A stretch of 64,000 bases of DNA from positions 62,001 through 126,000 of the forward strand of contig NZ_VAJM01000004.1 in the NCBI RefSeq assembly GCF_005771675.1. The letters are read 5' to 3'. This DNA is from Hymenobacter jeollabukensis. Its GTDB lineage: Bacteria; Bacteroidota; Bacteroidia; Cytophagales; Hymenobacteraceae. Under the pieces are notes generated by a model. The model ran no database searches and was not told the origin of the DNA. It saw only the letters and a list, made by a program, of their open reading frames with translations. Position numbers and translations under genes: made by a program. This document shows positions 1 through 64,000 of the stretch, in pieces; the first letter of the stretch is position 1, and each line of letters opens with the position of its first letter.

Positions 1-23
1 GTGCTGCAGAGTGATAATCTGCC

Positions 24-93
24 GTCATCCTGAGCGCAGCAAACGAAAGGTCCTTGACTCCGTCGACCTTCGGTTCGCTGCGCTCAGGATGAC
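24..93. repeat. Intergenic inverted repeat, GTCATCC type
   Basis: The outer 17 bases (24-40 and 77-93) are perfect reverse complements, and complementarity continues inward with a few mismatches to about 30 bases per arm. The ends read GTCATCC...GGATGAC. The same design recurs at several other intergenic sites in this window. It lies downstream of the S9 peptidase gene, beyond that gene's terminator. Confidence 0.75.
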
Positions 94-120
94 ATCCTTT
101 ATTCGGCTTGCCGAAAACAA

Positions 121-156
121 AAAGCCCCGCATCGACCAGATGCGGGGCTTTTTCTT
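121..156. terminator. Bidirectional rho-independent terminator
   Basis: A 13-bp perfect stem (121-133 with 139-151) with a 5-base loop is followed by a T-rich run on both strands. On the minus strand it lies just past the stop of the S9 peptidase gene, which it should terminate. Confidence 0.85.
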
Positions 157-171
157 ATTCAGAAGGGCCGT

Positions 172-2604
172 TTAGTTGGCTGCGGCCGTAGCCGGCGACT
201 TCACGTACTTGTCGAGCCAGGCATTCATCTCCCAGAGCATGTGCAGCACGTTCTCGCGGGCCGCGTAGCCGTGCGACTCGTAGGGCAGCACCACGTAGCG
301 GGCGGTGGCGCCGTTGCCCTTCAGCGCGTTGTAGAACCGCTCGCTCTGAATGGGGAAAGTGCCCGAGTTGTTGTCCAGCTCGCCGTGGATGAGCAGAATC
401 GGCGTCTTGATTTTGTCGGCGTAGTTGAAGGGCGACATGGCGTTGTAGACCTCCGGGGCCTGCCAGTAGGTGCGCTCCTCGCCCTGGAAGCCGAAGGGCG
501 TCAGCGAGCGGTTGTAGGCGCCGCTGCGGGCAATGCCGGCCTTGAACAGCGAGGAGTGCGCCAGCAGGTTGGCCGTCATGAAGGCGCCGTAGGAGTGGCC
601 CATCACCGCCACGCGGTTGGCATCCACCACGCCCAGGCGCTTGCCCTCATCGATGGCGGCTTTGGCGCTGCTCACCAGCTGCTCCACGTAGGTGTCGTTG
701 GGCTGCTTGTCGCCCTCGCCCACTATCGGAATGCTGGCTCCCTGCAGCACGGCGTAGCCCTGCGTCACCCAGAAAATGGGCGAGCCGTAGCCCACGCGCG
801 TGAAAGCGTAGGGCGAGCCCGACACCTGCCCGGCGTTTTTCTTGTCCTTGAACTCCACCGGGTAGGCTTCCATCAACGTCGGCAGCGCGCCGTCGGTGGC
901 TTTGTAGTTCGGCGGCAGGTAGAGGTTGGCCGTCAGCTCCACGCCGTCGGCGCGCTTGTAGCGCAGCACCTGCTTCTTGAAGGCACCGCCAAAGGCCGCG
1001 TAGGGGTTGGCAAACTTGGTGAGGGGCGTGAGCTTGCCGCTCTTGTCGCGCAGGTAGTAGTTCGGGTTCTGGTCGATGGCCTCGCGGCGCGTCAGCAGGC
1101 GGTGCTTATCGGCGTCGAGAATGGCCAGCGGCACTTCGTAGAACGGCGCCTCCGAGCGCCACCAGCGGGTAGCTTTCTTGGTGGCCAGGTCAAACTCGTC
1201 GACGAAGGGACGGTCGCCCTCGGGCGAAGCGCCCTGGCCCAGGAAGTAGATGGTTTTGTTGGCTCCATCCGTCAGCAGCACCGATTTGCCCTGGGCGTTG
1301 CGGTGGGTGTAGGCTGTGCCCGGGTCGGTGTACTTGTCCTGCGACGAGCGTTCGAAGAGCACCTGCAGCGAGGGCAGCGCGCCCGGCGTCACGCGCCAGA
1401 TTATCTGCTTGCGGTCGGCCCAGCGCGAACCGTAGATCAGCGCCACCGAGTTGTTGCCCCAGCTCACGCCGTCGTAGCGCAGGGGCAGGGAGGCAAATTC
1501 CTCGGGCGTGCCCATGAAGGGGGCCGTGAGGGTAAATACTTTGTCGCGGACGGGGGCTTCGGCCTTCGGGTCGCCGCCGTCCTGGGCCTCGGCCCAGAAG
1601 AGGGAGGCGGGCACGTCGGCGCGCCAGCCATGCTCCCGCTGCCCGGTGGGCACCGCGTCGAAGGCCGTGGGCACTTCGTCGGCCAGGGGCAGGTCGGCCA
1701 GGGTTTTCACCGGGTCGCCGGTGGCCACGTCGTACACTTCCACTTTCAGCGGAAAGCTGCTCAGGGGCAGAGAGTAGGAGAAGGGCCGGTGGCGGGTTTT
1801 CACCAGCAGGTACTTGCCGTTGGGCGAGGGCACCGCCGACTGAATCAGGCCGGGCTGGCTGATGGGCTGCAGCTTGCCGTCGAGCGACACGCGCACCATC
1901 TGCGAGGTGGCGTAGAAGTCGAGCAGCCGCTCGTCGGTGGGGTTGCGCAGCAGGTCCTGGTAGGTGCGGGCGCCGGTTTTGCGGCCCACGTTTTCCTGCA
2001 CGGCCGGGCCGGTAGGCGCCGCCGTGGTGCTGGGCGCCGCGCCGCGGCCCGCCACCAGCGCCCGCACGATGAGCGTCTGGTTGTCGGGCAGCCACTCGAA
2101 GGGCGTGCCGAACACCGCGTTCAGCGACACGCCGGCCAGGCGCCGGGCCATGAAGTTGTTCAAATCCACCACCCACAGCTCGGTGCGGCCTTCCGGGCCC
2201 GAGCTGTTGGCCAAGCTCAGGGCCAGCTTGCTGTTGTCGGGCGACCAGACGGCGTCGCTGATCAGGGCGGGCTGGGGCAGGTTGAGTACGGCCATGTCCT
2301 TGCCGTCTTCCAGGCGGCGCAGCATCAGGCCGGTGGCGTAGCTCAAGCGGCTGGGTGCGTTCAGGCGCGGGTTGATGCGCAGGCCGGCCAGGCGCAGCTC
2401 GGGCTGGGCCAGCTCGGCCACCGTGGGCATGGCCTGCACCGCCAGCAGGGCCATCCACTTGCCATCCGACGAGAGGCTGATGCGCGGCGTAAGCGGCGCG
2501 TCTACGAGGTCGGTAATGGCTCTGGGGGGCGTGCGGTAGCCCACGTCCTGGGCTTGGGCCAGCGTGGTGAGGCTAAGCAGCCCCGCGAGTAGCAGTTTTT
2601 TCAT
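172..2604 (-). CDS. S9-family serine peptidase (glutamyl-endopeptidase-like, S9D type)
   Basis: An 810-residue exported serine peptidase of the prolyl oligopeptidase family. A signal peptide (MKKLLLAGLLSLTTLAQAQ) fixes the start at 2604; an upstream in-frame TTG at 2667 adds 21 residues that do not look like coding sequence. A beta-propeller-like N-terminal part precedes an alpha/beta hydrolase domain from about residue 560. The nucleophile is Ser671 in GHSYGAFM, with likely partners Asp744 (HGELDNNSG) and His778 (YESHGYAA). The opening GYRTPPRAITDLVDAPLTP resembles the plant plastid glutamyl endopeptidase group, so cleavage after Glu is a reasonable inference, but specificity is not proven. 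It probably acts in the periplasm on peptides. It is transcribed alone, with its own promoter and terminator. Confidence 0.9.
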   Translation of the reverse strand: MKKLLLAGLLSLTTLAQAQDVGYRTPPRAITDLVDAPLTPRISLSSDGKWMALLAVQAMPTVAELAQPELRLAGLRINPRLNAPSRLSYATGLMLRRLEDGKDMAVLNLPQPALISDAVWSPDNSKLALSLANSSGPEGRTELWVVDLNNFMARRLAGVSLNAVFGTPFEWLPDNQTLIVRALVAGRGAAPSTTAAPTGPAVQENVGRKTGARTYQDLLRNPTDERLLDFYATSQMVRVSLDGKLQPISQPGLIQSAVPSPNGKYLLVKTRHRPFSYSLPLSSFPLKVEVYDVATGDPVKTLADLPLADEVPTAFDAVPTGQREHGWRADVPASLFWAEAQDGGDPKAEAPVRDKVFTLTAPFMGTPEEFASLPLRYDGVSWGNNSVALIYGSRWADRKQIIWRVTPGALPSLQVLFERSSQDKYTDPGTAYTHRNAQGKSVLLTDGANKTIYFLGQGASPEGDRPFVDEFDLATKKATRWWRSEAPFYEVPLAILDADKHRLLTRREAIDQNPNYYLRDKSGKLTPLTKFANPYAAFGGAFKKQVLRYKRADGVELTANLYLPPNYKATDGALPTLMEAYPVEFKDKKNAGQVSGSPYAFTRVGYGSPIFWVTQGYAVLQGASIPIVGEGDKQPNDTYVEQLVSSAKAAIDEGKRLGVVDANRVAVMGHSYGAFMTANLLAHSSLFKAGIARSGAYNRSLTPFGFQGEERTYWQAPEVYNAMSPFNYADKIKTPILLIHGELDNNSGTFPIQSERFYNALKGNGATARYVVLPYESHGYAARENVLHMLWEMNAWLDKYVKSPATAAAN

Positions 2605-2640
2605 GCACTGGGAGTAGTCGGGAAATGGACAGCGGCACCA

Positions 2641-2667
2641 CAAAGATACTAATCTTGTGTCCAGCAA
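2641..2667 (-). promoter_or_regulatory. Predicted Bacteroidota promoter for the S9 peptidase gene
   Basis: On the minus strand a TATCTTTG box (complement of 2641-2648) matches the TAnnTTTG -7 consensus. A TTG (complement of 2665-2667) lies 16 bases upstream as a possible -33 element. The box is 37 bases before the chosen start codon. Confidence 0.5.
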
Positions 2668-2832
2668 CGTTGGTGCTTTTATTGTGAAATAACGATAATT
2701 GTTTGGCTATTTACTGCCTTTAGGGAGTGGGTATTGTGGGTAAATAGCTTGACTTTCAGTGAAAGAAGCGGGGATGTGTATTGTTATTCTGACTGGGTTT
2801 GAATAGGATTTAGCAGGCCTGGTAATTCGGCT

Positions 2833-3519
2833 CTACAAACGGATGCCTAGCTTAAATCCAACCGGAAAGTAGACGCCCTGCGCGCCGTAGTCGAGAATGG
2901 AAGTGCGGTAGCGGCTGCCGGGCAAGGCTGAGTGGAAGCGCGACTGGCGCCAGCCAATACCGGCGTAGAAGTCAAGCATCAGCGGACCCAGCTCCAGCGG
3001 CCCCTGATAGCCGGCCAGCACGCTGGCCCCGTAGCGGGTAATCGTTTCGACGTAGGGCAGCGGCGAATACACCAGGATGGGCAGCTCGTCGGGGCGGGCC
3101 TGCTCCACCCAGCCGTATTCCTGAAAATGCAGCCGGAAGTGCTGCACGTGCGGCCCGGCCGCCAGGTAAAAGCCCGATTGCAGCTGTGCGTCGGGGCCGG
3201 GGAAGTACAGGCGGGGCAGCAGCTCGGCTCCGACGCCGCGGACCCGCTCGCCGGGCTGCACCTCGCGCCGGACCGTGAGCCCCGTGACGGCGCCCCGGTA
3301 CCACTGCGCCGTGAGGCCGAGGCTGGTGCGCGGGTGCGCCCGCCAGAGCTTTTCAGCTTCCAGGTGGTAGCCGCGCGCCAGGGGCTGAAATACGTTGGCT
3401 TTCAAAACCCAGCCGGGCATTTTCGGCAGCTGGGGCGTCTGGGCAACGACGGGGCTGCCGAGCAGCAGCGCGGCCCACGCACCCAGCGTGCAGTACCCGG
3501 TGGCAGCCGCCGCGCGCAT
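2833..3519 (-). CDS. Exported hypothetical protein, probable outer-membrane beta-barrel
   Basis: A 228-residue protein of unknown function. The start at 3519 is chosen because it gives a signal peptide (hydrophobic stretch AAWALLLGSPVVAQ-like, ending at residue 27) and because the ATG shares one base with the stop codon of the upstream gene (TGATG), which implies translational coupling. The body has alternating aromatic and polar residues, Gly-rich turns and a C-terminal PVGFKLGIRL strand, as in small Bacteroidota outer-membrane barrels. It is the last gene of a three-gene operon behind two LVIVD-type lipoproteins, so it may share their surface role. No catalytic motif was seen. Confidence 0.65.
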   Translation of the reverse strand: MRAAAATGYCTLGAWAALLLGSPVVAQTPQLPKMPGWVLKANVFQPLARGYHLEAEKLWRAHPRTSLGLTAQWYRGAVTGLTVRREVQPGERVRGVGAELLPRLYFPGPDAQLQSGFYLAAGPHVQHFRLHFQEYGWVEQARPDELPILVYSPLPYVETITRYGASVLAGYQGPLELGPLMLDFYAGIGWRQSRFHSALPGSRYRTSILDYGAQGVYFPVGFKLGIRL

Positions 3520-4286
3520 CAGGGACGGGGAACGACGGGAATGACGCTCAACAGGCGCAGGCTGTGGCTGCGGGCCTCGTAGCGGCACTGGTACAGGCCG
3601 GTTTTGCCGGTCACCAGCAGGCCGTTCGGGGTGGGCGTCACTTCGCGGGCATCCATGGCAAAGGCATCGAGCGGCGCCAGGGTGGGCGCCGTGCGCAGGT
3701 CGAACACCCTCAGGCCCTCGTCGCACACGAACAGGCGGGCCGAATCAACCGTCAGGCCGTAGGGGTGCGTTAGCGGGTAGGTGCGCACCAGCGTCGGGCG
3801 CGTGGGGTCGTCCAGGTCGACGACCTGCAGCTGATTGGGGCTGTTGCCGCAGGAGCGGTCCTGGCGCAGCGTCAGATAGGCCCAGCGGCCGTCCACCACC
3901 AGCGGGTCGCAGCTGGCGGCCTGGGCGTAGTAGCCGGCAGACCGCGGCTGCAGCGGAAGCGAAACGTCGAAGAGAAACATACCGGCCGGAGTACCTACGA
4001 AGAGGTAACTGCCAGCAGGATAAATGGTTTCGATGTTGACGCCCAGGGCCAAAGTCTGCGCCACGGCGGGCGTGCTGGTGCCGGTCGGGCCCAGGTCCAG
4101 GATCTGCAGCTGCTGCCCGTCGATGACGTACAGCGCGTTGCCCAGCGCGACAAATCGGGCCCGGGCCCCGGTCAGGCCGATGTCGTTGACGGCGGGGCTG
4201 AGGTCGGCGCTGGCGCAGCCGGTGAGGAAGACCAGGGCCAGCAGAGCAGCCCGGCAGGATCGGCCGAAGGCGGATAAGTGCTTCAT
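3519..4286 (-). CDS. Lipoprotein with LVIVD-like propeller repeats
   Basis: A 255-residue lipoprotein. The N-terminus MKHLSAFGRSCRAALLALVF leads to a lipobox ending in TGC near residue 24. The mature part contains repeated segments of the type YVIDGQQLQILDL, LQVVDLDDPTRP and LRVFDLRTAPTL, spaced by about 40-50 residues, which is the pattern of LVIVD-repeat beta-propellers. Such proteins sit on membranes; their ligands are generally unknown. It begins 7 bases after the stop of a shorter gene of the same kind and overlaps the next gene by one base, so all three are probably one operon. Confidence 0.7.
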   Translation of the reverse strand: MKHLSAFGRSCRAALLALVFLTGCASADLSPAVNDIGLTGARARFVALGNALYVIDGQQLQILDLGPTGTSTPAVAQTLALGVNIETIYPAGSYLFVGTPAGMFLFDVSLPLQPRSAGYYAQAASCDPLVVDGRWAYLTLRQDRSCGNSPNQLQVVDLDDPTRPTLVRTYPLTHPYGLTVDSARLFVCDEGLRVFDLRTAPTLAPLDAFAMDAREVTPTPNGLLVTGKTGLYQCRYEARSHSLRLLSVIPVVPRP

Positions 4287-4293
4287 GGCCAGG

Positions 4294-4812
4294 TTACTGA
4301 ACTTTTTGCCAGCCCACCACCACCGCGTCGGGCGGGCGGTTTTCGGCCCGATAGCCCGGCTCGATGCTGGCCGTTTCGGGCAGGGGCAGCTCCGGGAATA
4401 CGTTGCGCACCCGGCCCAGCACGCGGGCGTTGGCCGGGTCGGTCAGGTCGATGGTGACCAGATCGACGGCGTTGTCGGCGTAGAGTACCGGGCCGCGCAT
4501 GGCCACGTCGAGGCTACCCGGAATGCGCAGGAAACCCACTTTGCGAGGCCGAGCCGGATCCTGGTTGTCGATGATGTGAATGCCCTCGTACTGCTCGTTC
4601 ACCAGCAGGTAAGAGCCCCGGCAATAGGTTTTGCCGGGGGCCTGCACGTCGCGGGGCGGCAGCAGGGCCACGGCCTGTTCCAAGTGGGCGCGGGTCATCA
4701 GCAGCGGGCGGTACACGGGCAACGACGTCGACTTGGGGTCGTCCTGCTTCACGTAACAACCCGGCAGCAGGAGCAGGGCGCAGAAGGACAGCAAAACGGA
4801 AAGCTTAGACAT
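4294..4812 (-). CDS. Lipoprotein with LVIVD-like repeats
   Basis: A 172-residue lipoprotein. The start at 4812 (MSKLSVLLSFCALLLLPGC) gives a clean lipobox, while an upstream GTG-type start adds eight residues and breaks the signal peptide. The segments YEGIHIIDNQDPARPRKVGF and DLVTIDLTDPANARVLGR are LVIVD-type propeller blades. It is shorter than typical members and may form a propeller together with the next protein in the operon, but that is speculation. The next gene starts 7 bases downstream. Confidence 0.65.
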   Translation of the reverse strand: MSKLSVLLSFCALLLLPGCYVKQDDPKSTSLPVYRPLLMTRAHLEQAVALLPPRDVQAPGKTYCRGSYLLVNEQYEGIHIIDNQDPARPRKVGFLRIPGSLDVAMRGPVLYADNAVDLVTIDLTDPANARVLGRVRNVFPELPLPETASIEPGYRAENRPPDAVVVGWQKVQ

Positions 4813-5206
4813 AGGGGGAAGCACGCCCGCGGCCACGTACCATATTTCGACTGCGGGCGAAGGCAGGAGCCACAGCAGCCGGCAAACGTTGCAAGCTGGG
4901 GGCAGCCACCGACAAAAATACGCAACGCGGCTGGCCGGGCCGCATGGCCGTTACTGCTGGGGCCCAAAAGTAAAAAGCCCCTCCGTACCGGCGGAGGGGC
5001 TTGCTCTTGCAGCTAAATAAGTCACGAATTGACTAGAAGTTCGGGGTGGCTTGCGGCGGCAAGGCCGGCAGCAGGCGGATCAGCGAGTAGCAGCAGAACT
5101 GGTAGCGGCTTGATGTTGACAAAGTAACAGCACCCGCGCGTCGTGGTCAATCCGTGGAGGCACGGGTTTTTCACATGGGGCTAGCACGGATAAGTATAGT
5201 ATTTTG
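4813..5206. other. Intergenic region with a terminator hairpin and a weak promoter box
   Basis: This region separates the lipoprotein operon from the upstream serine hydrolase; both are on the minus strand. On the minus strand 4913-4920 reads TATTTTTG, a TAnnTTTG -7 match about 100 bases before the lipoprotein start, but no well-spaced -33 box is visible. A GC-rich hairpin is listed separately. No open frame here looks coding. Confidence 0.4.
4975..5005. terminator. GC-rich terminator hairpin
   Basis: The stem AAGCCCCTCCG pairs with the CGGAGGGGCTT that follows a short loop; A-rich sequence precedes the stem and T-rich sequence follows it. On the minus strand it lies about 200 bases past the stop of the serine hydrolase gene and before the lipoprotein operon. 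Confidence 0.65.
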
Positions 5207-6529
5207 CTAATGAATTACCTTGTTGGTGCCAATGATTCGGCCTTGACTGTCAAGTGCTTGTAGATAATAGGTGCCCGCCGGCAAGCCCCGCAGCGGAATC
5301 AATTGGTACGGGGCCTGTCCCGCAGACTGACGTACGCAGCGGCCCAGGGCATCGAACAGACGCAGGTTTACGCGGCCCCAGGCGGCCTCGAGCGGTACGG
5401 TCAGCTCGTCGGTGGCGGGCACGGGGTAGGGGGCTAGGGAAAGTCGGCGGGCCGGGGTGGCCGCGGCGGTGGGGCGGCACTGCACGGTGGCCATCAGCCG
5501 GCGCCACAGCTCGGTATCGAAGGAAGAGAGGGCCAGCTTGGGCTGCCCGGCCGACTGGCCCAGGCGCACGGCCACCAGACCCAGGCTCGGGACCACGTAG
5601 ATTTTCTGGTCGTTTTTGCCCAGGGCCATGATCATATCGGCGGGGGCGGTGGGCACCAGCGGGCCGGGCAGCACCAGCTGCGACTGGGGCAGCATGTAGC
5701 TCGGCTGCCCGTTGAGCCACCAGAGGTAGCCGTAGCCGCGGTTGAGCGTCTGCGAGGGCGTGGTCATCTGGCGGAAGTAGGCCGTGTCGCGCAGCACGGC
5801 GGTGCCGTTCCAGCTGCCGCGGGCCAGGATGAGCAGGCCGAAACGGGCCGCGTCGCGCAGGCGGCTGTAGTACACGTCGTTGACCCAGGCCCCGCTCATG
5901 CCGATGATATTGGCCAGCTTCTGGTTGGTGTACTGATTAATAGTCAGGCCACTGGCGCGGGCCAGCAGGGGCTGCAGGTTGCGGTAGGCGCCGGTGTGGT
6001 AGGCCCAACGGGTGCCGGCGTCGGCCTGGTAGAGTAGGCAGGCGGCCTGGGTGCTTTCGTTGTCGCAGGGCGCGGGCGGGGTGTCGTCGAGGCCCGAGGT
6101 CATGGTGAGCTGGTGGCGCACCGTGATGAGCCGCTCCTTGGCGGCCGGCGCCGACGTCCAGCCCCGGCCGAGGAAGCGCGAGGCCGAATCGGTGAGGCTG
6201 AGCAGGCCGTCCTGCCGGGCAATGCCGACCAGCGTGGCCGTGAGCGACTTGCCGGCCGAGGCCCAGTACCAGAGCGAGTCGCGGGTGAAGGTGCCGTAGT
6301 ACTGCTCCACCACCAGGCGGCCGTCTTTCAGCACGATGAAGCCCTTGGTGTGCTGGCGGCCGAGGTAGTTGAGCAGGGTATCGAGCTGGGGCTGGCACCA
6401 GCCCAGGCTTTGGGGAGTGGTGCCGGCCCAGGTGGTGCCGGTGGTGGGCGGGAAGTACAGCGACGTCTGGGCCCGGCCCGGCAAGGCCAGCAGCAGCCCG
6501 ATAATCCAGCAGAGTAAGCGTTTGTTCAT
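5207..6529 (-). CDS. Serine hydrolase (beta-lactamase class C fold) with T9SS sorting domain
   Basis: A 440-residue exported protein. It has a signal peptide (MNKRLLCWIIGLLLALPGRAQ) and a beta-lactamase/esterase domain (PF00144-like) at residues about 35-350. The SxxK motif is Ser91-Ala-Gly-Lys94. A likely Tyr motif lies in YHTGAYRN, and the domain ends near ALGKNDQKIYVVPSLGLVAVRLG. The last 80 residues (LSLAPYPVPATDELTVPL onward, ending GTYYLQALDSQGR) are a type A T9SS C-terminal domain, so the enzyme should be secreted across the outer membrane. Its substrate cannot be told: the family includes esterases, peptidases and beta-lactamases. It is divergent from the ohrR gene. Confidence 0.85.
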   Translation of the reverse strand: MNKRLLCWIIGLLLALPGRAQTSLYFPPTTGTTWAGTTPQSLGWCQPQLDTLLNYLGRQHTKGFIVLKDGRLVVEQYYGTFTRDSLWYWASAGKSLTATLVGIARQDGLLSLTDSASRFLGRGWTSAPAAKERLITVRHQLTMTSGLDDTPPAPCDNESTQAACLLYQADAGTRWAYHTGAYRNLQPLLARASGLTINQYTNQKLANIIGMSGAWVNDVYYSRLRDAARFGLLILARGSWNGTAVLRDTAYFRQMTTPSQTLNRGYGYLWWLNGQPSYMLPQSQLVLPGPLVPTAPADMIMALGKNDQKIYVVPSLGLVAVRLGQSAGQPKLALSSFDTELWRRLMATVQCRPTAAATPARRLSLAPYPVPATDELTVPLEAAWGRVNLRLFDALGRCVRQSAGQAPYQLIPLRGLPAGTYYLQALDSQGRIIGTNKVIH

Positions 6530-6655
6530 GCGTGGTGTGGTGTGTGCGTTCGGGGATTAGAGGTGGCAAGTAGGGTTGGGTTTAGCCTATATCAGCAAAA
6601 ATCTATGTGTGGCGGAAAAATCTGGCTTGGTAACCAGAGCAATGAAAGTAGATGC

Positions 6656-6681
6656 AAATTAAATTGTGAGCAATTAAATTT
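6656..6681 (+). promoter_or_regulatory. Dyad operator upstream of ohrR
   Basis: Two 11-base arms (AAATTAAATTG at 6656-6666 and CAATTAAATTT at 6671-6681) form an inverted repeat around TGAG with one mismatch. The AT-rich palindrome with ATTG/CAAT ends resembles known OhrR operators. It lies 35 bases before the ohrR start and just upstream of a -7 box, the right place for redox-controlled autorepression. Confidence 0.65.
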
Positions 6682-6688
6682 ATTGCAA

Positions 6689-6696
6689 TACATTTG
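6689..6696 (+). promoter_or_regulatory. Predicted -7 box for ohrR-ohr
   Basis: TACATTTG matches TAnnTTTG exactly and lies 20 bases before the ohrR start codon. A TTG inside the upstream dyad (6664-6666) is 22 bases away and could be the -33 element, which would put the operator over the promoter. Confidence 0.55.
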
Positions 6697-6715
6697 CAGC
6701 GTCATTCAGCCCGCC

Positions 6716-7165
6716 ATGAGCCAATCCGCCGCTTCCGCCCCCAATCCGCTGCTGCAGTTGGAAAACCAGCTGTGCTTCCCGCTCTACGCCGTGTCGCGGC
6801 TGGTGACCAAGGCCTACCAGCCGCTGCTGGAGGAGCTGGAGCTGACCTACCCGCAGTACCTAGTGCTGCTGCTCCTGTGGGAGCACGGCGAGCTGTCGGT
6901 GAAGGGGCTGGGGGAGAAGCTGCTGCTCGACTCGGGCACCCTCACGCCCTTGCTCAAGCGCCTGGAGCAGCGCGGCCTCGTCAGCCGCCGCCGCGACGCG
7001 CGCGACGAACGGTCGGTGCTCATCGGCCTGCAGCCGGCGGGCGAGGTGCTGCGCCACAAGGCCACCTGTATTCCGGAGGCCCTGATGGCCAAGTTTCAGC
7101 TCAGCCCGGCAGAGTTCGAGGCCTTGCGCGGGCAGCTCAATCATTTGCTAAACCAGCTTTCCTGA
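6716..7165 (+). CDS. ohrR: OhrR-like MarR-family peroxide sensor
   Basis: A 149-residue winged-helix repressor. The start at 6716 gives MSQSAASAPNPLLQLENQLC; the frame is open further upstream but that stretch lies over the operator. The ENQLCFPLYAVSR segment carries Cys20, which aligns with the single peroxide-sensing cysteine of one-Cys OhrR proteins. The helix-turn-helix and wing are in LSVKGLGEKLLLDSGTLTPL and RRRDARDERSVLI. In this family oxidation of the Cys by organic hydroperoxides releases DNA and derepresses ohr. The ohr gene follows 27 bases downstream, and a dyad operator lies directly upstream. Confidence 0.9.
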   Translation: MSQSAASAPNPLLQLENQLCFPLYAVSRLVTKAYQPLLEELELTYPQYLVLLLLWEHGELSVKGLGEKLLLDSGTLTPLLKRLEQRGLVSRRRDARDERSVLIGLQPAGEVLRHKATCIPEALMAKFQLSPAEFEALRGQLNHLLNQLS

Positions 7166-7192
7166 TTCCGGGAAGGCTTCATTTTTTCTCCC

Positions 7193-7624
7193 ATGAAAAT
7201 CGAGAAAGTGTACACGGCGCAAGCCCACGTAACCGGCGGCCGCAACGGCCAGGTGACTACCAATGACAAGGCGCTGGAACTAGAGCTGAGCACGCCCAAG
7301 GCTATGGGCGGCATGGGCAAGGAAGGCGCCACAAACCCCGAGCAGCTGTTCGCGGCCGGCTACGCCGCCTGCTTCGAGGGCGCGCTGGGCGTGGCCGCCC
7401 GCCAGGCCAAGGTGAGCCTGCAGGGCGTGACCATCGAGAGCTTCGTGCACTTCGGCAAGGCCGAGGACGGCGGCTTCGGCATCGCTGCCGACCTGCACGT
7501 GAACCTGCCCGGCATCGAGCAGGCCCAGGCCGAAGACCTGGTGGCCGCCGCGCACCAGATCTGCCCTTACTCGCGCGCTACCCGCGGCAACATCGAGGTG
7601 AACCTGCACACCACCACCAACTAA
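7193..7624 (+). CDS. ohr: Organic hydroperoxide resistance protein
   Basis: A 143-residue OsmC/Ohr-fold peroxidase of the usual family length. The redox pair is Cys60 (GYAACFEGAL) and Cys124 (ICPYSRATRGN); both motifs are the Ohr signatures. The enzyme reduces organic and fatty-acid hydroperoxides in the cytoplasm using lipoyl-protein thiols. It is co-transcribed with ohrR and followed by a strong terminator. Confidence 0.95.
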   Translation: MKIEKVYTAQAHVTGGRNGQVTTNDKALELELSTPKAMGGMGKEGATNPEQLFAAGYAACFEGALGVAARQAKVSLQGVTIESFVHFGKAEDGGFGIAADLHVNLPGIEQAQAEDLVAAAHQICPYSRATRGNIEVNLHTTTN

Positions 7625-7692
7625 GCCCCGGGGCTGCCCGCGCAGCTTCGGCCCGAGGCCCCGGCGCAGCTTTTCGCTGGCCGGGGCTTTTT
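7623..7692 (+). terminator. Terminator after ohr
   Basis: AAGCCCCGG at 7623-7631 pairs with CCGGGGCTT at 7681-7689, followed by T residues. The long GC-rich interior can fold further (GGCC/CGGC segments). The stem starts within the ohr stop codon. Confidence 0.7.
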
Positions 7693-7699
7693 CGTGCCT

Positions 7700-7707
7700 T
7701 ATCTTTG
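7700..7707 (+). promoter_or_regulatory. Predicted -7 box for the metal-efflux operon
   Basis: TATCTTTG is a full TAnnTTTG match only 8 bases before the first ATG at 7716, so the transcript would have almost no leader. The preceding terminator ends 8 bases upstream. No clear -33 TTG is present at the usual distance. Confidence 0.5.
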
Positions 7708-7715
7708 CCGGTAGA

Positions 7716-8126
7716 ATGATGAAGCGAGTGGTCATAGCTGTGCTGAGCCTGCACCTGTTTGTGGCGGGCCTGATGCCCGCCGGCAACGTGCTGGAGCTGG
7801 TAAAGCTGCCCGTGCTCATCAGCCACTATCAGGAGCAGCACGCCACCAACTCGGTGTGGCGCTTCCTCTACGACCACTACGCCGGCCGCCACAACCAGGA
7901 GCACACGCGCGACCATGCGCAACTGCCCCTGCACTGCTGCCTGCACCAGGCCCCGGCCATGGCCCTGCCGCCCGCCCTGCGCCTGCAGGTGCCGCCGCGG
8001 CTGCCCGCGTTTGCCGAAGCCCGGCAGTACCGCGGCGAGTACGTGGCCTCGGCCCCGCGCGGCATTTCGCGCCCCTGTTTTCAGCCCCCGCGCTCCGCGG
8101 CTGCCTTCGCGGCAAGCCGGGCGTAG
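7716..8126 (+). CDS. Small exported His/Cys-containing protein preceding the RND metal pump
   Basis: A 136-residue protein with no assigned function. It starts MMKRVVIAVLSLHLFVAGL (a second ATG lies at 7719), a signal peptide or single membrane anchor. The middle contains His/Cys-rich groups (YDHYAGRHNQEHTRDH and PLHCCLH) that could bind metal; the C-terminal third is Arg/Ala/Pro-rich and less convincing. Small proteins of this kind often precede CusA/CzcA pumps in Bacteroidota, so a metal-sensing or metal-delivery role is plausible but inferred from context. The RND gene starts 132 bases downstream, and codon usage in the last 100 bases is ambiguous because several frames are open. Confidence 0.55.
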   Translation: MMKRVVIAVLSLHLFVAGLMPAGNVLELVKLPVLISHYQEQHATNSVWRFLYDHYAGRHNQEHTRDHAQLPLHCCLHQAPAMALPPALRLQVPPRLPAFAEARQYRGEYVASAPRGISRPCFQPPRSAAAFAASRA

Positions 8127-8258
8127 GCTAGCGGCCCGGCTTGGGCGGCGTCGGCGCGTTTCTGCAGGCAGAAGCGCAGCGCGGCCCGTTGCAATTCGGT
8201 TGGCCCTTTTCTGATGGCCGTGCTGCGCCCCGTCGGGGCGTAGGCGGCGCGCGGATTC

Positions 8259-12770
<4,512 letters not shown>

Positions 12771-12788
12771 GGTGCGGCCCATTGCTCT

Positions 12789-13040
12789 TTTCAATGCGTT
12801 GGAAGGAGCTTCCAACGCATTGGAAGGCGTCTTCAAGACATTGGACGCGCCTTCCAACGCTTCGGAAGGAGCTTCCAACGCTTCGAAGGGCGCTTCCAAC
12901 GCATTGGAAAGCGTCTCCAACGTCTTGGAAGCTCTTTCCAACGCATCGGGTACGCCGTTGGACACGTCCAAGACGCCAACCGACGCGTCGGTTACGCCGT
13001 CAGACGCGTCCAAAAGCATGGCCGACGCTTCGGGGCGTGC
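12789..13040. repeat. Array of about twelve 21-bp palindromic tandem repeats
   Basis: Units start at 12789 and recur every 21 bases through unit 12 at 13020. The best-conserved core is TTCCAA-CGCA-TTGGAA (units 2 and 6 are perfect palindromes). Consecutive arms are 10 and 11 bases apart, so inverted half-sites fall on one face of the DNA helix. Units 9-12 have changed sequence but keep symmetry: unit 10 holds a perfect 16-base palindrome (AACCGACGCGTCGGTT) and unit 11 an 8-base one (GACGCGTC). Because 21 is a multiple of three, several frames read as heptad-like peptides, but base composition is less GC-rich than the flanking genes and no start signal supports translation. The array fills the gap between the pump and adaptor genes. 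Confidence 0.85.
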
Positions 13041-13194
13041 TGCCGGGGGCGCGGCTGAGGCTTCCCGGGCGGCGGGCGGCGCGGCTGAAGGCCCCGGCTC
13101 TGGCCGGAAGCACGGGCTGGCGGCGTCCGACCCGGCTTTTTATTGTTCATACGGGCACTTCGCCCGGTTCCTGTTGTTGCTGACTTCTGCTTCG

Positions 13195-14361
13195 ATGATT
13201 TCCTCCTTCAAATACGTATTGCCGCTGGCCTTGCCCTTGCTGCTCGGCGCATGCCACTCGCAGCCGGCCGAGGCCCCGGCCGCCGCCGAACCCACCGCCG
13301 CCGCCCCCGATGAAGTACGCCTAAGCCCCGACGAGCTGCGCGTGGCGGGCGTGCGCACCGGGCGCGTGAGCTACCAGGCCACCGCCGGCGCCCTGCGCGT
13401 CAACGGCTCCCTGGAGGCGCCGCCGCAGAGCCTGGTGGTGCTCAGCGCCCCGCTGGGCGGCTACATCGAGCGGCTGCCGCTGCTGCCGGGGGCGCACGTA
13501 AGTCGCGGCGAGGCCGTGGCCGTGGTGCGCAACCCCGAGTTCATCCAGGTGCAGCAGGACTACCGGCAGGTGCTCAGCCAGCTCGACTACGCCCGCGCCG
13601 AGCTGGACCGCCAGCGCGAGCTGGTGCGCGAGGAAGTGGCCCCGGCCAAAAACCTGCAGCGCGCCCAGGCCGAGTACCGCAGCCTGCAGGCCCAGCGCGA
13701 CGCCCTGGCGGCCCGCCTGCGCCTGGCCGGCCTGCCCGTGCAGGCCAGCGGCCCGATGCGCAGCACCGCCGAGCTGCGGGCGCCCATCAGCGGCTTCGTG
13801 CGGCACGTGCGCGCCACCACCGGCCAGACGGTCACCTCTACCGACCCGGTGGCCGAGCTGGTCGACCCCACCCACCTGCACGTGGAGCTGACGGTGTTCG
13901 AGAAAGACGCGCCGCGCCTGCAGGTGGGCCAGCGCATCCGCTTCACCCTGGCCTCCGATTCGGCCGGCAAGGAGCACCTGGGCCGCATCACGCTGGTCAG
14001 CCGCTCCGTCGACCCCGAGGCGCGCACCGTGAGCGTGCACGCCCACCCCGACGAGGAAGACAACCCGGCGCTGCTGCCGGGTATGTTCGTGCGGGCCACG
14101 GTGGAAACGGCGGCTTCGGCCGCTCAGGCCGCCGCCCCCACGCTGCCCGAGGCGGCCGTGGTCGACTACGAAGGCAAGAGCTACATCTTCGAGCAATTGG
14201 CCGCTGGCCGCTACCGCCTGGTGGAAGTGCGCCGGGCCGGCGCCGTGGAAAACGGCGCGGTGCCGCTGGTACTGCCCGCCCGCATCAAGGCCGAAACCCT
14301 GGTGGCAACGACCGGGGCGTACAGCCTGCTTGGCAAGCTGAAAAACACGCTGGACGAGTAA
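13195..14361 (+). CDS. Efflux RND periplasmic adaptor (membrane fusion protein, CusB/CzcB type)
   Basis: A 388-residue lipoprotein adaptor. The start at 13195 gives MISSFKYVLPLALPLLLGAC, a clear lipobox. The frame is open back to 12772 through the repeat array, but that extension is repetitive and lacks a start context. Domains in order: a lipoyl/barrel-sandwich half (SAPLGGYIERLPLLPGAHVSRGE), a helical hairpin of about 60 residues (QVQQDYRQVLSQLDYARAEL onward), the second lipoyl half (LRAPISGFVRHVRATTGQTV), and beta-barrel and membrane-proximal domains. It should link the inner-membrane pump to the fused outer-membrane channel. It is followed by a terminator lying inside an inverted repeat. 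Confidence 0.9.
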   Translation: MISSFKYVLPLALPLLLGACHSQPAEAPAAAEPTAAAPDEVRLSPDELRVAGVRTGRVSYQATAGALRVNGSLEAPPQSLVVLSAPLGGYIERLPLLPGAHVSRGEAVAVVRNPEFIQVQQDYRQVLSQLDYARAELDRQRELVREEVAPAKNLQRAQAEYRSLQAQRDALAARLRLAGLPVQASGPMRSTAELRAPISGFVRHVRATTGQTVTSTDPVAELVDPTHLHVELTVFEKDAPRLQVGQRIRFTLASDSAGKEHLGRITLVSRSVDPEARTVSVHAHPDEEDNPALLPGMFVRATVETAASAAQAAAPTLPEAAVVDYEGKSYIFEQLAAGRYRLVEVRRAGAVENGAVPLVLPARIKAETLVATTGAYSLLGKLKNTLDE

Positions 14362-14391
14362 GCAGAACCACAAGCAACGGCGCGAGTGGCA

Positions 14392-14582
14392 GTCATTGCG
14401 AGGCGTAGCCGAAGCAATCTTTCCTCCAGTAGCACCGCCGAGATAATTCCTGCAATTCAAAAGACAGCTCCGCCCGAAACTACGCAACAATAGGTTCGGG
14501 CGGAGCTATTTTGTGTTTCTGCCAGTTGTGCCGCTTCTGCCGCGAGAGGAAGGATTGCTTCGTCCTTCGTCCTCGCAATGAC
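14392..14582. repeat. Intergenic inverted repeat (GTCATTGCGAGG type) enclosing a terminator
   Basis: The left arm starts GTCATTGCGAGG at 14392 and includes GAAGCAATC; the right arm ends CTCGCAATGAC at 14582 and includes GGATTGCTTC. The arms are complementary with small gaps and are about 100 bases apart, with a full terminator hairpin between them. It has the same ends and size class as the repeat at 22956. Confidence 0.65.
14466..14514 (+). terminator. Terminator of the metal-efflux operon
   Basis: A 13-bp stem (AGCTCCGCCCGAA with TTCGGGCGGAGCT) encloses a 16-base loop and is followed by TATTTTGTG. It lies about 105 bases past the adaptor stop codon. Confidence 0.8.
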
Positions 14583-14628
14583 GGCCGGGTGAACCGCGCA
14601 AACCCGGCTCCGGTGCTAAGTTCGGCCC

Positions 14629-15576
14629 ATGAACCCGCTTTCGTCCTCCGCCGAGCCTGCCGAAGCGCCCGCGCCGCTGGTGGGGCGGCTGGCGCCCACG
14701 CCCAGCGGCTACCTGCACCTAGGCAACGCCGTCAACTTCGTGCTGACCTGGCTGCTGGTGCGCCGCAGCGGCGGCCAGCTGCACTTGCGCATCGACGACC
14801 TGGACCGCACCCGTCTGCGCCGCCCGTACCTGGAGAGCATCTTCCGCACCATCGAGTGGCTGGGCCTCGACTACGACCACGGCCCCGCGGGCCCCGACGA
14901 CTTTCTGCGCCACCACTCCCAGCTGCTGCACCTGCCCGACTACAACTGCCTGCTGCGCCGCCTGCGGCTGCGCCCCGGCCTGCTGCACGCCAGCACCCGC
15001 AGCCGCACCCAGGAGGCGGAAGTGCCCGTTGCCCTCGAGCAGCCCGGCGCGGCCTGGCGGGCGGTGGTGCCGGCCGGTACCATCGTGCGCTTCGACGACG
15101 CCTGGCAGGGCCCGGTAGAAATAGCGCTGGACCGCGCCATGCCCGATTTCGTGCTGCGCAAGAAGGACGCGGTGGTGGCCTACCAGCTGGCCAACATTGC
15201 CGACGACCTGCGCCTGGGCACCACGCTCATCGTGCGCGGCCTGGACCTGCTGCCGAGCACGGCCGCCCAGCTTTGGCTGGCCGGCCTGCTGCCAGAAACG
15301 GCCGCTTTCAATGCCCGGCGCATCCGTTTTCTGCATCACCCGCTGATGCCCGGCCCCGACGGCCGCAAACTCAGCAAGTCGCAGCAACAGCCGCTGGACC
15401 GGGGCGTGCTGGCCGCCGCCGCCGGGCCGCAGGCAGTGTACGCCGCCGTGGCCGCGCTGCTGCAGCTGCCCGCCGCGGCTGGGGCTTCGTTGACGGATTT
15501 GCAGGCGGCGCTGCCCGATTCGCCGGTGCTGCGGCGGGGCCAGGCAATAGGGGCAGCAGCTGAAAACCTGGGCTAA
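14629..15576 (+). CDS. GluQ-like glutamyl-tRNA synthetase paralogue lacking zinc cysteines
   Basis: A 315-residue class I synthetase catalytic core without anticodon-binding domain, the size of glutamyl-queuosine tRNA(Asp) synthetase. The HIGH-type motif is PSGYLHLGN (residues 26-34) and the KMSKS-type motif is GRKLSKS (near residue 244). IDDLDRTRLRRPYLESI matches the glutamate-binding region. The zinc knuckle that in GluQ has the form CxC near residue 120 reads LLHASTRSRTQ here, so the ligands are lost. It probably acts on tRNA(Asp) queuosine or has a derived role; a truncated GluRS is the alternative. It is transcribed alone. Confidence 0.75.
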   Translation: MNPLSSSAEPAEAPAPLVGRLAPTPSGYLHLGNAVNFVLTWLLVRRSGGQLHLRIDDLDRTRLRRPYLESIFRTIEWLGLDYDHGPAGPDDFLRHHSQLLHLPDYNCLLRRLRLRPGLLHASTRSRTQEAEVPVALEQPGAAWRAVVPAGTIVRFDDAWQGPVEIALDRAMPDFVLRKKDAVVAYQLANIADDLRLGTTLIVRGLDLLPSTAAQLWLAGLLPETAAFNARRIRFLHHPLMPGPDGRKLSKSQQQPLDRGVLAAAAGPQAVYAAVAALLQLPAAAGASLTDLQAALPDSPVLRRGQAIGAAAENLG

Positions 15577-15587
15577 CGCTTTACAGA

Positions 15588-15674
15588 ACGTCCTGCTGAG
15601 CCCCGCGAAGCATTTTTGCCGAACAACGAAGCGGTAGAGATGCTTCGACAAGCGGACGCCAGATGAGCATGACG
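15588..15674. repeat. Degenerate intergenic inverted repeat, GCTGAGC/GAAGCAT type
   Basis: Left arm AACGTCCTGCTGAGC with GCGAAGCAT; right arm ATGCTTCG with GAGCATGACGT. The central GAAGCGGTAGAGATGCTTCG equals the inner part of the perfect element at 57524. It separates the convergent GluQ-like gene and the lipoprotein gene. Confidence 0.6.
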
Positions 15675-15715
15675 TGCTGATGGGATGCTTCCTCTACGCT
15701 TTGGCCCCGTTCCGC

Positions 15716-16381
15716 TCAGGCGCTGCACGGCACGCGCAGATCCAGCAGCACGAGCCGCCACCTGCCGGCCAGGCGGGCCCAGTAGAAGCGGTAGCCGGTA
15801 TCGGTCTGGAGCACGGCGTAGCGGCTGGCGGCCACGGCGGCCCGGCCCTGCGCGGCCGTGCCGCCGCGCAGGGTGGCGTGGTCCCAGATGCTGCTCAGGG
15901 CTGCGGCGCGGGCGGGGCCGAGCAGGCAGCCGGTGCGCGCGAAGCCGGCTTCGTTGCCGGGCGGCCCGTCGCAGGTAGCCGTGGGCAGCGCGTCGACGGC
16001 GGTGGGGCGCAGGCAGGGCATCAGCTCGGCGGCCAGGGTGAAGAACGAGGGCTGGGGCTGGCTGCGGCGCAGCCGGCGCACGTCCGATACGCGGGTGAGC
16101 AGGGGCAGGGCGCCGGGCTGCTCTAGCACCCAAAGGCCGTGGGCGGGGCTGATGAAGCCGTTGACGGCAGCCGTGTCGGCGCGGCGCACGGCGTCGGCCC
16201 AGCGCAGAAAGGCCCCGGTCACGCTGGTATCGGCCTGCATGGCCCGGGCGGCGGGCAGCGGCTTTTCCTTGATGACTTCGCGCGGCGCATCCAGGTCAGC
16301 CGGCGACCGGTTGGCCTGGTCGCGGGCGTGGCAGGCGCCGAGTAGCGGCAGCAAGAGCCAGAAAGCAGCGCGGCGCTTCAT
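15716..16381 (-). CDS. Hypothetical lipoprotein
   Basis: A 221-residue lipoprotein of unknown function. MKRRAAFWLLLPLLGAC gives a lipobox with Cys17. The body (residues 40-215) has a DUF4440/NTF2-like feel (TGAFLRWADAVRRADTAAVNGFI near the start and GYRFYWARLAGRWRLVLLDL at the end), but I cannot assign the fold with certainty. Its ATG overlaps the stop of the endonuclease V gene by four bases (ATGA), so the two are co-translated. The longer frame reaching 17113 is an accidental extension across that gene. Confidence 0.65.
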   Translation of the reverse strand: MKRRAAFWLLLPLLGACHARDQANRSPADLDAPREVIKEKPLPAARAMQADTSVTGAFLRWADAVRRADTAAVNGFISPAHGLWVLEQPGALPLLTRVSDVRRLRRSQPQPSFFTLAAELMPCLRPTAVDALPTATCDGPPGNEAGFARTGCLLGPARAAALSSIWDHATLRGGTAAQGRAAVAASRYAVLQTDTGYRFYWARLAGRWRLVLLDLRVPCSA

Positions 16382-17067
16382 CGGATTTCTTTCTTGAACT
16401 GCTCGGCCCAGTGGTCGGCCAGGCGGGTGGGCTCGGGCAGCTTGTAGCCGCGGGTGCAGCGCCAGGCCAGCTCGGTGGCCGTGGCCTGATCCAGCCGGTG
16501 GCCGGGGCTGACGAACACCGGCTTCACGCGGTCCTTGGTGCGCAGCACTTCCCCGATCAGCTCGCCGGTTTTCTTGTCGGTGAGCGGGGTGCGGCTGCCG
16601 GCCGGGGCGGCGGGCTCGGGGTGCTGGCCGGTGAGCACCTGCTTGGCCACGCCCAGGCTGGGCATGTCGAGCAGTATGCCGATGTGGGCCGCAATGCCCA
16701 TGCGGCGCGGGTGGGCGTAGCCGTGGCCGTCCACCATCAGCACGTCGGGCCGGTGCTGCAGCTTCTCGTAAGCTAGCAGCAGGTTGGGCGCCTCGCGGAA
16801 GGAGAGGAAGCCCGGCACGTAGGGCATATCGACGGGGCCGTAGTTGTACACCTTTTCCACCAGCTGCAGCTCCGGAAACGTGAGCACCACGATGACGGAC
16901 AGAATCGTGTCTTCGGTGGGAAACGAGGAATCGAGGCCGGCAATGAGCCTGGGCGGCGCGGCCAGCGGCTCCAGGCGCTGCTGCTGGCGCATAGCGTTCT
17001 GCTGATCGGTGAGGGTGCGGACGAGGGCCGGGTCGGCAGGCGGGTGGTAGGGGCGGTAGTAGGCCAT
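16378..17067 (-). CDS. nfi: Endonuclease V (deoxyinosine 3' endonuclease)
   Basis: A 229-residue DNA repair nuclease of usual length. The catalytic Asp lies in AGLDSSFP (about residue 45). The conserved wedge/core PYVPGFLSFREAPNLLLAYEKL and the second metal site PDVLMVDGHGYAHPRRMGIA are both intact, followed by GVAKQVLTG and LISPGH-like FVSPGHRLD. The enzyme nicks DNA one base 3' of deoxyinosine. It starts an operon with a downstream lipoprotein gene that it overlaps. Confidence 0.95.
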   Translation of the reverse strand: MAYYRPYHPPADPALVRTLTDQQNAMRQQQRLEPLAAPPRLIAGLDSSFPTEDTILSVIVVLTFPELQLVEKVYNYGPVDMPYVPGFLSFREAPNLLLAYEKLQHRPDVLMVDGHGYAHPRRMGIAAHIGILLDMPSLGVAKQVLTGQHPEPAAPAGSRTPLTDKKTGELIGEVLRTKDRVKPVFVSPGHRLDQATATELAWRCTRGYKLPEPTRLADHWAEQFKKEIR

Positions 17068-17155
17068 CGGGCGGGGCAGGTGGGAGGGATGCCCCGCTAT
17101 ACGCAGCGAGCAAATGGCGCGGTTATTCTCGGCCGGATGATACCAGCTCCGTAGC

Positions 17156-17527
17156 CTAAGCTGGGTAATCGGTGTTTGCCAGTGGACGGAGCTGCTGCAA
17201 ATCGGAGAGCCAGCGGCGGACCACGTGAATTAGGGCCGCTTCGTCCTTGAGGTTGTAATAGATTTCGCGCCGAACGTAGAACAGGTCATAATCAAAGCCG
17301 TGCTGGTCTTCGTCATAATCGGCCCGCAGCTCCAGGTACTCTACTTCGTAACCCCACACGGTTTCGTGCGGCGGATTCACTCGGGCATCAACGGCCTTGC
17401 GTGCTATTACCTTCAGCCACGCCTGATTGTCCGGATTGTCGCCCGTCGGTAATACCCGGCAGCCGACTGCGCCATTAGCAGTGCGGCCGTAGTGCAGTTG
17501 GGCCAGAATCGAAGCAGGAATTGCCAT
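17156..17527 (-). CDS. Hypothetical protein
   Basis: A 123-residue soluble protein, not recognised. The start at 17527 (MAIPASILAQLHYGRT) is preferred over an upstream start that adds a Cys-rich stretch reading through the preceding gap. It is acidic in the middle (ELRADYDEDQHGFDYDLFYVR) and ends with a helical segment (IHVVRRWLSDLQQLRPL). No membrane segment or catalytic motif is visible. It lies alone between endonuclease V and a serine hydrolase, all on the minus strand. Confidence 0.55.
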   Translation of the reverse strand: MAIPASILAQLHYGRTANGAVGCRVLPTGDNPDNQAWLKVIARKAVDARVNPPHETVWGYEVEYLELRADYDEDQHGFDYDLFYVRREIYYNLKDEAALIHVVRRWLSDLQQLRPLANTDYPA

Positions 17528-17569
17528 TGCTGGAATAAGCTGGGGTAAGCAACCGGCACAACATAGCAC

Positions 17570-17605
17570 GGGCCGGCTACTTATGCAGCAGCCGGCCCGG
17601 GTCTT
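17570..17605 (-). terminator. Hairpin between the serine hydrolase and the hypothetical gene
   Basis: A 9-bp perfect stem GGGCCGGCT/AGCCGGCCC (17570-17578 with 17590-17598) lies about 30 bases past the serine hydrolase stop. The T-tract on the minus strand is poor, so termination is uncertain. Confidence 0.45.
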
Positions 17606-17628
17606 TATCCCAAATTCAACCGGAATAA

Positions 17629-19200
17629 TCAGCCCCGCACGAACACGTATGGGTCCTGCTCGATGCCATCAGACACGCGCAGCTCCACCGATTTTACCTG
17701 CCCGCTTTCCACCGTGAAGGTGGCCGGGAAGATGCCGTAGGCGGTGGTGGAATAGGCCGTGCGGAACTGCTGCCCGTCCATATAGCTGAGCGTGGCCGTC
17801 ATATTGGGGTGGTGGCTGAAATGCACCACGAGCTGCTTGCCCTGCGCCTCGATGGTAATGGGGCCGTAGAGCGGGTGGGTGTACTGGCCGGCGTAGGCCT
17901 TGAGCGGCAGCTCGGGCTTGTTCTTTTTGGCCACGCGGGCGTCCAGCTTTTTGATGTCGGCCAGGGCTTCGGCGTTGCCGGGGGCCGCGCGGTTCCACAG
18001 CTGCCGGCTGCGGTCCTGGTAGGGCATGCCCAGGTAGGCGTCGAGCAGCTGGTAGCGCAGGGCCTCGAAGAAGCTCTGGTTGTCCTGATTGGTGAGCACG
18101 GCAATGCCCAGGCCCTCCTCGGGCACGAAGCAAGTGTTGCTGACGAAGCCATCGGCGCCGCCGGTGTGCCAGAACACCTGCCGGCCGTTGTAGTCATCGG
18201 CAAACACGCCCAGGCCGTAGGTGCGGAAGTGCTCCGGAATCAGGGCCGACTTGCGCGCGGACAGGGCCGTGTTCACGTCGCGGGTGCGGCGCAGGGTGGC
18301 CCAGGGTAGCACCCGCTGGCCCTGCACCTTGCCGCTGTCGAGCTGAAACTGCAGCCACTTGCCCAGGTCATTCACGGAGGATACCATGCTGGCGGCGGGC
18401 CCGAAGTTGTCGAGCTGGTCGTAGGGCAGCAGGGTGAGCGGGCCGGTGGCGGTGGTGTAGGGCCGGGCCAGGTTGGGGCGCTGGGCCACGCCGGTCGTGA
18501 GCATGCTGGTGTTCGTCATGCCCAGGGGCTTGAGCAGGGTCTGCTCCACGTAGGCTTCCCAGGAGGTGCCGCCCGTCACGGCCGGAATGACCTGCCCGGC
18601 CGCGAGGAAGCCGGCGTTGCAGTAGCCGTAATCCTGGCGGAAGGGGTACACCGGCTTGAGCAGGCGCACCCGCTGCAGGATTTCCTCCCGCGTGAGCGTC
18701 GACGACCAGAAGGTGAAGTCGCCCTGGAAGGTCTTGGTGCCCAGGTGGTGGCCCAGCAGGTCGCGCACGGTCACCAGCTGGGTGCTGACGGGGTCGTAGA
18801 GCCGGAAATCGGGCAGATATTTGGTGGCCGGGTCGTTGAGGGATAATTTCTTTTCCTGCTCCAGCTGGGCCAGGGCCGTGCCCGTGAACAGCTTGGTGTT
18901 CGAGGCAATGTAGAACAGCGTGTTGGCGTCGACGCGCTCCTGCGGGCGGCTCACGTCGCGCACCCCGTAGCCCTTGCTCACGACCACCTGCCCGTCTTTC
19001 ACCACCACCACCGCCAGGCCCGGAATCTGCCACAGCTTCATGCCGCGCTGCACGTACTGGTCGAGGCTGTCGGCAACGAAGCGGGTGGCGGCGGGGCGGG
19101 CGGGAGCGGTTTGGGCCGCGGCGGGGGCGGCCAGCAGCGTGCTGCCGAGGGCGGCGCTGCACAACATGCCGAGCAGGCGGCAGGGAAGGAAACGATACAT
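17629..19200 (-). CDS. Exported serine hydrolase, beta-lactamase class C family
   Basis: A 523-residue exported enzyme. The start at 19200 gives the signal peptide MYRFLPCRLLGMLCSAALGS with cleavage after AAAQ. The SxxK motif is Ser100-Asn-Thr-Lys103, and the Tyr motif is GYCNAGF near residue 200. A third conserved block is HTGGADGFVS. The C-terminal about 100 residues (AYAGQYTHPLYGPITIEAQ) resemble the DUF3471 beta domain common in this family. It is probably periplasmic and acts on an ester, amide or D-peptide; no AmpC-type resistance role can be claimed. It has no T9SS domain, unlike the homologue at 5207. Confidence 0.88.
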   Translation of the reverse strand: MYRFLPCRLLGMLCSAALGSTLLAAPAAAQTAPARPAATRFVADSLDQYVQRGMKLWQIPGLAVVVVKDGQVVVSKGYGVRDVSRPQERVDANTLFYIASNTKLFTGTALAQLEQEKKLSLNDPATKYLPDFRLYDPVSTQLVTVRDLLGHHLGTKTFQGDFTFWSSTLTREEILQRVRLLKPVYPFRQDYGYCNAGFLAAGQVIPAVTGGTSWEAYVEQTLLKPLGMTNTSMLTTGVAQRPNLARPYTTATGPLTLLPYDQLDNFGPAASMVSSVNDLGKWLQFQLDSGKVQGQRVLPWATLRRTRDVNTALSARKSALIPEHFRTYGLGVFADDYNGRQVFWHTGGADGFVSNTCFVPEEGLGIAVLTNQDNQSFFEALRYQLLDAYLGMPYQDRSRQLWNRAAPGNAEALADIKKLDARVAKKNKPELPLKAYAGQYTHPLYGPITIEAQGKQLVVHFSHHPNMTATLSYMDGQQFRTAYSTTAYGIFPATFTVESGQVKSVELRVSDGIEQDPYVFVRG

Positions 19201-19393
19201 CAACGAATCAAGCCAAAAAATGGAAAGACGCAAAGGACGCAAGTTCGCGCCAAGCGTTGCGGCGGGCGCCGCTGCTCCTGCCGGCCGCCTTCATGCAACG
19301 CTTACCCGCGCCGGCCTACTTTGTCCGCAGCCAACGCCAATGCCCGCATTTACGTAGGTTCACAGCCGCGCCTCTGTTCCTCCGCATCCCGTT

Positions 19394-20038
19394 ATGCTCC
19401 CCTCCCTTGCTCCCCGGCCCGTTCGGCTGGAGCTTCCCCACGCCACCCTGCTCGGCGACTTGGTCGTGCCGCCCCGCGCCGCTGGCATCGTGGTGTTTTC
19501 GCACGGCAGCGGTAGCTCGCGCATCAGCCCGCGCAATGCCCATGTGGCCAAGGTGTTGCAGCAGGCCGGTTTCGGTACCCTGCTGTTCGATCTGCTGACG
19601 GAGGAGGAAGACCGCGCCTTCGAGGCCCGCTTCGACATCGACCTGCTCACGCGCCGGCTGCTGGGGGCGGCCAGCTGGCTGCGCCGCGAGCAGCGCCTGC
19701 ACGATTTGCGCCTGGGCTTTTTCGGGGCCAGCACCGGCGCCGCCGCCGCCTTCAACGCCGCCGCCGAGCTGGGCCACCGCGTCGGGGCCGTGATTTCGCG
19801 CGGGGGCCGCCCCGACCTCGCCCTGCCCGCCCTGGGCCGGGTGCAGGCGTCCACTTTGCTCATCGTGGGCGGGCAGGACTGGCCGGTGCTCGGGGCCAAC
19901 GAGCGGGCCCTGGCCGATTTGCCCGGCCCCAAGCAGCTGCACGTGGTGCCCGGCGCCAGCCACCTTTTCGAAGAGCCCGGCACCCTCGACGAAGTCGCCC
20001 ATCTGACCGTGGACTGGTGCCGGCAGCACCTGAGCTGA
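19394..20038 (+). CDS. Alpha/beta hydrolase, dienelactone-hydrolase-like
   Basis: A 214-residue cytoplasmic hydrolase without signal peptide. The nucleophile motif is GASTGAAAA (Ser near residue 116), the acid is likely Asp in IVGGQDWPV (near 160) and the base is His in PGASHLFEEPG (near 193). Small family members of this type often sit next to phosphoribosyltransferase genes, which is not the case here. Substrate unknown. The upstream region (19201-19393) shows only a weak TACTTTG box at about 19316. Confidence 0.8.
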   Translation: MLPSLAPRPVRLELPHATLLGDLVVPPRAAGIVVFSHGSGSSRISPRNAHVAKVLQQAGFGTLLFDLLTEEEDRAFEARFDIDLLTRRLLGAASWLRREQRLHDLRLGFFGASTGAAAAFNAAAELGHRVGAVISRGGRPDLALPALGRVQASTLLIVGGQDWPVLGANERALADLPGPKQLHVVPGASHLFEEPGTLDEVAHLTVDWCRQHLS

Positions 20039-20162
20039 CGATTCAGCGCGGACCGGTCCGAGAGGCGCCGGGGAGCCGCTGCGTCGGTAAACCAACCCCA
20101 GGCGCCGCCGGGCCGTTTGCTGCGGTAGCACCGGCTGCCTCAACCCGTCGGCGCGCTACCCT

Positions 20163-20738
20163 ATGTCTAAACCAGTGCAAGACGCCGATACCGGGGCCGG
20201 GCCCTTCACCGTGCGGCGCTACTACATCGATATTGCGCATCCGAAGCTCTCGGCCACCGAGCTGATGAGCCGGATTCAGGCGCACCCCGAAGAATTTTCG
20301 CCCGACCTGCTGGCCGACTTCGAGAAAAAGCGCGGCGAAGCGCATAAGCTGCAGGTCGACGACGAGTACCACATCAAAATCCTGGGGCCCTGGAACGGCT
20401 CGGTGCGCGTGACCAAGGTAGGGCGGCAGGAGTTCGAGCTGTGCACCCTGGAAGGCCACCCCGAAGCGGGCACCATCCGGTTTTCGGTGCGCCAGCTGCC
20501 CGGGCAGGCCGCGGCGCTGCGCTTTGAAATCCGCTCCCGGGCCCGCTCCCGCGACGGGCTGGTGGCCTTCGCTTACACCACCCTGGGCGTGGGCAAGCGC
20601 GTGCAGGAGCAAACCTGGGTGACCTTCTGCCAGCGCGTGGCCGAGGCCAGCGGCGGCCAGCCGCTGGACGCCGTGCAGGTGGATACCACCGAGGAAGACG
20701 AATCGGGCAAAGAACACGAACACCATGAGCGCAGCTAA
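20163..20738 (+). CDS. DUF1990 family protein, first of a pair
   Basis: A 191-residue protein with no signal peptide. The block YHIKILGPWNGSVRVTKV and CTLEGHPEAGTIRF matches DUF1990-type proteins, as does RSRDGLVAFAYTTLGVGKRV followed by QEQTWVTFCQRVAE. The C-terminus is acidic and His-rich (EEDESGKEHEHHERS). The function of the family is unknown. It overlaps the next gene by 14 bases. Confidence 0.65.
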   Translation: MSKPVQDADTGAGPFTVRRYYIDIAHPKLSATELMSRIQAHPEEFSPDLLADFEKKRGEAHKLQVDDEYHIKILGPWNGSVRVTKVGRQEFELCTLEGHPEAGTIRFSVRQLPGQAAALRFEIRSRARSRDGLVAFAYTTLGVGKRVQEQTWVTFCQRVAEASGGQPLDAVQVDTTEEDESGKEHEHHERS

Positions 20739-21399
20739 TACCGCTACCGCCCCCGCCGCCACCGCGCCGCCGCTTTGGGAGCAGTACAAGGCCCAGCTGG
20801 AGTCGTACCGCGAGGCCAAGGTCAACTACGACCTGGACCGCGTGCACGAGTACACCGCCGAAACCGGCTGGCGCCTCGACGACTACCACACCGAGCTGCC
20901 CGCCGAAGCGCCCGGCCCGCCTGTGCCCGGCGGCTCGTTTGAGGCGGCCAAGCAGGTGCTGCTGAACTACTCCTTTCCGCCGCCCGACCTCATCACCGGC
21001 ATTTTCGTGCCCGATCAGCCCCTGGCCGAGCGCGTGATGCTGTTACGGGCGCAGTTCCTGTTCTTCAAGTTCTGGTTCGGCGTGCGCGTCGGGGGCGTCA
21101 CCGACGAGCAGCAGGACGCGCCCGACGGCCCCGAGCAGGTGTGGGGCTACAACTACCGCACCCTCGAAGGGCACTTCGAGAAGGGCCAGATTACCTTCAC
21201 CATCCACAAAAACCTGAAGACCGGCCAGGTGCGCTTTCAGGTGAAAGCCTATTCCCAGCCCGACCGTATCCGCAACATATTCTATCGCATCGGCTTCAAG
21301 CTGTTCGGCCGGAGCCTGCAGCGCAAGTTCGCCCGCGAGTCGATGAAGCGGATGCGGCTGTTGGTGGACGAAGCGCTGCGCAAGGGAGCGGATAAGTAG
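20725..21399 (+). CDS. DUF1990-like protein, second of a pair
   Basis: A 224-residue protein with no signal peptide. It contains PPGPPVPGGSFEAAKQVL-like and YSFPPPDLITGIFVPDQPL segments and GYNYRTLEGHFEKGQITF, echoing the TLEGH motif of the preceding protein; both appear to be DUF1990 relatives. The C-terminal helix is strongly basic (FGRSLQRKFARESMKRMRL). The 14-base overlap with its neighbour implies co-translation, so the two may form one complex. The function is unknown. Confidence 0.65.
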   Translation: MSAANTATAPAATAPPLWEQYKAQLESYREAKVNYDLDRVHEYTAETGWRLDDYHTELPAEAPGPPVPGGSFEAAKQVLLNYSFPPPDLITGIFVPDQPLAERVMLLRAQFLFFKFWFGVRVGGVTDEQQDAPDGPEQVWGYNYRTLEGHFEKGQITFTIHKNLKTGQVRFQVKAYSQPDRIRNIFYRIGFKLFGRSLQRKFARESMKRMRLLVDEALRKGADK

Positions 21400-21474
21400 G
21401 CCGTCATACTGCTACCCAGGCTCGTCAGGCCGGGCGGAGCCGTAGCATCCTGCGGGCTGGCTTTATACCCTCGT

Positions 21475-21780
21475 TTACTCCCGAAACAGCCGCTTATCGG
21501 CCCAGAACGTGCCCAGCGGTACCACCGAAGCCGCAAAGGCCAGCAGCGCCTTGCGCATGGACCAGCCGTATTCCAGGGCCGCACCGATAACCAGCAGCAC
21601 GTAAAGCACGAACAGCGCCCCGTGCGCCATGCCTACGTGGCGCACGGCCGCGGGCTGTCCGAAGATGTATTTCAGCGGCATGGCCACGCCCAGCAGCACC
21701 AGAAACGAGAGGCCTTCGAGAAACCCGACCACCCGCAGGCGGCCCAGAGAAGTAGAAAACAGGGAAAACAGCATCGGCAT
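21475..21780 (-). CDS. DUF3817 family small membrane protein
   Basis: A 101-residue protein with about three membrane helices (GFLEGLSFLVLLGVAMPL, GMAHGALFVLYVLLVIGAAL, LLAFAASVVPLGTF). RVVGFLEGLSFLVLLGVAMP and the VRHVGMAHGALF block are typical of DUF3817. The role is unknown. It is divergent from the alcohol dehydrogenase gene. Confidence 0.8.
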   Translation of the reverse strand: MPMLFSLFSTSLGRLRVVGFLEGLSFLVLLGVAMPLKYIFGQPAAVRHVGMAHGALFVLYVLLVIGAALEYGWSMRKALLAFAASVVPLGTFWADKRLFRE

Positions 21781-21799
21781 ACCAACAAAACCTTCCCGG

Positions 21800-21807
21800 C
21801 AAAGGTA
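21800..21807 (-). promoter_or_regulatory. Predicted -7 box for the DUF3817 gene
   Basis: On the minus strand this reads TACCTTTG, a TAnnTTTG match 19 bases before the start codon at 21780. No TTG lies at the expected distance upstream. Confidence 0.4.
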
Positions 21808-21875
21808 CCACCATCCACCGGCGCGCTAGCCACCCGCGCCGTTGATAGTTGTCATTCCTGACGTAACCTCCCAAT

Positions 21876-22919
21876 ATGACCGAGACCAAAGCCTACGCCG
21901 CCCAATCACCGACTACCCCGCTGGCCCCGTTCCGCCTGGAGCGCCGCGCCGTGGGCCCGCACGACGTGCAAATCGAAATCCTGTACTGCGGCGTGTGCCA
22001 CAGCGACGTGCACCAGGCCCGCGACGAATGGGGCGGCTCGACCTTTCCCATGGTGCCCGGCCACGAAATCGTGGGCCGCGTGACCGAAGTGGGCGCCGAG
22101 GTGCGCAAGTTCCAGACCGGCGACCTGGTGGGCGTGGGCTGCATGGTGGACACCTGCCGCACCTGCCACAACTGCCAGGACGGCCTGGAGCAGTACTGCG
22201 AAACGCACATCAGCTTCACCTACAACAGCACCCTGCAGGACCGCACCACGCGCACCCACGGCGGCTACTCTCAGCAAATCGTGGTGGACGAAAACTACGT
22301 GCTGCGCGTGTCCGACCGGCTGCCGCTGGCGGGCGTGGCCCCGCTGCTCTGCGCCGGCATCACCACCTATTCGCCGCTGAAGCACTGGGGCGCCGGTCCC
22401 GGCAAGCGCGTGGGCGTGGTGGGCCTGGGCGGCCTGGGCCACATGGCCGTGAAGCTGGGGGCCGCCATGGGTGCCGAAGTCACCGTGCTCAGCACCTCGC
22501 CCGCCAAGGAAGCCGATGCCCGCGCCCTGGGCGCCCACCGCTTCGTGGTAACCCGCGACGCCGCCGCGCTCAAGCAGGAGCGCAACTACTTCGACCTGAT
22601 CATCAACACCGTCGGCTCCAACATCGACCTGAACCCCTACCTCACGCTGCTGCGCCTCGACGGCACGATGGTGATGGTGGGCCTGCCGCCCACGCCCCCG
22701 CAGGTCGGCATCTTCCCGCTGGTGGGGCAGCGCCGCAGCCTGGCCGGCTCGCACATCGGCGGCATTGCCGAAACCCAGGAAATGCTCGATTTCTGCGCCG
22801 AGCACGGCATCGTGTCCGACGTGGAAGTCATTCCGATGAGCTCCATCAACGAGGCCTACGAGCGGATGCTGCGCAGCGACGTGAAGTACCGTTTCGTCAT
22901 CGACCTGGCCACGCTGTAG
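21876..22919 (+). CDS. Zinc-dependent NAD(P) alcohol dehydrogenase (CAD/YahK-like)
   Basis: A 347-residue medium-chain dehydrogenase. The catalytic zinc site is CGVCHSDVHQ plus PGHEIVGRV; the structural zinc cysteines are in CRTCHNCQDGLEQYC; the Rossmann motif is GLGGLGHMAVKLG. This pattern is that of the cinnamyl alcohol dehydrogenase/YahK group, NADPH-linked aldehyde reductases with broad substrates. It is monocistronic, followed by a strong terminator inside an inverted repeat. Confidence 0.9.
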   Translation: MTETKAYAAQSPTTPLAPFRLERRAVGPHDVQIEILYCGVCHSDVHQARDEWGGSTFPMVPGHEIVGRVTEVGAEVRKFQTGDLVGVGCMVDTCRTCHNCQDGLEQYCETHISFTYNSTLQDRTTRTHGGYSQQIVVDENYVLRVSDRLPLAGVAPLLCAGITTYSPLKHWGAGPGKRVGVVGLGGLGHMAVKLGAAMGAEVTVLSTSPAKEADARALGAHRFVVTRDAAALKQERNYFDLIINTVGSNIDLNPYLTLLRLDGTMVMVGLPPTPPQVGIFPLVGQRRSLAGSHIGGIAETQEMLDFCAEHGIVSDVEVIPMSSINEAYERMLRSDVKYRFVIDLATL

Positions 22920-22955
22920 GTGTTGGATGAGCAAATGTGCGGATGAAACAAGGTC

Positions 22956-23169
22956 GTCATCCTGGGCCTTAGCGAAGGACCTTCCTCGAACCGCGCACTG
23001 CCGCTGCCAACAACGAGCAGACGGCTTTTCAGCAACCATAATAATGCCGAAGCGCAGCCCCGACTTGGGGGCTGCGCTTCTTTTTTGCTGTAGCAGCAGA
23101 GGGTTGGCGCTTGGACTATAGCGGCGGTGCGAGGTTCGAGGAAGGTCCTTCGCTAAGGCTCAGGATGAC
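22956..23169. repeat. Intergenic inverted repeat (GTCATCC/GAAGGACC type) enclosing a terminator
   Basis: The arms are about 40 bases (22956-22995 and 23130-23169) with only two mismatches seen. The left arm starts GTCATCCTGGGCCTTAGCG and the right arm ends with its complement, GGATGAC. The approximately 135-base interior contains a complete terminator hairpin. The outer ends match those at 24-93. Confidence 0.8.
23049..23086 (+). terminator. Strong terminator after the alcohol dehydrogenase
   Basis: A 13-bp perfect stem (23049-23061 with 23068-23080) with a 6-base loop is followed by six T residues. Confidence 0.9.
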
Positions 23170-23183
23170 GGGTTGGGGTGAGC

Positions 23184-23696
23184 TTACCGCACCTCGTACG
23201 CACAGCGGAACGAGCCCTCAAAGACTAGTTTCTTGGCCGTTTTCGGCGCGCTGGTGGAGCAGGCCACGGCTCGGAACGTGCCCGTCAGAATCTGCCGCTT
23301 GGTATCCACGGCCGTCACGCGCACCTCGCCCTGGTTCACCCCGCAGGCCTGCGACTCGGCCACGTCGTTGCCCACCCGGTAAGTAGCTTCCGTCACGTGG
23401 GCGCTCAGGATTTCCTTGAAGCGGTACACCGCCGGCATGGGCTTGAACTCGTCGACCAGGATGGTCAGGCCCGGGTCGTCGGGGGCGTCGCGGCGGATCA
23501 GGTTTAGGGTAAGCACCTTGCCCGCGCCGGGCGACACCTCGATGCGCGAATACGCCGTGTCGACGGGTACGGCCGTGCCGTTCAGGCGCAGGGTGAGGCG
23601 GTGGGGCAGGGGCGCCTGCCGGGGCGGGTGGCTGGCGGCCGTCAGGGCCAGCAGGCCCAAAAAAGAAAGCGGGCGAAGCCGACGTAGTGCAAGCAT
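23184..23696 (-). CDS. Exported hypothetical protein
   Basis: A 170-residue protein with a signal peptide (MLALRRLRPLSFLGLLALTA). The start at 23696 is chosen for that signal; the open frame reaches 23930 but runs over the cytochrome terminator. The body (LTLRLNGTAVPVDTAYSRIEV, TATYRVGN-like, RILTGTF-like, FEGSFRCAYEVR) is all-beta in character and resembles small DUF6252-like exported proteins of Bacteroidota. Two Cys (QACGVNQGE and AVACSTSAP) may form a disulphide. The function is unknown. Confidence 0.6.
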   Translation of the reverse strand: MLALRRLRPLSFLGLLALTAASHPPRQAPLPHRLTLRLNGTAVPVDTAYSRIEVSPGAGKVLTLNLIRRDAPDDPGLTILVDEFKPMPAVYRFKEILSAHVTEATYRVGNDVAESQACGVNQGEVRVTAVDTKRQILTGTFRAVACSTSAPKTAKKLVFEGSFRCAYEVR

Positions 23697-23784
23697 GTGG
23701 ATAACCGTGGGGAAAAGGGCGGGCCGATGCCGAAAATACGACGCCGGCCGCGAAGCCCTCAACGCAAAACCGTGCCACGGCCAC

Positions 23785-23843
23785 ATAAAAGCAACCGGCC
23801 CGGCGGCGGCGAAACGTCGGGTTTCGCGGCCACCGGGCCGGTA
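23785..23843 (-). terminator. Terminator of the cytochrome b gene
   Basis: A 10-bp perfect stem ACCGGCCCGG/CCGGGCCGGT (23794-23803 with 23833-23842) lies about 20 bases past the cytochrome stop. On the minus strand it is followed by GCTTTTATG. Confidence 0.65.
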
Positions 23844-23860
23844 AGCGGGCTTGGGCAGTT

Positions 23861-24538
23861 CTACTTGCGGATTTCGCCGCCGTGAATCATGTCGGAGGTG
23901 ATGTTTTTGTCCTTGTTCAGCTCGGCCCACACCACCCCGCCTAAGTGCGCCACGATGAAGGCGATGATGAGGTACATGTTCACGTTGTGGATTTCCTTCA
24001 CCGTATGCTCGATTTTGTGCAGGGCTTCCACGTCGTCGGCATACACCAGGATGAGGCCGGTCACCACCATCACCGTCAGCATCAGGTAGAACAGCAGGTA
24101 CGAGTACTTCACCAGCACCGAGTGCCGCAGCCGGAACGACTCGGCCGGCGCGTCCTGCTGGTGCTCCTTGGAGCGGCGCAGGCGGTGCGCGAAGCGCTGC
24201 AGCGTGGGCGCGGCCAGCTCGGCCACCAGACGCCAGCCCAGCAGCACGGCCAGCGTCACGCCCAGGTAGATGTGCCAGTCCCAGATGCGGTGGCTGACCA
24301 GGCCGCCAATGCCGCGCAGCTGCTCTTTGCTGGCCTCCACGCCCTGCTCGTGCAGGCGCTCCTGCACCTTGGGCAGCAGCCCGCGCATGTTGATGATGAC
24401 CTTCAGGAACAGAATGGTGCTCAGCAGGCCCGCAATGACGGCGGCGTTGCCCCAGTGCCAGATGCGCAGGGCGCCGGAGTATTTCTTGGTGGCCGGGGCG
24501 TCGGCGGCGGCGGTTGGCGTAGCTTCAGGATGAGCCAT
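23861..24538 (-). CDS. Cytochrome b561 / b-type cytochrome membrane protein
   Basis: A 225-residue inner-membrane protein with four predicted helices, resembling the di-haem cytochrome b subunit of hydrogenases and cytochrome b561. Candidate haem ligands are His in RIWHWGNAAVIAG, WDWHIYLGVTLAV, VKEIHNVNMYLII and IVAHLGGVVW. The N-terminal 20 residues are Ala/Pro-rich and cytoplasmic. Its redox partner is not encoded nearby, so the electron path is unknown. It is monocistronic. Confidence 0.8.
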   Translation of the reverse strand: MAHPEATPTAAADAPATKKYSGALRIWHWGNAAVIAGLLSTILFLKVIINMRGLLPKVQERLHEQGVEASKEQLRGIGGLVSHRIWDWHIYLGVTLAVLLGWRLVAELAAPTLQRFAHRLRRSKEHQQDAPAESFRLRHSVLVKYSYLLFYLMLTVMVVTGLILVYADDVEALHKIEHTVKEIHNVNMYLIIAFIVAHLGGVVWAELNKDKNITSDMIHGGEIRK

Positions 24539-24627
24539 GAATCAGGAGCGTAGTAAAGACGGAAGCGTGCAAGATAGGCGAGAGGGCTGTTTCCGCAACC
24601 AAGTTCAGCTCCAGCGCAGCTTAGCCG

Positions 24628-24738
24628 GTCATGTCGAGCGCAGCCGAGACATCTCGCTCGGGTACTAATCTTTTCGTTGAACAACTGATTTACTACTTGG
24701 CGTCAGCACGCGAGATGTCTCGACAAGCTCGACATGAC
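24628..24738. repeat. Intergenic inverted repeat, GTCATGTCGAGC/GAGACATCTCGC type
   Basis: The left arm starts GTCATGTCGAGCGCAGCCGA at 24628; the right arm ends at 24738 with its near-complement (GCGAGATGTCTCG, then CTCGACATGAC). The arms are about 30 bases with a few mismatches. The interior includes TTCGTTGAACA, a stretch also present in the element at 50840. Confidence 0.75.
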
Positions 24739-24771
24739 GGCCATTTTCGGTAGCCAAGGATTCCTGCCAGT

Positions 24772-26007
24772 TTACGCCGACTGCGAAGTCTCCACTTCAG
24801 CTTCGGTGGGCTGGGGCACGCGGCCGGGGTAGGCGCGCAGTCCGGCGGCTAGGCAGTCCATGGCCGCGTTGATGGCCGGCTGGTTGATGACGTAGGCCAG
24901 GCGCACCTCGTTGTGGCCGGCGCCGGGTGTGGCGTAAAAGCCCGCCGCGGGCGAAATCATGGTGGTGCGGCCCTGGTAGCTGAATTCCTCCAGCAGCCAC
25001 TGCGCAAACCGCTCGGCGCTGTCGACGGGCAGGCGGGCCATGATGTAGAAGGCGCCGCTGGGGGTAGGGCACTCCACGCCGGGCATGGCGCGCAGGCGCT
25101 GCAGCACCAGGTCGCGGCGGGCGCGGTACTCGGCCCGGGTGTGGTCGAAGTAGCTGGGTGGCAGCTCGGCGGCGGCTTCGGCAAACAGCTGCCCCAGGCC
25201 GGGCGGGCTCACCCGCAGCTGGGCGAACTTGAAGGCGGCCTGGTACAGCGCCTTGTTCTTGGTCACGAAAGCCCCGATGCGGGCTCCGCAGGCGCTGTAG
25301 CGCTTCGAGATGGTGTCGAGCACCACCACGTGCTCGGCCGCGCCGGGCAGCTGCAGCGGACTGACAAACTCGGCGTCGTAGCAAAACTCCCGGTAGGCCT
25401 CGTCGGAGAGCAGGTACAGGTCGTGCTGCTGGCAGAGCTGCAGCAGCTGCGCCAGCTCGTCGCGGCGGTACACGTAGCCGGTGGGGTTGTTGGGGTTGCA
25501 GATCAGAATGGCCCGGGTGCGCTCGGTTACGCGGGCTGCCAGCTCCTCGATGGGCGGCAGCCGGAAGCCTTCGTCGAGGTAGGAGGGCACGGGCACCACG
25601 CGCACGCCGGTAGCCTCGGCAAAGCCTAGGTAGGGGCCGTAGAACGGCTCGGGAATGATGACTTCGTCGCCGGGATTGAAGCAGCACATGAAGGCAAACA
25701 GCAGGGCCTCGGAGCCGCCGGTCGTCACCAGGATGTCATCGGCCACCACCGGCATGCCGATGCGCTGGTAGTAGCCGGCCAGCTTGTGGCGGTAGCTGGG
25801 GTAGCCGGCCGTGGGGCTGTACTCCAGCACCCGAATCTGGGCCTGCTGCACGGCCGCCAGCATGGTCGGCGGCGTCTCGATGTCGGGCTGGCCGATGTTG
25901 AGGTGCAGCACGTGCACGCCGCGGGCTTTGGCCGCGTCGGCGTAGGGCGTGAGCTTTCGATAAGGCGAGAAGGGCAGCGCCAGGCCGCGGTCAGAGAGTT
26001 GGGGCAT
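24772..26007 (-). CDS. Pyridoxal-phosphate aminotransferase, class I fold
   Basis: A 411-residue aspartate-aminotransferase-like enzyme. The PLP lysine is Lys235 in DTISKRYSACGARIG. NPNNPTGYVY and the GGSEALLFAF phosphate-binding region are intact, as is SDEAYREFCY. SPTAGYPSYRHKLAGYYQ matches the substrate-proximal N-terminal block. Probable reaction: transamination between an amino acid (Asp/aromatic/Ala) and 2-oxoglutarate; the exact donor cannot be told. It is transcribed alone. Confidence 0.9.
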   Translation of the reverse strand: MPQLSDRGLALPFSPYRKLTPYADAAKARGVHVLHLNIGQPDIETPPTMLAAVQQAQIRVLEYSPTAGYPSYRHKLAGYYQRIGMPVVADDILVTTGGSEALLFAFMCCFNPGDEVIIPEPFYGPYLGFAEATGVRVVPVPSYLDEGFRLPPIEELAARVTERTRAILICNPNNPTGYVYRRDELAQLLQLCQQHDLYLLSDEAYREFCYDAEFVSPLQLPGAAEHVVVLDTISKRYSACGARIGAFVTKNKALYQAAFKFAQLRVSPPGLGQLFAEAAAELPPSYFDHTRAEYRARRDLVLQRLRAMPGVECPTPSGAFYIMARLPVDSAERFAQWLLEEFSYQGRTTMISPAAGFYATPGAGHNEVRLAYVINQPAINAAMDCLAAGLRAYPGRVPQPTEAEVETSQSA

Positions 26008-26053
26008 GGTCCTAAATATAAGTGCCCCGTGGTTGTTGAGCCGCTATCAGTGT

Positions 26054-26647
26054 TCAGTTAGACGCTAGGTCCTGCCAGGTCGGGCGCCGCCGAGTACCCG
26101 CTACCACCGCCTGAATGAGCCGTTGCGCATTTAAGTTGATGGGGTCATTCGGGGCCAAGCGGATGGCTTCGCTGATAGCCGCTACAGCCGCGTCGTCGTT
26201 CTCGTTCAGCAGCAGGTTGATGCTGTGGTTACAGTATAGGCCGGCGTCGTCGGGCCTTGCCCGCAGAGCCATAGCGGAGTATTTCACGGCTTCGGCAGGC
26301 GCCCCGGCATCGACTGCTGCAATGGATGCTTCGCGCAGCACATCCGCTTGCCCGGGATAAATGCGTGCCGCCTGGGCAAAGTGCTTCAAGGCTTCTTGCT
26401 GTTCCCGCAGGGCTTGGTACACCTTGCCGATGCTCCACAGCGTGGGCCAATGGTCGGGTAGCAGGGCCAGGCACTGTTGAAGGTGCTGCAACGCCTTACG
26501 CGCCTTGCGACGAGCCCAAAAGCCCGGCTTAGGCTGCGGCCGGCCGGAGCCATCTTCCAAAATAATAACTGATTGGGCTAGTGCGGTGCCCGCTTCAAAA
26601 TGCTGCTGAAACGCCGGAATCAGATGTTCGGGTAGCTCGTAGTGCAT
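26054..26647 (-). CDS. Tetratricopeptide-repeat protein
   Basis: A 197-residue cytoplasmic protein with about four TPR-like helix pairs: ARKALQHLQQCLALLPDHWP, LREQQEALKHFAQAARIYP, APAEAVKYSAMALRARPDD and NDDAAVAAISEAIRLAPND. Such proteins are protein-binding scaffolds; no partner is indicated by the context. The start at 26647 follows the terminator of the aldehyde dehydrogenase gene on the same strand. Confidence 0.75.
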   Translation of the reverse strand: MHYELPEHLIPAFQQHFEAGTALAQSVIILEDGSGRPQPKPGFWARRKARKALQHLQQCLALLPDHWPTLWSIGKVYQALREQQEALKHFAQAARIYPGQADVLREASIAAVDAGAPAEAVKYSAMALRARPDDAGLYCNHSINLLLNENDDAAVAAISEAIRLAPNDPINLNAQRLIQAVVAGTRRRPTWQDLASN

Positions 26648-26662
26648 GGATTAAAACAAATC

Positions 26663-26690
26663 GGTCCGGCCAAGATACCTTGGCCGGACC
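26663..26690 (-). terminator. Terminator of the aldehyde dehydrogenase gene
   Basis: A perfect 12-bp stem (26663-26674 with 26679-26690) with a 4-base loop lies 27 bases past the dehydrogenase stop. On the minus strand it is followed by GATTTGTTTTAA. Confidence 0.8.
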
Positions 26691-26717
26691 GAAATTCGGA
26701 GCAACGAGAGCTTACTT

Positions 26718-28262
26718 CTAAATCTTCTCTGGCAGCAGCGTCGCCTCCTCGTAGTTGCCGAGCACCGGCTCCGAGGCGGGGCCCTGGGTCACGGCTTCCA
26801 CCAGCAGCTTGCCGCCCACGAAGGCGCCCTTCCACGACTCGCCCAGGCCGCCGAACACTTCCTCCCGGTCGCCGCGCGAGCGGAGCTTGTTGATGCCCAT
26901 TTTGAAGGCGCGCACTTCCTTGGCCGTGCGCTGGGCCCACTTCTCGTCGTCGGAGGCCAAGGCGCCTACCAGCGCGCCGTTCGAGATGTTCATTTCGCCC
27001 ACCAGCTCCTCCACGCGGTCGACCAGCACGATGCTGTCGATGGGGCCGAAGGGCTCCTTGAAGTACAGCTCGCTCTGGCGCGGCAGGTTCACCAGGGCCC
27101 GCGGAGCACGGTAGGCCGACATATCCTGGCCGGGCAAAAACAGCGACTCGTCCAGCTTGCCCTCGTAGATGGGCGTGGCGCCGGTCTTCAGCGCGTCGGC
27201 GTAGAGGCGGTCGAGGTCCTCGGCCTGGCGGCGGTTGATGACGGGGCCGAAGGCGAGGTCGGCCAGCTTGTCGTCGGGGTTGTCGACCAGGGTTGGGTTG
27301 CCCACTTTCAGACTGCGGATGGCGTTCCAGTAGGTTTCGAGGAACTGCGGGAAGGCTGAACGCTGCACCACGAAGCGCACGTAGGCCGTGCAGCGCTGCT
27401 TGCCGTAGTCGTAGCCCTTCTTCAGCTGGTCGCCGAGCGCGTTCCAGTCGGAGAAATTCCAGATGCCGTAGGTGTTCACGCCCTCCATTTCCAGCATGTA
27501 GCGCTTGTGCACCGAGGCCAGCGCGTCGGCGATGTTGCGGCCGTTGTAGCGCCCGCCCACGAACGAGAGGCAGTCGATGGCCTGGTCTTTCACCAGCACG
27601 TCGCTCAGCTCGCCGCCCGAGCCGCTCACCAGCGTCACGGGCAGGCCGGCGCGGCGGGCTAGGGCGAAGGTCACGCTCAGCGAGATGAAGCCGCCGTCGG
27701 TGGGCGTTTTGGCCACGGCCGCGTTGCCGCAGAGCACCTGCACCAGCACCGCGTGCATCAGCACCGACATGGGGTAGTTCCAGGAGGCGATGTTGCTGAC
27801 CACGCCCAGCGGCTCACGCTTGCCGAGCATGCTCTCGATGTTGTCCACGTACCACTGCACGCCGTCGATGCAGCGGTCGATGTCGGTGAAACCCAGCTTG
27901 TAGGTTTTGCCGATTTCCCACATCAGCAGCTTGCCCACCAGCTCCACGTGGGCGCGCAGCTGGTCGAGGCAGTCCTGCACGCGGCGCTTCCGCTCGTCCA
28001 GGTCCACGCGGGCCCAGTCGGCGGCTTCCTTGTGAGCGGCCTGCACGGCGCGCAGGGCGGTGGTGCGGTCGAGCATGGGCAGCGCGCCCAGGGTGCTGCC
28101 GTCGATGGGCGAAACGAAGTCCTGGGGCTTGCCGGGCTCCTGCCAGCGGCCTTCCATCAGGTTCAGGTACTTGCCGTCCTGGTCGAAGATTTCGGGGGTA
28201 ACCTGCTTGACCTGGCGGATCAGCTCGACAAATTCAACCTGGGGGGAAACGATTTTAGCCAT
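26718..28262 (-). CDS. Divergent aldehyde dehydrogenase family protein
   Basis: A 514-residue ALDH-superfamily protein. The start at 28262 (MAKIVSPQVEFVELIRQVKQ) is preferred to an upstream start that adds 23 residues reading into the promoter region. The cofactor-binding block PLGVVSNIASWNYPMSVLMH is in the expected place. The catalytic Cys is probable in KQRCTAYVRFV and the Glu in LEMEGVNTYGIW, but the usual GGxSP-type and FxNxGQxC contexts are changed. It is a soluble NAD(P)-dependent dehydrogenase whose substrate I cannot assign. It is divergent from the pectin locus; a 523-base gap holds two putative LacI operators that could serve either side. Confidence 0.8.
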   Translation of the reverse strand: MAKIVSPQVEFVELIRQVKQVTPEIFDQDGKYLNLMEGRWQEPGKPQDFVSPIDGSTLGALPMLDRTTALRAVQAAHKEAADWARVDLDERKRRVQDCLDQLRAHVELVGKLLMWEIGKTYKLGFTDIDRCIDGVQWYVDNIESMLGKREPLGVVSNIASWNYPMSVLMHAVLVQVLCGNAAVAKTPTDGGFISLSVTFALARRAGLPVTLVSGSGGELSDVLVKDQAIDCLSFVGGRYNGRNIADALASVHKRYMLEMEGVNTYGIWNFSDWNALGDQLKKGYDYGKQRCTAYVRFVVQRSAFPQFLETYWNAIRSLKVGNPTLVDNPDDKLADLAFGPVINRRQAEDLDRLYADALKTGATPIYEGKLDESLFLPGQDMSAYRAPRALVNLPRQSELYFKEPFGPIDSIVLVDRVEELVGEMNISNGALVGALASDDEKWAQRTAKEVRAFKMGINKLRSRGDREEVFGGLGESWKGAFVGGKLLVEAVTQGPASEPVLGNYEEATLLPEKI

Positions 28263-28451
28263 GGAATGAAGGATGGGGGGCGAAACGTAGCCGCCCGCAA
28301 AATGGGGAAATGCCGGCAACCAACGGCGCACGGCCGTACGCCGGGCCCGGCCCGGGCGTTGCCGGCTGTATAACCGCCAAACGGCAGCGGTGGCCCGAAG
28401 AACGCAGAAAAAAATGGCGTAGCGGCGGGCTTACCCGCAGGATTCTTCTGA

Positions 28452-28473
28452 CAACGTTCCCGACAACGATTGC
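28452..28473. promoter_or_regulatory. LacI-type operator, distal site before susC1
   Basis: CAACGTT and AACGATTG arms separated by 6 bases (CCCGAC). The site is 313 bases before the first susC start. It shares the same arms and spacing with the sites at 28632, 37539 and 39949. Confidence 0.65.
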
Positions 28474-28631
28474 AGAAAAAGTAATATTCATCCGGGCCAG
28501 CCGCAGCCGGCTGGACAAGGCCGCCGCGCGGTTTTGGCGCAATGCCTCCGGTAGAAGTCCTATTACGCGGCCAGCTTCCAATAGTGAGGACTCACCCGGG
28601 GCGCCGCCGGTCCGGAAAAGTGGGCCGCTGG

Positions 28632-28653
28632 GAACGTTCCCGATAACGATTGC
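28632..28653. promoter_or_regulatory. LacI-type operator, proximal site before susC1
   Basis: GAACGTT and AACGATTG arms with spacer CCCGAT. The outer sequence also makes the 12-base palindrome GGGAACGTTCCC (28630-28641). It lies 133 bases before susC1, close enough to cover a promoter, with the distal site 180 bases upstream offering possible looping. Confidence 0.7.
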
Positions 28654-28785
28654 ATAAAAAAAACGCGTTTGGCGCGGTCCGATGGCCCCTTTCCGGGCTG
28701 ACCTTAAACGCACTGAAGCCGACTCCCACCCAGGTCGACCTCGTCCGCGAAGAGCCTCTTTCCCACCTCTTAATACATCCAGTAC

Positions 28786-31700
28786 ATGCGACAAGGTTTA
28801 CTCCTGAGTGCCGCGCTGGCCGTCACCTCGGCCACGCTCGCCCAAGCCCAACAAACCCGGCCGATCAGCGGGCGGGTGCTCGATGCCACCTCCGGCGAAG
28901 GACTGCCCGGCGTGACGGTTATCGTCAAAGGCACCAGCATCGGCGCCAGCACCAACGGGCAGGGCGAATTCCAGCTCACCGCTCCCGCCGGCGACGTGCA
29001 GCTGGTGCTCAGCTACGTGGGCTACCTCACCGAAACGGTATCGGCCACGGGCACGGACAACGTGACCGTGCGCCTGCGCACCGACCAGAAAGCCCTGGAC
29101 GAAGTCGTGGTTATCGGTTACGGGGCCGTGAAGCGCAGCGACGTGACCGGGGCCATCGTGTCGGTGAAGGAGGAGGATTTGAAGAAGGTGCCGACGGCCA
29201 ACGTGATGGAGTCCCTGCAGGGCCGCCTGCCCGGCGTCGACATCACCCGCAGCAGCGGCTCGGCCTCCTCGGGTGTGAACGTGACGGTGCGCGGCAACCG
29301 CTCGCTGACGGCCAACAACGGCCCGCTGTTCATCGTCGACGGCATTCAGTACAACTCCATTCAGGACATTAACCCCAACGACATTCAGTCGATGGAGGTG
29401 CTCAAGGACGCGGCCTCGACGGCCGTGTACGGCTCCCGCGGGGCCAACGGCGTGATTATCGTGACCACGAAGAAGGGCGCGGCGGGCAAAACCACCGTCT
29501 CGTTCAACACCTACGTGGGCCAGACGGAGGTGCAGTACTACCCCTACGTGAACGACGGGCCGGCCTACGTGGCCCAGAAGCGCGAGGCCAACCGCCGCGA
29601 CGCGCTGCGCCCCAACGGCCTCTGGAGCAGCGAAGCCGATGACTCCAAGATCTTCACGCCCCAGCAGCTGACGGCCATCCAGAACGGCACCTGGACGCGC
29701 TGGCCCGACGAGTTTCTGCGCAAGGGCAACCAGCAGGAGCACCAGATCGGGCTGGCCGGCGGCGGCGACAAAACCAAGTTTTACCTCTCGGCCAGCTACT
29801 ACAAGGAGCAGGGCATCTTTCGGATGGACAACCTGAAGCGCTACGCCACGCGCTTCAACCTGGAGCAGGCCATTACCGACAAAATCAAGGTGGGCATGCA
29901 AAACCAGCTCACCTACTACAACCAAAACAACCGCCGCGACCCGCTCAACATTGCCAACAAGATTGACCCGCTCGGCGCCGCCCGCGACGAAACCGGCGAG
30001 GTCATCGTGTTTCCCAACAACGGCAAGGACATCAACCCCCTGGCCGACGAGCTGGCCAACAACTACCTGAACAACACCCGCACCATCCGCACCTTCCTGA
30101 CGGGTTACGCCAGCTACCAGATTCTGCCCGCGCTGAGTTTGCGCTCCAACGTGGGCCTGACCCTGGGCAGCCTGCGGACGGGCACCTACTTTGGCTCCAA
30201 CACCGTGGACCGCAACGGCAGCGTGCCGCTGGCCTCCTACGGCACCCAGATGGACACCAACTGGAGCTGGGAAAACATCCTGAACTTCACCAAGACCTTC
30301 GGGGACCACAGCCTCACGGCCACGGGCGTCACCTCGCTGCTGACATTCAAAACCGAGCAGGCCAAGGCCCAGGGCGCGAATCAGCTGCTGAGCTACCAGG
30401 GCTTCTCGGCTCTGGGCAACGCCAACCAGCAGGTGGTCATCAACAGCGGCTACGTGGCCAGCAACCTCGTGTCGTTCACCGGGCGCGTGCAGTACGGCTA
30501 CAAGGGCCGCTACCTGCTCACCCTGACCGGCCGCGAAGACGGCTCCTCCAAGCTGCCCGGCAACCCCTGGGCCTTCTTCCCTTCGGCCGCCGTGGCCTGG
30601 CGCCTCATCGACGAAAACTTCGTGAAGGGCCTCCCGGTGCTCAGCGACCTGAAGCTGCGCGCCTCCTACGGCCTGGCCGGCAACTACGACATTGCCGCTT
30701 ACTCCTCGCAGACGCCCTTGAGCAAGGTGCCCTTCAGCTACGGCGAAACCTCGGCCCCGGGCTACTACCTGGGCGCCCGCCTGGGCAACACCAACCTGCA
30801 GTGGGAAACCTCGCGCACGGCCAACGTGGGCCTGGATTTCGGGCTGATCCGCAACCGCCTCACCGGCAGCATCGACGTGTACAACACCCACGCCGAGAAG
30901 CTGCTCATCGACGCCTTCCTGCCGATGACCTCGGGCCAGAGCTTCAGCACCCGCAACGTGGGCGAGACGCGCAACCGCGGCATCGAAGTGGGCGTGAACG
31001 GGAGCATCATCGACAACGGCAAGCTGCGCTGGAACGTGGGCGTAAGCTGGTTTAAGAACCAGGAGGAAATTCTGGCCCTGAGCACCGGCGCCAACGACAT
31101 CAACAACGGCTGGTTTATCGGCTCGCCCACGCGGGTGTTCTACGACTACGAGAAAATCGGCATCTGGCAGACCTCGGAGGCCGACGAGGCGCTGAAGTAC
31201 GGGCAGAAGCCGGGGCAGATCAAGGTGAAGGACCAGAACGGCGACGGGAAGATTTCGGCCACCGATGACCGCGTCATCATCGGCTCGGCCTTGCCCAAGT
31301 GGAACGGCAGCCTGAGCAGCGACCTGAGCTACGCGGGCTTCGACCTCTCGTTCCAGTGGTTTGCCCGCATCGGCCAGACTATCAACTACGAGTACGACCA
31401 GATTTTCGACCCGCAGGGCATCGAAAACAGCTCGCGGCAGGACTACTGGACGCCCGAAAACCCCACCAACGCCTACCCGCGCCCCGACGCCTCGGTGTCG
31501 AAGAGCAGCATGCAGTACTTCAGCACCCTGGCCTACCGCAACGGCTCCTACGTGAAGCTGCGCGCTGCCACGCTGGGCTACAACCTGCCCACCACCTGGC
31601 TGGGCAAAATCGGCATCGGCACGGCCCGCCTCTACGTGCAGGGCAAAAACCTCTGGGTTATCAGCAAAATCAAGGACTACGACCCGGAGCGCGCCGCCGC

Positions 31701-31833
31701 CGCCGCGGCCTCCAATCCTGATTCGGGCGCCACCACCTCGACCACGGCACCCGCTGGGGCCCGCGTGGGCCTCGCGCCGCTGTCGAATCCGATTCCGCGC
31801 GTCGTCACGGTAGGCCTCAACCTCAGCTTCTAA
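28786..31833 (+). CDS. SusC-type TonB-dependent receptor, first pair
   Basis: A 1015-residue outer-membrane importer. Signal peptide (MRQGLLLSAALAVTSATLAQ); carboxypeptidase-regulatory-like domain at about 25-105 (ISGRVLDATSGEGLPGVTV); TonB-box-like DEVVVIGYGAVKRSD; plug (LQGRLPGVDITRSSGSASSG, FIVDGIQYNSIQDINPNDI, YGSRGANGVIIVTTKKG); and a 22-strand barrel ending in PIPRVVTVGLNLSF. It works with the SusD lipoprotein encoded 24 bases downstream to take up oligosaccharides. The downstream GH28 and GH105 genes point to pectic oligogalacturonides or rhamnogalacturonan pieces as substrate. Confidence 0.95.
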   Translation: MRQGLLLSAALAVTSATLAQAQQTRPISGRVLDATSGEGLPGVTVIVKGTSIGASTNGQGEFQLTAPAGDVQLVLSYVGYLTETVSATGTDNVTVRLRTDQKALDEVVVIGYGAVKRSDVTGAIVSVKEEDLKKVPTANVMESLQGRLPGVDITRSSGSASSGVNVTVRGNRSLTANNGPLFIVDGIQYNSIQDINPNDIQSMEVLKDAASTAVYGSRGANGVIIVTTKKGAAGKTTVSFNTYVGQTEVQYYPYVNDGPAYVAQKREANRRDALRPNGLWSSEADDSKIFTPQQLTAIQNGTWTRWPDEFLRKGNQQEHQIGLAGGGDKTKFYLSASYYKEQGIFRMDNLKRYATRFNLEQAITDKIKVGMQNQLTYYNQNNRRDPLNIANKIDPLGAARDETGEVIVFPNNGKDINPLADELANNYLNNTRTIRTFLTGYASYQILPALSLRSNVGLTLGSLRTGTYFGSNTVDRNGSVPLASYGTQMDTNWSWENILNFTKTFGDHSLTATGVTSLLTFKTEQAKAQGANQLLSYQGFSALGNANQQVVINSGYVASNLVSFTGRVQYGYKGRYLLTLTGREDGSSKLPGNPWAFFPSAAVAWRLIDENFVKGLPVLSDLKLRASYGLAGNYDIAAYSSQTPLSKVPFSYGETSAPGYYLGARLGNTNLQWETSRTANVGLDFGLIRNRLTGSIDVYNTHAEKLLIDAFLPMTSGQSFSTRNVGETRNRGIEVGVNGSIIDNGKLRWNVGVSWFKNQEEILALSTGANDINNGWFIGSPTRVFYDYEKIGIWQTSEADEALKYGQKPGQIKVKDQNGDGKISATDDRVIIGSALPKWNGSLSSDLSYAGFDLSFQWFARIGQTINYEYDQIFDPQGIENSSRQDYWTPENPTNAYPRPDASVSKSSMQYFSTLAYRNGSYVKLRAATLGYNLPTTWLGKIGIGTARLYVQGKNLWVISKIKDYDPERAAAAAASNPDSGATTSTTAPAGARVGLAPLSNPIPRVVTVGLNLSF

Positions 31834-31856
31834 CCTTTCCCCAAGCCACTTAAGTC

Positions 31857-33518
31857 ATGAAACGCACGACTACCAAACTGCTGCTGGGGACGGGCACGCT
31901 GCTGGCCCTGCTCGGCACCGCCACCAGCTGCGACAACCAGCTGGAAGAATTCAACCCCTCGGGCCTCACCGCCGAGGGCGTGTACACCACGCCCGCCGGC
32001 TTCGAAACCCTCGTCAACGCCGCCTACTCGTACAACCGCTGGTGGTACGGCAAGGAAGACGGCTTCAGCGCCTCGGAACTGGGCACCGACCTCTGGCTGC
32101 GCGGCGCCGGCGACGTGAACCCCGAGCTGACCGAGTACACCACCAGCCTGCAGTCCTCGTCGCGGGCACTGGAGGTGCTCTGGGGCAAGCTCTACGCCGC
32201 CGTGAACGTGTGCAACACCGGCCTGGAATACCTCGATAAGTCGGGCCTGTCGGACGCGCAGAAGAAGGTGCGCGGCGCCGAGCTGCGCATGCTGCGAGCC
32301 TTCTACTACTGGCACATCGTGGAAACCTGGGGCGGGGTGCACTTCACCACCGAAGCCACCAAAACGGTGCAGACCACGGCCAACCGCACGCCCGAGGCCG
32401 CTTTCTACCAGCAGATCATTGCCGACCTCGACTACGCGGTGGCCAACCTGCCCAATACCACCACCGACTACGGCCGCGCAACCAAGCCCGCCGCCGAGGC
32501 CTTTCTGGCCAAGATTCACCTGACCCGCGGCAACTACCAGCAGGCGGCCACGCTCTGCCAGCGCGTCATCAGCAGCTACGGCTTTCAGCTGCAGCCGCGC
32601 TTCGCGGATCTGTGGTCGATGAGCAACCTGGAAAACAAGGAAATCATCTGGGCCGTCAATTATTCCAAGGACCTGAGCCTGAACGACCGCGTCGACGCCA
32701 CGCTGTACCCCGACGGGCACCCGCGCGGCGGCAACAACGGCCACCTGCTCTGGATGATGAAGTACGACGACCAGCCCGGCATGACCCGCGACATTGCCAA
32801 CGGCCGCCCCTTCAACCGCTACATGCCCTCGCTGTTCCTGCTCAACCTCTTCGACGAGAGCAAGGACGCGCGCTACCTCGCCACGTTCAAGACCGCGTGG
32901 TTTGCCAACACCGCCGTGGCCGGCCGCCTGGCCGTGGGCGACACGGCCGTGTTTGCCACCAAGCGCGAAATTCCCGACGCGGTGGAAGCCACCAAGAAGT
33001 ACCGCACCTGGGACCTGGGCAAGGTGTACCGCGCCAACGGCACCGTCAGCGGCGACCGGCTGCACTACGTCTGCCTGCGTAAGTTTGACGACCCGACCCG
33101 CCCCACCGTGGCCGAAGAGCAGAGTGCCCGCGACGCGTATTTGATTCGCCTCGCCGATGTGTACCTGCTGAACGCCGAGGCCCAACTGCGGCTGGGCAAC
33201 GCCAGCGCGGCCGTGCCGCTCATCAACGCGGTGCGGCGCCGGGCGGCCATTCCGGGCAAGGAAACCCAGATGGAAATAACCGCCGCCGACGTGACCCTGG
33301 ACTTCATCCTCGACGAGCGGGCCCGGGAGCTGGCCGGCGAGCAGCACCGCTGGTTCGACCTCAAGCGCGTGGGCAAGCTCCTCGACCGGGTGCGCACCTA
33401 CAACCCCGAGGCCGGGCCCAATATCCAAGATTACCACGTGGTGCGGCCCATTCCGCAGCGCCAGCTGGACGCCATTCTCAACAAAGACGAGTTCAAGCAG
33501 AACCAAGGCTACCGCTAA
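31857..33518 (+). CDS. SusD/RagB-type surface glycan-binding lipoprotein, first pair
   Basis: A 553-residue lipoprotein; the signal ends in a lipobox (LGTATSC, Cys25). Typical SusD features are the N-terminal NQLEEFNPSGLTAEGVYTTP, the TPR-like helices (RAFYYWHIVETWGGVHF, AFLAKIHLTRGNYQQAATLC) and the C-terminal LDFILDERARELAGEQHRWFDLKRVGKL. It caps the SusC barrel and binds the substrate at the surface. It is followed by a terminator-like hairpin before the GH28 gene. Confidence 0.95.
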   Translation: MKRTTTKLLLGTGTLLALLGTATSCDNQLEEFNPSGLTAEGVYTTPAGFETLVNAAYSYNRWWYGKEDGFSASELGTDLWLRGAGDVNPELTEYTTSLQSSSRALEVLWGKLYAAVNVCNTGLEYLDKSGLSDAQKKVRGAELRMLRAFYYWHIVETWGGVHFTTEATKTVQTTANRTPEAAFYQQIIADLDYAVANLPNTTTDYGRATKPAAEAFLAKIHLTRGNYQQAATLCQRVISSYGFQLQPRFADLWSMSNLENKEIIWAVNYSKDLSLNDRVDATLYPDGHPRGGNNGHLLWMMKYDDQPGMTRDIANGRPFNRYMPSLFLLNLFDESKDARYLATFKTAWFANTAVAGRLAVGDTAVFATKREIPDAVEATKKYRTWDLGKVYRANGTVSGDRLHYVCLRKFDDPTRPTVAEEQSARDAYLIRLADVYLLNAEAQLRLGNASAAVPLINAVRRRAAIPGKETQMEITAADVTLDFILDERARELAGEQHRWFDLKRVGKLLDRVRTYNPEAGPNIQDYHVVRPIPQRQLDAILNKDEFKQNQGYR

Positions 33519-33528
33519 ATTCCTTTGT

Positions 33529-33570
33529 CCTCTGTCCGGCCGCTGGTCGGGCAGAGGTTTTTTCCTTTTT
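33529..33570 (+). terminator. Terminator or attenuator between susD1 and the GH28 gene
   Basis: CCTCTG and CCG arms (33529-33538) pair with CGG and CAGAGG (33548-33557), followed by TTTTTTCCTTTTT. It lies just after the susD stop and 10 bases before the GH28 start, a place where partial termination would lower enzyme expression relative to the transporter. Confidence 0.7.
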
Positions 33571-33579
33571 CCACCTTTG

Positions 33580-35244
33580 ATGAAAGCACTTCTTTCCCTG
33601 CTTCCCCTGGCCCTGAGCGGCGCGCTGCTCACCGCCCCGGAAGCGGCCGCGCAGACCCCCAACCTGCCCGCGGTCAAAACCACTTCGTTCCGCGCCGACA
33701 CGCTCTCCATTCTCAAGTATGGCGCCGTGGCCGATGGCCAGACGCTCAACACCGAAGCCTTCCGCAAAGCCATCGACGCCTGCTCGCAGGCCGGCGGCGG
33801 CGTGGTGCTGGTGCCCCGCGGCCTGTGGCTCACCGGTCCCATCGTGCTGAAAAACAACGTGAACCTGCACCTCGCGAAAGGTGCCCTGGTGCAGTTTTCG
33901 GCCAACCGCAACGACTATCCGCTGATCAAAACCAACTGGGAAGGCCTCGACGCGGTGCGCAACCTCTCGCCGCTCTACGGCACCGACCTGGAAAACATCG
34001 GCATTACCGGCCAGGGTACTTTCGACGGGGCCGGCGACGCCTGGCGCCCCGTCAAGAAAAGCAAGCTCAACGAGACGCAGTGGGACAAGCTGGTTTCTTC
34101 GGGCGGCGCGCTCAATGCCAAAAAGGACACCTGGTACCCTTCGGAACAGTCGTTGAAAGCCTCCACGGCCGACAAGCCCGGCGTGCTGACGGCCACCAAA
34201 ACCGACATCAAGGACTTCGCCGACGTGAAGGACTTTCTGCGGCCCAACATGCTCAGCCTCACGCGCTGCAAGCGGGTGCTGCTCGAAGGCTTCACCATCC
34301 AGAACTCCCCGGCCTGGACCATTCACCCGCTGCTCTGCGACGATATCATCATCCGCGGGGTGACGGCTAAAAACCCCTGGTACGGCCAGAATACCGACGC
34401 GCTGGACCTCGAATCGTGCCGCAACGGCATCGTGGAGGACTGCGTGTTCGACGTGGGCGACGACGGCATCTGCATCAAATCGGGCCGCGACGAGCAGGGC
34501 CGCAAGCGCGGCGTGCCGACGGAAAACTTCCTGTTTCGCAACGATAAAGTGTACCATGCCCACGGCGGCTTCGTCATCGGCTCCGAAATGTCGGGCGGGG
34601 CGCGCAACCTATACGTGCAGAACTGCACCTTCATGGGCACCGACGTGGGCCTGCGCTTCAAGACGGCCCGCGGCCGCGGCGGGGTGGTCGAAAACATCTT
34701 CGTCGACGGCGTGGACATGACCGACATTGCCGGCCAGGCCATCCTGTTCGATATGTATTACGCCGCCAAGGACCCAGTGCCGCTGAAAGGCGAATCGACG
34801 GCGCCGCCTGAAATGAAGGCCGAGCCACTGGGCGAAGGCACCCCGCAGTTCCGCTCGTTTTTCATCAAGAACGTGACCTGCAAGGGCGCCGAAACCGCCA
34901 TTCTCGTGCGCGGCCTGCCCGAAATGGCCATCAAGGACATCAGCATCGAAAACGCGGTGCTGGAGTCGGATAAGGGCATGGTGTGCCAGGAAGCGGAGAA
35001 CATCCGCCTCAAAAACGTGACCATCCTCAGCAAGGAAACCAAGCCGGTGCTCGAAATCCAGAACGCCCGCGACATCACGCTCGACAACATCCGCTACGCC
35101 AACGGGGCCGAGGTGCTCATGCGCGTGAGCGGCGACCGGACCAAGAACGTGAAGGTGTCGAACACCAACACCAAAAACGCCAAGAAAGACGTGGAAATGG
35201 GCGCCAACGCCCCCAAGAAAGCCGTGTCGATTTCGAAAAGCTAG
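33580..35244 (+). CDS. GH28 polygalacturonase family enzyme
   Basis: A 554-residue exported glycoside hydrolase. The start is the ATG at 33580 (an upstream TTG at 33577 would add one residue). Signal peptide to about residue 25 (ALLTAPEAAAQ). Parallel beta-helix with the GH28 motifs NTDALDLESC, VGDDGICIKSG and the substrate-region HGGFVIGSEMSGG; the catalytic Asp residues are all present. It hydrolyses galacturonan or rhamnogalacturonan chains in the periplasm or at the surface. An unusual 60-residue insert (KKSKLNETQWDKLVSSGGAL onward) lies before the catalytic motifs, as in Bacteroidota exo-acting members. It is part of the first SusCD operon. Confidence 0.93.
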   Translation: MKALLSLLPLALSGALLTAPEAAAQTPNLPAVKTTSFRADTLSILKYGAVADGQTLNTEAFRKAIDACSQAGGGVVLVPRGLWLTGPIVLKNNVNLHLAKGALVQFSANRNDYPLIKTNWEGLDAVRNLSPLYGTDLENIGITGQGTFDGAGDAWRPVKKSKLNETQWDKLVSSGGALNAKKDTWYPSEQSLKASTADKPGVLTATKTDIKDFADVKDFLRPNMLSLTRCKRVLLEGFTIQNSPAWTIHPLLCDDIIIRGVTAKNPWYGQNTDALDLESCRNGIVEDCVFDVGDDGICIKSGRDEQGRKRGVPTENFLFRNDKVYHAHGGFVIGSEMSGGARNLYVQNCTFMGTDVGLRFKTARGRGGVVENIFVDGVDMTDIAGQAILFDMYYAAKDPVPLKGESTAPPEMKAEPLGEGTPQFRSFFIKNVTCKGAETAILVRGLPEMAIKDISIENAVLESDKGMVCQEAENIRLKNVTILSKETKPVLEIQNARDITLDNIRYANGAEVLMRVSGDRTKNVKVSNTNTKNAKKDVEMGANAPKKAVSISKS

Positions 35245-35246
35245 CA

Positions 35247-35448
35247 CGAAACTCCCCTCCTTGTTGAAGGAGGGGACGCTTTGGCGCCAGCCAAAGCTGG
35301 GGTGGTTCGGTCGTTGCTGATGTTGAACGGCATCGTTGGCATGTCATACTGAGCGACTGGATTACTATCCAACATCAGCAACGACCCAACCACCCCAGTG
35401 TCAGCTAAAGCTGCCACGTCCCCTCCTTCAACAAGGAGGGGAGTTTCG
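35247..35448. repeat. 202-bp inverted repeat of a second family (GAAACTCCCCTCC ends)
   Basis: The outer arms (CGAAACTCCCCTCCTTGTTG at the left, its complement at the right end) are perfect for about 30 bases. Inner arms continue with CAGCTTTAGC/GGTGGTT and AACATCAGCAACGA blocks. Ends and sequence differ from the GTCA...TGAC family. It lies between the GH28 and GH105 genes inside the pectin locus. Confidence 0.8.
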
Positions 35449-35473
35449 TTATTTTCCAGCTTCCTCCACCTAC

Positions 35474-37417
35474 ATGAAGAACCGTTTTCGTTTTCTCCCG
35501 CTGCTGAGCTTGCTGGCCCTGAGCCCGGCCGCCGAAGCCCAGCAGACGCCCGCCGCCAAGCCGGCCATGTCGCAGCGCATGGCCGACGCGTTTATGGGCT
35601 GGTACCCCGACTCCATCGTCATCGGCAACCGCAAAACCGCCCGCTGGGACTACGAGCAGGGCCTGATGCTCAAGGCCCTGGAGCGGGTGTGGCAGCGCAC
35701 CGGCGACCCGAAATACTACACGTACATCCAGAAGGACCTCGACCAGTTCGTCAAGGACGACGGCTCCATCCGGACTTACAAGCTGGAGGACTACAACCTC
35801 GACAACCTCACCACCGGCCACGCTGTGCTGCTGATGAGCCAGATTTCGTTGGGCAGCTCGGCCGCCCAGCAGAAATACGTGAAAGCCGCCCAGCTTTTGC
35901 GCAAGCAGCTCGACGGGCAGCCGCGCACCCAGGCCGGCGGCTTCTGGCACAAAAAGGTGTACCCGAACCAGATGTGGCTCGACGGCCTCTACATGGCCGA
36001 GCCCTTCTACGCCGAGTACAGCAAGGTCTTCAACCAGCCCCAGGGCTTCGACGACGTGGCCAAGCAGTTCGCGCTGATTGAGAAGAACCTCGTCGACCCC
36101 AAAACCGGGCTGCTCTACCACGGCTACGACGAGAGCAAGGAGCAAAAGTGGGCCAACAAAACCACCGGCCAGTCGCCCAACTTCTGGGACCGGGGCATGG
36201 GCTGGTACGCCATGGCCCTGGTCGACGTGCTCGACTACTTCCCCCAGAACCACCCGCAGCGCCAGCAGCTCATCAAGGACGTGCAGCGCCTCGCGCCGGT
36301 GCTGGTGAAGTACCAGGATGCCAAGACCGGTACCTGGTCGTTGGTCGTGGATCAGGCCAGCCGCAAGGGCAACTACGCCGAGGCCTCGGGCAGCAGCATG
36401 TTCGTGTACTTCCTGCAGAAGGGCGTGCGCATGGGCTACCTCGACAAGAAGTACGCCGACGCGGCTAAAAAAGGCTACGACGGCCTGCTGAAGACCTTCG
36501 TGGCCGAAGAAAGCGGGGCGTTGGCCCTGAACGGCACCGTGAGCGTGGGCGGCCTGGGCGGCAACCCGTACCGGGACGGCAGCTTTGAGTACTACCTCTC
36601 CGAGCCGCTGCGCAAAAACGATTTGAAGGGCGTCGGCCCGTTCATCCTGGCCAGCCTGGAGATGGAAACGGCGGCTGACCAGGCCGTGGGCAAGGGCAAA
36701 ACCGTGGCCGTCGACAACTACTTCAACCACGAGCTGCGCAAGAACCCCATCACCGGCCAAGAAGAAACCTGGCACTACACCTGGGACGACCGTACCCACG
36801 GCGGCTTCTACTTCTGGGGCACGCAGTGGCGCGACCTAGGCGCTACCACCAGCTACGTCACCACCGCGCCCACGGCCGCCTCGCTCAAGAACGTGGGCGT
36901 GTACATCATCGTCGACCCCGATACCCGCAAGGAAACGCCTAAGCCCAACTACGTGCAGCCCGCCGACGTGAAGGCCGTGACGGACTGGGTGAAGGCCGGC
37001 GGCGTGCTGGTATTGATGGCCAACGACACCTCCAACTGCGAAATTCCGCGCTTCAACAAGCTGGCCGAAGCCTTCGGCATGCACTTCGACGCGGTGAACC
37101 TGAACATGGTGAAAGGCAGCCAGTTTGAGCAGGGGCTGGTGGAGCTACCGGCCGGCAACGCCGTCTTCAAAACCGCCCGCGCCGCCTACATCAAGGAGCT
37201 GGCCCCGCTCACCCTGAGCGGCCCGGCCAAGCCCCTCATCAGCAAGAGCCAGTACGTCATCATGGCCACCGCCAAGGTGGGCAAGGGCACCGTCTTCGCC
37301 GTGGGTGACCCGTGGCTGTACACCGAGTACGTCGACGGCCGCAAGATTCCGGCGCAGTTCCAGAATTTCGCCGCCGCCAAAGACTTGGCCATCTGGCTGC
37401 TGCAGCAAGCGAAATAG
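35474..37417 (+). CDS. GH105 unsaturated rhamnogalacturonyl/galacturonyl hydrolase with extra C-terminal domain
   Basis: A 647-residue exported enzyme. The start at 35474 (MKNRFRFLPLLSLLALSPAAEA) is chosen for the signal peptide; the longer frame runs into the inverted repeat. Residues about 30-380 are an (alpha/alpha)6 GH105 domain: MWLDGLYMAEPFYAEY holds the catalytic Asp, with NFWDRGMGWYAMALVDVL, EASGSSMFVYFLQKGV and RDGSFEYYLSEPLRKND. GH105 hydrates the unsaturated uronic acid end left by pectate lyases. The last about 210 residues (DVKAVTDWVKAGGVLVLMANDT, TVFAVGDPWLYTEYVDG) resemble a DUF4350/glutamine-amidotransferase-like domain, found joined to GH105 in Bacteroidota; its role is unknown. 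Confidence 0.92.
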   Translation: MKNRFRFLPLLSLLALSPAAEAQQTPAAKPAMSQRMADAFMGWYPDSIVIGNRKTARWDYEQGLMLKALERVWQRTGDPKYYTYIQKDLDQFVKDDGSIRTYKLEDYNLDNLTTGHAVLLMSQISLGSSAAQQKYVKAAQLLRKQLDGQPRTQAGGFWHKKVYPNQMWLDGLYMAEPFYAEYSKVFNQPQGFDDVAKQFALIEKNLVDPKTGLLYHGYDESKEQKWANKTTGQSPNFWDRGMGWYAMALVDVLDYFPQNHPQRQQLIKDVQRLAPVLVKYQDAKTGTWSLVVDQASRKGNYAEASGSSMFVYFLQKGVRMGYLDKKYADAAKKGYDGLLKTFVAEESGALALNGTVSVGGLGGNPYRDGSFEYYLSEPLRKNDLKGVGPFILASLEMETAADQAVGKGKTVAVDNYFNHELRKNPITGQEETWHYTWDDRTHGGFYFWGTQWRDLGATTSYVTTAPTAASLKNVGVYIIVDPDTRKETPKPNYVQPADVKAVTDWVKAGGVLVLMANDTSNCEIPRFNKLAEAFGMHFDAVNLNMVKGSQFEQGLVELPAGNAVFKTARAAYIKELAPLTLSGPAKPLISKSQYVIMATAKVGKGTVFAVGDPWLYTEYVDGRKIPAQFQNFAAAKDLAIWLLQQAK

Positions 37418-37538
37418 CCCGCAAACCCGGGCCTGCGAAGCCGCTGGGGCCGGAGCCTAACTGATTGGAAACCGGTGGGCTCCGACCCCAGTTGGTAAGT
37501 ACTTACTGCCTCGGCAGAAAGCCGAACAGTACAATTGG

Positions 37539-37560
37539 TAACGTTCCCGATAACGTTTGC
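37539..37560. promoter_or_regulatory. LacI-type operator before the T9SS cargo gene
   Basis: TAACGTT and AACGTTTG arms with spacer CCCGAT; the first arm has T in place of C and the second lacks the A seen in the other sites. It is 107 bases before the start of the T9SS-sorted protein and 121 bases after the GH105 stop. Confidence 0.65.
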
Positions 37561-37666
37561 GGCGAATTATTTGCCAGATTTCAATGCTAATTTCCGCGTT
37601 GCTGTGCAATTTGGGGCCTGTTACCAGCATGGCTAACCCCCACTCCAAACCATTCCCCGTTTCCTT

Positions 37667-38722
37667 ATGAAAACACTCGTACTCTCGCAACTTGCGCGCA
37701 AAGCCGGCCTCGCCTGCGCCGCCGTATTGGCCGCTGGCCTGAGCACCGAAGCCCTGGCCCAGACGACCACCCCGGTATACAAGTTCTGGCCCCTGCGCGT
37801 CAGCGGTTCCGACAGCGCCAACGTGCGCTCGGCCAACGTGACGGCCAGCACCCCCACCTTCAAGCGGTTGGTGCTGTCAAACAACCAGCCGGTTGTGGAT
37901 GGCTCCAACACCCGGCCCGCCGTGCCGCAATATTCCAGCCGCTACGGCATGGCCATAGCGCCAACGGCCGAGGGCGGGGGATGGGGCACTAGTGCCGGCG
38001 GCCCCGGGGGCACCGTCAACCGCAAATACTACACGCAGTTCACGGTAACGGCTGCGGCTGGCGCCACCGCCCGTATCGACTCGGTTATTGCCACGAGCCA
38101 GTTTATCCTTACGGCTAGCCAGACGTACCTAGCGGTGGCATACTCCAAATCGGGCTTCGTGAGCGACTCGGCCGTGGTGACCGGTGGCATTGGCCCCGGC
38201 GGCTCGGCGGTGGGCGGTGGCTTCCCCGCCACGCAGACGCTACCGGCCGACGGTCCGGCCCCGATTTCGCTGTCGCAGGTCAATGCCGGCTCGAATAACA
38301 TCAACCAGAACCGCTACCGCTTGGCCCTGAACGGCACCAACGGGGTAATTCTGACCGGCGGCCAGACCCTGACCCTGCGCTTCTACTTCAGCTGCAGTTC
38401 CACGGGCTTGGCTCGCTACGCCGTGCTGAAAGATGTGCTGGTGAAGAGTCTGCAGACGGTAACCAGCAACAAGGCGGCGAAAGTGACCGAACTGGCTATG
38501 TTCCCGAACCCGGCGCAAAACCAGCTCCAGATCAACCACGCTCCCGCTCGCGAAGGCCGCATCAACGTGTACTCCACGACGGGTCAGAAAGTAGCGTCGT
38601 TCACGGCTCAGCCCAACGCGCCGCAGACGACGGTGCCCGTAGCGGACCTGGCCAGCGGCATCTACATGGTAGAATACACCGCCGGCAACACCCGCGCCGT
38701 GTCGCGCCTGGTGAAGCAGTAA
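37667..38722 (+). CDS. T9SS-sorted surface protein of unknown function in the pectin locus
   Basis: A 351-residue exported protein. Signal peptide (MKTLVLSQLARKAGLACAAV) cleaved after ALAQ. The central part (residues 35-260) is Gly/Ser/Thr-rich and all-beta in character. GGFPATQTLPADGPAPISLS and TLTLRFYFSCSSTGLARYAVLKD are typical of beta-sandwich modules attached to secreted pectinases in this group, but no catalytic motif is seen. The C-terminal 75 residues (LAMFPNPAQNQLQINHAPAR, ending GIYMVEYTAGNTRAVSRLVK) are a type A T9SS sorting domain. An operator-like site lies upstream and a strong terminator downstream. It may be a pectin-binding or fibre-surface protein; that is inferred from context only. 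Confidence 0.75.
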   Translation: MKTLVLSQLARKAGLACAAVLAAGLSTEALAQTTTPVYKFWPLRVSGSDSANVRSANVTASTPTFKRLVLSNNQPVVDGSNTRPAVPQYSSRYGMAIAPTAEGGGWGTSAGGPGGTVNRKYYTQFTVTAAAGATARIDSVIATSQFILTASQTYLAVAYSKSGFVSDSAVVTGGIGPGGSAVGGGFPATQTLPADGPAPISLSQVNAGSNNINQNRYRLALNGTNGVILTGGQTLTLRFYFSCSSTGLARYAVLKDVLVKSLQTVTSNKAAKVTELAMFPNPAQNQLQINHAPAREGRINVYSTTGQKVASFTAQPNAPQTTVPVADLASGIYMVEYTAGNTRAVSRLVKQ

Positions 38723-38733
38723 GGACGCTTAAG

Positions 38734-38790
38734 CCTCAAACGCAAAACGCGCCGGCAGAGTAGATCTGCCGGCGCGTTTTGCGTTTGAGG
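38734..38790. terminator. Long bidirectional terminator
   Basis: A perfect 26-bp stem (38734-38759 with 38765-38790) with a 5-base loop; the inner stem is GCGCCGGCAGA and the outer part is A/T-rich (AAACGCAAAA). It lies between the convergent T9SS cargo gene and the LacI regulator gene and can serve both. Confidence 0.85.
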
Positions 38791-38795
38791 CCGGG

Positions 38796-39818
38796 CTATT
38801 CTTCCGTCCGGCGCGTCGATTCGCGCACGGAGAGGTGGGAAGGCACCACGATGGTGGATGGCGGGGCGGCTTTTTGCTTCCGCTCGATCAGTTCGATGAG
38901 GCGCTCAGCGGCAATCTGGCCGATTTCCTGGGCGGGCTGCACCACCGTGCTCAGCGAGGGGGAGAGCAGGTCGGCCACGTTCAGGTTGGTGAAGCCGATG
39001 AGCGACACATCCTGCGGAATGGCAATCTTGCGGCGCTGCAAAGCGGCCAGCGCGCCTAGCGCCAGGCGGTCGGAGGCGGTAAAGAAGGCATCGGGCGGGG
39101 GCGACTGGGCCAGCAGCTCGTCGACCATCGTGGTGGCTTCGTCGGGGCCGAAGGTGCCGTAGCGCACCAGGCTTTCGTCGTATTCGAGGCCGTACTGCTC
39201 CAGGGCGGCGCGGTAGCCGGCCAGGCGCTCCTGGGTGATGCTGATCCACGGCGGAATGGTCAGGTGGGCAATGCGCTTGCGGCCAGCCTTGATCAGGTGC
39301 TCGGTGGCGGCGAAAGACCCAGCGAAGTTGTCGGCCACCACCTTGGTCGTGTTCAGCTCCGTCGACACGCGGTCGAACTGCACGATGGGCATGTTCCGGT
39401 CGAGCAGCTCGCGCAGGTGCTCCACGTCCGAGGTTTCGCTGCTGAGCGAGATGAGCAGCCCGTCGACCTTGCGCGAGAGGGCCTGCTGCACGTTGGCCAC
39501 TTCCCGCTCGTACGACTCGTGCGTCTGGAAAATGATGACGTGGTAGCCGCGGTTGTAGGCAATAGCCTCAATGCCGTTGATGGCCTGCGAGAAGAAGTAG
39601 TTGGCAATCTGGGGCACGATGACGGCAATGGCCCGGGAGCTGCTGCCCTTCAGGCTCAGCGCAATGGGGTTGGGCCGGTAGTTGAGGCGCTCGGCGTACT
39701 CCAGCACCAGCCGTTTCGTCTCGGGATTGATTTCATAGCTGCCGCGCAGGGCCCGCGACACCGTGGAGGTCGACAGGTTCAGGGCGCGGGCAATGTCTTT
39801 GATGGTGACGGTATCCAA
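38796..39818 (-). CDS. LacI-family transcriptional regulator of the pectin locus
   Basis: A 340-residue repressor/activator. No ATG fits; the TTG at 39818 gives the normal LacI N-terminus TVTIKDIARALNLSTSTVSRA directly after the initiator, and the total length is typical. The frame is open to 39974 but that stretch reads over the operator. HTH at residues 4-25, hinge helix RPNPIALSLKG, then a periplasmic-binding-like effector domain (FDRVSTELNTTKVVADNF, FFTASDRLALGAL, DVSLIGFTNLNVADLLSPSL). The effector in this setting is probably KDG or another uronate intermediate. It is divergent from kduD with a shared operator-like site, implying autoregulation. Confidence 0.85.
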   Translation of the reverse strand: MDTVTIKDIARALNLSTSTVSRALRGSYEINPETKRLVLEYAERLNYRPNPIALSLKGSSSRAIAVIVPQIANYFFSQAINGIEAIAYNRGYHVIIFQTHESYEREVANVQQALSRKVDGLLISLSSETSDVEHLRELLDRNMPIVQFDRVSTELNTTKVVADNFAGSFAATEHLIKAGRKRIAHLTIPPWISITQERLAGYRAALEQYGLEYDESLVRYGTFGPDEATTMVDELLAQSPPPDAFFTASDRLALGALAALQRRKIAIPQDVSLIGFTNLNVADLLSPSLSTVVQPAQEIGQIAAERLIELIERKQKAAPPSTIVVPSHLSVRESTRRTEE

Positions 39819-39948
39819 GGGCGGGTGGGCTAGTGAAAGTGCAATTAATCGCGCCGCGTAGTTAAGGCTTTTTTTCGGCTCCGAAACAGGAGAGTGCAGC
39901 AGAGCCGGAAGGCCGAACTTCCGCGAAGGGAACAACTGCGCGAATTGG

Positions 39949-39970
39949 CAACGTTCCCGATAACGATTGC
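39949..39970. promoter_or_regulatory. LacI-type operator between the regulator and kduD
   Basis: CAACGTT and AACGATTG arms with spacer CCCGAT, identical in arms and spacing to the susC1 sites. It lies 131 bases before the proposed regulator start and 123 bases before kduD, so one site could control both directions. Confidence 0.7.
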
Positions 39971-40092
39971 GCAAATAAAGTCAGAAGCCGGTTTCGTTTT
40001 GTCTCAGAAGCTATGAAAATTAACAAACCAGCTCCGGCGAAACCGCTTCGCCACCCGCTGTTTCATCCTCGAAAAGTTATTAACGACTCCGC

Positions 40093-40866
40093 ATGGCCCA
40101 CGCTCCCGAATGGTTTGATCTGACCGGCAAAACGGCCCTGGTAACGGGCTGCAACAAGGGCATCGGGCAGGGCATGGCCCTGGGCCTGGCCGCCGCCGGG
40201 GCGGACATCATCGGCGTGTCGGCCACCATGCCGCTCAGCGGCGGGCAGACGCAGCAGCAGGTAGAGGCCCTGGGCCGCAAGTTCACCGCCTACCAGTGCG
40301 ACTTCGGCCAGCGCGCCGCCGTCGACGCCTTCGCGGCCCAGGTCATGGCCGATTTTCCGCGCATCGACATCCTGGTCAACAACGCCGGCACCATCAAGCG
40401 CGCCCCGGCCGCCGAGCACTCCGACGAGCTGTGGGACGAAGTGCTGCGCATCAACCTCGACGCCCCGTTCCGCCTGGCCCGCGCCATCGGCGGGCGGATG
40501 CTCGGGCAGGGCAGCGGCAAAATCATCTTCACCGCCTCGCTCTTGACTTTCCAGGGCGGCATCAACGTGCCCGGCTACGCGGCCAGCAAGGGTGCCATCG
40601 GCAGCATCGTGAAGGCGCTGGCCAACGAGTGGGCCGGCCGCGGTGTGAACGTCAACGCCATTGCCCCGGGTTACATCGCCACCGACAACACCGAGGCCCT
40701 GCGCAACGACCCGGACCGTTCCAGCAGCATCCTGGGCCGCATTCCGGCCGGCCGCTGGGGCACCCCCGACGACTTCAAGGGCCCGACGGTGTTCCTCGCC
40801 TCCGCGGCCAGCGACTACGTGCACGGCACCATCCTCACCGTCGACGGCGGCTGGATGGGCCGTTAG
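40093..40866 (+). CDS. kduD: 2-dehydro-3-deoxy-D-gluconate 5-dehydrogenase
   Basis: A 257-residue short-chain dehydrogenase of standard length. Cofactor motif TGCNKGIGQG (residues 18-27), NNAG (96-99), Ser149, and the catalytic Tyr162-xxx-Lys166 in GYAASKGAIG. The high similarity of CNKGIGQGMALGLAAAGADI to KduD and the kduI gene 70 bases downstream support the assignment. It reduces 2,5-diketo-3-deoxygluconate (DK-II) to KDG with NAD(P)H in the cytoplasm. It is the first gene of the second transcription unit of the locus, reading away from the LacI gene. Confidence 0.93.
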   Translation: MAHAPEWFDLTGKTALVTGCNKGIGQGMALGLAAAGADIIGVSATMPLSGGQTQQQVEALGRKFTAYQCDFGQRAAVDAFAAQVMADFPRIDILVNNAGTIKRAPAAEHSDELWDEVLRINLDAPFRLARAIGGRMLGQGSGKIIFTASLLTFQGGINVPGYAASKGAIGSIVKALANEWAGRGVNVNAIAPGYIATDNTEALRNDPDRSSSILGRIPAGRWGTPDDFKGPTVFLASAASDYVHGTILTVDGGWMGR

Positions 40867-40936
40867 TGCTCGGTTCCGGCGCTGCCACCCCCATCTTTGC
40901 GCCGGTTTTTATCCCTCACCACCCACTGCCATTTTG

Positions 40937-41755
40937 ATGGAACAACGCTTCGCCGTCAGCCCCCGCGAAACTGCTCAAATGAACACCGCCGAGCGGCGGG
41001 ACCATTTCCTGATCGAAACCCTGTTCGTGCCCGGCGACATCACGCTGGTCTACACCCACTACGACCGGATGATCGTGGGCGGGGTGCAGCCCCAGGGCCA
41101 GCCCATCAGCCTGCCCAACCCCGGCGAGCTGAAGGCCAACTTCTTCCTGGAGCGCCGCGAGTTGGGCATTCTGAACATCGGCGGCGCGGGCCAGGTGACG
41201 GTGGACGGCACCACCTACGAGCTGGGCAACCAGGATTGCCTCTACGTGGGCCGTGGCTCGAAAGACGTGCAGTTCGGCGGCGAGGGCGCCAAGTACTACG
41301 TGCTGTCGGCTCCCGCGCACAAGGAGTACCCGACCACCCGCCGCACGCAGGCCGAGGCCACGCCGGTGGAGATGGGCGCGCTCGAAACGGCCAATCAGCG
41401 CACCATCTACAAGTACATCTACAACGAGGGCATTGCCAGCTGCCAGCTGGTAATGGGCCTGACGCAGCTCAAGGCCGGCTCGGTGTGGAACACCATGCCC
41501 AGCCACACCCACACGCGCCGCATGGAGGCCTACCTCTACTTCAACCTGCCCGAGAACCAGCGCGTGCTGCACCTGATGGGCGAGCCGAGCGAAACGCGCC
41601 CGCTGTGGGTGTCCAACGAGCAGGCCATCCTCTCGCCGCCCTGGTCCATCCACACCGGCTGCGGCACCAGCGCCTACGCCTTTATCTGGGGCATGGCCGG
41701 CGAAAACCTCGAATACACGGATATGGACGCGGTCGGCATCTACGACCTGCGCTAG
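40937..41755 (+). CDS. kduI: 5-dehydro-4-deoxy-D-glucuronate isomerase
   Basis: A 272-residue cupin-type isomerase of family length. The zinc ligands are visible as His190, His192 and Glu197 (SHTHTRRMEAYLYF) and His240 (WSIHTGCG), the same pattern as the E. coli enzyme. It converts 4-deoxy-L-threo-5-hexosulose uronate to DK-II, the KduD substrate. It is co-transcribed with kduD and starts 38 bases before susC2. Confidence 0.96.
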   Translation: MEQRFAVSPRETAQMNTAERRDHFLIETLFVPGDITLVYTHYDRMIVGGVQPQGQPISLPNPGELKANFFLERRELGILNIGGAGQVTVDGTTYELGNQDCLYVGRGSKDVQFGGEGAKYYVLSAPAHKEYPTTRRTQAEATPVEMGALETANQRTIYKYIYNEGIASCQLVMGLTQLKAGSVWNTMPSHTHTRRMEAYLYFNLPENQRVLHLMGEPSETRPLWVSNEQAILSPPWSIHTGCGTSAYAFIWGMAGENLEYTDMDAVGIYDLR

Positions 41756-41793
41756 TTCTCTCACCAGCTTTCGATTCCCACATCGTTCTTTCC

Positions 41794-44700
41794 ATGAAAA
41801 AACATCTATTCCTGGCCGGCTCGCTGCTCTCTATGGCAGTGGTGGCCAATGCCCAGCAGGGCCGCCGCGTGAGCGGCGTCGTGCGCTCGGCGAAGGGCGA
41901 GGAGCTGCCCGGCGTGACCGTGGTGGTGAAAGGCACCACCAACGGCGCCACCACCGACCCGGAGGGCAAGTTCAGCCTGAACGTAACGGGCGATAACCCG
42001 GTGCTGCGCATCAGCTACATCGGTTTCGAGCCGCAGGATGTGACCGTGGGCAGCAGCTCGGACCTGACGGTGACCCTGAAGGAAGACGCCAAACTGCTCA
42101 ACGACGTGGTGGTTATCGGCTACCAGGAAGTGCAGCGCCGCGACGTGACCGGCTCGGTATCGTCGGTGAATGCGCAGCAGATCAAAGATATTCCGGTTAA
42201 CTCCGCCGCCGAAGCCCTGACCGGGCGTCTGGCCGGCGTGCAGCTGACTTCTACCGAAGGCCAGCCCGGCTCGGACGTAACCATCCGGGTGCGCGGCGGG
42301 GGCTCCATCACCCAGAGCAACAACCCGCTGTTCATCGTCGACGGCGTGCAGGTGGAAAATGCCCTGGCGACCATTTCGCCCCAGGACATCCAGTCGGTGG
42401 ACGTGCTGAAGGACGCCGCCGCCACGGCCATTTACGGCGCGCGCGGCGCCAACGGCGTGGTGATTATCACCACCAAGATCGGGCGCGAGGGCAAGACGAC
42501 GGTGACCTACAACGGCTTTGCCGGGGTGCGCAAGCTGGCGCGTAAGCTGGAGTTGCTCAATCCCTACGATTTTGTGGCCTACCAGTACGAGCGCGCCCAA
42601 AACCTGGGCGGGCAGGCCCTGACCGACTTCCGCGACGACTACGGCACCCTGCGCTTCGACAGCCTCGACGCCTTCCGCAGCGTGCCGAACGTTGATTGGC
42701 AGGACCGCGTGTTTGGGCAAGAGGCGTTTCAGCAGACGCACAACGTGTCCATCACCGGCGGCAGCAAGGGCGCCAACTACGCCCTGAGCCTGACGCGTAA
42801 CATCGAGGACGGCATTCAGCGCGGCAGCGGCTTCGACCGTTACCTGGTGAACTTCCGCTTCGAAAACAAGGTGAGCGACAAGTTCCGCTTCGGCTTCAAC
42901 GCCCGCTACAACGCGCAGACCACCAAGGGCGCCGGCACCAACAGCACCGGCACGGCCCAGACCTCGCGCCTGCGCAACACCATTCAGTACCGCCCGTTCG
43001 AGGCTAACATTGGTAATTCCAGCCAGGAAGACTTCGCCGAAGACTTGGCTTCCAACGGCCCGCGCCTGGTAAACCCGCTCACGCTCATCGACGCGGAATA
43101 CCGCCGCAACATGCGCCGCGTGCTCAACCTCAACGGCACGGCGGCCTACACGCTGCTCAAGAACCTCACGTTCCGCACCACGGTGGGCGTGGAAACTACC
43201 GGTACCGAAAACAATGCCTTCAACGGCACGCCTACCAGCGTAGCCCGCCAAAACGGCAACCAGCCCACGGCTTCCATCTTTACCTCGCAGCTGGTCACGC
43301 TCAACAACTCCAACGTGCTGAGCTACGCCCTGAACAAAGGCAAGCACTCCTTCGACGCGCTGGTGGGCCACGAGGTGTATACGTACCGCACCCGCAACCT
43401 GGGCGTGAGTGCGCTCTACCTGCCTACCACCATTACCGCCGAGCGGGCTCTGGCGTCGCTGAACCTAGCTTCGCCGCCCTCGGGCACCGTGCAGGCGGCC
43501 CCCGACACGCGCCAGACCCAAAGCCGCATTCTGTCGGGCTTCGGGCGCCTGAATTACTCTTTCGCTGACAAGTACCTGCTCACGGCCACGTTCCGCGGCG
43601 ACGGTTCTTCGAAGTTTGCCGAAGGTCGCCGCTGGGGTTATTTCCCGGCTGCCTCGGTGGCGTGGCGTATCTCGCAGGAAGAATTCATGAAGTCTTTCGA
43701 GCAGGTGTCGGATCTGAAGCTGCGCCTGAGCTACGGCCTGGCCGGCAACAACCGTGTGGACGATTTCCTCTATGTAACTACCTTCGCCACCGCCATTCCG
43801 AACGCCTCGGGCACGGGCACCACGCCGGTGCAGTACGGCCTGAACGGCGCGCTGGTACCGGGGGTGGCCTCGCCCACGCTGGCCAACGAGTTCCTGAAGT
43901 GGGAAACCACCGTTTCGCGCAACCTGGGGGTGGACCTGGGCCTGTTCAGCAACCGCGTGCAGCTGTCGGCCGATGTATACTACAACAGCACCCGCGACCT
44001 GCTGTTGAACCAGAACATTCCCTCGACCTCGGGTTACTCGGTGCAGCAGCGCAACGTGGGGCGCACCGCTAACCGCGGCGTGGAACTGCAGGTAAGCGGC
44101 ACGGTGCTGCAAACGCCGGACTTCTCGTGGACGGCCACGGCCAACGTGTCGTTCAACCGCAACCGCGTCGAGGACCTGGGCGACAGCGACTTCTTCCTCT
44201 TCAACTCCAACTGGGCCGGCTCCGACGGCGCCGACGCCGACTACATCGTGCGCAAGGGCCAGCCGGTAGGCCAGATCTACGGCTACCAGTACGACGGCTT
44301 CTACACCGCCAACGACTTCCTGGATTATGCGGCGGCCGGCAACCGCTGGACGTTGCGCCCGGGCATTGCCAGCACCGCGACGGTGAGCGGCGCCAACGCC
44401 GTGCGCCCCGGGGCCCCCCGCTACCGCGACCTGAACGGCGACGGCAACATCACCGCCGACGGTGACCGGACGGTTATTGGCAACACCAATCCCAAGGCCA
44501 TTGGCGGCTTCAACCAGCAGTTCACTTACAAGAACTTCGACGCGAGCATCTTCCTGAACTGGGTGCTGGGCAACGACATCTACAATGCCAACCGCCTGGA
44601 GTATACCAGCGGTTTCTACGCCAACACCAACCTGCTGGCCAGCATCAACGATAACCGTTACCGCAACATCAACGCCCAGGGCCAGCTGGTGACCAGCGCC

Positions 44701-45033
44701 GAGGAGCTGAACGCCCTTAACGCCAACGCCACGCGCCCGGCGCCCTCGTTCGGCCGCTTCCTGCCTTCGTCCGACATCATCGAGAGCGGCTCCTTCCTGC
44801 GCCTGAACAACGTGACCATCGGCTACACCCTGCCCAAGACGCTCACGGCCAAGGCCAAAATGAGCACGGCCCGCCTCTACGTGACCGGCAACAACCTCTA
44901 CGTGCTGACCAAATACTCCGGCTTCGACCCCGAGGTCAGCGCCCGCCCGAACCTGCCGCTGGCTCCCGGGCTGGACTACGCCGCTTACCCGCGCAGCCGG
45001 GCTTACCTGTTCGGCGTGAACGTCTCCTTCTAA
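41794..45033 (+). CDS. SusC-type TonB-dependent receptor, second pair
   Basis: A 1079-residue outer-membrane importer. The start at 41794 (MKKHLFLAGSLLSMAVVANAQ) is chosen for the signal peptide; the frame is open further upstream through kduI in another reading frame, which is accidental. Carboxypeptidase-regulatory domain (VSGVVRSAKGEELPGVTVVV), TonB-box-like region (LNDVVVIGYQEVQRRDVTG), plug (LFIVDGVQVENALATISPQDI, YGARGANGVVIITTKIG) and a barrel ending PRSRAYLFGVNVSF. It pairs with the SusD encoded 22 bases downstream; the neighbouring pectate lyase gene suggests unsaturated oligogalacturonides as cargo. Confidence 0.95.
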   Translation: MKKHLFLAGSLLSMAVVANAQQGRRVSGVVRSAKGEELPGVTVVVKGTTNGATTDPEGKFSLNVTGDNPVLRISYIGFEPQDVTVGSSSDLTVTLKEDAKLLNDVVVIGYQEVQRRDVTGSVSSVNAQQIKDIPVNSAAEALTGRLAGVQLTSTEGQPGSDVTIRVRGGGSITQSNNPLFIVDGVQVENALATISPQDIQSVDVLKDAAATAIYGARGANGVVIITTKIGREGKTTVTYNGFAGVRKLARKLELLNPYDFVAYQYERAQNLGGQALTDFRDDYGTLRFDSLDAFRSVPNVDWQDRVFGQEAFQQTHNVSITGGSKGANYALSLTRNIEDGIQRGSGFDRYLVNFRFENKVSDKFRFGFNARYNAQTTKGAGTNSTGTAQTSRLRNTIQYRPFEANIGNSSQEDFAEDLASNGPRLVNPLTLIDAEYRRNMRRVLNLNGTAAYTLLKNLTFRTTVGVETTGTENNAFNGTPTSVARQNGNQPTASIFTSQLVTLNNSNVLSYALNKGKHSFDALVGHEVYTYRTRNLGVSALYLPTTITAERALASLNLASPPSGTVQAAPDTRQTQSRILSGFGRLNYSFADKYLLTATFRGDGSSKFAEGRRWGYFPAASVAWRISQEEFMKSFEQVSDLKLRLSYGLAGNNRVDDFLYVTTFATAIPNASGTGTTPVQYGLNGALVPGVASPTLANEFLKWETTVSRNLGVDLGLFSNRVQLSADVYYNSTRDLLLNQNIPSTSGYSVQQRNVGRTANRGVELQVSGTVLQTPDFSWTATANVSFNRNRVEDLGDSDFFLFNSNWAGSDGADADYIVRKGQPVGQIYGYQYDGFYTANDFLDYAAAGNRWTLRPGIASTATVSGANAVRPGAPRYRDLNGDGNITADGDRTVIGNTNPKAIGGFNQQFTYKNFDASIFLNWVLGNDIYNANRLEYTSGFYANTNLLASINDNRYRNINAQGQLVTSAEELNALNANATRPAPSFGRFLPSSDIIESGSFLRLNNVTIGYTLPKTLTAKAKMSTARLYVTGNNLYVLTKYSGFDPEVSARPNLPLAPGLDYAAYPRSRAYLFGVNVSF

Positions 45034-45055
45034 CCTTCCCACCCGATCTGTCCTC

Positions 45056-46846
45056 ATGAACCGCAATAATCTTCGGTCGGCCGCCGTGGCCCTGGCAATG
45101 GTCAGCCTGACCGGTACTTTTGCCTGCAAAGACTTCCTCGACGTGGAGCCGATTTCCTCCACCGATACCAGCTTCGTATTCAGCAGCGTAAGCGGGGCGA
45201 CCAGCGCCGTCATCGGCGCCTACGACCCCCTGTCGGGCGACTCGGGCTACGGTCAGCGCCTGAGCTCGTACTACCAAGTGGATACCGACGACATGCGCTG
45301 CAGCGGTGAAGTCGACAACGGGCGGCGCGGCATCGCCCGCTACGCCCTCACGCCGGGCAATACCGAACTGCTGGGACCGTGGAATACCCTCTACACGGGG
45401 GTGGAACGCGCCAACGTGTGCATCCGCAACATCCGCGACTCGGAGCTGTTCAAAAACGGCAGCGCCGCCGACAAAGCAGCCATGGGCCGCCTGCTGGGCG
45501 AGTCATTGACGCTGCGCGCCCAGTACATGTACGAACTGATCCGCAACTGGGGCGACGTGCCGGCGCCGCGCCTGCCCGCCGCTGCCACGGCCGATCTGAA
45601 AGTGTCCAACGAAGACCGGGACATGACTTACGACCTGCTGCTGGAGGACCTGCGCGAAGCCGCCGACCTCGTGCCGTGGCGCTCGGCCCTCGGCAGTGGC
45701 GACGAGCGGATGACCAAAGGCGCCGTGAAGGCCCTGCGCGCCCGCATCGCCCTGGCTCGCGGCGGCTTTGCGCTGCGCAGCGACGGGCAGGTTCGCCGCG
45801 GCTCGAACTACCAGCAGTACTACACCATTGCCCGGCAGGAGTGCAGCGAAATCATGCAGAGCGGGCAGCACGCGCTGAACCCCAACTTCGAGGCGCTGTT
45901 CCGCGGCCTGAACGAGCTGCGTATCGACAACTCGGAAGTTTTGTTTGAAGTAGCCATGGCCGGCGGCAGCGCCGCTTCCGACAGCAAGCTGGGGTACTAC
46001 ACCGGCCCGCGCCTCGACAACGGGTCGCGCTACGGGGGCTCCAACCCCGGCCTGAACGTATTGCCGAACTACCTCTACGCCTTCGACTCGCTGGATACTC
46101 GCCGCGACGTGTCGGTGACGTACTACTCCGTCAACGCCGCCAGCCGCCAGCAGCCGGTGGTGCTGAACGTGCTGACCGACGGCAAATTTCGCCGCGACTG
46201 GCGCGCGCCCCTGCTCACGGGCTCCTCGCAGTATCTGGGCATCAACTGGCCCATCATCCGCTACGCCGACGTGCTGCTGATGTTTGCCGAAGCCCAAAAC
46301 GAGCTGGCTGACCCCTCGACTCCGTTCAACGGTAAAACGGCCGTGCAAGCCCTGGAAGACGTACGTCGTCGCGCCTTCCGTGGCAACACCGGCCGCATTG
46401 GCACCACGCCCACGACCAAAACGGCCTTCTTCGACGCGTTGGTTAACGAGCGTTACCTGGAATTTGGCGGCGAAGGCGTCCGCAAGTTCGACCTGATTCG
46501 CTGGAACATGCTGGGCGAAAAGCTGAGCCAGGCCCGGGCGGAAATTACGTCCCTGCGCGACCGGACCGGCCGCTACGCCAACTACCCCACGGTGCTCTAC
46601 TGGCGTCAGAACGGCGACCTGTTCCAACTGTACTCGCCGTCGGCCAATTCGTCGGCCCTGTACCGCCCGGCGCCGGCTTCGGCTCCCGCGGGCTACACCT
46701 CGTCGGTCAACTGGACCAGCGGTATCGGGGCTACGTACTCGACGGCGGTGGGTGAATCGTTCATCACCGGCAAGAGCGAACTGTTGCCCATCCCGCAGGT
46801 GGCCATCGATACGAATCCCAACCTGCGGCAAAATCCGAAATACTAA
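45056..46846 (+). CDS. SusD/RagB-type surface glycan-binding lipoprotein, second pair
   Basis: A 596-residue lipoprotein with a lipobox near Cys24 (LTGTFAC). SusD features are KDFLDVEPISSTDTSFVFSS, the helical repeat region (LTLRAQYMYELIRNWGDVP, AVKALRARIALARGGFALRS) and RYADVLLMFAEAQNEL with the C-terminal NERYLEFGGEGVRKFDLIRW. It binds glycan at the surface for the second SusC. Its stop codon overlaps the start of the kdgF-like gene by one base. Confidence 0.95.
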   Translation: MNRNNLRSAAVALAMVSLTGTFACKDFLDVEPISSTDTSFVFSSVSGATSAVIGAYDPLSGDSGYGQRLSSYYQVDTDDMRCSGEVDNGRRGIARYALTPGNTELLGPWNTLYTGVERANVCIRNIRDSELFKNGSAADKAAMGRLLGESLTLRAQYMYELIRNWGDVPAPRLPAAATADLKVSNEDRDMTYDLLLEDLREAADLVPWRSALGSGDERMTKGAVKALRARIALARGGFALRSDGQVRRGSNYQQYYTIARQECSEIMQSGQHALNPNFEALFRGLNELRIDNSEVLFEVAMAGGSAASDSKLGYYTGPRLDNGSRYGGSNPGLNVLPNYLYAFDSLDTRRDVSVTYYSVNAASRQQPVVLNVLTDGKFRRDWRAPLLTGSSQYLGINWPIIRYADVLLMFAEAQNELADPSTPFNGKTAVQALEDVRRRAFRGNTGRIGTTPTTKTAFFDALVNERYLEFGGEGVRKFDLIRWNMLGEKLSQARAEITSLRDRTGRYANYPTVLYWRQNGDLFQLYSPSANSSALYRPAPASAPAGYTSSVNWTSGIGATYSTAVGESFITGKSELLPIPQVAIDTNPNLRQNPKY

Positions 46847-47196
46847 TGCCAACGTCTGAACACGCTCCCGTGCTGTTCTGTGCCGGCGACGGGCTCCCGT
46901 GGGAGTCCGTCGCCGATGGCGTGCGGCGCCAGGTGCTGGCCTACGGGCCCGAGCTGATGCTGGTGAAAGTGGCCTTCGAGGCCGGCGCGGTCGGGGCGGA
47001 GCACCAACACCCGCACGCGCAGACCAGCTACGTGGAAAGCGGCGCGTTCGAATACACCATTGCCGGCGCCACCCGCGTGCTGCGGACCGGTGACAGCTGC
47101 TTTGTGCCGGGCAACACCCTGCACGGCACCACTTGTCTGGAAAGCGGCGTGCTGTTGGATTCCTTTAGCCCCCTGCGGGAAGATTTTTTGCAATAA
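46846..47196 (+). CDS. kdgF: KdgF-like cupin (unsaturated uronate ketonisation)
   Basis: A 116-residue single cupin. The metal ligands are His53, His55, Gln59 (EHQHPHAQTSYVESGAFEY) and His93 (GNTLHGTT), the KdgF pattern. KdgF converts 4,5-unsaturated galacturonate to the linear 4-deoxy-5-keto form used by KduI. The size, the ligand spacing and the location between susD2 and a pectate lyase gene all support it. The one-base overlap with susD2 implies translational coupling. Confidence 0.85.
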   Translation: MPTSEHAPVLFCAGDGLPWESVADGVRRQVLAYGPELMLVKVAFEAGAVGAEHQHPHAQTSYVESGAFEYTIAGATRVLRTGDSCFVPGNTLHGTTCLESGVLLDSFSPLREDFLQ

Positions 47197-47223
47197 CCCG
47201 CCGCGGTGCGGGCGAATAAGAAG

Positions 47224-49284
47224 ATGCGCGAGATGATGCGACGTTGGCTAGACAAACTGGTACTCGGAGCGGGCTTTGCCCTGGTGAGTGGCGCGGCTGC
47301 GGCCCAGCAACTCACCGTGGCCGCCGATGGCTCGGGCCAGTTTAAAACGGTGCAGGAGGCCATCAACAGCCTGCCCGCCCACGCCGACAAACCGCGCGTC
47401 ATCAACATCGGCAAGGGCATCTACCGCGAGCAGATTTACATCGACGGCAAAGACCACCTGACTTTGCGCGGCGCCGGCGAGGCGCTGACCTGGATTCAGG
47501 TGTCGTTGGCCCGCGAGGCGGCCCGCTGCGCCGGCAAAACCGACGACTGGGGCGTGGCCACCATCAACGTGCGCAACTCGCCCGACCTGACGCTGGAAAA
47601 CCTGTCGGTGGTCAACAGCCACGGCCTCGACTCGCCCGGGGAGCAGGTCATTCCCTGCCCTTCGGACCCCGCCGGCTCGAAGAAAGTCAGCGGCACCACT
47701 CACCAGATGGCCCTGCGCACCTTCGCCGGCTCGTCGCGCATGAAGTTCGTGCACTGCACCTTCCGCGCCTACGGTGGCGACACGGTGAGCCCCTGGGACG
47801 GCGAGGGCGGGCAGTTCTACTTCAAGGACTGCACGATGGAAGGCGGCGTCGACTTCTACTGCCCGCGCGGCTGGGCCTACGCCGAAGACTGCCGCTTTAT
47901 TTGCCACAGCACCACGGCCGCCATCTGGCACGACGGCACCGGCAGCAAGGACTCGAAAACGGTACTCAAGAACTGCATCTTCGAGGGCGACAAGGGCTTC
48001 AAGCTCGGCCGCTACCACCGCGAGTCGCAGTTTTACCTCGTTGGCTGCAAGTTCAGCGAGAACATGGCCGATGCCGACATCTACCACGCCCCCTCCGGGC
48101 CCGGCACCCCGCTGTGGGGCCGCCGCGTGTACTACGCCGACTGCCACCGCAAGGGCGGCGACTTCGCCTGGCATTCCGACAACCTCGTAACGGCTGAAGG
48201 TGCGCCGACCGAAAAGCAAATCAACGCGGCCTGGACGTTTGGTGGCGCCTGGGACCCGGTGTCGGGCAAAATCGGCACGCCGGTAGCCACGACCGAAGCC
48301 GGCAAGGACTCGGTGGCCGAGCGGATGCTGGTGTACCAGCGCCTCATCGGCGGCTGGCCCAAGGCGGTAGGGGAGAAGAAGGTGGACTACGAGCACCCGC
48401 TGACCCTGGCTGAGCGCGTGCAGACCCGCAAGGACGGCCTCGTGCGCAAGGACGCCACCATCGACAACAACGCCACCACCCGCGAAATCAGCTACCTGCT
48501 GGGCGCCTACAAGCGCACCAACAACCTGGCCTACCGGCAGGCGGCCGAGCGCGGCATCCGCTACCTGCTCACCATGCAGCAGAAAAGCGGCGGCTTCCCG
48601 CAGTACTACCCCGACAGCTCCTCCTACCGCGCCCAGATTACCTACAACGACAACGCCATGATCAAGGCGCTGTGGGTGCTCAAGAACGTGGCCGACAAGA
48701 AGGGCGACTACGCGCTGGTCGATTTCAGCCTGGTGCCAGCGGCCGAGCAGGCCGTGCAGCGCGGCATCAGCTGCATTCTGCGCACGCAGTACGTGCAGAA
48801 GGGCAAGCTCACCGCCTGGTGCGCCCAGCACGACCGCCGCACCCTGCTGCCCTGCAAGGCCCGCGCCTTCGAGCTGGCCTCGCTGAGCGGGATGGAGACG
48901 GTGGGCATCGTGGAATTCTTGCTGGCGCAGGACAATCCTTCGCCCGAAATCAAGCAGAGCATCGAAGCCGCCGTGGCCTGGCTGAACCAGGTCAAAATCG
49001 AGGGCTATACCGTGAAAGATGTGGACGACCCGGCCCAGCCGACAGGTAAGGACAGGAGAGTATTGCCCGAGGCGGGCTCTACTTTGTGGGCACGTTTTTA
49101 CGACCTGAACACCAACCAACCCATATATGTCGGCCGCGACGGAGTGAAACGCGCTGCCCTGGCCGACATCGAACACGAACGCCGCGTGGGCTACGCCTAC
49201 CTCGGCACCTGGCCAGCCAAGTTGCTGACCAAAGAATACCCTCAGTGGCAACACCAGCGGGCGAACGGAAAGAGCGGATTATAA
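47224..49284 (+). CDS. Bimodular pectinesterase (CE8) - pectate lyase (PL10)
   Basis: A 686-residue exported fusion. The start at 47224 is the first ATG; ATGs at 47233 and 47236 and a GTG at 47206 are alternatives, and the signal peptide is RRWLDKLVLGAGFALVSGAA followed by AAQ. Residues about 30-330 are a CE8 pectinesterase (VAADGSGQFKTVQEAINSLP, GGDTVSPWDGEGGQFYFKDC, GGVDFYCPRGWAYAEDC with the catalytic Asp and a Arg/Trp pair). Residues about 360-680 are a PL10 pectate lyase (KDATIDNNATTREISYLLGA, GGFPQYYPD and TYNDNAMIKALWVL). It removes methyl esters and then cleaves the polygalacturonate by elimination, giving substrates for the second SusCD and KdgF. The next gene starts 13 bases downstream. 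Confidence 0.92.
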   Translation: MREMMRRWLDKLVLGAGFALVSGAAAAQQLTVAADGSGQFKTVQEAINSLPAHADKPRVINIGKGIYREQIYIDGKDHLTLRGAGEALTWIQVSLAREAARCAGKTDDWGVATINVRNSPDLTLENLSVVNSHGLDSPGEQVIPCPSDPAGSKKVSGTTHQMALRTFAGSSRMKFVHCTFRAYGGDTVSPWDGEGGQFYFKDCTMEGGVDFYCPRGWAYAEDCRFICHSTTAAIWHDGTGSKDSKTVLKNCIFEGDKGFKLGRYHRESQFYLVGCKFSENMADADIYHAPSGPGTPLWGRRVYYADCHRKGGDFAWHSDNLVTAEGAPTEKQINAAWTFGGAWDPVSGKIGTPVATTEAGKDSVAERMLVYQRLIGGWPKAVGEKKVDYEHPLTLAERVQTRKDGLVRKDATIDNNATTREISYLLGAYKRTNNLAYRQAAERGIRYLLTMQQKSGGFPQYYPDSSSYRAQITYNDNAMIKALWVLKNVADKKGDYALVDFSLVPAAEQAVQRGISCILRTQYVQKGKLTAWCAQHDRRTLLPCKARAFELASLSGMETVGIVEFLLAQDNPSPEIKQSIEAAVAWLNQVKIEGYTVKDVDDPAQPTGKDRRVLPEAGSTLWARFYDLNTNQPIYVGRDGVKRAALADIEHERRVGYAYLGTWPAKLLTKEYPQWQHQRANGKSGL

Positions 49285-49297
49285 GAAGAGAATTCCC

Positions 49298-50821
49298 ATG
49301 AGCTACTTGTCTCGCAACATCGCGCTGGCCCACGGCGCCCACTCGGCCGTTTCGTTGCCGGAAGCCGCCCAACTGGCGCTGCCCGAGAAGGTCCTGCAAT
49401 TCGGTACCGGCGTGCTGCTGCGCGGCCTGCCCGATTACCTGATCGACAAAGCCAACCGCCAGGGCATCTTCAACGGCCGCATCGTGGTGGTGAAGTCGAC
49501 CGACGGTGGCGACATCAACGCCTTCGCCCGCCAGAACGGCCTCTACACGCTCTGCATCCGCGGCATCGAGGACGGCCAGCAGGTGGAGGAAAACGTGGTC
49601 AGCTCCGCCATCAGCCGCGTGCTGTCGGCCAAGAGCCAGTGGGCCGAGGTGCTGCGCTTCGCCCAGTCGCCCGACCTGCAGGTGGTCATTTCGAACACCA
49701 CGGAAGTCGGCATTCAACTGGTGGCCGACGACGTGCGCCAGTCGCCGCCCGTGAGCTTCCCCGGCAAGCTGCTGGCCGTGCTCTACGTGCGCTGGAAAGC
49801 CTTCAAGGGTGACCGGGCGAAGGGCCTGGTCATCGTGCCCACCGAGCTGGTGCCCGACAACGGCCGCAAGCTGGAAGCCATTCTGCTGGAGCTGGCCCAC
49901 CGCAACGAGCTGGAAGCCGAGTTCATCGACTGGCTGGAAGCGGCCAACACCTGCTGCAACTCCCTGGTGGACCGCATCGTGCCGGGCCGCCCCGACGTGG
50001 GCGCCTACAACGCGCTGACCGAAGAGCTGGGCTACGACGACGACCTGCTCACGATGTCAGAAGTGTACCGCCTCTGGGCCATTGAAGGCGACGAGAAAGT
50101 GCGGGCGGTGCTCTCGTTCGAGCAGGCCGACAAGGGCGTCATCATCCAGCCCGACATCAACCAGTTCCGCGAGCTGAAGCTGCGCATGCTCAACGGCACG
50201 CACACCCTGAGCTGCGGCCTGGCTTTCCTGAGCGGCTTCGAGACGGTGCGCGGTGCCATGGACGACGAGGTGATGGGCCAGTTCATCAGCCGCCTGATGG
50301 TGGACGACCTGCGCCCCGGCATTCCCTACAAAATCGATGAGGCCGTGGCCCGCGACTTCGCCCGGCAGGTGCTTGACCGATTCCGTAACCCCTTCATCGA
50401 GCACCGCTGGCTGGCCATCACGCTGAACTACACGGCCAAGATGCAGATGCGCAACGTGGCCACGCTGGTGCACTACGCCGAGCAGAAAAAGCAGGCCCCG
50501 CAACACGCCGCCCTGGGCTTCGCGGCCTACCTGCTCTTCATGCGCGGCACCCACCAGCAGGACCACACCTGGTACGGCGAGCTGAACGGGGAGCAGTACC
50601 CCATTCAGGACGAAAAAGCCGGCTACTTCGCCGACCTCTGGCAGCGCCTGCCGCCCGCCGAGCTGGTGAGCGTGGTGCTGCACAACCAGGCCCTCTGGAA
50701 CCACGACCTGACCGCCCTGCCCGGCTTCGCCGCAGCCGTGACCGGCTACCTGCAGCAGATGCTGGAGGAAGGAGTGTACGCCACCGTAGCCAAGCAATTG
50801 CGGAGCGAAGTGCCGGCCTAG
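49298..50821 (+). CDS. uxaB: Tagaturonate reductase (altronate oxidoreductase)
   Basis: A 507-residue mannitol-dehydrogenase-family enzyme, the UxaB length. VLQFGTGVLLRGLPDYLIDKA is the N-terminal dinucleotide region, and IVVVKSTDGGDINAFARQNG and VISNTTEVGIQLV are conserved. It reduces tagaturonate to altronate with NADH in the cytoplasm. Spacing (13 bases after the CE8-PL10 gene) places it in the operon. A composite inverted repeat follows. Confidence 0.95.
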   Translation: MSYLSRNIALAHGAHSAVSLPEAAQLALPEKVLQFGTGVLLRGLPDYLIDKANRQGIFNGRIVVVKSTDGGDINAFARQNGLYTLCIRGIEDGQQVEENVVSSAISRVLSAKSQWAEVLRFAQSPDLQVVISNTTEVGIQLVADDVRQSPPVSFPGKLLAVLYVRWKAFKGDRAKGLVIVPTELVPDNGRKLEAILLELAHRNELEAEFIDWLEAANTCCNSLVDRIVPGRPDVGAYNALTEELGYDDDLLTMSEVYRLWAIEGDEKVRAVLSFEQADKGVIIQPDINQFRELKLRMLNGTHTLSCGLAFLSGFETVRGAMDDEVMGQFISRLMVDDLRPGIPYKIDEAVARDFARQVLDRFRNPFIEHRWLAITLNYTAKMQMRNVATLVHYAEQKKQAPQHAALGFAAYLLFMRGTHQQDHTWYGELNGEQYPIQDEKAGYFADLWQRLPPAELVSVVLHNQALWNHDLTALPGFAAAVTGYLQQMLEEGVYATVAKQLRSEVPA

Positions 50822-50839
50822 TTTGTTGTAAGAGGTAAA

Positions 50840-50998
50840 GTCATATCGAGCGCAGCCAAGACATCTCGCGCGCTTCGTTGAACAGCTAATCCAGAACGTA
50901 ATGCTGAGCCTGAGCGAAGCATCTCTACCGCTTCGTTCGATAGTCATTTTACTATCGAACATCAGCACGCGAGATTCCTCGACTTCGCTCGGAATGAC
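50840..50998. repeat. Composite intergenic inverted repeat between uxaB and uxaA
   Basis: The outer arms (GTCATATCGAGCGCAGCC at the left, GAGATTCCTCGACTTCGCTC then GGAATGAC at the right) belong to the same type as the element at 24628. Inside is a single arm of a different type (AATGCTGAGCC..GAAGCATCTCTACCGCTTCG), the sequence seen in the element at 57524, and a short TTCGATAGT/ACTATCGAA hairpin. This looks like one element inserted in another. Confidence 0.7.
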
Positions 50999-51016
50999 GG
51001 CCTAGAGAAACCCAAG

Positions 51017-52669
51017 ATGAAACACCTAGTAGCCAAAATCCACCCCCACGACAACGTACTCGTCGCCCTGCAGGATTTGCCGGCCGGCACCACCATTCCG
51101 TGGGAGGATGGCGCCATCAAAACCGTCGCCGCTATTCCGGCCAAGCACAAGCTGGCGTTGCAGGACTTTCAGGTCGGCGACTCCGTGACCATGTACGGCG
51201 TGCTGGTGGGCAAAATCCGCGAAGCCATTCCGCTGGGCGGCCTGCTGACCACTTCGAACATCAAGCACGCCACCAACAGCTACGGGGAGCACGGCATGCA
51301 CCGCGCCGCCTGGCCCGTGCCGAACGTGGAAAAGTGGCAGGAGCGCACCTTCATGGGCTTTCACCGCCCCGACGGCAAAGTGGGCACGGCCAACTACTGG
51401 CTGGTGATTCCGCTGGTGTTCTGCGAAAACCGCAACATTCAGGTGCTGGAAGAAGCCCTGGTGACGGACCTGGGCTACGGCCGCCGCAAAAGCTACCAGC
51501 CCCAGACCCAGGAGCTGATTCAGCTGATGCAGGCCGGCAAGACGGTGGAGGAAATCCTGCAGACCGACCTGCAGACCTCGCTCGACGGCAGCCAGAAGCC
51601 CAAGCTGTTCCCGAACGTGGACGGCGTGCGGTTTCTCACCCACGAGGGCGGCTGCGGCGGCATCCGGCAGGACGCGCAGACGCTCTGCGGCCTGCTCGCC
51701 GGTTACATCACCCACCCCAACGTGGCTGGCGCCACCGTGCTCAGCCTCGGCTGCCAGAACGCGCAGGTGTCGATGCTGCAGGACGAAATCAACAAGCGCA
51801 GCCCGCAGTTTCTCAAGCCGCTATACATCCTGGAGCAGCAGAAAATTGGCACCGAGGAGGCGCTCATCAGCACTGCCCTGCGCCAGACCTTCGCCGGGCT
51901 GATGCAGGCCAACGCCCAGCACCGCCAGCCGGCCCCGCTCAGCAAGCTGTGCATCGGGCTGGAATGCGGCGGCTCGGATGGCTTCTCGGGCATCTCGGCC
52001 AACCCCGCCGTGGGCCACGTGTCCGACATGCTGGTGGCCCTGGGCGGCTCGGTGATTCTGGCCGAATTCCCGGAGCTGAACGGCGTGGAGCAGGAGCTGG
52101 TTGACCGCTCCATCGACAAGGAAACCGCCGAGCGGTTCAGCTCGCTGATGAAGGCCTACAGCGACTCCGCCGTGGCCGTCGGCTCGGGCTTCGACATGAA
52201 CCCCTCGCCCGGCAACATCCGCGACGGGCTGCTGACCGACGCCATGAAATCGGCCGGCGCGGCCCGTAAGGGCGGTTCTTCGCCCGTAGTGGCCGTGCTC
52301 GACTACCCCGAAATGGTGACCAAGCCGGGCCTGAACCTGCTCTGCACCCCCGGCAACGACGTGGAATCGACCACGGCCGAGGTGGGCTCGGGCGCCAACG
52401 TGGTGCTCTTCACCACCGGCCTGGGCACGCCCACCGGCAACCCCATTGCCCCGGTCGTGAAGATTGCCACCAACACCCCGTTGGCCAAGCGCATGCCCGA
52501 CATCATCGACATCAACACCGGCACCGTCATCGACGGCGAGGAAACCATCGAGCAGGCCGGGGAGCGGATTCTGGACTACGTCATCCGCGTGGCCAGCGGC
52601 GAGGAAGTAGCCGCCGTGCGCCACGGACAGACGGACTTCATTCCCTGGAAGCGCGGCGTTTCGCTGTAA
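51017..52669 (+). CDS. uxaA: Altronate dehydratase
   Basis: A 550-residue UxaA of normal length. An N-terminal SAF-like domain (MKHLVAKIHPHDNVLVALQD) precedes the long catalytic domain with FLTHEGGCGGIRQDAQTLCG, ATVLSLGCQNAQVS and CIGLECGGSDGFSGISANPA, whose Cys residues are those of the UxaA/GarD family. It dehydrates altronate to KDG. It follows uxaB by 195 bases, nearly all of it the inverted repeat. Confidence 0.96.
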   Translation: MKHLVAKIHPHDNVLVALQDLPAGTTIPWEDGAIKTVAAIPAKHKLALQDFQVGDSVTMYGVLVGKIREAIPLGGLLTTSNIKHATNSYGEHGMHRAAWPVPNVEKWQERTFMGFHRPDGKVGTANYWLVIPLVFCENRNIQVLEEALVTDLGYGRRKSYQPQTQELIQLMQAGKTVEEILQTDLQTSLDGSQKPKLFPNVDGVRFLTHEGGCGGIRQDAQTLCGLLAGYITHPNVAGATVLSLGCQNAQVSMLQDEINKRSPQFLKPLYILEQQKIGTEEALISTALRQTFAGLMQANAQHRQPAPLSKLCIGLECGGSDGFSGISANPAVGHVSDMLVALGGSVILAEFPELNGVEQELVDRSIDKETAERFSSLMKAYSDSAVAVGSGFDMNPSPGNIRDGLLTDAMKSAGAARKGGSSPVVAVLDYPEMVTKPGLNLLCTPGNDVESTTAEVGSGANVVLFTTGLGTPTGNPIAPVVKIATNTPLAKRMPDIIDINTGTVIDGEETIEQAGERILDYVIRVASGEEVAAVRHGQTDFIPWKRGVSL

Positions 52670-52676
52670 GAGGCCA

Positions 52677-52724
52677 GGCCGCTCCGGAACCGTTTGCGTG
52701 AATAAACCCGGCGCCGGAGCGGCC
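52677..52724. other. Hairpin between uxaA and uxaC
   Basis: An 11-bp perfect stem (52677-52687 with 52714-52724) encloses a 26-base loop that contains GAACCGTTTGCG, similar to one arm of the LacI-type operator. No T-run follows, so it is not a typical terminator; it may be a processing or regulatory structure. Confidence 0.45.
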
Positions 52725-52816
52725 GGCTTCATCGGATGCTTACCCGGGTTAAATACTTTTGACCGACCCACCCAGCCGGTGCTTTTCGGAGCGGGCGGCT
52801 TTGCTCAGATTACCCT

Positions 52817-54256
52817 ATGAAACCCTTCCTGAACGACGATTTTCTGCTGCAGACCGCTACGGCGCGTACGCTCTACCACGAGCATGCCCGGCAGATGCCC
52901 ATCATCGACTACCACAACCACCTGCTGCCCGACCAGATTGCCGAAGACAAGCAATTCGACAACCTGACGCAGATCTGGCTCTACGGCGACCATTACAAGT
53001 GGCGCGCCATGCGCACCAACGGCATCGATGAGCGCTACATCACCGGCGACGCGTCGGACTGGGAGAAGTTTGAGAAGTGGGCCGAAACCGTGCCCAACAC
53101 GCTGCGCAACCCGCTCTACCACTGGACGCACCTGGAGCTGCAGCGCTACTTCGGCGTGACCGAGCTGCTCAACAAGGAGTCGGCCCGCCGCATCTACGAC
53201 CACTGCTCGGCCTTGCTGCGCACCCCCGAGTATTCGGTGCGCAACCTGCTCAAGAAAATGAACGTGCAGACCCTCTGCACCACCGACGACCCCTCGGATT
53301 CGCTGGAGCACCACCGCGCCATTGCCGCCGACCCGTTCGGCGTGCAGGTGCTGCCCACCTTCCGCCCCGACAAAGCCATGTCGCCGGAAGATGCTGCCGC
53401 CTACAATGCCTACCTGGACAAGCTGGGCGCCTCGGCCGCGGTGGAAATCCTGAACTACCAGGACCTGCAAACGGCCCTGCGCGTGCGCCACGACTACTTC
53501 GCCGCCCTGGGCTGCCGTCTCTCCGACCACGGCCTGGAGCAGATCTACGCCGCCGATTACACCGACGCCGACATCACCCGCATCTTCGCCAAAGTGCGCG
53601 GCGGCGCGACTCTGGAGCGCGCGGAAGTGCTGCAATTCAAGTCGGCCATGCTGGTGTTCCTGGCGGAGCTGGACTGGGAGAAAGGCTGGACCCAGCAGTT
53701 CCACCTCGGCGCCCTGCGCAACAACAACGCCCGCATGCTGCGCCAGCTCGGCCCCGACACCGGCTGGGACTCCATCGGCGACTTCCAGCAGGCCCCGGCC
53801 CTGGCCAAGTTTCTCGACCGCCTCGACACCCAGGACAAGCTGGCCAAGACGATTCTCTACAACCTGAACCCCTCCGACAACGAGCTGTTCGCCACCATGA
53901 TCGGCAACTTTCAGGACGGTTCGGTGGCCGGCAAGATGCAGTTTGGCTCGGGCTGGTGGTTCCTCGATCAGAAAGACGGCATGGAGCGGCAGATCAATGC
54001 GCTGTCGAACATGGGCCTGCTGAGCCGCTTCGTGGGCATGCTCACCGACTCGCGCAGCTTCCTCTCGTACCCGCGCCACGAGTACTTCCGCCGCATCCTC
54101 TGCAACATGCTCGGCAACGACGTGGAAAACGGCGAGCTGCCGGCCGACATGGAACTGCTCGGTCAGATGGTGCAGAACATCTGCTACGGCAACGCCAACG
54201 AGTACTTCGGCTTCTCCAAGGTCGCCGAAACCACCTCGGTAGCGGCCGAGGCTTAG
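52817..54256 (+). CDS. uxaC: Glucuronate/galacturonate isomerase
   Basis: A 479-residue UxaC. IIDYHNHLLPDQIAEDKQFD carries the metal-binding HxH of the amidohydrolase-type fold; LCTTDDPSDSLEHHR and LPTFRPDKAM are conserved. It isomerises D-galacturonate to tagaturonate (and D-glucuronate to fructuronate). It is separated from uxaA by 147 bases and followed by the palindromic hairpin. Confidence 0.96.
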   Translation: MKPFLNDDFLLQTATARTLYHEHARQMPIIDYHNHLLPDQIAEDKQFDNLTQIWLYGDHYKWRAMRTNGIDERYITGDASDWEKFEKWAETVPNTLRNPLYHWTHLELQRYFGVTELLNKESARRIYDHCSALLRTPEYSVRNLLKKMNVQTLCTTDDPSDSLEHHRAIAADPFGVQVLPTFRPDKAMSPEDAAAYNAYLDKLGASAAVEILNYQDLQTALRVRHDYFAALGCRLSDHGLEQIYAADYTDADITRIFAKVRGGATLERAEVLQFKSAMLVFLAELDWEKGWTQQFHLGALRNNNARMLRQLGPDTGWDSIGDFQQAPALAKFLDRLDTQDKLAKTILYNLNPSDNELFATMIGNFQDGSVAGKMQFGSGWWFLDQKDGMERQINALSNMGLLSRFVGMLTDSRSFLSYPRHEYFRRILCNMLGNDVENGELPADMELLGQMVQNICYGNANEYFGFSKVAETTSVAAEA

Positions 54257-54266
54257 TGAAATCCAG

Positions 54267-54303
54267 CTCCGGCAACGTTTGCGACAACGTTGCCGGAGTT
54301 TTT
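54267..54303 (+). terminator. Hairpin after uxaC containing a perfect LacI-type operator
   Basis: A perfect 13-bp stem (54267-54279 with 54286-54298) with a 6-base loop and a T-run is a good terminator. The same bases hold CAACGTT-N6-AACGTTG, identical in arms and spacing to the operator sites elsewhere in the locus. It lies 106 bases before kdgK. It may be both an operator for kdgK-kdgA-exuT and a partial terminator. Confidence 0.75.
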
Positions 54304-54408
54304 ATGGGGCGCAATCGATTGTTCCGCCTCGTTTCCTGCCGACCTTGTCGGTAGTCCCTCTTACCCCTCAACACCCCGCGCTGCTTCGGTGGCGTCCTCA
54401 CCCTCGGC

Positions 54409-55425
54409 ATGAAGCAAATCGTTACGTTCGGCGAAATCATGATGCGGCTCTCGCCGCCGTTGAACTACCGCCTCGAACAAGCCTCGGCGCTGGAAGTAAC
54501 CTACGGCGGCGGCGACGCCAACGTGGCCGCTTCCCTGGCCTGCCTCGGCCTGCCCGCCGCCCACGTCACCTGCTTCCCCGACCACCAGCTCGGCCGCGCC
54601 GCCACCCAGCAGTTCCGCGCCCTGGGCGTGGACATGCGCCATGTGGTCTACACCCCCAACACCCGCCTAGGCCTGTACTTCCTCGAAGTCGGCTCGGCCT
54701 TGCGGGCCAGCACCATCGTCTACGACCGGTTTGAGTCGGCCTTCGCCAAGCTCGACCCGGCCGCCTTCGACTGGGAAGAAATCCTGAAAGACGCCCAGTG
54801 GTTTCACTGGACGGGCATCACCGCCGCCGTGTCGGCCGCGGCCGCCCAGGCCTGCCGCGACGCCATCCAGGTGGCCCGCCGCCTCGGCATCACCGTGTCG
54901 GCCGACGTGAACTACCGCCGCAACCTGTGGCAGTACGGGCAGCGCGCCCAGGACGTGATGCCCGGCCTCACCGAAGGCTGCGACGTGGTGGTGTGCTCGG
55001 AAGGCGACGCGGAGGATTTGTTCGGCATTCAGGCCGACGCCGACTGCGACAACAGCTTCGAGTGCATGGCCCAGAAGCTGATGCAGCGCTTCCCGCAGAT
55101 CAAGCAGGTCATGGCCACCCGCCGGCAGACGCAAAGCGCCTCGCACGAGCGGATCCAGGGCATGCTGGTCGACGCCGGGCAGGGCTATCTAGAAACGCAG
55201 TTTTACGACATCACGCCCGTCGTGGACCGCATCGGCGGCGGCGACGCGTTCATTGCCGGCTTCGTGTACGGCAAGCTCAAGCTCGACTCGGCGCAGCAGG
55301 CGCTGAATTTCGCCACGGCCGCTTCGGCGCTCAAGCACACCATCCACGGCGACGTGAACTTGGCGACCGTGGCCGAAGTGGAGCACATCATGGCCGGCAA
55401 CGTGACCGGCCGCCTGCTCCGATAA
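54409..55425 (+). CDS. kdgK: 2-keto-3-deoxygluconate kinase
   Basis: A 338-residue ribokinase/PfkB-family sugar kinase. VTYGGGDANVAASLACLG is the substrate/signature-1 region; DRIGGGDAFIAGFVYG is signature 2 with the catalytic Asp. The position directly before kdgA identifies the substrate. It phosphorylates KDG to KDPG with ATP. kdgA follows 23 bases downstream. Confidence 0.93.
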   Translation: MKQIVTFGEIMMRLSPPLNYRLEQASALEVTYGGGDANVAASLACLGLPAAHVTCFPDHQLGRAATQQFRALGVDMRHVVYTPNTRLGLYFLEVGSALRASTIVYDRFESAFAKLDPAAFDWEEILKDAQWFHWTGITAAVSAAAAQACRDAIQVARRLGITVSADVNYRRNLWQYGQRAQDVMPGLTEGCDVVVCSEGDAEDLFGIQADADCDNSFECMAQKLMQRFPQIKQVMATRRQTQSASHERIQGMLVDAGQGYLETQFYDITPVVDRIGGGDAFIAGFVYGKLKLDSAQQALNFATAASALKHTIHGDVNLATVAEVEHIMAGNVTGRLLR

Positions 55426-55448
55426 TTCACCCTAACCCACCCATCCGT

Positions 55449-56126
55449 ATGCCCTTCGACACCGATAACGTTCCGCAGATAGCCTCCAAAGAAGTGCTCA
55501 GCCGCGTGCTGCAGGCCCCGGTCATTCCGGTGTTCTACCACGCCGAGGTGGAGCACGCGCAGAACATCATTTCGGCCTGCTACGCCGGTGGTATCCGCGT
55601 GTTCGAATTCACCAACCGCGGCGACAACGCCTTTGAGGTGTTTTCGAAGCTGCGCGGCTACGTGCGCGACAACTGCCCCGACATGCTGCTGGGCATCGGC
55701 ACCATCTACAACGCCAAGGACGCGGAAGCCTTCATCCTGGCCGGCGCCGACTTCGTGGTGCAGCCCATCACCACCGCCGACGTGGCCGCCATCTGCCGCC
55801 ACTACGACGTGGCCTGGGTGCCCGGCGTGATGACGCTGAACGAAATCTTCCACGCCACCCGCCTGGGCGCGGCGATGGTGAAAATCTTCCCCGCCGGCGT
55901 GCTCGGCCCCGACTACATCAAGGCGGTGCACGGCCCCATGCCCAAGGTGAAAATCATGGTAACGGGCGGCGTGGAGCCGACCACCGAAAGCCTGGGCGCC
56001 TGGTTTGGCGCCGGCGTCAGCGCCGTGGGCATGGGCTCACAGCTCTTCAAGGACAGCAGCGACCTGGAGGCCCTCGGGCAGCGCATCGCCGCGCTGATGG
56101 CATTCGTGGACACCGTAAAGAAGTAG
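55449..56126 (+). CDS. kdgA: KDPG aldolase
   Basis: A 225-residue class I aldolase of family length. The Schiff-base lysine is Lys145 in AMVKIFPAGVLG; the catalytic Glu lies in VFEFTNRG (residue 53), and GIGTIYNAKDAEAFILAGAD is conserved. It splits KDPG into pyruvate and glyceraldehyde 3-phosphate. exuT starts three bases after its stop codon. Confidence 0.95.
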   Translation: MPFDTDNVPQIASKEVLSRVLQAPVIPVFYHAEVEHAQNIISACYAGGIRVFEFTNRGDNAFEVFSKLRGYVRDNCPDMLLGIGTIYNAKDAEAFILAGADFVVQPITTADVAAICRHYDVAWVPGVMTLNEIFHATRLGAAMVKIFPAGVLGPDYIKAVHGPMPKVKIMVTGGVEPTTESLGAWFGAGVSAVGMGSQLFKDSSDLEALGQRIAALMAFVDTVKK

Positions 56127-56129
56127 CGC

Positions 56130-57497
56130 ATGGCAACAGCTTCGCCAGCGGCCAGCGCCGCTAAACCACCCGTTCAGGACGCGGGTCCCATCGGGAAATA
56201 CCGCTGGACCATCTGCGGGCTGGTGTTCTTCGCCACCACCGTCAACTACCTCGACCGCGCCGTTATTTCGCTGCTGAAGCCCTACCTGGAGAAGGTCTTC
56301 AACTGGAACGCCGGCGACTACGCCGATATCGAAATTGCCTTCAAGCTGGCCTACTCGCTGGGCATGCTGGGCGTGGGCCGCGTCATCGACAAGCTCGGTA
56401 CCAAAATCGGCTACGCGCTGTCGACCTTCCTCTGGAGCCTGGCTGCCATCGGCCACGCTTTTGTCAGCAGCACCTTTGGCTTCAGCGTGGCGCGCGCCTT
56501 TCTGGGCGTGACGGAGGCTGGCAACTTCCCGGCGGCCATCAAGACCACCGCCGAGTGGTTTCCGCAGAAGGAGCGGGCCCTGGCTACGGGCATCTTCAAC
56601 TCCGGCTCGAACGTGGGCGCCATCATTGCCCCGCTCACCGTGCCGCTAATTGCCGAAACCATCGGCTGGCAGTGGGCTTTCATCATCACCGGCGCCCTGG
56701 GTTTCGTGTGGCTGGTGCTCTGGTTTATGTTCTACGAGGTGCCGGCTCGCCACGCCAAGCTCTCGAAAGCCGAGTTTGAGTACATCCACAGCGACGTGGA
56801 CGACCTCGCGGCGGCGTCCATTACCACCGAACCCAAGGTGTCGTGGTTTAAGCTGCTGACCTTCCGCCAGACCTGGGCCTTCGTGCTCGGCAAGTTCTTG
56901 ACGGACCCGATCTGGTGGTTTTACTTGTTCTGGCTGCCCGACTTCCTGAACAAGCAATACGGCCTGAAAGGCACCGACGTAGCGTTGCCCGTGGCCGCGG
57001 TGTACGTGCTGTCGAGCATCGGCAGCGTGGGCGGCGGCTGGATTCCGCTGAACTTTATCCGGAACGGCTGGGCACCTTTCAAGGCCCGCAAGACCTCGAT
57101 GCTGCTCATCGCCCTGTGCGTGTTTCCCATCGTGTTTGCCCAGCAGCTTGGGCAGCTGAATATGTGGCTGGCGGTGCTCGTTATCGGCATTGCGGCGGCG
57201 GCTCACCAGGCCTGGAGCGCCAATATTTTCACCACCGTGTCGGACATGTTCCCGAAGCGGGCAGTGGCCTCGGTAACGGGCATCGGCGGCATGGCCGGCG
57301 GCCTGGGCGGCATTCTGCTGTCGGCGCTGGTGCAGAAGCGCATGTTCGTGTACTACGAAAGCATCGGCCAGCTCGACAAGGCCTACTTCATCATGTTCTG
57401 GATCTGCGGCGGCGCTTACCTGCTGGCCTGGATTCTGATGCACTTCCTGGTGCCGCGCATGAAGCCCATTCAGCTCGACGGGCCGGCTGCGGCTTAA
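56130..57497 (+). CDS. exuT: MFS hexuronate transporter, anion:cation symporter family
   Basis: A 455-residue inner-membrane symporter with about 12 helices. The first loop motif is VNYLDRAVISLLKPYLEK and the second is GVGRVIDKLGTKIGYALSTF (A-like DRxGxR variant). NFPAAIKTTAEWFPQKERALATGIFNSGSNVG is the ACS family block. By its place after kdgA it should bring galacturonate or other hexuronates into the cytoplasm. Confidence 0.9.
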   Translation: MATASPAASAAKPPVQDAGPIGKYRWTICGLVFFATTVNYLDRAVISLLKPYLEKVFNWNAGDYADIEIAFKLAYSLGMLGVGRVIDKLGTKIGYALSTFLWSLAAIGHAFVSSTFGFSVARAFLGVTEAGNFPAAIKTTAEWFPQKERALATGIFNSGSNVGAIIAPLTVPLIAETIGWQWAFIITGALGFVWLVLWFMFYEVPARHAKLSKAEFEYIHSDVDDLAAASITTEPKVSWFKLLTFRQTWAFVLGKFLTDPIWWFYLFWLPDFLNKQYGLKGTDVALPVAAVYVLSSIGSVGGGWIPLNFIRNGWAPFKARKTSMLLIALCVFPIVFAQQLGQLNMWLAVLVIGIAAAAHQAWSANIFTTVSDMFPKRAVASVTGIGGMAGGLGGILLSALVQKRMFVYYESIGQLDKAYFIMFWICGGAYLLAWILMHFLVPRMKPIQLDGPAAA

Positions 57498-57523
57498 TCT
57501 TAACTGCACGACGGCAATTGAAC

Positions 57524-57612
57524 GTCATGCTGAGCTTGCCGAAGCATCTCTACCGCTTCGTCAGATACAATTCAACGAAGCGGTAGAGATGCTTCGGCAA
57601 GCTCAGCATGAC
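57524..57612. repeat. Perfect 38-bp inverted repeat, GTCATGC/GAAGCATC type
   Basis: Arms 57524-57561 and 57575-57612 are perfectly complementary over 38 bases around a 13-base loop. It is the best-preserved member of the GTCA...TGAC family; half of it recurs in the interiors of the elements at 15588 and 50840. A related arm (GTCAGCAAGCGAGATGTCTC) follows at 57626. Confidence 0.88.
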
Positions 57613-57681
57613 AATACTCCCGGACGTCAGCAAGCGAGATGTCTCGACTTTGCTCGGCCTGACGCCCATATTGTCCTTTCC

Positions 57682-58179
57682 ATGAAACGAATCCTCTCTT
57701 TTTCCATAGCCACCTTGCTCATCTTGGGACTAGCAGCCTTCACCACCATTCACGGCAAAGACGGCAAGCCCAACGCCAAGGACGCGGCGGCGGCCAAGGA
57801 AGTGGAAGCCTTGGAGCGGCAGCGCTTCGAGGCGCAGGTGAAAAAAGACTATGCCTTCCTGGAGAAGGTCTTCGCCGACGACCTGGTGTACACCCACTCC
57901 AACGGCAAGCAGAACGGCAAAACGGACTACATCCAGTCGATTCGCGACGGCAAGAGCGTGTACGACAAGATTGACGTGGAAGCCCTGAACGTGCGCGGCT
58001 ACAACGACGGCAAAGCGGCCGTGGTCAACGGCACCATCACCATCTACCAGCCCAACAAGCCCGACGGCACGCCCAACATTGCCCACCTGAAGTACGTGGT
58101 GGTGCAGATCAAGGACAGCAAAAAAGGCTGGCAGGTAGTGCTGTGGCAGAGCCAGAAGCAGGCCGAACCGAAAAGCTAA
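57682..58179 (+). CDS. Exported NTF2-like (DUF4440) protein
   Basis: A 165-residue exported protein. The start at 57682 gives the signal peptide MKRILSFSIATLLILGLAAF; the longer frame runs over the inverted repeat. The body (ALERQRFEAQVKKDYAFLEK, FADDLVYTHSNGKQNGKTDY, KGWQVVLWQSQKQ) is a DUF4440/SnoaL-like cone fold. Such proteins bind small molecules or act as isomerase-like enzymes; no specific role can be given. It follows exuT beyond the inverted repeat and may be outside the operon. Confidence 0.75.
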   Translation: MKRILSFSIATLLILGLAAFTTIHGKDGKPNAKDAAAAKEVEALERQRFEAQVKKDYAFLEKVFADDLVYTHSNGKQNGKTDYIQSIRDGKSVYDKIDVEALNVRGYNDGKAAVVNGTITIYQPNKPDGTPNIAHLKYVVVQIKDSKKGWQVVLWQSQKQAEPKS

Positions 58180-58300
58180 TTATTCCCTCTTTCGCGGCTC
58201 GTCAGTGGGCCGCGTACCGCAACACTGGGGTGGCTGGGCCGGCGCTATTTTGGCTGTGCAAGCTACCGGTCCGGACCATTCCCGGTCGTTGCGGGAGAGT

Positions 58301-58406
58301 GCAGAACAGTCGTGCTGAGCATGTTGGGGAACTTGCTGGTAGTTAGGTTGCTAACAGCCTGATTCGGCAAGCCGCCTTCAGCGCGCTCAGCATGCTGCGT
58401 TTCTGC
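58301..58406. repeat. Degenerate inverted repeat before fbp
   Basis: GCAGAACAGTCGTGCTGAGC at the left and GCTCAGCATGCTGCG with TTCTGC at the right are imperfectly complementary. It is probably a decayed member of the intergenic family. The rest of 58180-58439 shows only a possible TATTTTGG box near 58247. Confidence 0.45.
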
Positions 58407-58439
58407 CCCCAGTCACACCCCCCTAATTCCCACCCGCAC

Positions 58440-59486
58440 ATGAGCAATACCTCTACCAACCAGAATCCACTGCCCGAAACCAGCATTGCCTCGCCCGTGG
58501 GCACCACCCTGGAGCGCTACATCATGCAAAAGCAAAGCGAGTTTGCTTTTGCCACGGGCGAGTTGTCGCAGCTGCTGCGCGACATTGCCTTGGCCGGCAA
58601 AATCATCAACCGCGAAGTGAACCGGGCGGGCCTGGCGGGCATCACCGGCGCTTACGGCCAGCAGAACGTGCAGGGCGAGGAGCAGCAGCAGCTCGACGTG
58701 GTGGCCAACATCCGCTTTATCCGCGCCCTGCGCAACGGCGGGCAGGCCTGCGCGGTGCTCTCGGAGGAAGAGGACGACATCATCCACACCGGCAACGACC
58801 ACGGCCGCTACGTGGTGGCCATCGACCCGCTCGACGGCTCCTCCAACATCAACGTCAACGTCTCGATCGGGACCATCTTCGCCATTTACCGCCGCGTGAC
58901 GCCGGTGGGCTCCAAGGCCACCCGCGCCGACTTCCTGCAGGGCGGGCGCCAGCAGGTGGCGGCCGGCTACATCCTCTACGGCTCGAGCACCATGCTGGTA
59001 TACACCACCGGGCACGGCGTGGCGGGCTTCACCTACGAGCCGTCGTTGGGCGAATTTTTCCTCTCGCACCCGAGCATCACCATTCCCACCGAGGGCAAAA
59101 CCTTCTCCTGCAACGAGGGCAACTGGTTCGACTACCCCGAGTGCGTGCGCACCTACCTCACCGACTGCAAGCGGCAGCGCTTTGCCGGCCGCTACGTGGG
59201 CTCGTTGGTGGCCGATTACCACCGCAACCTCTTTACCGGCGGCATCTACCTCTACCCGCCCACGGCCAAGAACACCAACGGCAAGCTGCGCCTGCTCTAC
59301 GAGTGCTACCCGCTGGCCTTCCTCATCGAGCAGGCCGGGGGCCAGGCCTACGGGGAGCACGGCCCGGTACTCGACGTGACGCCCATCGACTTTCACCAGC
59401 GCAGCCCGCTTTACATCGGCTCCCCGGCCATGGTGACGGCCTACCAGGACTGTGTCAGCGCGGCCGAGCCGGCGGCTACGGCCTAA
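58440..59486 (+). CDS. fbp: Fructose-1,6-bisphosphatase, class 1
   Basis: A 348-residue enzyme of usual length. The start at 58440 (MSNTSTNQNPLPETS) is preferred over an upstream ATG that reads through the inverted repeat. Metal site ACAVLSEEEDDII and IDPLDGSSNINVNVSIGTIF, and the substrate block KLRLLYECYPLAFLIEQAGG, are intact. It hydrolyses fructose 1,6-bisphosphate, the control step of gluconeogenesis. That fits growth on uronates, which yield only triose phosphate and pyruvate. Its terminator lies just downstream. Confidence 0.96.
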   Translation: MSNTSTNQNPLPETSIASPVGTTLERYIMQKQSEFAFATGELSQLLRDIALAGKIINREVNRAGLAGITGAYGQQNVQGEEQQQLDVVANIRFIRALRNGGQACAVLSEEEDDIIHTGNDHGRYVVAIDPLDGSSNINVNVSIGTIFAIYRRVTPVGSKATRADFLQGGRQQVAAGYILYGSSTMLVYTTGHGVAGFTYEPSLGEFFLSHPSITIPTEGKTFSCNEGNWFDYPECVRTYLTDCKRQRFAGRYVGSLVADYHRNLFTGGIYLYPPTAKNTNGKLRLLYECYPLAFLIEQAGGQAYGEHGPVLDVTPIDFHQRSPLYIGSPAMVTAYQDCVSAAEPAATA

Positions 59487-59499
59487 GCCTCAGCAGCCG

Positions 59500-59544
59500 C
59501 CAAATGCAAAAAGCCTCCCGGGCAGGGAGGCTTTTTGCATTTGG
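59500..59544. terminator. Terminator after fbp
   Basis: A 20-bp perfect stem (59500-59519 with 59525-59544) with a 5-base loop and A/T tracts inside both arms. It works on either strand. Confidence 0.9.
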
Positions 59545-59580
59545 GGCCAACATCCGGCGCGGGGCCCGGTTGATGCCGGT

Positions 59581-60105
59581 ATGACGACTCCGCCCGACAC
59601 CCGCGAAGTATGGCTGCGCGGTCCGCTGCCCGATATGCCCACCCTGGTGCAGCCCGTGGCCCACGCCCTGCTACAGGCCCGCGAAGAGCTGCACGCTGCC
59701 CTGGCCGACTTTCCCGCTGAGCTGCTGTGGCAAAAGCCAGCCGGCGTGGCCTCGGTAGGATTTCACCTGCAGCACCTCACCGGCGTGCTCGACCGGCTGC
59801 TGACCTACGCCCACGGTCAGTCGCTCAGCGAAGCCCAACAAGCCTATCTAGCTGCCGAAGGACAAGAACAGGCTGAAGCTACGCCCGCCACCTTGCTGCA
59901 GGCTTTCGACGCACAGGTCGACCGGGCCCTGGCTCAGCTGCGCGCCACCGACCCGGCCACGCTCACGACGGTGCGCGGCGTGGGGCGGGCGCAGCTGCCG
60001 TCTACGGTCATCGGGCTGCTTACGCACGCGGCCGAGCACACCATGCGCCACCTCGGGCAGCTGCTGGTGACGGCGCGCATTCTGCGGGCCGGCGCCGGGC
60101 GCTAA
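59581..60105 (+). CDS. DinB-superfamily protein
   Basis: A 174-residue four-helix protein of the DinB/YfiT-like group, probably metal-dependent. The His residues expected as metal ligands are in GFHLQHLTG (near residue 62) and HAAEHTMRHLGQ (near 142-149). In this superfamily such proteins act in thiol metabolism or bind metals without known reaction; the role here is unknown. The start at 59581 lies 37 bases past the fbp terminator. Confidence 0.75.
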   Translation: MTTPPDTREVWLRGPLPDMPTLVQPVAHALLQAREELHAALADFPAELLWQKPAGVASVGFHLQHLTGVLDRLLTYAHGQSLSEAQQAYLAAEGQEQAEATPATLLQAFDAQVDRALAQLRATDPATLTTVRGVGRAQLPSTVIGLLTHAAEHTMRHLGQLLVTARILRAGAGR

Positions 60106-60112
60106 GGCGTGG

Positions 60113-60283
60113 CTAGGCTTCGGGCGGAGCCTTGCTGCGGCGGCTCTGCACGAAGCCCACGGCCAGGAACGCCGCCCCGATGCCGGCAAAGGCCCGGTTG
60201 CGGCGCTTGGTCATGCCGATGGTGATGAATACCAGGCCGATGATAAACCAGATAAAGGCGCGGTTGACTTGCGGAGTGGCCAC
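60113..60283 (-). CDS. Small two-helix membrane protein
   Basis: A 56-residue candidate with a GTG start at 60283. It has two hydrophobic segments (RAFIWFIIGLVFITIGM and AFAGIGAAFLAVGFV) separated by TKRRN and a basic tail (QSRRSKAPPEA), a design common in small Bacteroidota membrane proteins. The frame is open further to 60397, but that part has no hydrophobic or start character. It is convergent with the DinB gene and lies between DinB and pirin. The function is unknown. Confidence 0.5.
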   Translation of the reverse strand: MATPQVNRAFIWFIIGLVFITIGMTKRRNRAFAGIGAAFLAVGFVQSRRSKAPPEA

Positions 60284-60353
60284 GGCGAGAAAGGCGTTGC
60301 AGTTGAAACTGCCGCCAAGGTAACACGGATTTCCGGCCGCCGTGGAGCCGTGC

Positions 60354-61226
60354 CTAGTCGTCGAAGGAGCCCAGGCGGCCGCCTTCATAGTCGGCAATGG
60401 CCTGCATCAGCTCCTCGTTGGTGTTCATCACGAAGGGGCCGTAGGTGGCCAGCGGCTCCACGATGGGCGCGCCGGCCAAGACCAGCACGATGCTGTCTTC
60501 GGCGGCGCTGATGCGGATATCCGGCGCATCCCAGCCGAACACAACGAGCTGCTTGGTATGGGCGGGACGGTGCTCGTTGAGGAGCACGTCGCCCTTCACC
60601 ACGTAGAGGCCCACGTTGTAGTCGGCGGGCAGGTGCAGGGTGGTGCTGCTGCCTTCGGGCAGGTGGGCGTCGAGCAGGGTGAGCGGGGAGAAGGTATGGG
60701 CCGGACCCTGCACGCCCTGGTACTCGCCCGCAATGACGCGGATGCGGCCCGGGCCGCTTGCCACGGCCACGCTGGGAATAACCGCCGCGGGCAGCTCCTG
60801 GTAGTTGGGCGGGGCCAGCTTATCCTTGGCGGGCACGTTCACCCACAGCTGAATCAGCTCCAGGGTGCCGCCGCGGCGGGCAAATTCCCGCTCGTGCATT
60901 TCCTCGTGCAGCAGGCCTGCGCCGGCCGTCATCCACTGCACGTCGCCGGGGCCGAGGTGGCCATGGTGGCCGGCGGTGTCGCGGTGGGCGAGGTAGCCCT
61001 GGTACACCACCGTCACCGTCTCGAAGCCGCGGTGGGGGTGCGGGTGCGCGCCCAGGGGCGTGTCGGTGGGCTGCACGGGCGTGGGGCCGGTGTGGTCGAG
61101 GAGCAGGAAGGGGCTGAGCTGCCGGATGCGCGAGCCCGGCATGGGGCTGCACACGTCGAACCCGTCGCCGACGAGCTTTTTAGCGCCGTCGATGACCTGG
61201 AAAATGCGCCGGAAAGGTTTGGTCAT
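60354..61226 (-). CDS. Pirin family protein
   Basis: A 290-residue bicupin. N-terminal metal site: LGAHPHPHRGFETVTVVYQG, HGHLGPGDVQWMTAGAGLLHEE; the C-terminal domain (STTLHLPADYNVGLYVVKGD, IVLVLAGAPIVEPLATYGPF) is complete. Bacterial pirins bind iron and some have quercetinase activity; others modulate enzymes. Which applies here cannot be told. It is monocistronic. Confidence 0.92.
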   Translation of the reverse strand: MTKPFRRIFQVIDGAKKLVGDGFDVCSPMPGSRIRQLSPFLLLDHTGPTPVQPTDTPLGAHPHPHRGFETVTVVYQGYLAHRDTAGHHGHLGPGDVQWMTAGAGLLHEEMHEREFARRGGTLELIQLWVNVPAKDKLAPPNYQELPAAVIPSVAVASGPGRIRVIAGEYQGVQGPAHTFSPLTLLDAHLPEGSSTTLHLPADYNVGLYVVKGDVLLNEHRPAHTKQLVVFGWDAPDIRISAAEDSIVLVLAGAPIVEPLATYGPFVMNTNEELMQAIADYEGGRLGSFDD

Positions 61227-61430
61227 GGTTGTGGAGGGGATGGGGCAGGAAGCGGCGCGCTAGAGGGGTCGGTGGCTCTGACGAAGGGGCGAGGTTTGGC
61301 AAGAAAGCCGCAGGGCCGGCAAATTGTTCGATGCCGCCGACCGGGCCGGGCACACCAACGCCTGTTTAATCTTATTTCAGCTATATGCAGGTGATTTTAT
61401 TTAGCGAAAAACAACGTTTCGGCTGCGCAA

Positions 61431-61490
61431 AGCGCTTCGGCCGCGGCCGGGCCCGGGCTGTGGACCGGGGCCGACCGCGGCCGAAGCGCT
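61431..61490 (-). terminator. GC-rich hairpin past the large T9SS gene
   Basis: A 16-bp perfect stem (61431-61446 with 61475-61490) lies about 35 bases after the stop of the T9SS-sorted gene. The T-tract is weak on the minus strand. The rest of the 61227-61525 gap shows no gene. Confidence 0.55.
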
Positions 61491-61525
61491 GCGGGGTCGT
61501 TGGAGAATCGGACGGCCTGCCGGCC

Positions 61526-63661
61526 TTACTGCTTCAGGAAGCGGGCCGAGGCCGTCCCGACGCGCACCACGTACACGCCGGCGGGCAGCCGCGCTACCGA
61601 TACCCGCGCCTGGCCACCCGTCAGGGCCAGGTGCAGCAGCGGGCGGCCGTGCATGTCCTGAATGACGCCGGCCGGCCCCGCGTCGGGGGCGGCGCTGATG
61701 CTCAGCCAGTCGGTGGCGGGGCTGGGAGTGAGCAGCAGGCCGAGGGCGACGGGGCGCACGGCGGCAATGGGCGAGTAGGTGGCGCTGCCGTCGACGTCCA
61801 GCTGGCGCAGGCGGTAGTAGAGGGTGGCGGCGCGGGGCGCGGCTTCGTCGCGGAACTGGTAGTGGCGGGCGCTGCTGCTGCTGCCGGCCCCGGCTACCCG
61901 GCCGATGGGGGCGAACTGGCGGCCATCGGCGGAGCGCTGCACCTCGAAGCCGGCGTTATTCAGCTCCTGGGCGGTGGCCCAGCGCAGGTCGACGGTGGCG
62001 GGGCCGGCGGCCTGGGCCGTGAAGCCGAGCAGCGTGACGGGCAGCGGGGCCGCGGAGCTGCCGAGGGTGAGCACGCCCAGGTCGGTGAGGCCGGCGCGGC
62101 TGACGGTGCGGGCGCCGGGGTCGACGGTGGCATCGGGCAGGGGCTGCCAGGGGCTGCTGCCGTTGGCGGAGCGGTACAGGACGAGGTTGCTGGTCGGAAT
62201 GCCGTTCAGCTCGGCGTCGCGGTAGGGGAAGACGATGTCGTAGTTGAGGCCGGTGCTGGTGGGGGCGGTGAGCTGGTACTGGCGCAGGATGCTGGCGTTG
62301 CCCTCGGCGCCGGTAACGGCGGTGCCGGTGGTGCGCAGGGCGGTGACGACGCCGGGCAGGGGCGCGGCCTGGGGCGTGAGCTGCAGGCCGTCGGGGAAGG
62401 TGTAGGCGGTGCCGGCCTGGGCCAGGTCGCGGCTCATCTGCAGGCGGCCGAGCAGGTAGCTGGTGGCGGTTTCGGTGAGCGTGGCGTTGCCGAGCAAGGT
62501 GAAGGTGTTGCTGCCCGTGTTCAGAATGCCGCTCATGAAAATCAGGTTCTGGCTCGACGAGGCCGAAAGCAGCAGGGTTTTGGTGCCGGTGCCGGCAATA
62601 GTCAGGTAGTCGAAGGCCAGGCTGCTGCCGCCGATGGTCTGGGAGCCGTTGCCGGTGAAGCGGACGGCGCGGCCGTTGGGCTGAAAGCTGTTGAAGTTGA
62701 AGAAATTTCCGTTCACGTTCAGGTCGCCGCCGATGACGGAGGAGAGGCGCAGGGTGCCGCTGGGGCTCACCGTCACGTTTTGGGCCGTGACGGGCGTGCT
62801 GCTGCTGCCAAAATCGAGGGTGCCGGCCGACACGACCAGGGTGCCGCCGATGGTCCAGCCCGCGCCCCCGCCGCTGCTGCGCGTGATGCCGCCGCCGGGC
62901 GTGGTCAGGTTGAAGTCGAACACGGAGATGCCGCCGAAGCCCGTCACGGTGCCGCCGGGGAAGGTGTAGCTGCTGCGGCTAAAGGGGTTGGTGGTGCCGG
63001 TGCTGGCCGTGCTGCTGACGGTGTAGTAGTAGGTGAAGGCGGGGTTGTTGCCGTTGACGCCCGAGGGGTTGGTGCCGGGCATCTGGTCGTAGATGAAGTA
63101 GGGCTGGGATTCGCTGGCTTCGTAGCCAAACCAGTTGAAGGCGGCGGGGCGGGCGCTCAGGCCGGGCAGGGCCGCCCAGCGCAGGCGCAGCTCGCGGGTG
63201 GTGCCGCCCGAGGTGCCGGCGCTGATGTCGGCGGCGGTGGTGCTGTTGGCCGACCAGCCGCCGCTGCCGTTGGTGCTGCTGAAGGCCAAGTAGTTGCTGC
63301 CCGGCTGCCAGTACACGCGCACGTCGGCGCGGAAGGGCAGGGTGGGGGTGGTGCTGTACTCGGAAGTGCCGGTGATGCTGCCGAAGCTGGCGTTGATGAC
63401 GTTGGCCGGCAGGTTGGGGTTCACGTCGAGGTAGAGGAACACCGGCTCGTTGGGGGCGCCGCCGGTTTTGGCGACGTAGAGGTAGGTATCGTCCCAGGCC
63501 ATGGCCCAGGCGCCGCCCTGGGCCGGGTATTCGCCGCTGTTGATGACGCCGTCCTGCACGGGCGCGGTGCTGACAAACTGGGCGCGGGCCGCGAGGGCAG
63601 CCCATAGGAAACACGCCAGGGCCAGGGCGCCACGGCGAAAGAGTGAGTAAGAGTGGGGCAT
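61526..63661 (-). CDS. Large T9SS-sorted exported protein
   Basis: A 711-residue surface or secreted protein. Signal peptide (MPHSYSLFRRGALALACFLW, cleaved after RAQ). Residues 30-200 form a domain with DGVINSGEYPAQGGAWAMAW and WDDTYLYVAKTGG, resembling carbohydrate-binding DOMON/CBM9-like modules. The middle is a beta-rich, Ser/Thr/Gly-rich region (GTLDFGSSSTPVTAQNVTVS, TIAGTGTKTLLLSASSSQNL) like parallel-beta-helix or filamentous surface proteins. Then come a fibronectin-III-like module (VTLLGFTAQAAGPATVDLRW, AGFEVQRSADGRQF) and a type A T9SS C-terminal domain (LTPSPATDWLSISAAPDAGP, ending AGVYVVRVGTASARFLKQ). The function is unknown; adhesion or glycan binding is a reasonable guess. Confidence 0.85.
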   Translation of the reverse strand: MPHSYSLFRRGALALACFLWAALAARAQFVSTAPVQDGVINSGEYPAQGGAWAMAWDDTYLYVAKTGGAPNEPVFLYLDVNPNLPANVINASFGSITGTSEYSTTPTLPFRADVRVYWQPGSNYLAFSSTNGSGGWSANSTTAADISAGTSGGTTRELRLRWAALPGLSARPAAFNWFGYEASESQPYFIYDQMPGTNPSGVNGNNPAFTYYYTVSSTASTGTTNPFSRSSYTFPGGTVTGFGGISVFDFNLTTPGGGITRSSGGGAGWTIGGTLVVSAGTLDFGSSSTPVTAQNVTVSPSGTLRLSSVIGGDLNVNGNFFNFNSFQPNGRAVRFTGNGSQTIGGSSLAFDYLTIAGTGTKTLLLSASSSQNLIFMSGILNTGSNTFTLLGNATLTETATSYLLGRLQMSRDLAQAGTAYTFPDGLQLTPQAAPLPGVVTALRTTGTAVTGAEGNASILRQYQLTAPTSTGLNYDIVFPYRDAELNGIPTSNLVLYRSANGSSPWQPLPDATVDPGARTVSRAGLTDLGVLTLGSSAAPLPVTLLGFTAQAAGPATVDLRWATAQELNNAGFEVQRSADGRQFAPIGRVAGAGSSSSARHYQFRDEAAPRAATLYYRLRQLDVDGSATYSPIAAVRPVALGLLLTPSPATDWLSISAAPDAGPAGVIQDMHGRPLLHLALTGGQARVSVARLPAGVYVVRVGTASARFLKQ

Positions 63662-63884
63662 GAACGGGTGGTAATATGAGCCTCTAAAATTGCATAGTTT
63701 TTATGGTTTTCGGATGAGGTGATAAGCTTTTAAGGGTGCTGCTGGTGCTGCCCGGCGGTGGTGCCGCTGCCGGGGGTGGTGTTGCGCGAGGCGGCACCGG
63801 TGATGTTGGGGCCGTCGGTGGGGCTGGGGAAAGGCTTGGGGCGCGGCAACGAGGGGCCAGGGCCGCCGGGCAGGCGGCAGGGGC

Positions 63885-63892
63885 TATATTTG
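63885..63892 (+). promoter_or_regulatory. Predicted -7 box before the partial gene
   Basis: TATATTTG matches TAnnTTTG; the partial gene starts 53 or 59 bases downstream. No well-placed -33 element is seen. Confidence 0.4.
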
Positions 63893-63945
63893 GAGGAAGC
63901 TATGTCACATCGGGCTGCCACTGGCCCGACGCGTGGCTTCGATTC

Positions 63946-64000
63946 ATGCTGATGAAGACCACTGTCTACGCCGCGGTGCTGCTGGCCGGCCTGCTGAGCA
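63946..64000 (+). CDS. 5' end of an exported protein, cut by the window edge
   Basis: The reading frame MLMKTTVYAAVLLAGLLS starts at 63946, or with the second ATG at 63952; the hydrophobic stretch is the first part of a signal peptide. Only 18 residues are available, so the product cannot be named. Confidence 0.55.
   Translation, partial: MLMKTTVYAAVLLAGLLS

Follow-up and report, generated by a model that had tools for sequence, protein, structure and literature searches.

The repeat of type III toxin-antitoxin systems is about 36 nt long. In the ToxIN features compared here, which are covered by parts of PMC8860590, a promoter precedes a tandem repeat array, and the array stands directly before the gene for a small protein. 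TIGR-Tas loci, according to sections of PMC12045711, consist of two alternating repeats of 8–12 nt with 9-nt spacers and of a gene for a protein with a Nop domain. TAACTGA and other intergenic heptamers are tandem repeats before start codons, also in Bacteroidetes, with a period of 7 and one fixed sequence (PMC4679880, in part). REP and BIME elements are palindromic intergenic repeats of 20–40 bp, present as one sequence at high copy (PMC3733652, in part), while Rickettsia palindromic elements are dispersed, about 150 bp long and also found in frame inside coding sequences (sections of the MITE review PMC10969869).

The array described here has a period of 21 bp and is located in the window, i.e. 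the whole stretch of 64,000 nucleotides that was analysed. The first-pass annotation had placed an array of 21-bp units between a gene for a fused RND pump and channel and the gene for its adaptor. The 252-bp array spans exactly 12 × 21 bp according to the sequence, TRF and direct repeats, and its position was borne out by Pfam and the coordinates. The features of the locus are as follows:

8259–12770, forward strand: fused RND pump (ACR_tran 7–1041) and outer-membrane channel (OEP), 1503 aa (Pfam)
12789–13040, no strand assigned: tandem array of 12 × 21 bp (sequence; TRF; direct repeats; autocorrelation 0.73 at lag 21)
12789–12956, no strand assigned: units 1–8, TTCCAACGC(A/T)T(T/C)GGAAGGNGC type (unit comparison; dyad profile)
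12957–13040, no strand assigned: units 9–12, GAC(A/G)CGTC type with dyad within the unit (column-permutation pairing test)
13041–13194, forward strand: spacer between array and adaptor, 154 bp (sequence; promoter scan)
13195–14361, forward strand: adaptor, CusB/HlyD-like (HlyD_D23, HlyD_3) (Pfam; gene caller)

The AcrB-type pump and the outer-membrane channel are encoded in a single ORF, the stop codon of which lies 18 bp before the array. The adaptor start at 13195 was judged from codon scoring and a lipoprotein-like signal. Among plasmid sequences, the adaptor is closest to Hymenobacter records, at about 53% identity, in line with the attribution in the first-pass annotation. TRF called the period of 21 at 12792–12946, the direct-repeat family shows a spacing of 21 five times, and a consensus scan of the locus (L177) found no consensus Bacteroidetes-type promoter in the spacer.

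Inverted half-sites, TTCCAA and TTGGAA, had been reported throughout the array at alternating distances of 10 and 11 bp. These distances hold where both half-sites occur, but exact copies are fewer than claimed, with TTCCAA in 5 of the 12 units, TTGGAA in 4 and both together in 2. Permuting the columns of the unit profile never reproduced its dyad symmetry (z = 5.3, 0 of 2000). Units 1–8 have a mean pairwise identity of 0.66, units 9–12 one of 0.52 among themselves and 0.48 to units 1–8. Unit 10 contains a perfect 16-mer palindrome, AACCGACGCGTCGGTT, as claimed. On the unit axis, units 9–12 form 24 of 32 complementary pairs compared to 19.0 ± 1.7 after permutation of columns among the four units (p = 0.002), a value from four units only and one of six tests, for a split chosen after the pooled dyad-covariation test of the window array had yielded no excess (p = 0.27). 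No pairing excess was found within units 1–8 (43 of 64 pairs, 45.1 permuted, p = 0.97) or on the axis between units of the window array (column permutation).

The claim that units 9–12 have lost the core and kept their symmetry stands as far as the dyad within the unit is concerned, but symmetry need not have been made anew. Since genome G141 (L397) carries a similar second unit (GTTGGACGCATCG / GTTGGATGCGTCC) beside TTCAACGCATTGAA units, the type of units 9–12 may be inherited. The two-unit pattern of the window was found in 4 of 204 genomes of the family, and the window array is the only one among the matches listed for the window genome (G000). A separate contig scan for three CCAAYGC half-sites at 21 bp listed mostly cyanobacterial 7-bp and unrelated repeats and was not used.

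RNA folding of 12780–13050 gave a z-score of −8.17. Together with the location between the two genes and the within-unit symmetry kept in units 9–12, this is consistent with a chain of RNA hairpins that sets the ratio of pump to adaptor, as had been suggested, or stabilises the upstream mRNA. Comparison of pump-adaptor loci within the genus argues against this explanation. An array is present in two of seven such loci (window genome and G006) and missing in five (G001, G002, G004, G005 and G007, gaps of 118–214 bp). The G006 array, at the equivalent place, shares the period but has another unit (TCCGAAG...CTTCC), a dyad short of significance (p = 0.054) and no excess of RNA structure (z = +0.6). 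Units 1–8 lack within-unit covariation, and in 11 other arrays pooled pairing was not above column permutation, four of them falling below it (p at least 0.994). We consider the hairpin chain very improbable and see no support for a ratio-setting role. Eight further, more distant pump-adaptor loci have gaps of 42–116 bp and no array.

By eye, GTAGCGCGG(A/G)CT inverted-repeat DNA occupies the gaps of G002, G001, G005, G004 and G007 (L178, L179, L181–L183) where the window has its array, and it resembles GTAG-tagged REPs. In contig C1 of G016 (L145, region 4441–4779), a window-type array separates an RND adaptor gene from an RND pump gene, the gene order being reversed. Arrays of this type are not confined to pump loci, and the one in the window belongs to a wider class.

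This class was examined in samples of the window genome (464 kb), G016 (406 kb) and G006 (340 kb). Of 27 intergenic tandem segments, 18 had periods of 21 bp or its multiples, with differing units; these are detected segments, and with two arrays split in two the figure corresponds to 16 of 25 loci. For coding DNA of the same samples the figure was 9 of 49 tandem segments, and with the threshold applied no array appeared in 5 × 57,956 bp of mononucleotide-shuffled intergenic DNA of the window genome. Neither a 400-kb sample of G153 (0 of 4 arrays) nor G009 from another genus (0 of 2) contained arrays of this kind.

Within the class the unit sequence varies from array to array, and the period is 21. 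The units, of which about 6–17 (mostly 7–13) were aligned per array compared, are free of indels in most arrays, some being spaced 20 or 41. A dyad at p < 0.01 was found in 10 of 24 aligned arrays, with 14 falling short, so dyad symmetry is optional. The notion that symmetry outlasts sequence is better replaced by the statement that the period does: the conserved features are the period, equal to two turns of B-DNA, and the place, not the letters. Arrays of 42 bp whose palindromic cores of 8 bp are GAGTACTC or of CCTAGG type were observed in G000 (C22, around 369722 and 381013) and G016 (C3, 313169), and two of these sit 3′ of paralogous 'MPAYQ' genes. In a comparison of pairwise identity between arrays and flanks, the shuffled control scored 0.71–0.75, which made the array values meaningless, and a claim on turnover was dropped; the flank identities (0.76–0.97) are usable.

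Judged by eye, nine of 18 listed arrays are next to genes whose products are small, helical and not assigned to any Pfam family. Orthologues from a family-wide genome search were scored for an array with a period of 21 bp or a multiple of it within 650 bp upstream. Such an array precedes 28 of 28 genes of family A, 25 of 28 of family B and 20 of 24 of family N, where 8 of the 24 N entries are distant or partial matches whose upstream region may include coding DNA. Truncated matches (L332 and L333 for B, L358 and L359 for A, and L159, L160, L164, L166, L172 and L176 for N) were dropped before counting. Among all genes of four samples, 44 of 1296 had an upstream array. For genes behind gaps of at least 300 bp the figure was 17 of 246, an undercount because short weak ORFs, called within some arrays by the codon-based gene caller, cut gaps (e.g. 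at G000a 40053–40244, upstream of a family A gene); five of the 17 belong to families A, B/E or N themselves, and for two the best period is 39. In another genus it was 0 of 73. A control with fn3-only matches gave 0 of 25, a weak control since the DNA upstream of these matches is often coding.

The proteins of families A, B and N are small and either all-alpha or alpha plus Fn3. N proteins combine a helical part with Fn3 (Fn3 matches in distant members) and occur as several paralogues per genome, with 8 matches in G085. Structure models of A and B are all-alpha (pLDDT 77 and 80, pTM 0.45 and 0.50), and neither yielded a PDB match with an E-value below 0.37. No known domain, ToxN-like domains included, was found in the array-linked proteins.

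Outside the family, the N profile found six full-length homologues in five other genomes of the phylum (296 genomes searched). The DNA upstream of these has a G + C content of 26–50%, and its best period is 21, 42 or 63 in all six cases, with a score of at least 0.60, the threshold also applied within the family, in four; the lowest score, 0.52 for L399, does not exceed that of shuffles (p = 0.12). A family B homologue from another family (L367) shows weak upstream periodicity (0.57). The arrays thus lie at gene starts in this family, most often upstream of the three families encoding small helical proteins, and the outline extends to distant members of the phylum.

The link to these families bears on a purely mutational origin, i.e. 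a class of minisatellites produced by duplication with a two-turn ruler at permissive places, such as intergenic gaps and a protein linker, with no function needed. A common period with differing sequences fits such a process, and it also occurs inside genes: in 7 of 11 orthologues of an M23-type coding sequence (L382–L392, 11 genomes), the linker is filled by repeats of 21 or 42 nt that keep the reading frame, the copy in G087 being of the window type. The adaptors without an array in five of seven same-genus loci and the rarity of the window pattern in the family point the same way. However, arrays before most or all tested genes of three families and before distant homologues, at rates far above the controls, argue against this origin, as do core k-mers shared between arrays. 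We keep the mutational origin as a rival, though a rather unlikely one, and with it the earlier idea of a hairpin-forming minisatellite; pure neutrality fits poorly with the tie to three gene families. The M23-type linker is hypervariable in length and sequence, and its repeats encode other heptapeptides.

Promoter placement differs between the families. In a consensus scan, a promoter upstream of the array was found at 13 of 16 N loci, 6 of 28 A loci, 3 of 25 B loci and neither of the two pump loci; downstream of the array, it detected promoters at just 5 of 25 B and 3 of 28 A loci, and at neither of the pump loci (window and G006). Between array and gene, N loci conserve a GC-rich element of about 45 bp. 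In L148–L157, a GGCCGTGTGGTGGCGAAGAAACCGGGTGCCTCGCGGCC element about 60–110 bp before the start of the N gene is kept while the array changes; L150 has no Rfam match. More generally, Rfam gave no match at gathering score in L001, L150, L334, L304, L002 and L180.

The order of promoter, array, spacer element and gene at N loci, and the several N paralogues per genome, would fit a layout like that of type III toxin-antitoxin systems, in which the array is transcribed and the neighbouring protein binds or cuts its units; the window copy would be an orphan. Arrays with a dyad fold strongly as RNA, as seen in the window. Many arrays, however, show no excess of RNA structure (e.g. z = +0.6, +0.4, +0.2 and +2.1), the class has no common RNA fold, the proteins lack a ToxN-like or other known domain, and few A and B loci have an upstream promoter. 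We regard this explanation as improbable.

The sequence content of the arrays was compared to null expectations. GGAA, i.e. the GGAA/TTCC core, occurs in 37 of 78 array consensi (null 9.6, maximum 18), and 85 arrays share a weak consensus of 5.02 bits (null 2.61, maximum 2.72). A 10.5-bp component is present in the purine track (z = 6.7) but not in the A+T track (z = −1.3), where the strongest component is at 5.25 bp (z = 10.3); orthologous arrays are not independent, so these k-mer and harmonic z-scores are inflated.

Codon-phase bias is absent over the 78 intergenic arrays (0.391 vs 0.403 permuted), stop codons occupy different frames in different arrays, and the gene caller placed two weak short ORFs (scores 8.0 and 9.3) inside other arrays. 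Three of five tested arrays in coding sequences vary most at third positions. As a class, the arrays are non-coding. In the 78 intergenic arrays, forward frames (towards the gene) were stop-free more often than in column-permuted arrays (1.83 vs 1.34), and reverse frames were not.

For the window array, a coding heptapeptide repeat, read in the SNALEGA frame that runs without a stop from GTG 12772 to join the adaptor ORF, draws on the open frame 12772–14361, the open forward frames and the existence of in-frame arrays in one family of coding sequences. Codon scoring, however, puts the adaptor start at 13195, other arrays of the palindromic type have stops in this frame (e.g. L148, L150), and the intergenic arrays lack the phase bias while most of the tested in-CDS arrays vary at third positions, making a coding repeat highly unlikely.

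From the class, its period, its link to gene families and the variety of its units, we infer a phased docking array at the DNA level as the explanation for the whole class. We favour this reading tentatively, with somewhat less than even confidence. Because 21 bp equal two turns of B-DNA, the units would face one side of the helix. A putative DNA-binding protein that prefers a short core (often TTCC/GGAA) would dock along the array, and the resulting regular nucleoprotein array would act on the neighbouring promoter or on local DNA shape. Units would be homogenised inside each array yet diverge from species to species, so that period and place outlast sequence. The cooperative protein-binding array proposed in the first-pass annotation is the best reading for the class but not for this pump, its binder being putative, and in the window the array would stand apart from the gene that normally accompanies it.

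Docking is supported by the concentration of 21-bp multiples in intergenic compared to coding segments and their absence from shuffles, by the upstream arrays of families A, B and N compared to all three controls, by the periods upstream of the six distant N homologues, and by the enriched GGAA core, the weak common consensus, the purine component and the non-coding nature of the arrays. Against it stand the putative status of the binder, the A+T track, promoter placement that is not uniform between families, in-frame arrays in a coding linker (7 of 11), which are odd for a promoter array, the excess of open forward frames and the G153 sample (0 of 4).

A broader proposal, which we consider possible though distinctly less probable than docking as such, is a phylum-wide two-part system that pairs a small protein, helical with or without Fn3, with an array belonging to it; period and helical phase rather than letters would be conserved, and the protein or a partner would read the phased array as DNA or as a processed RNA. 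The window array resembles the N-type arrays of G016 and G141, and the A3 profile search for the N gene gave no match in the window genome; it is thus taken as an N-type orphan, which under the broader proposal would have been captured by an efflux operon.

If the class is functional, it represents a cis-acting DNA (or RNA) element with constrained spacing and nearly free letters that is tied to nameless protein families. Orthologous genes with equal period and different units would then be natural replicates for asking whether phase alone carries function, and the arrays would provide a lead on three protein families lacking names. If it is not functional, the arrays indicate duplication measured by a two-turn ruler, which is of interest in itself.

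Compared to the known systems, the arrays resemble ToxIN in preceding a small-protein gene directly (families A, B and N; at the window, the gene encodes an efflux adaptor) and, in family N, in having a promoter before the array. They differ in the 21-bp repeat, in more units and in the many arrays without RNA structure, and no ToxN/CptN/TenpN-like toxin was matched in Pfam, NCBIfam or PADLOC among the array-linked proteins. With TIGR-Tas they share short-repeat arrays beside small-protein genes and a unit that is fixed per locus and varies between loci (PMC12045711, in part). In contrast to TIGR, 29 of 77 arrays show a significant variable block, with lengths of 6–16 and just three of length 9. 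The array-linked proteins had no Pfam match to the Nop domain, nor was a Nop structure among the 50 Foldseek rows listed for the models of A or B, which are of modest quality.

Unlike the heptamers, which are likewise intergenic tandem repeats before start codons, the arrays have a period of 21 and sequences that differ between arrays. Rickettsia palindromic elements share the in-frame occurrence of palindromic repeats in coding sequences, but the repeats here form 21-bp tandem arrays. REP and BIME elements are palindromic and intergenic, as is the window array, whereas the arrays of the class have many unit sequences at low copy and about half lack a dyad. No described element of this design was found in the open-licence literature searched, in agreement with the first-pass annotation. 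Phased operator or nucleoprotein arrays are alike in that sites repeat at a whole number of helical turns (period 21), protein binding being putative here. Taken together, based on the lack of membership in these systems and on the open-licence literature, we take the class of arrays to be a new kind, of which the window array is one member.
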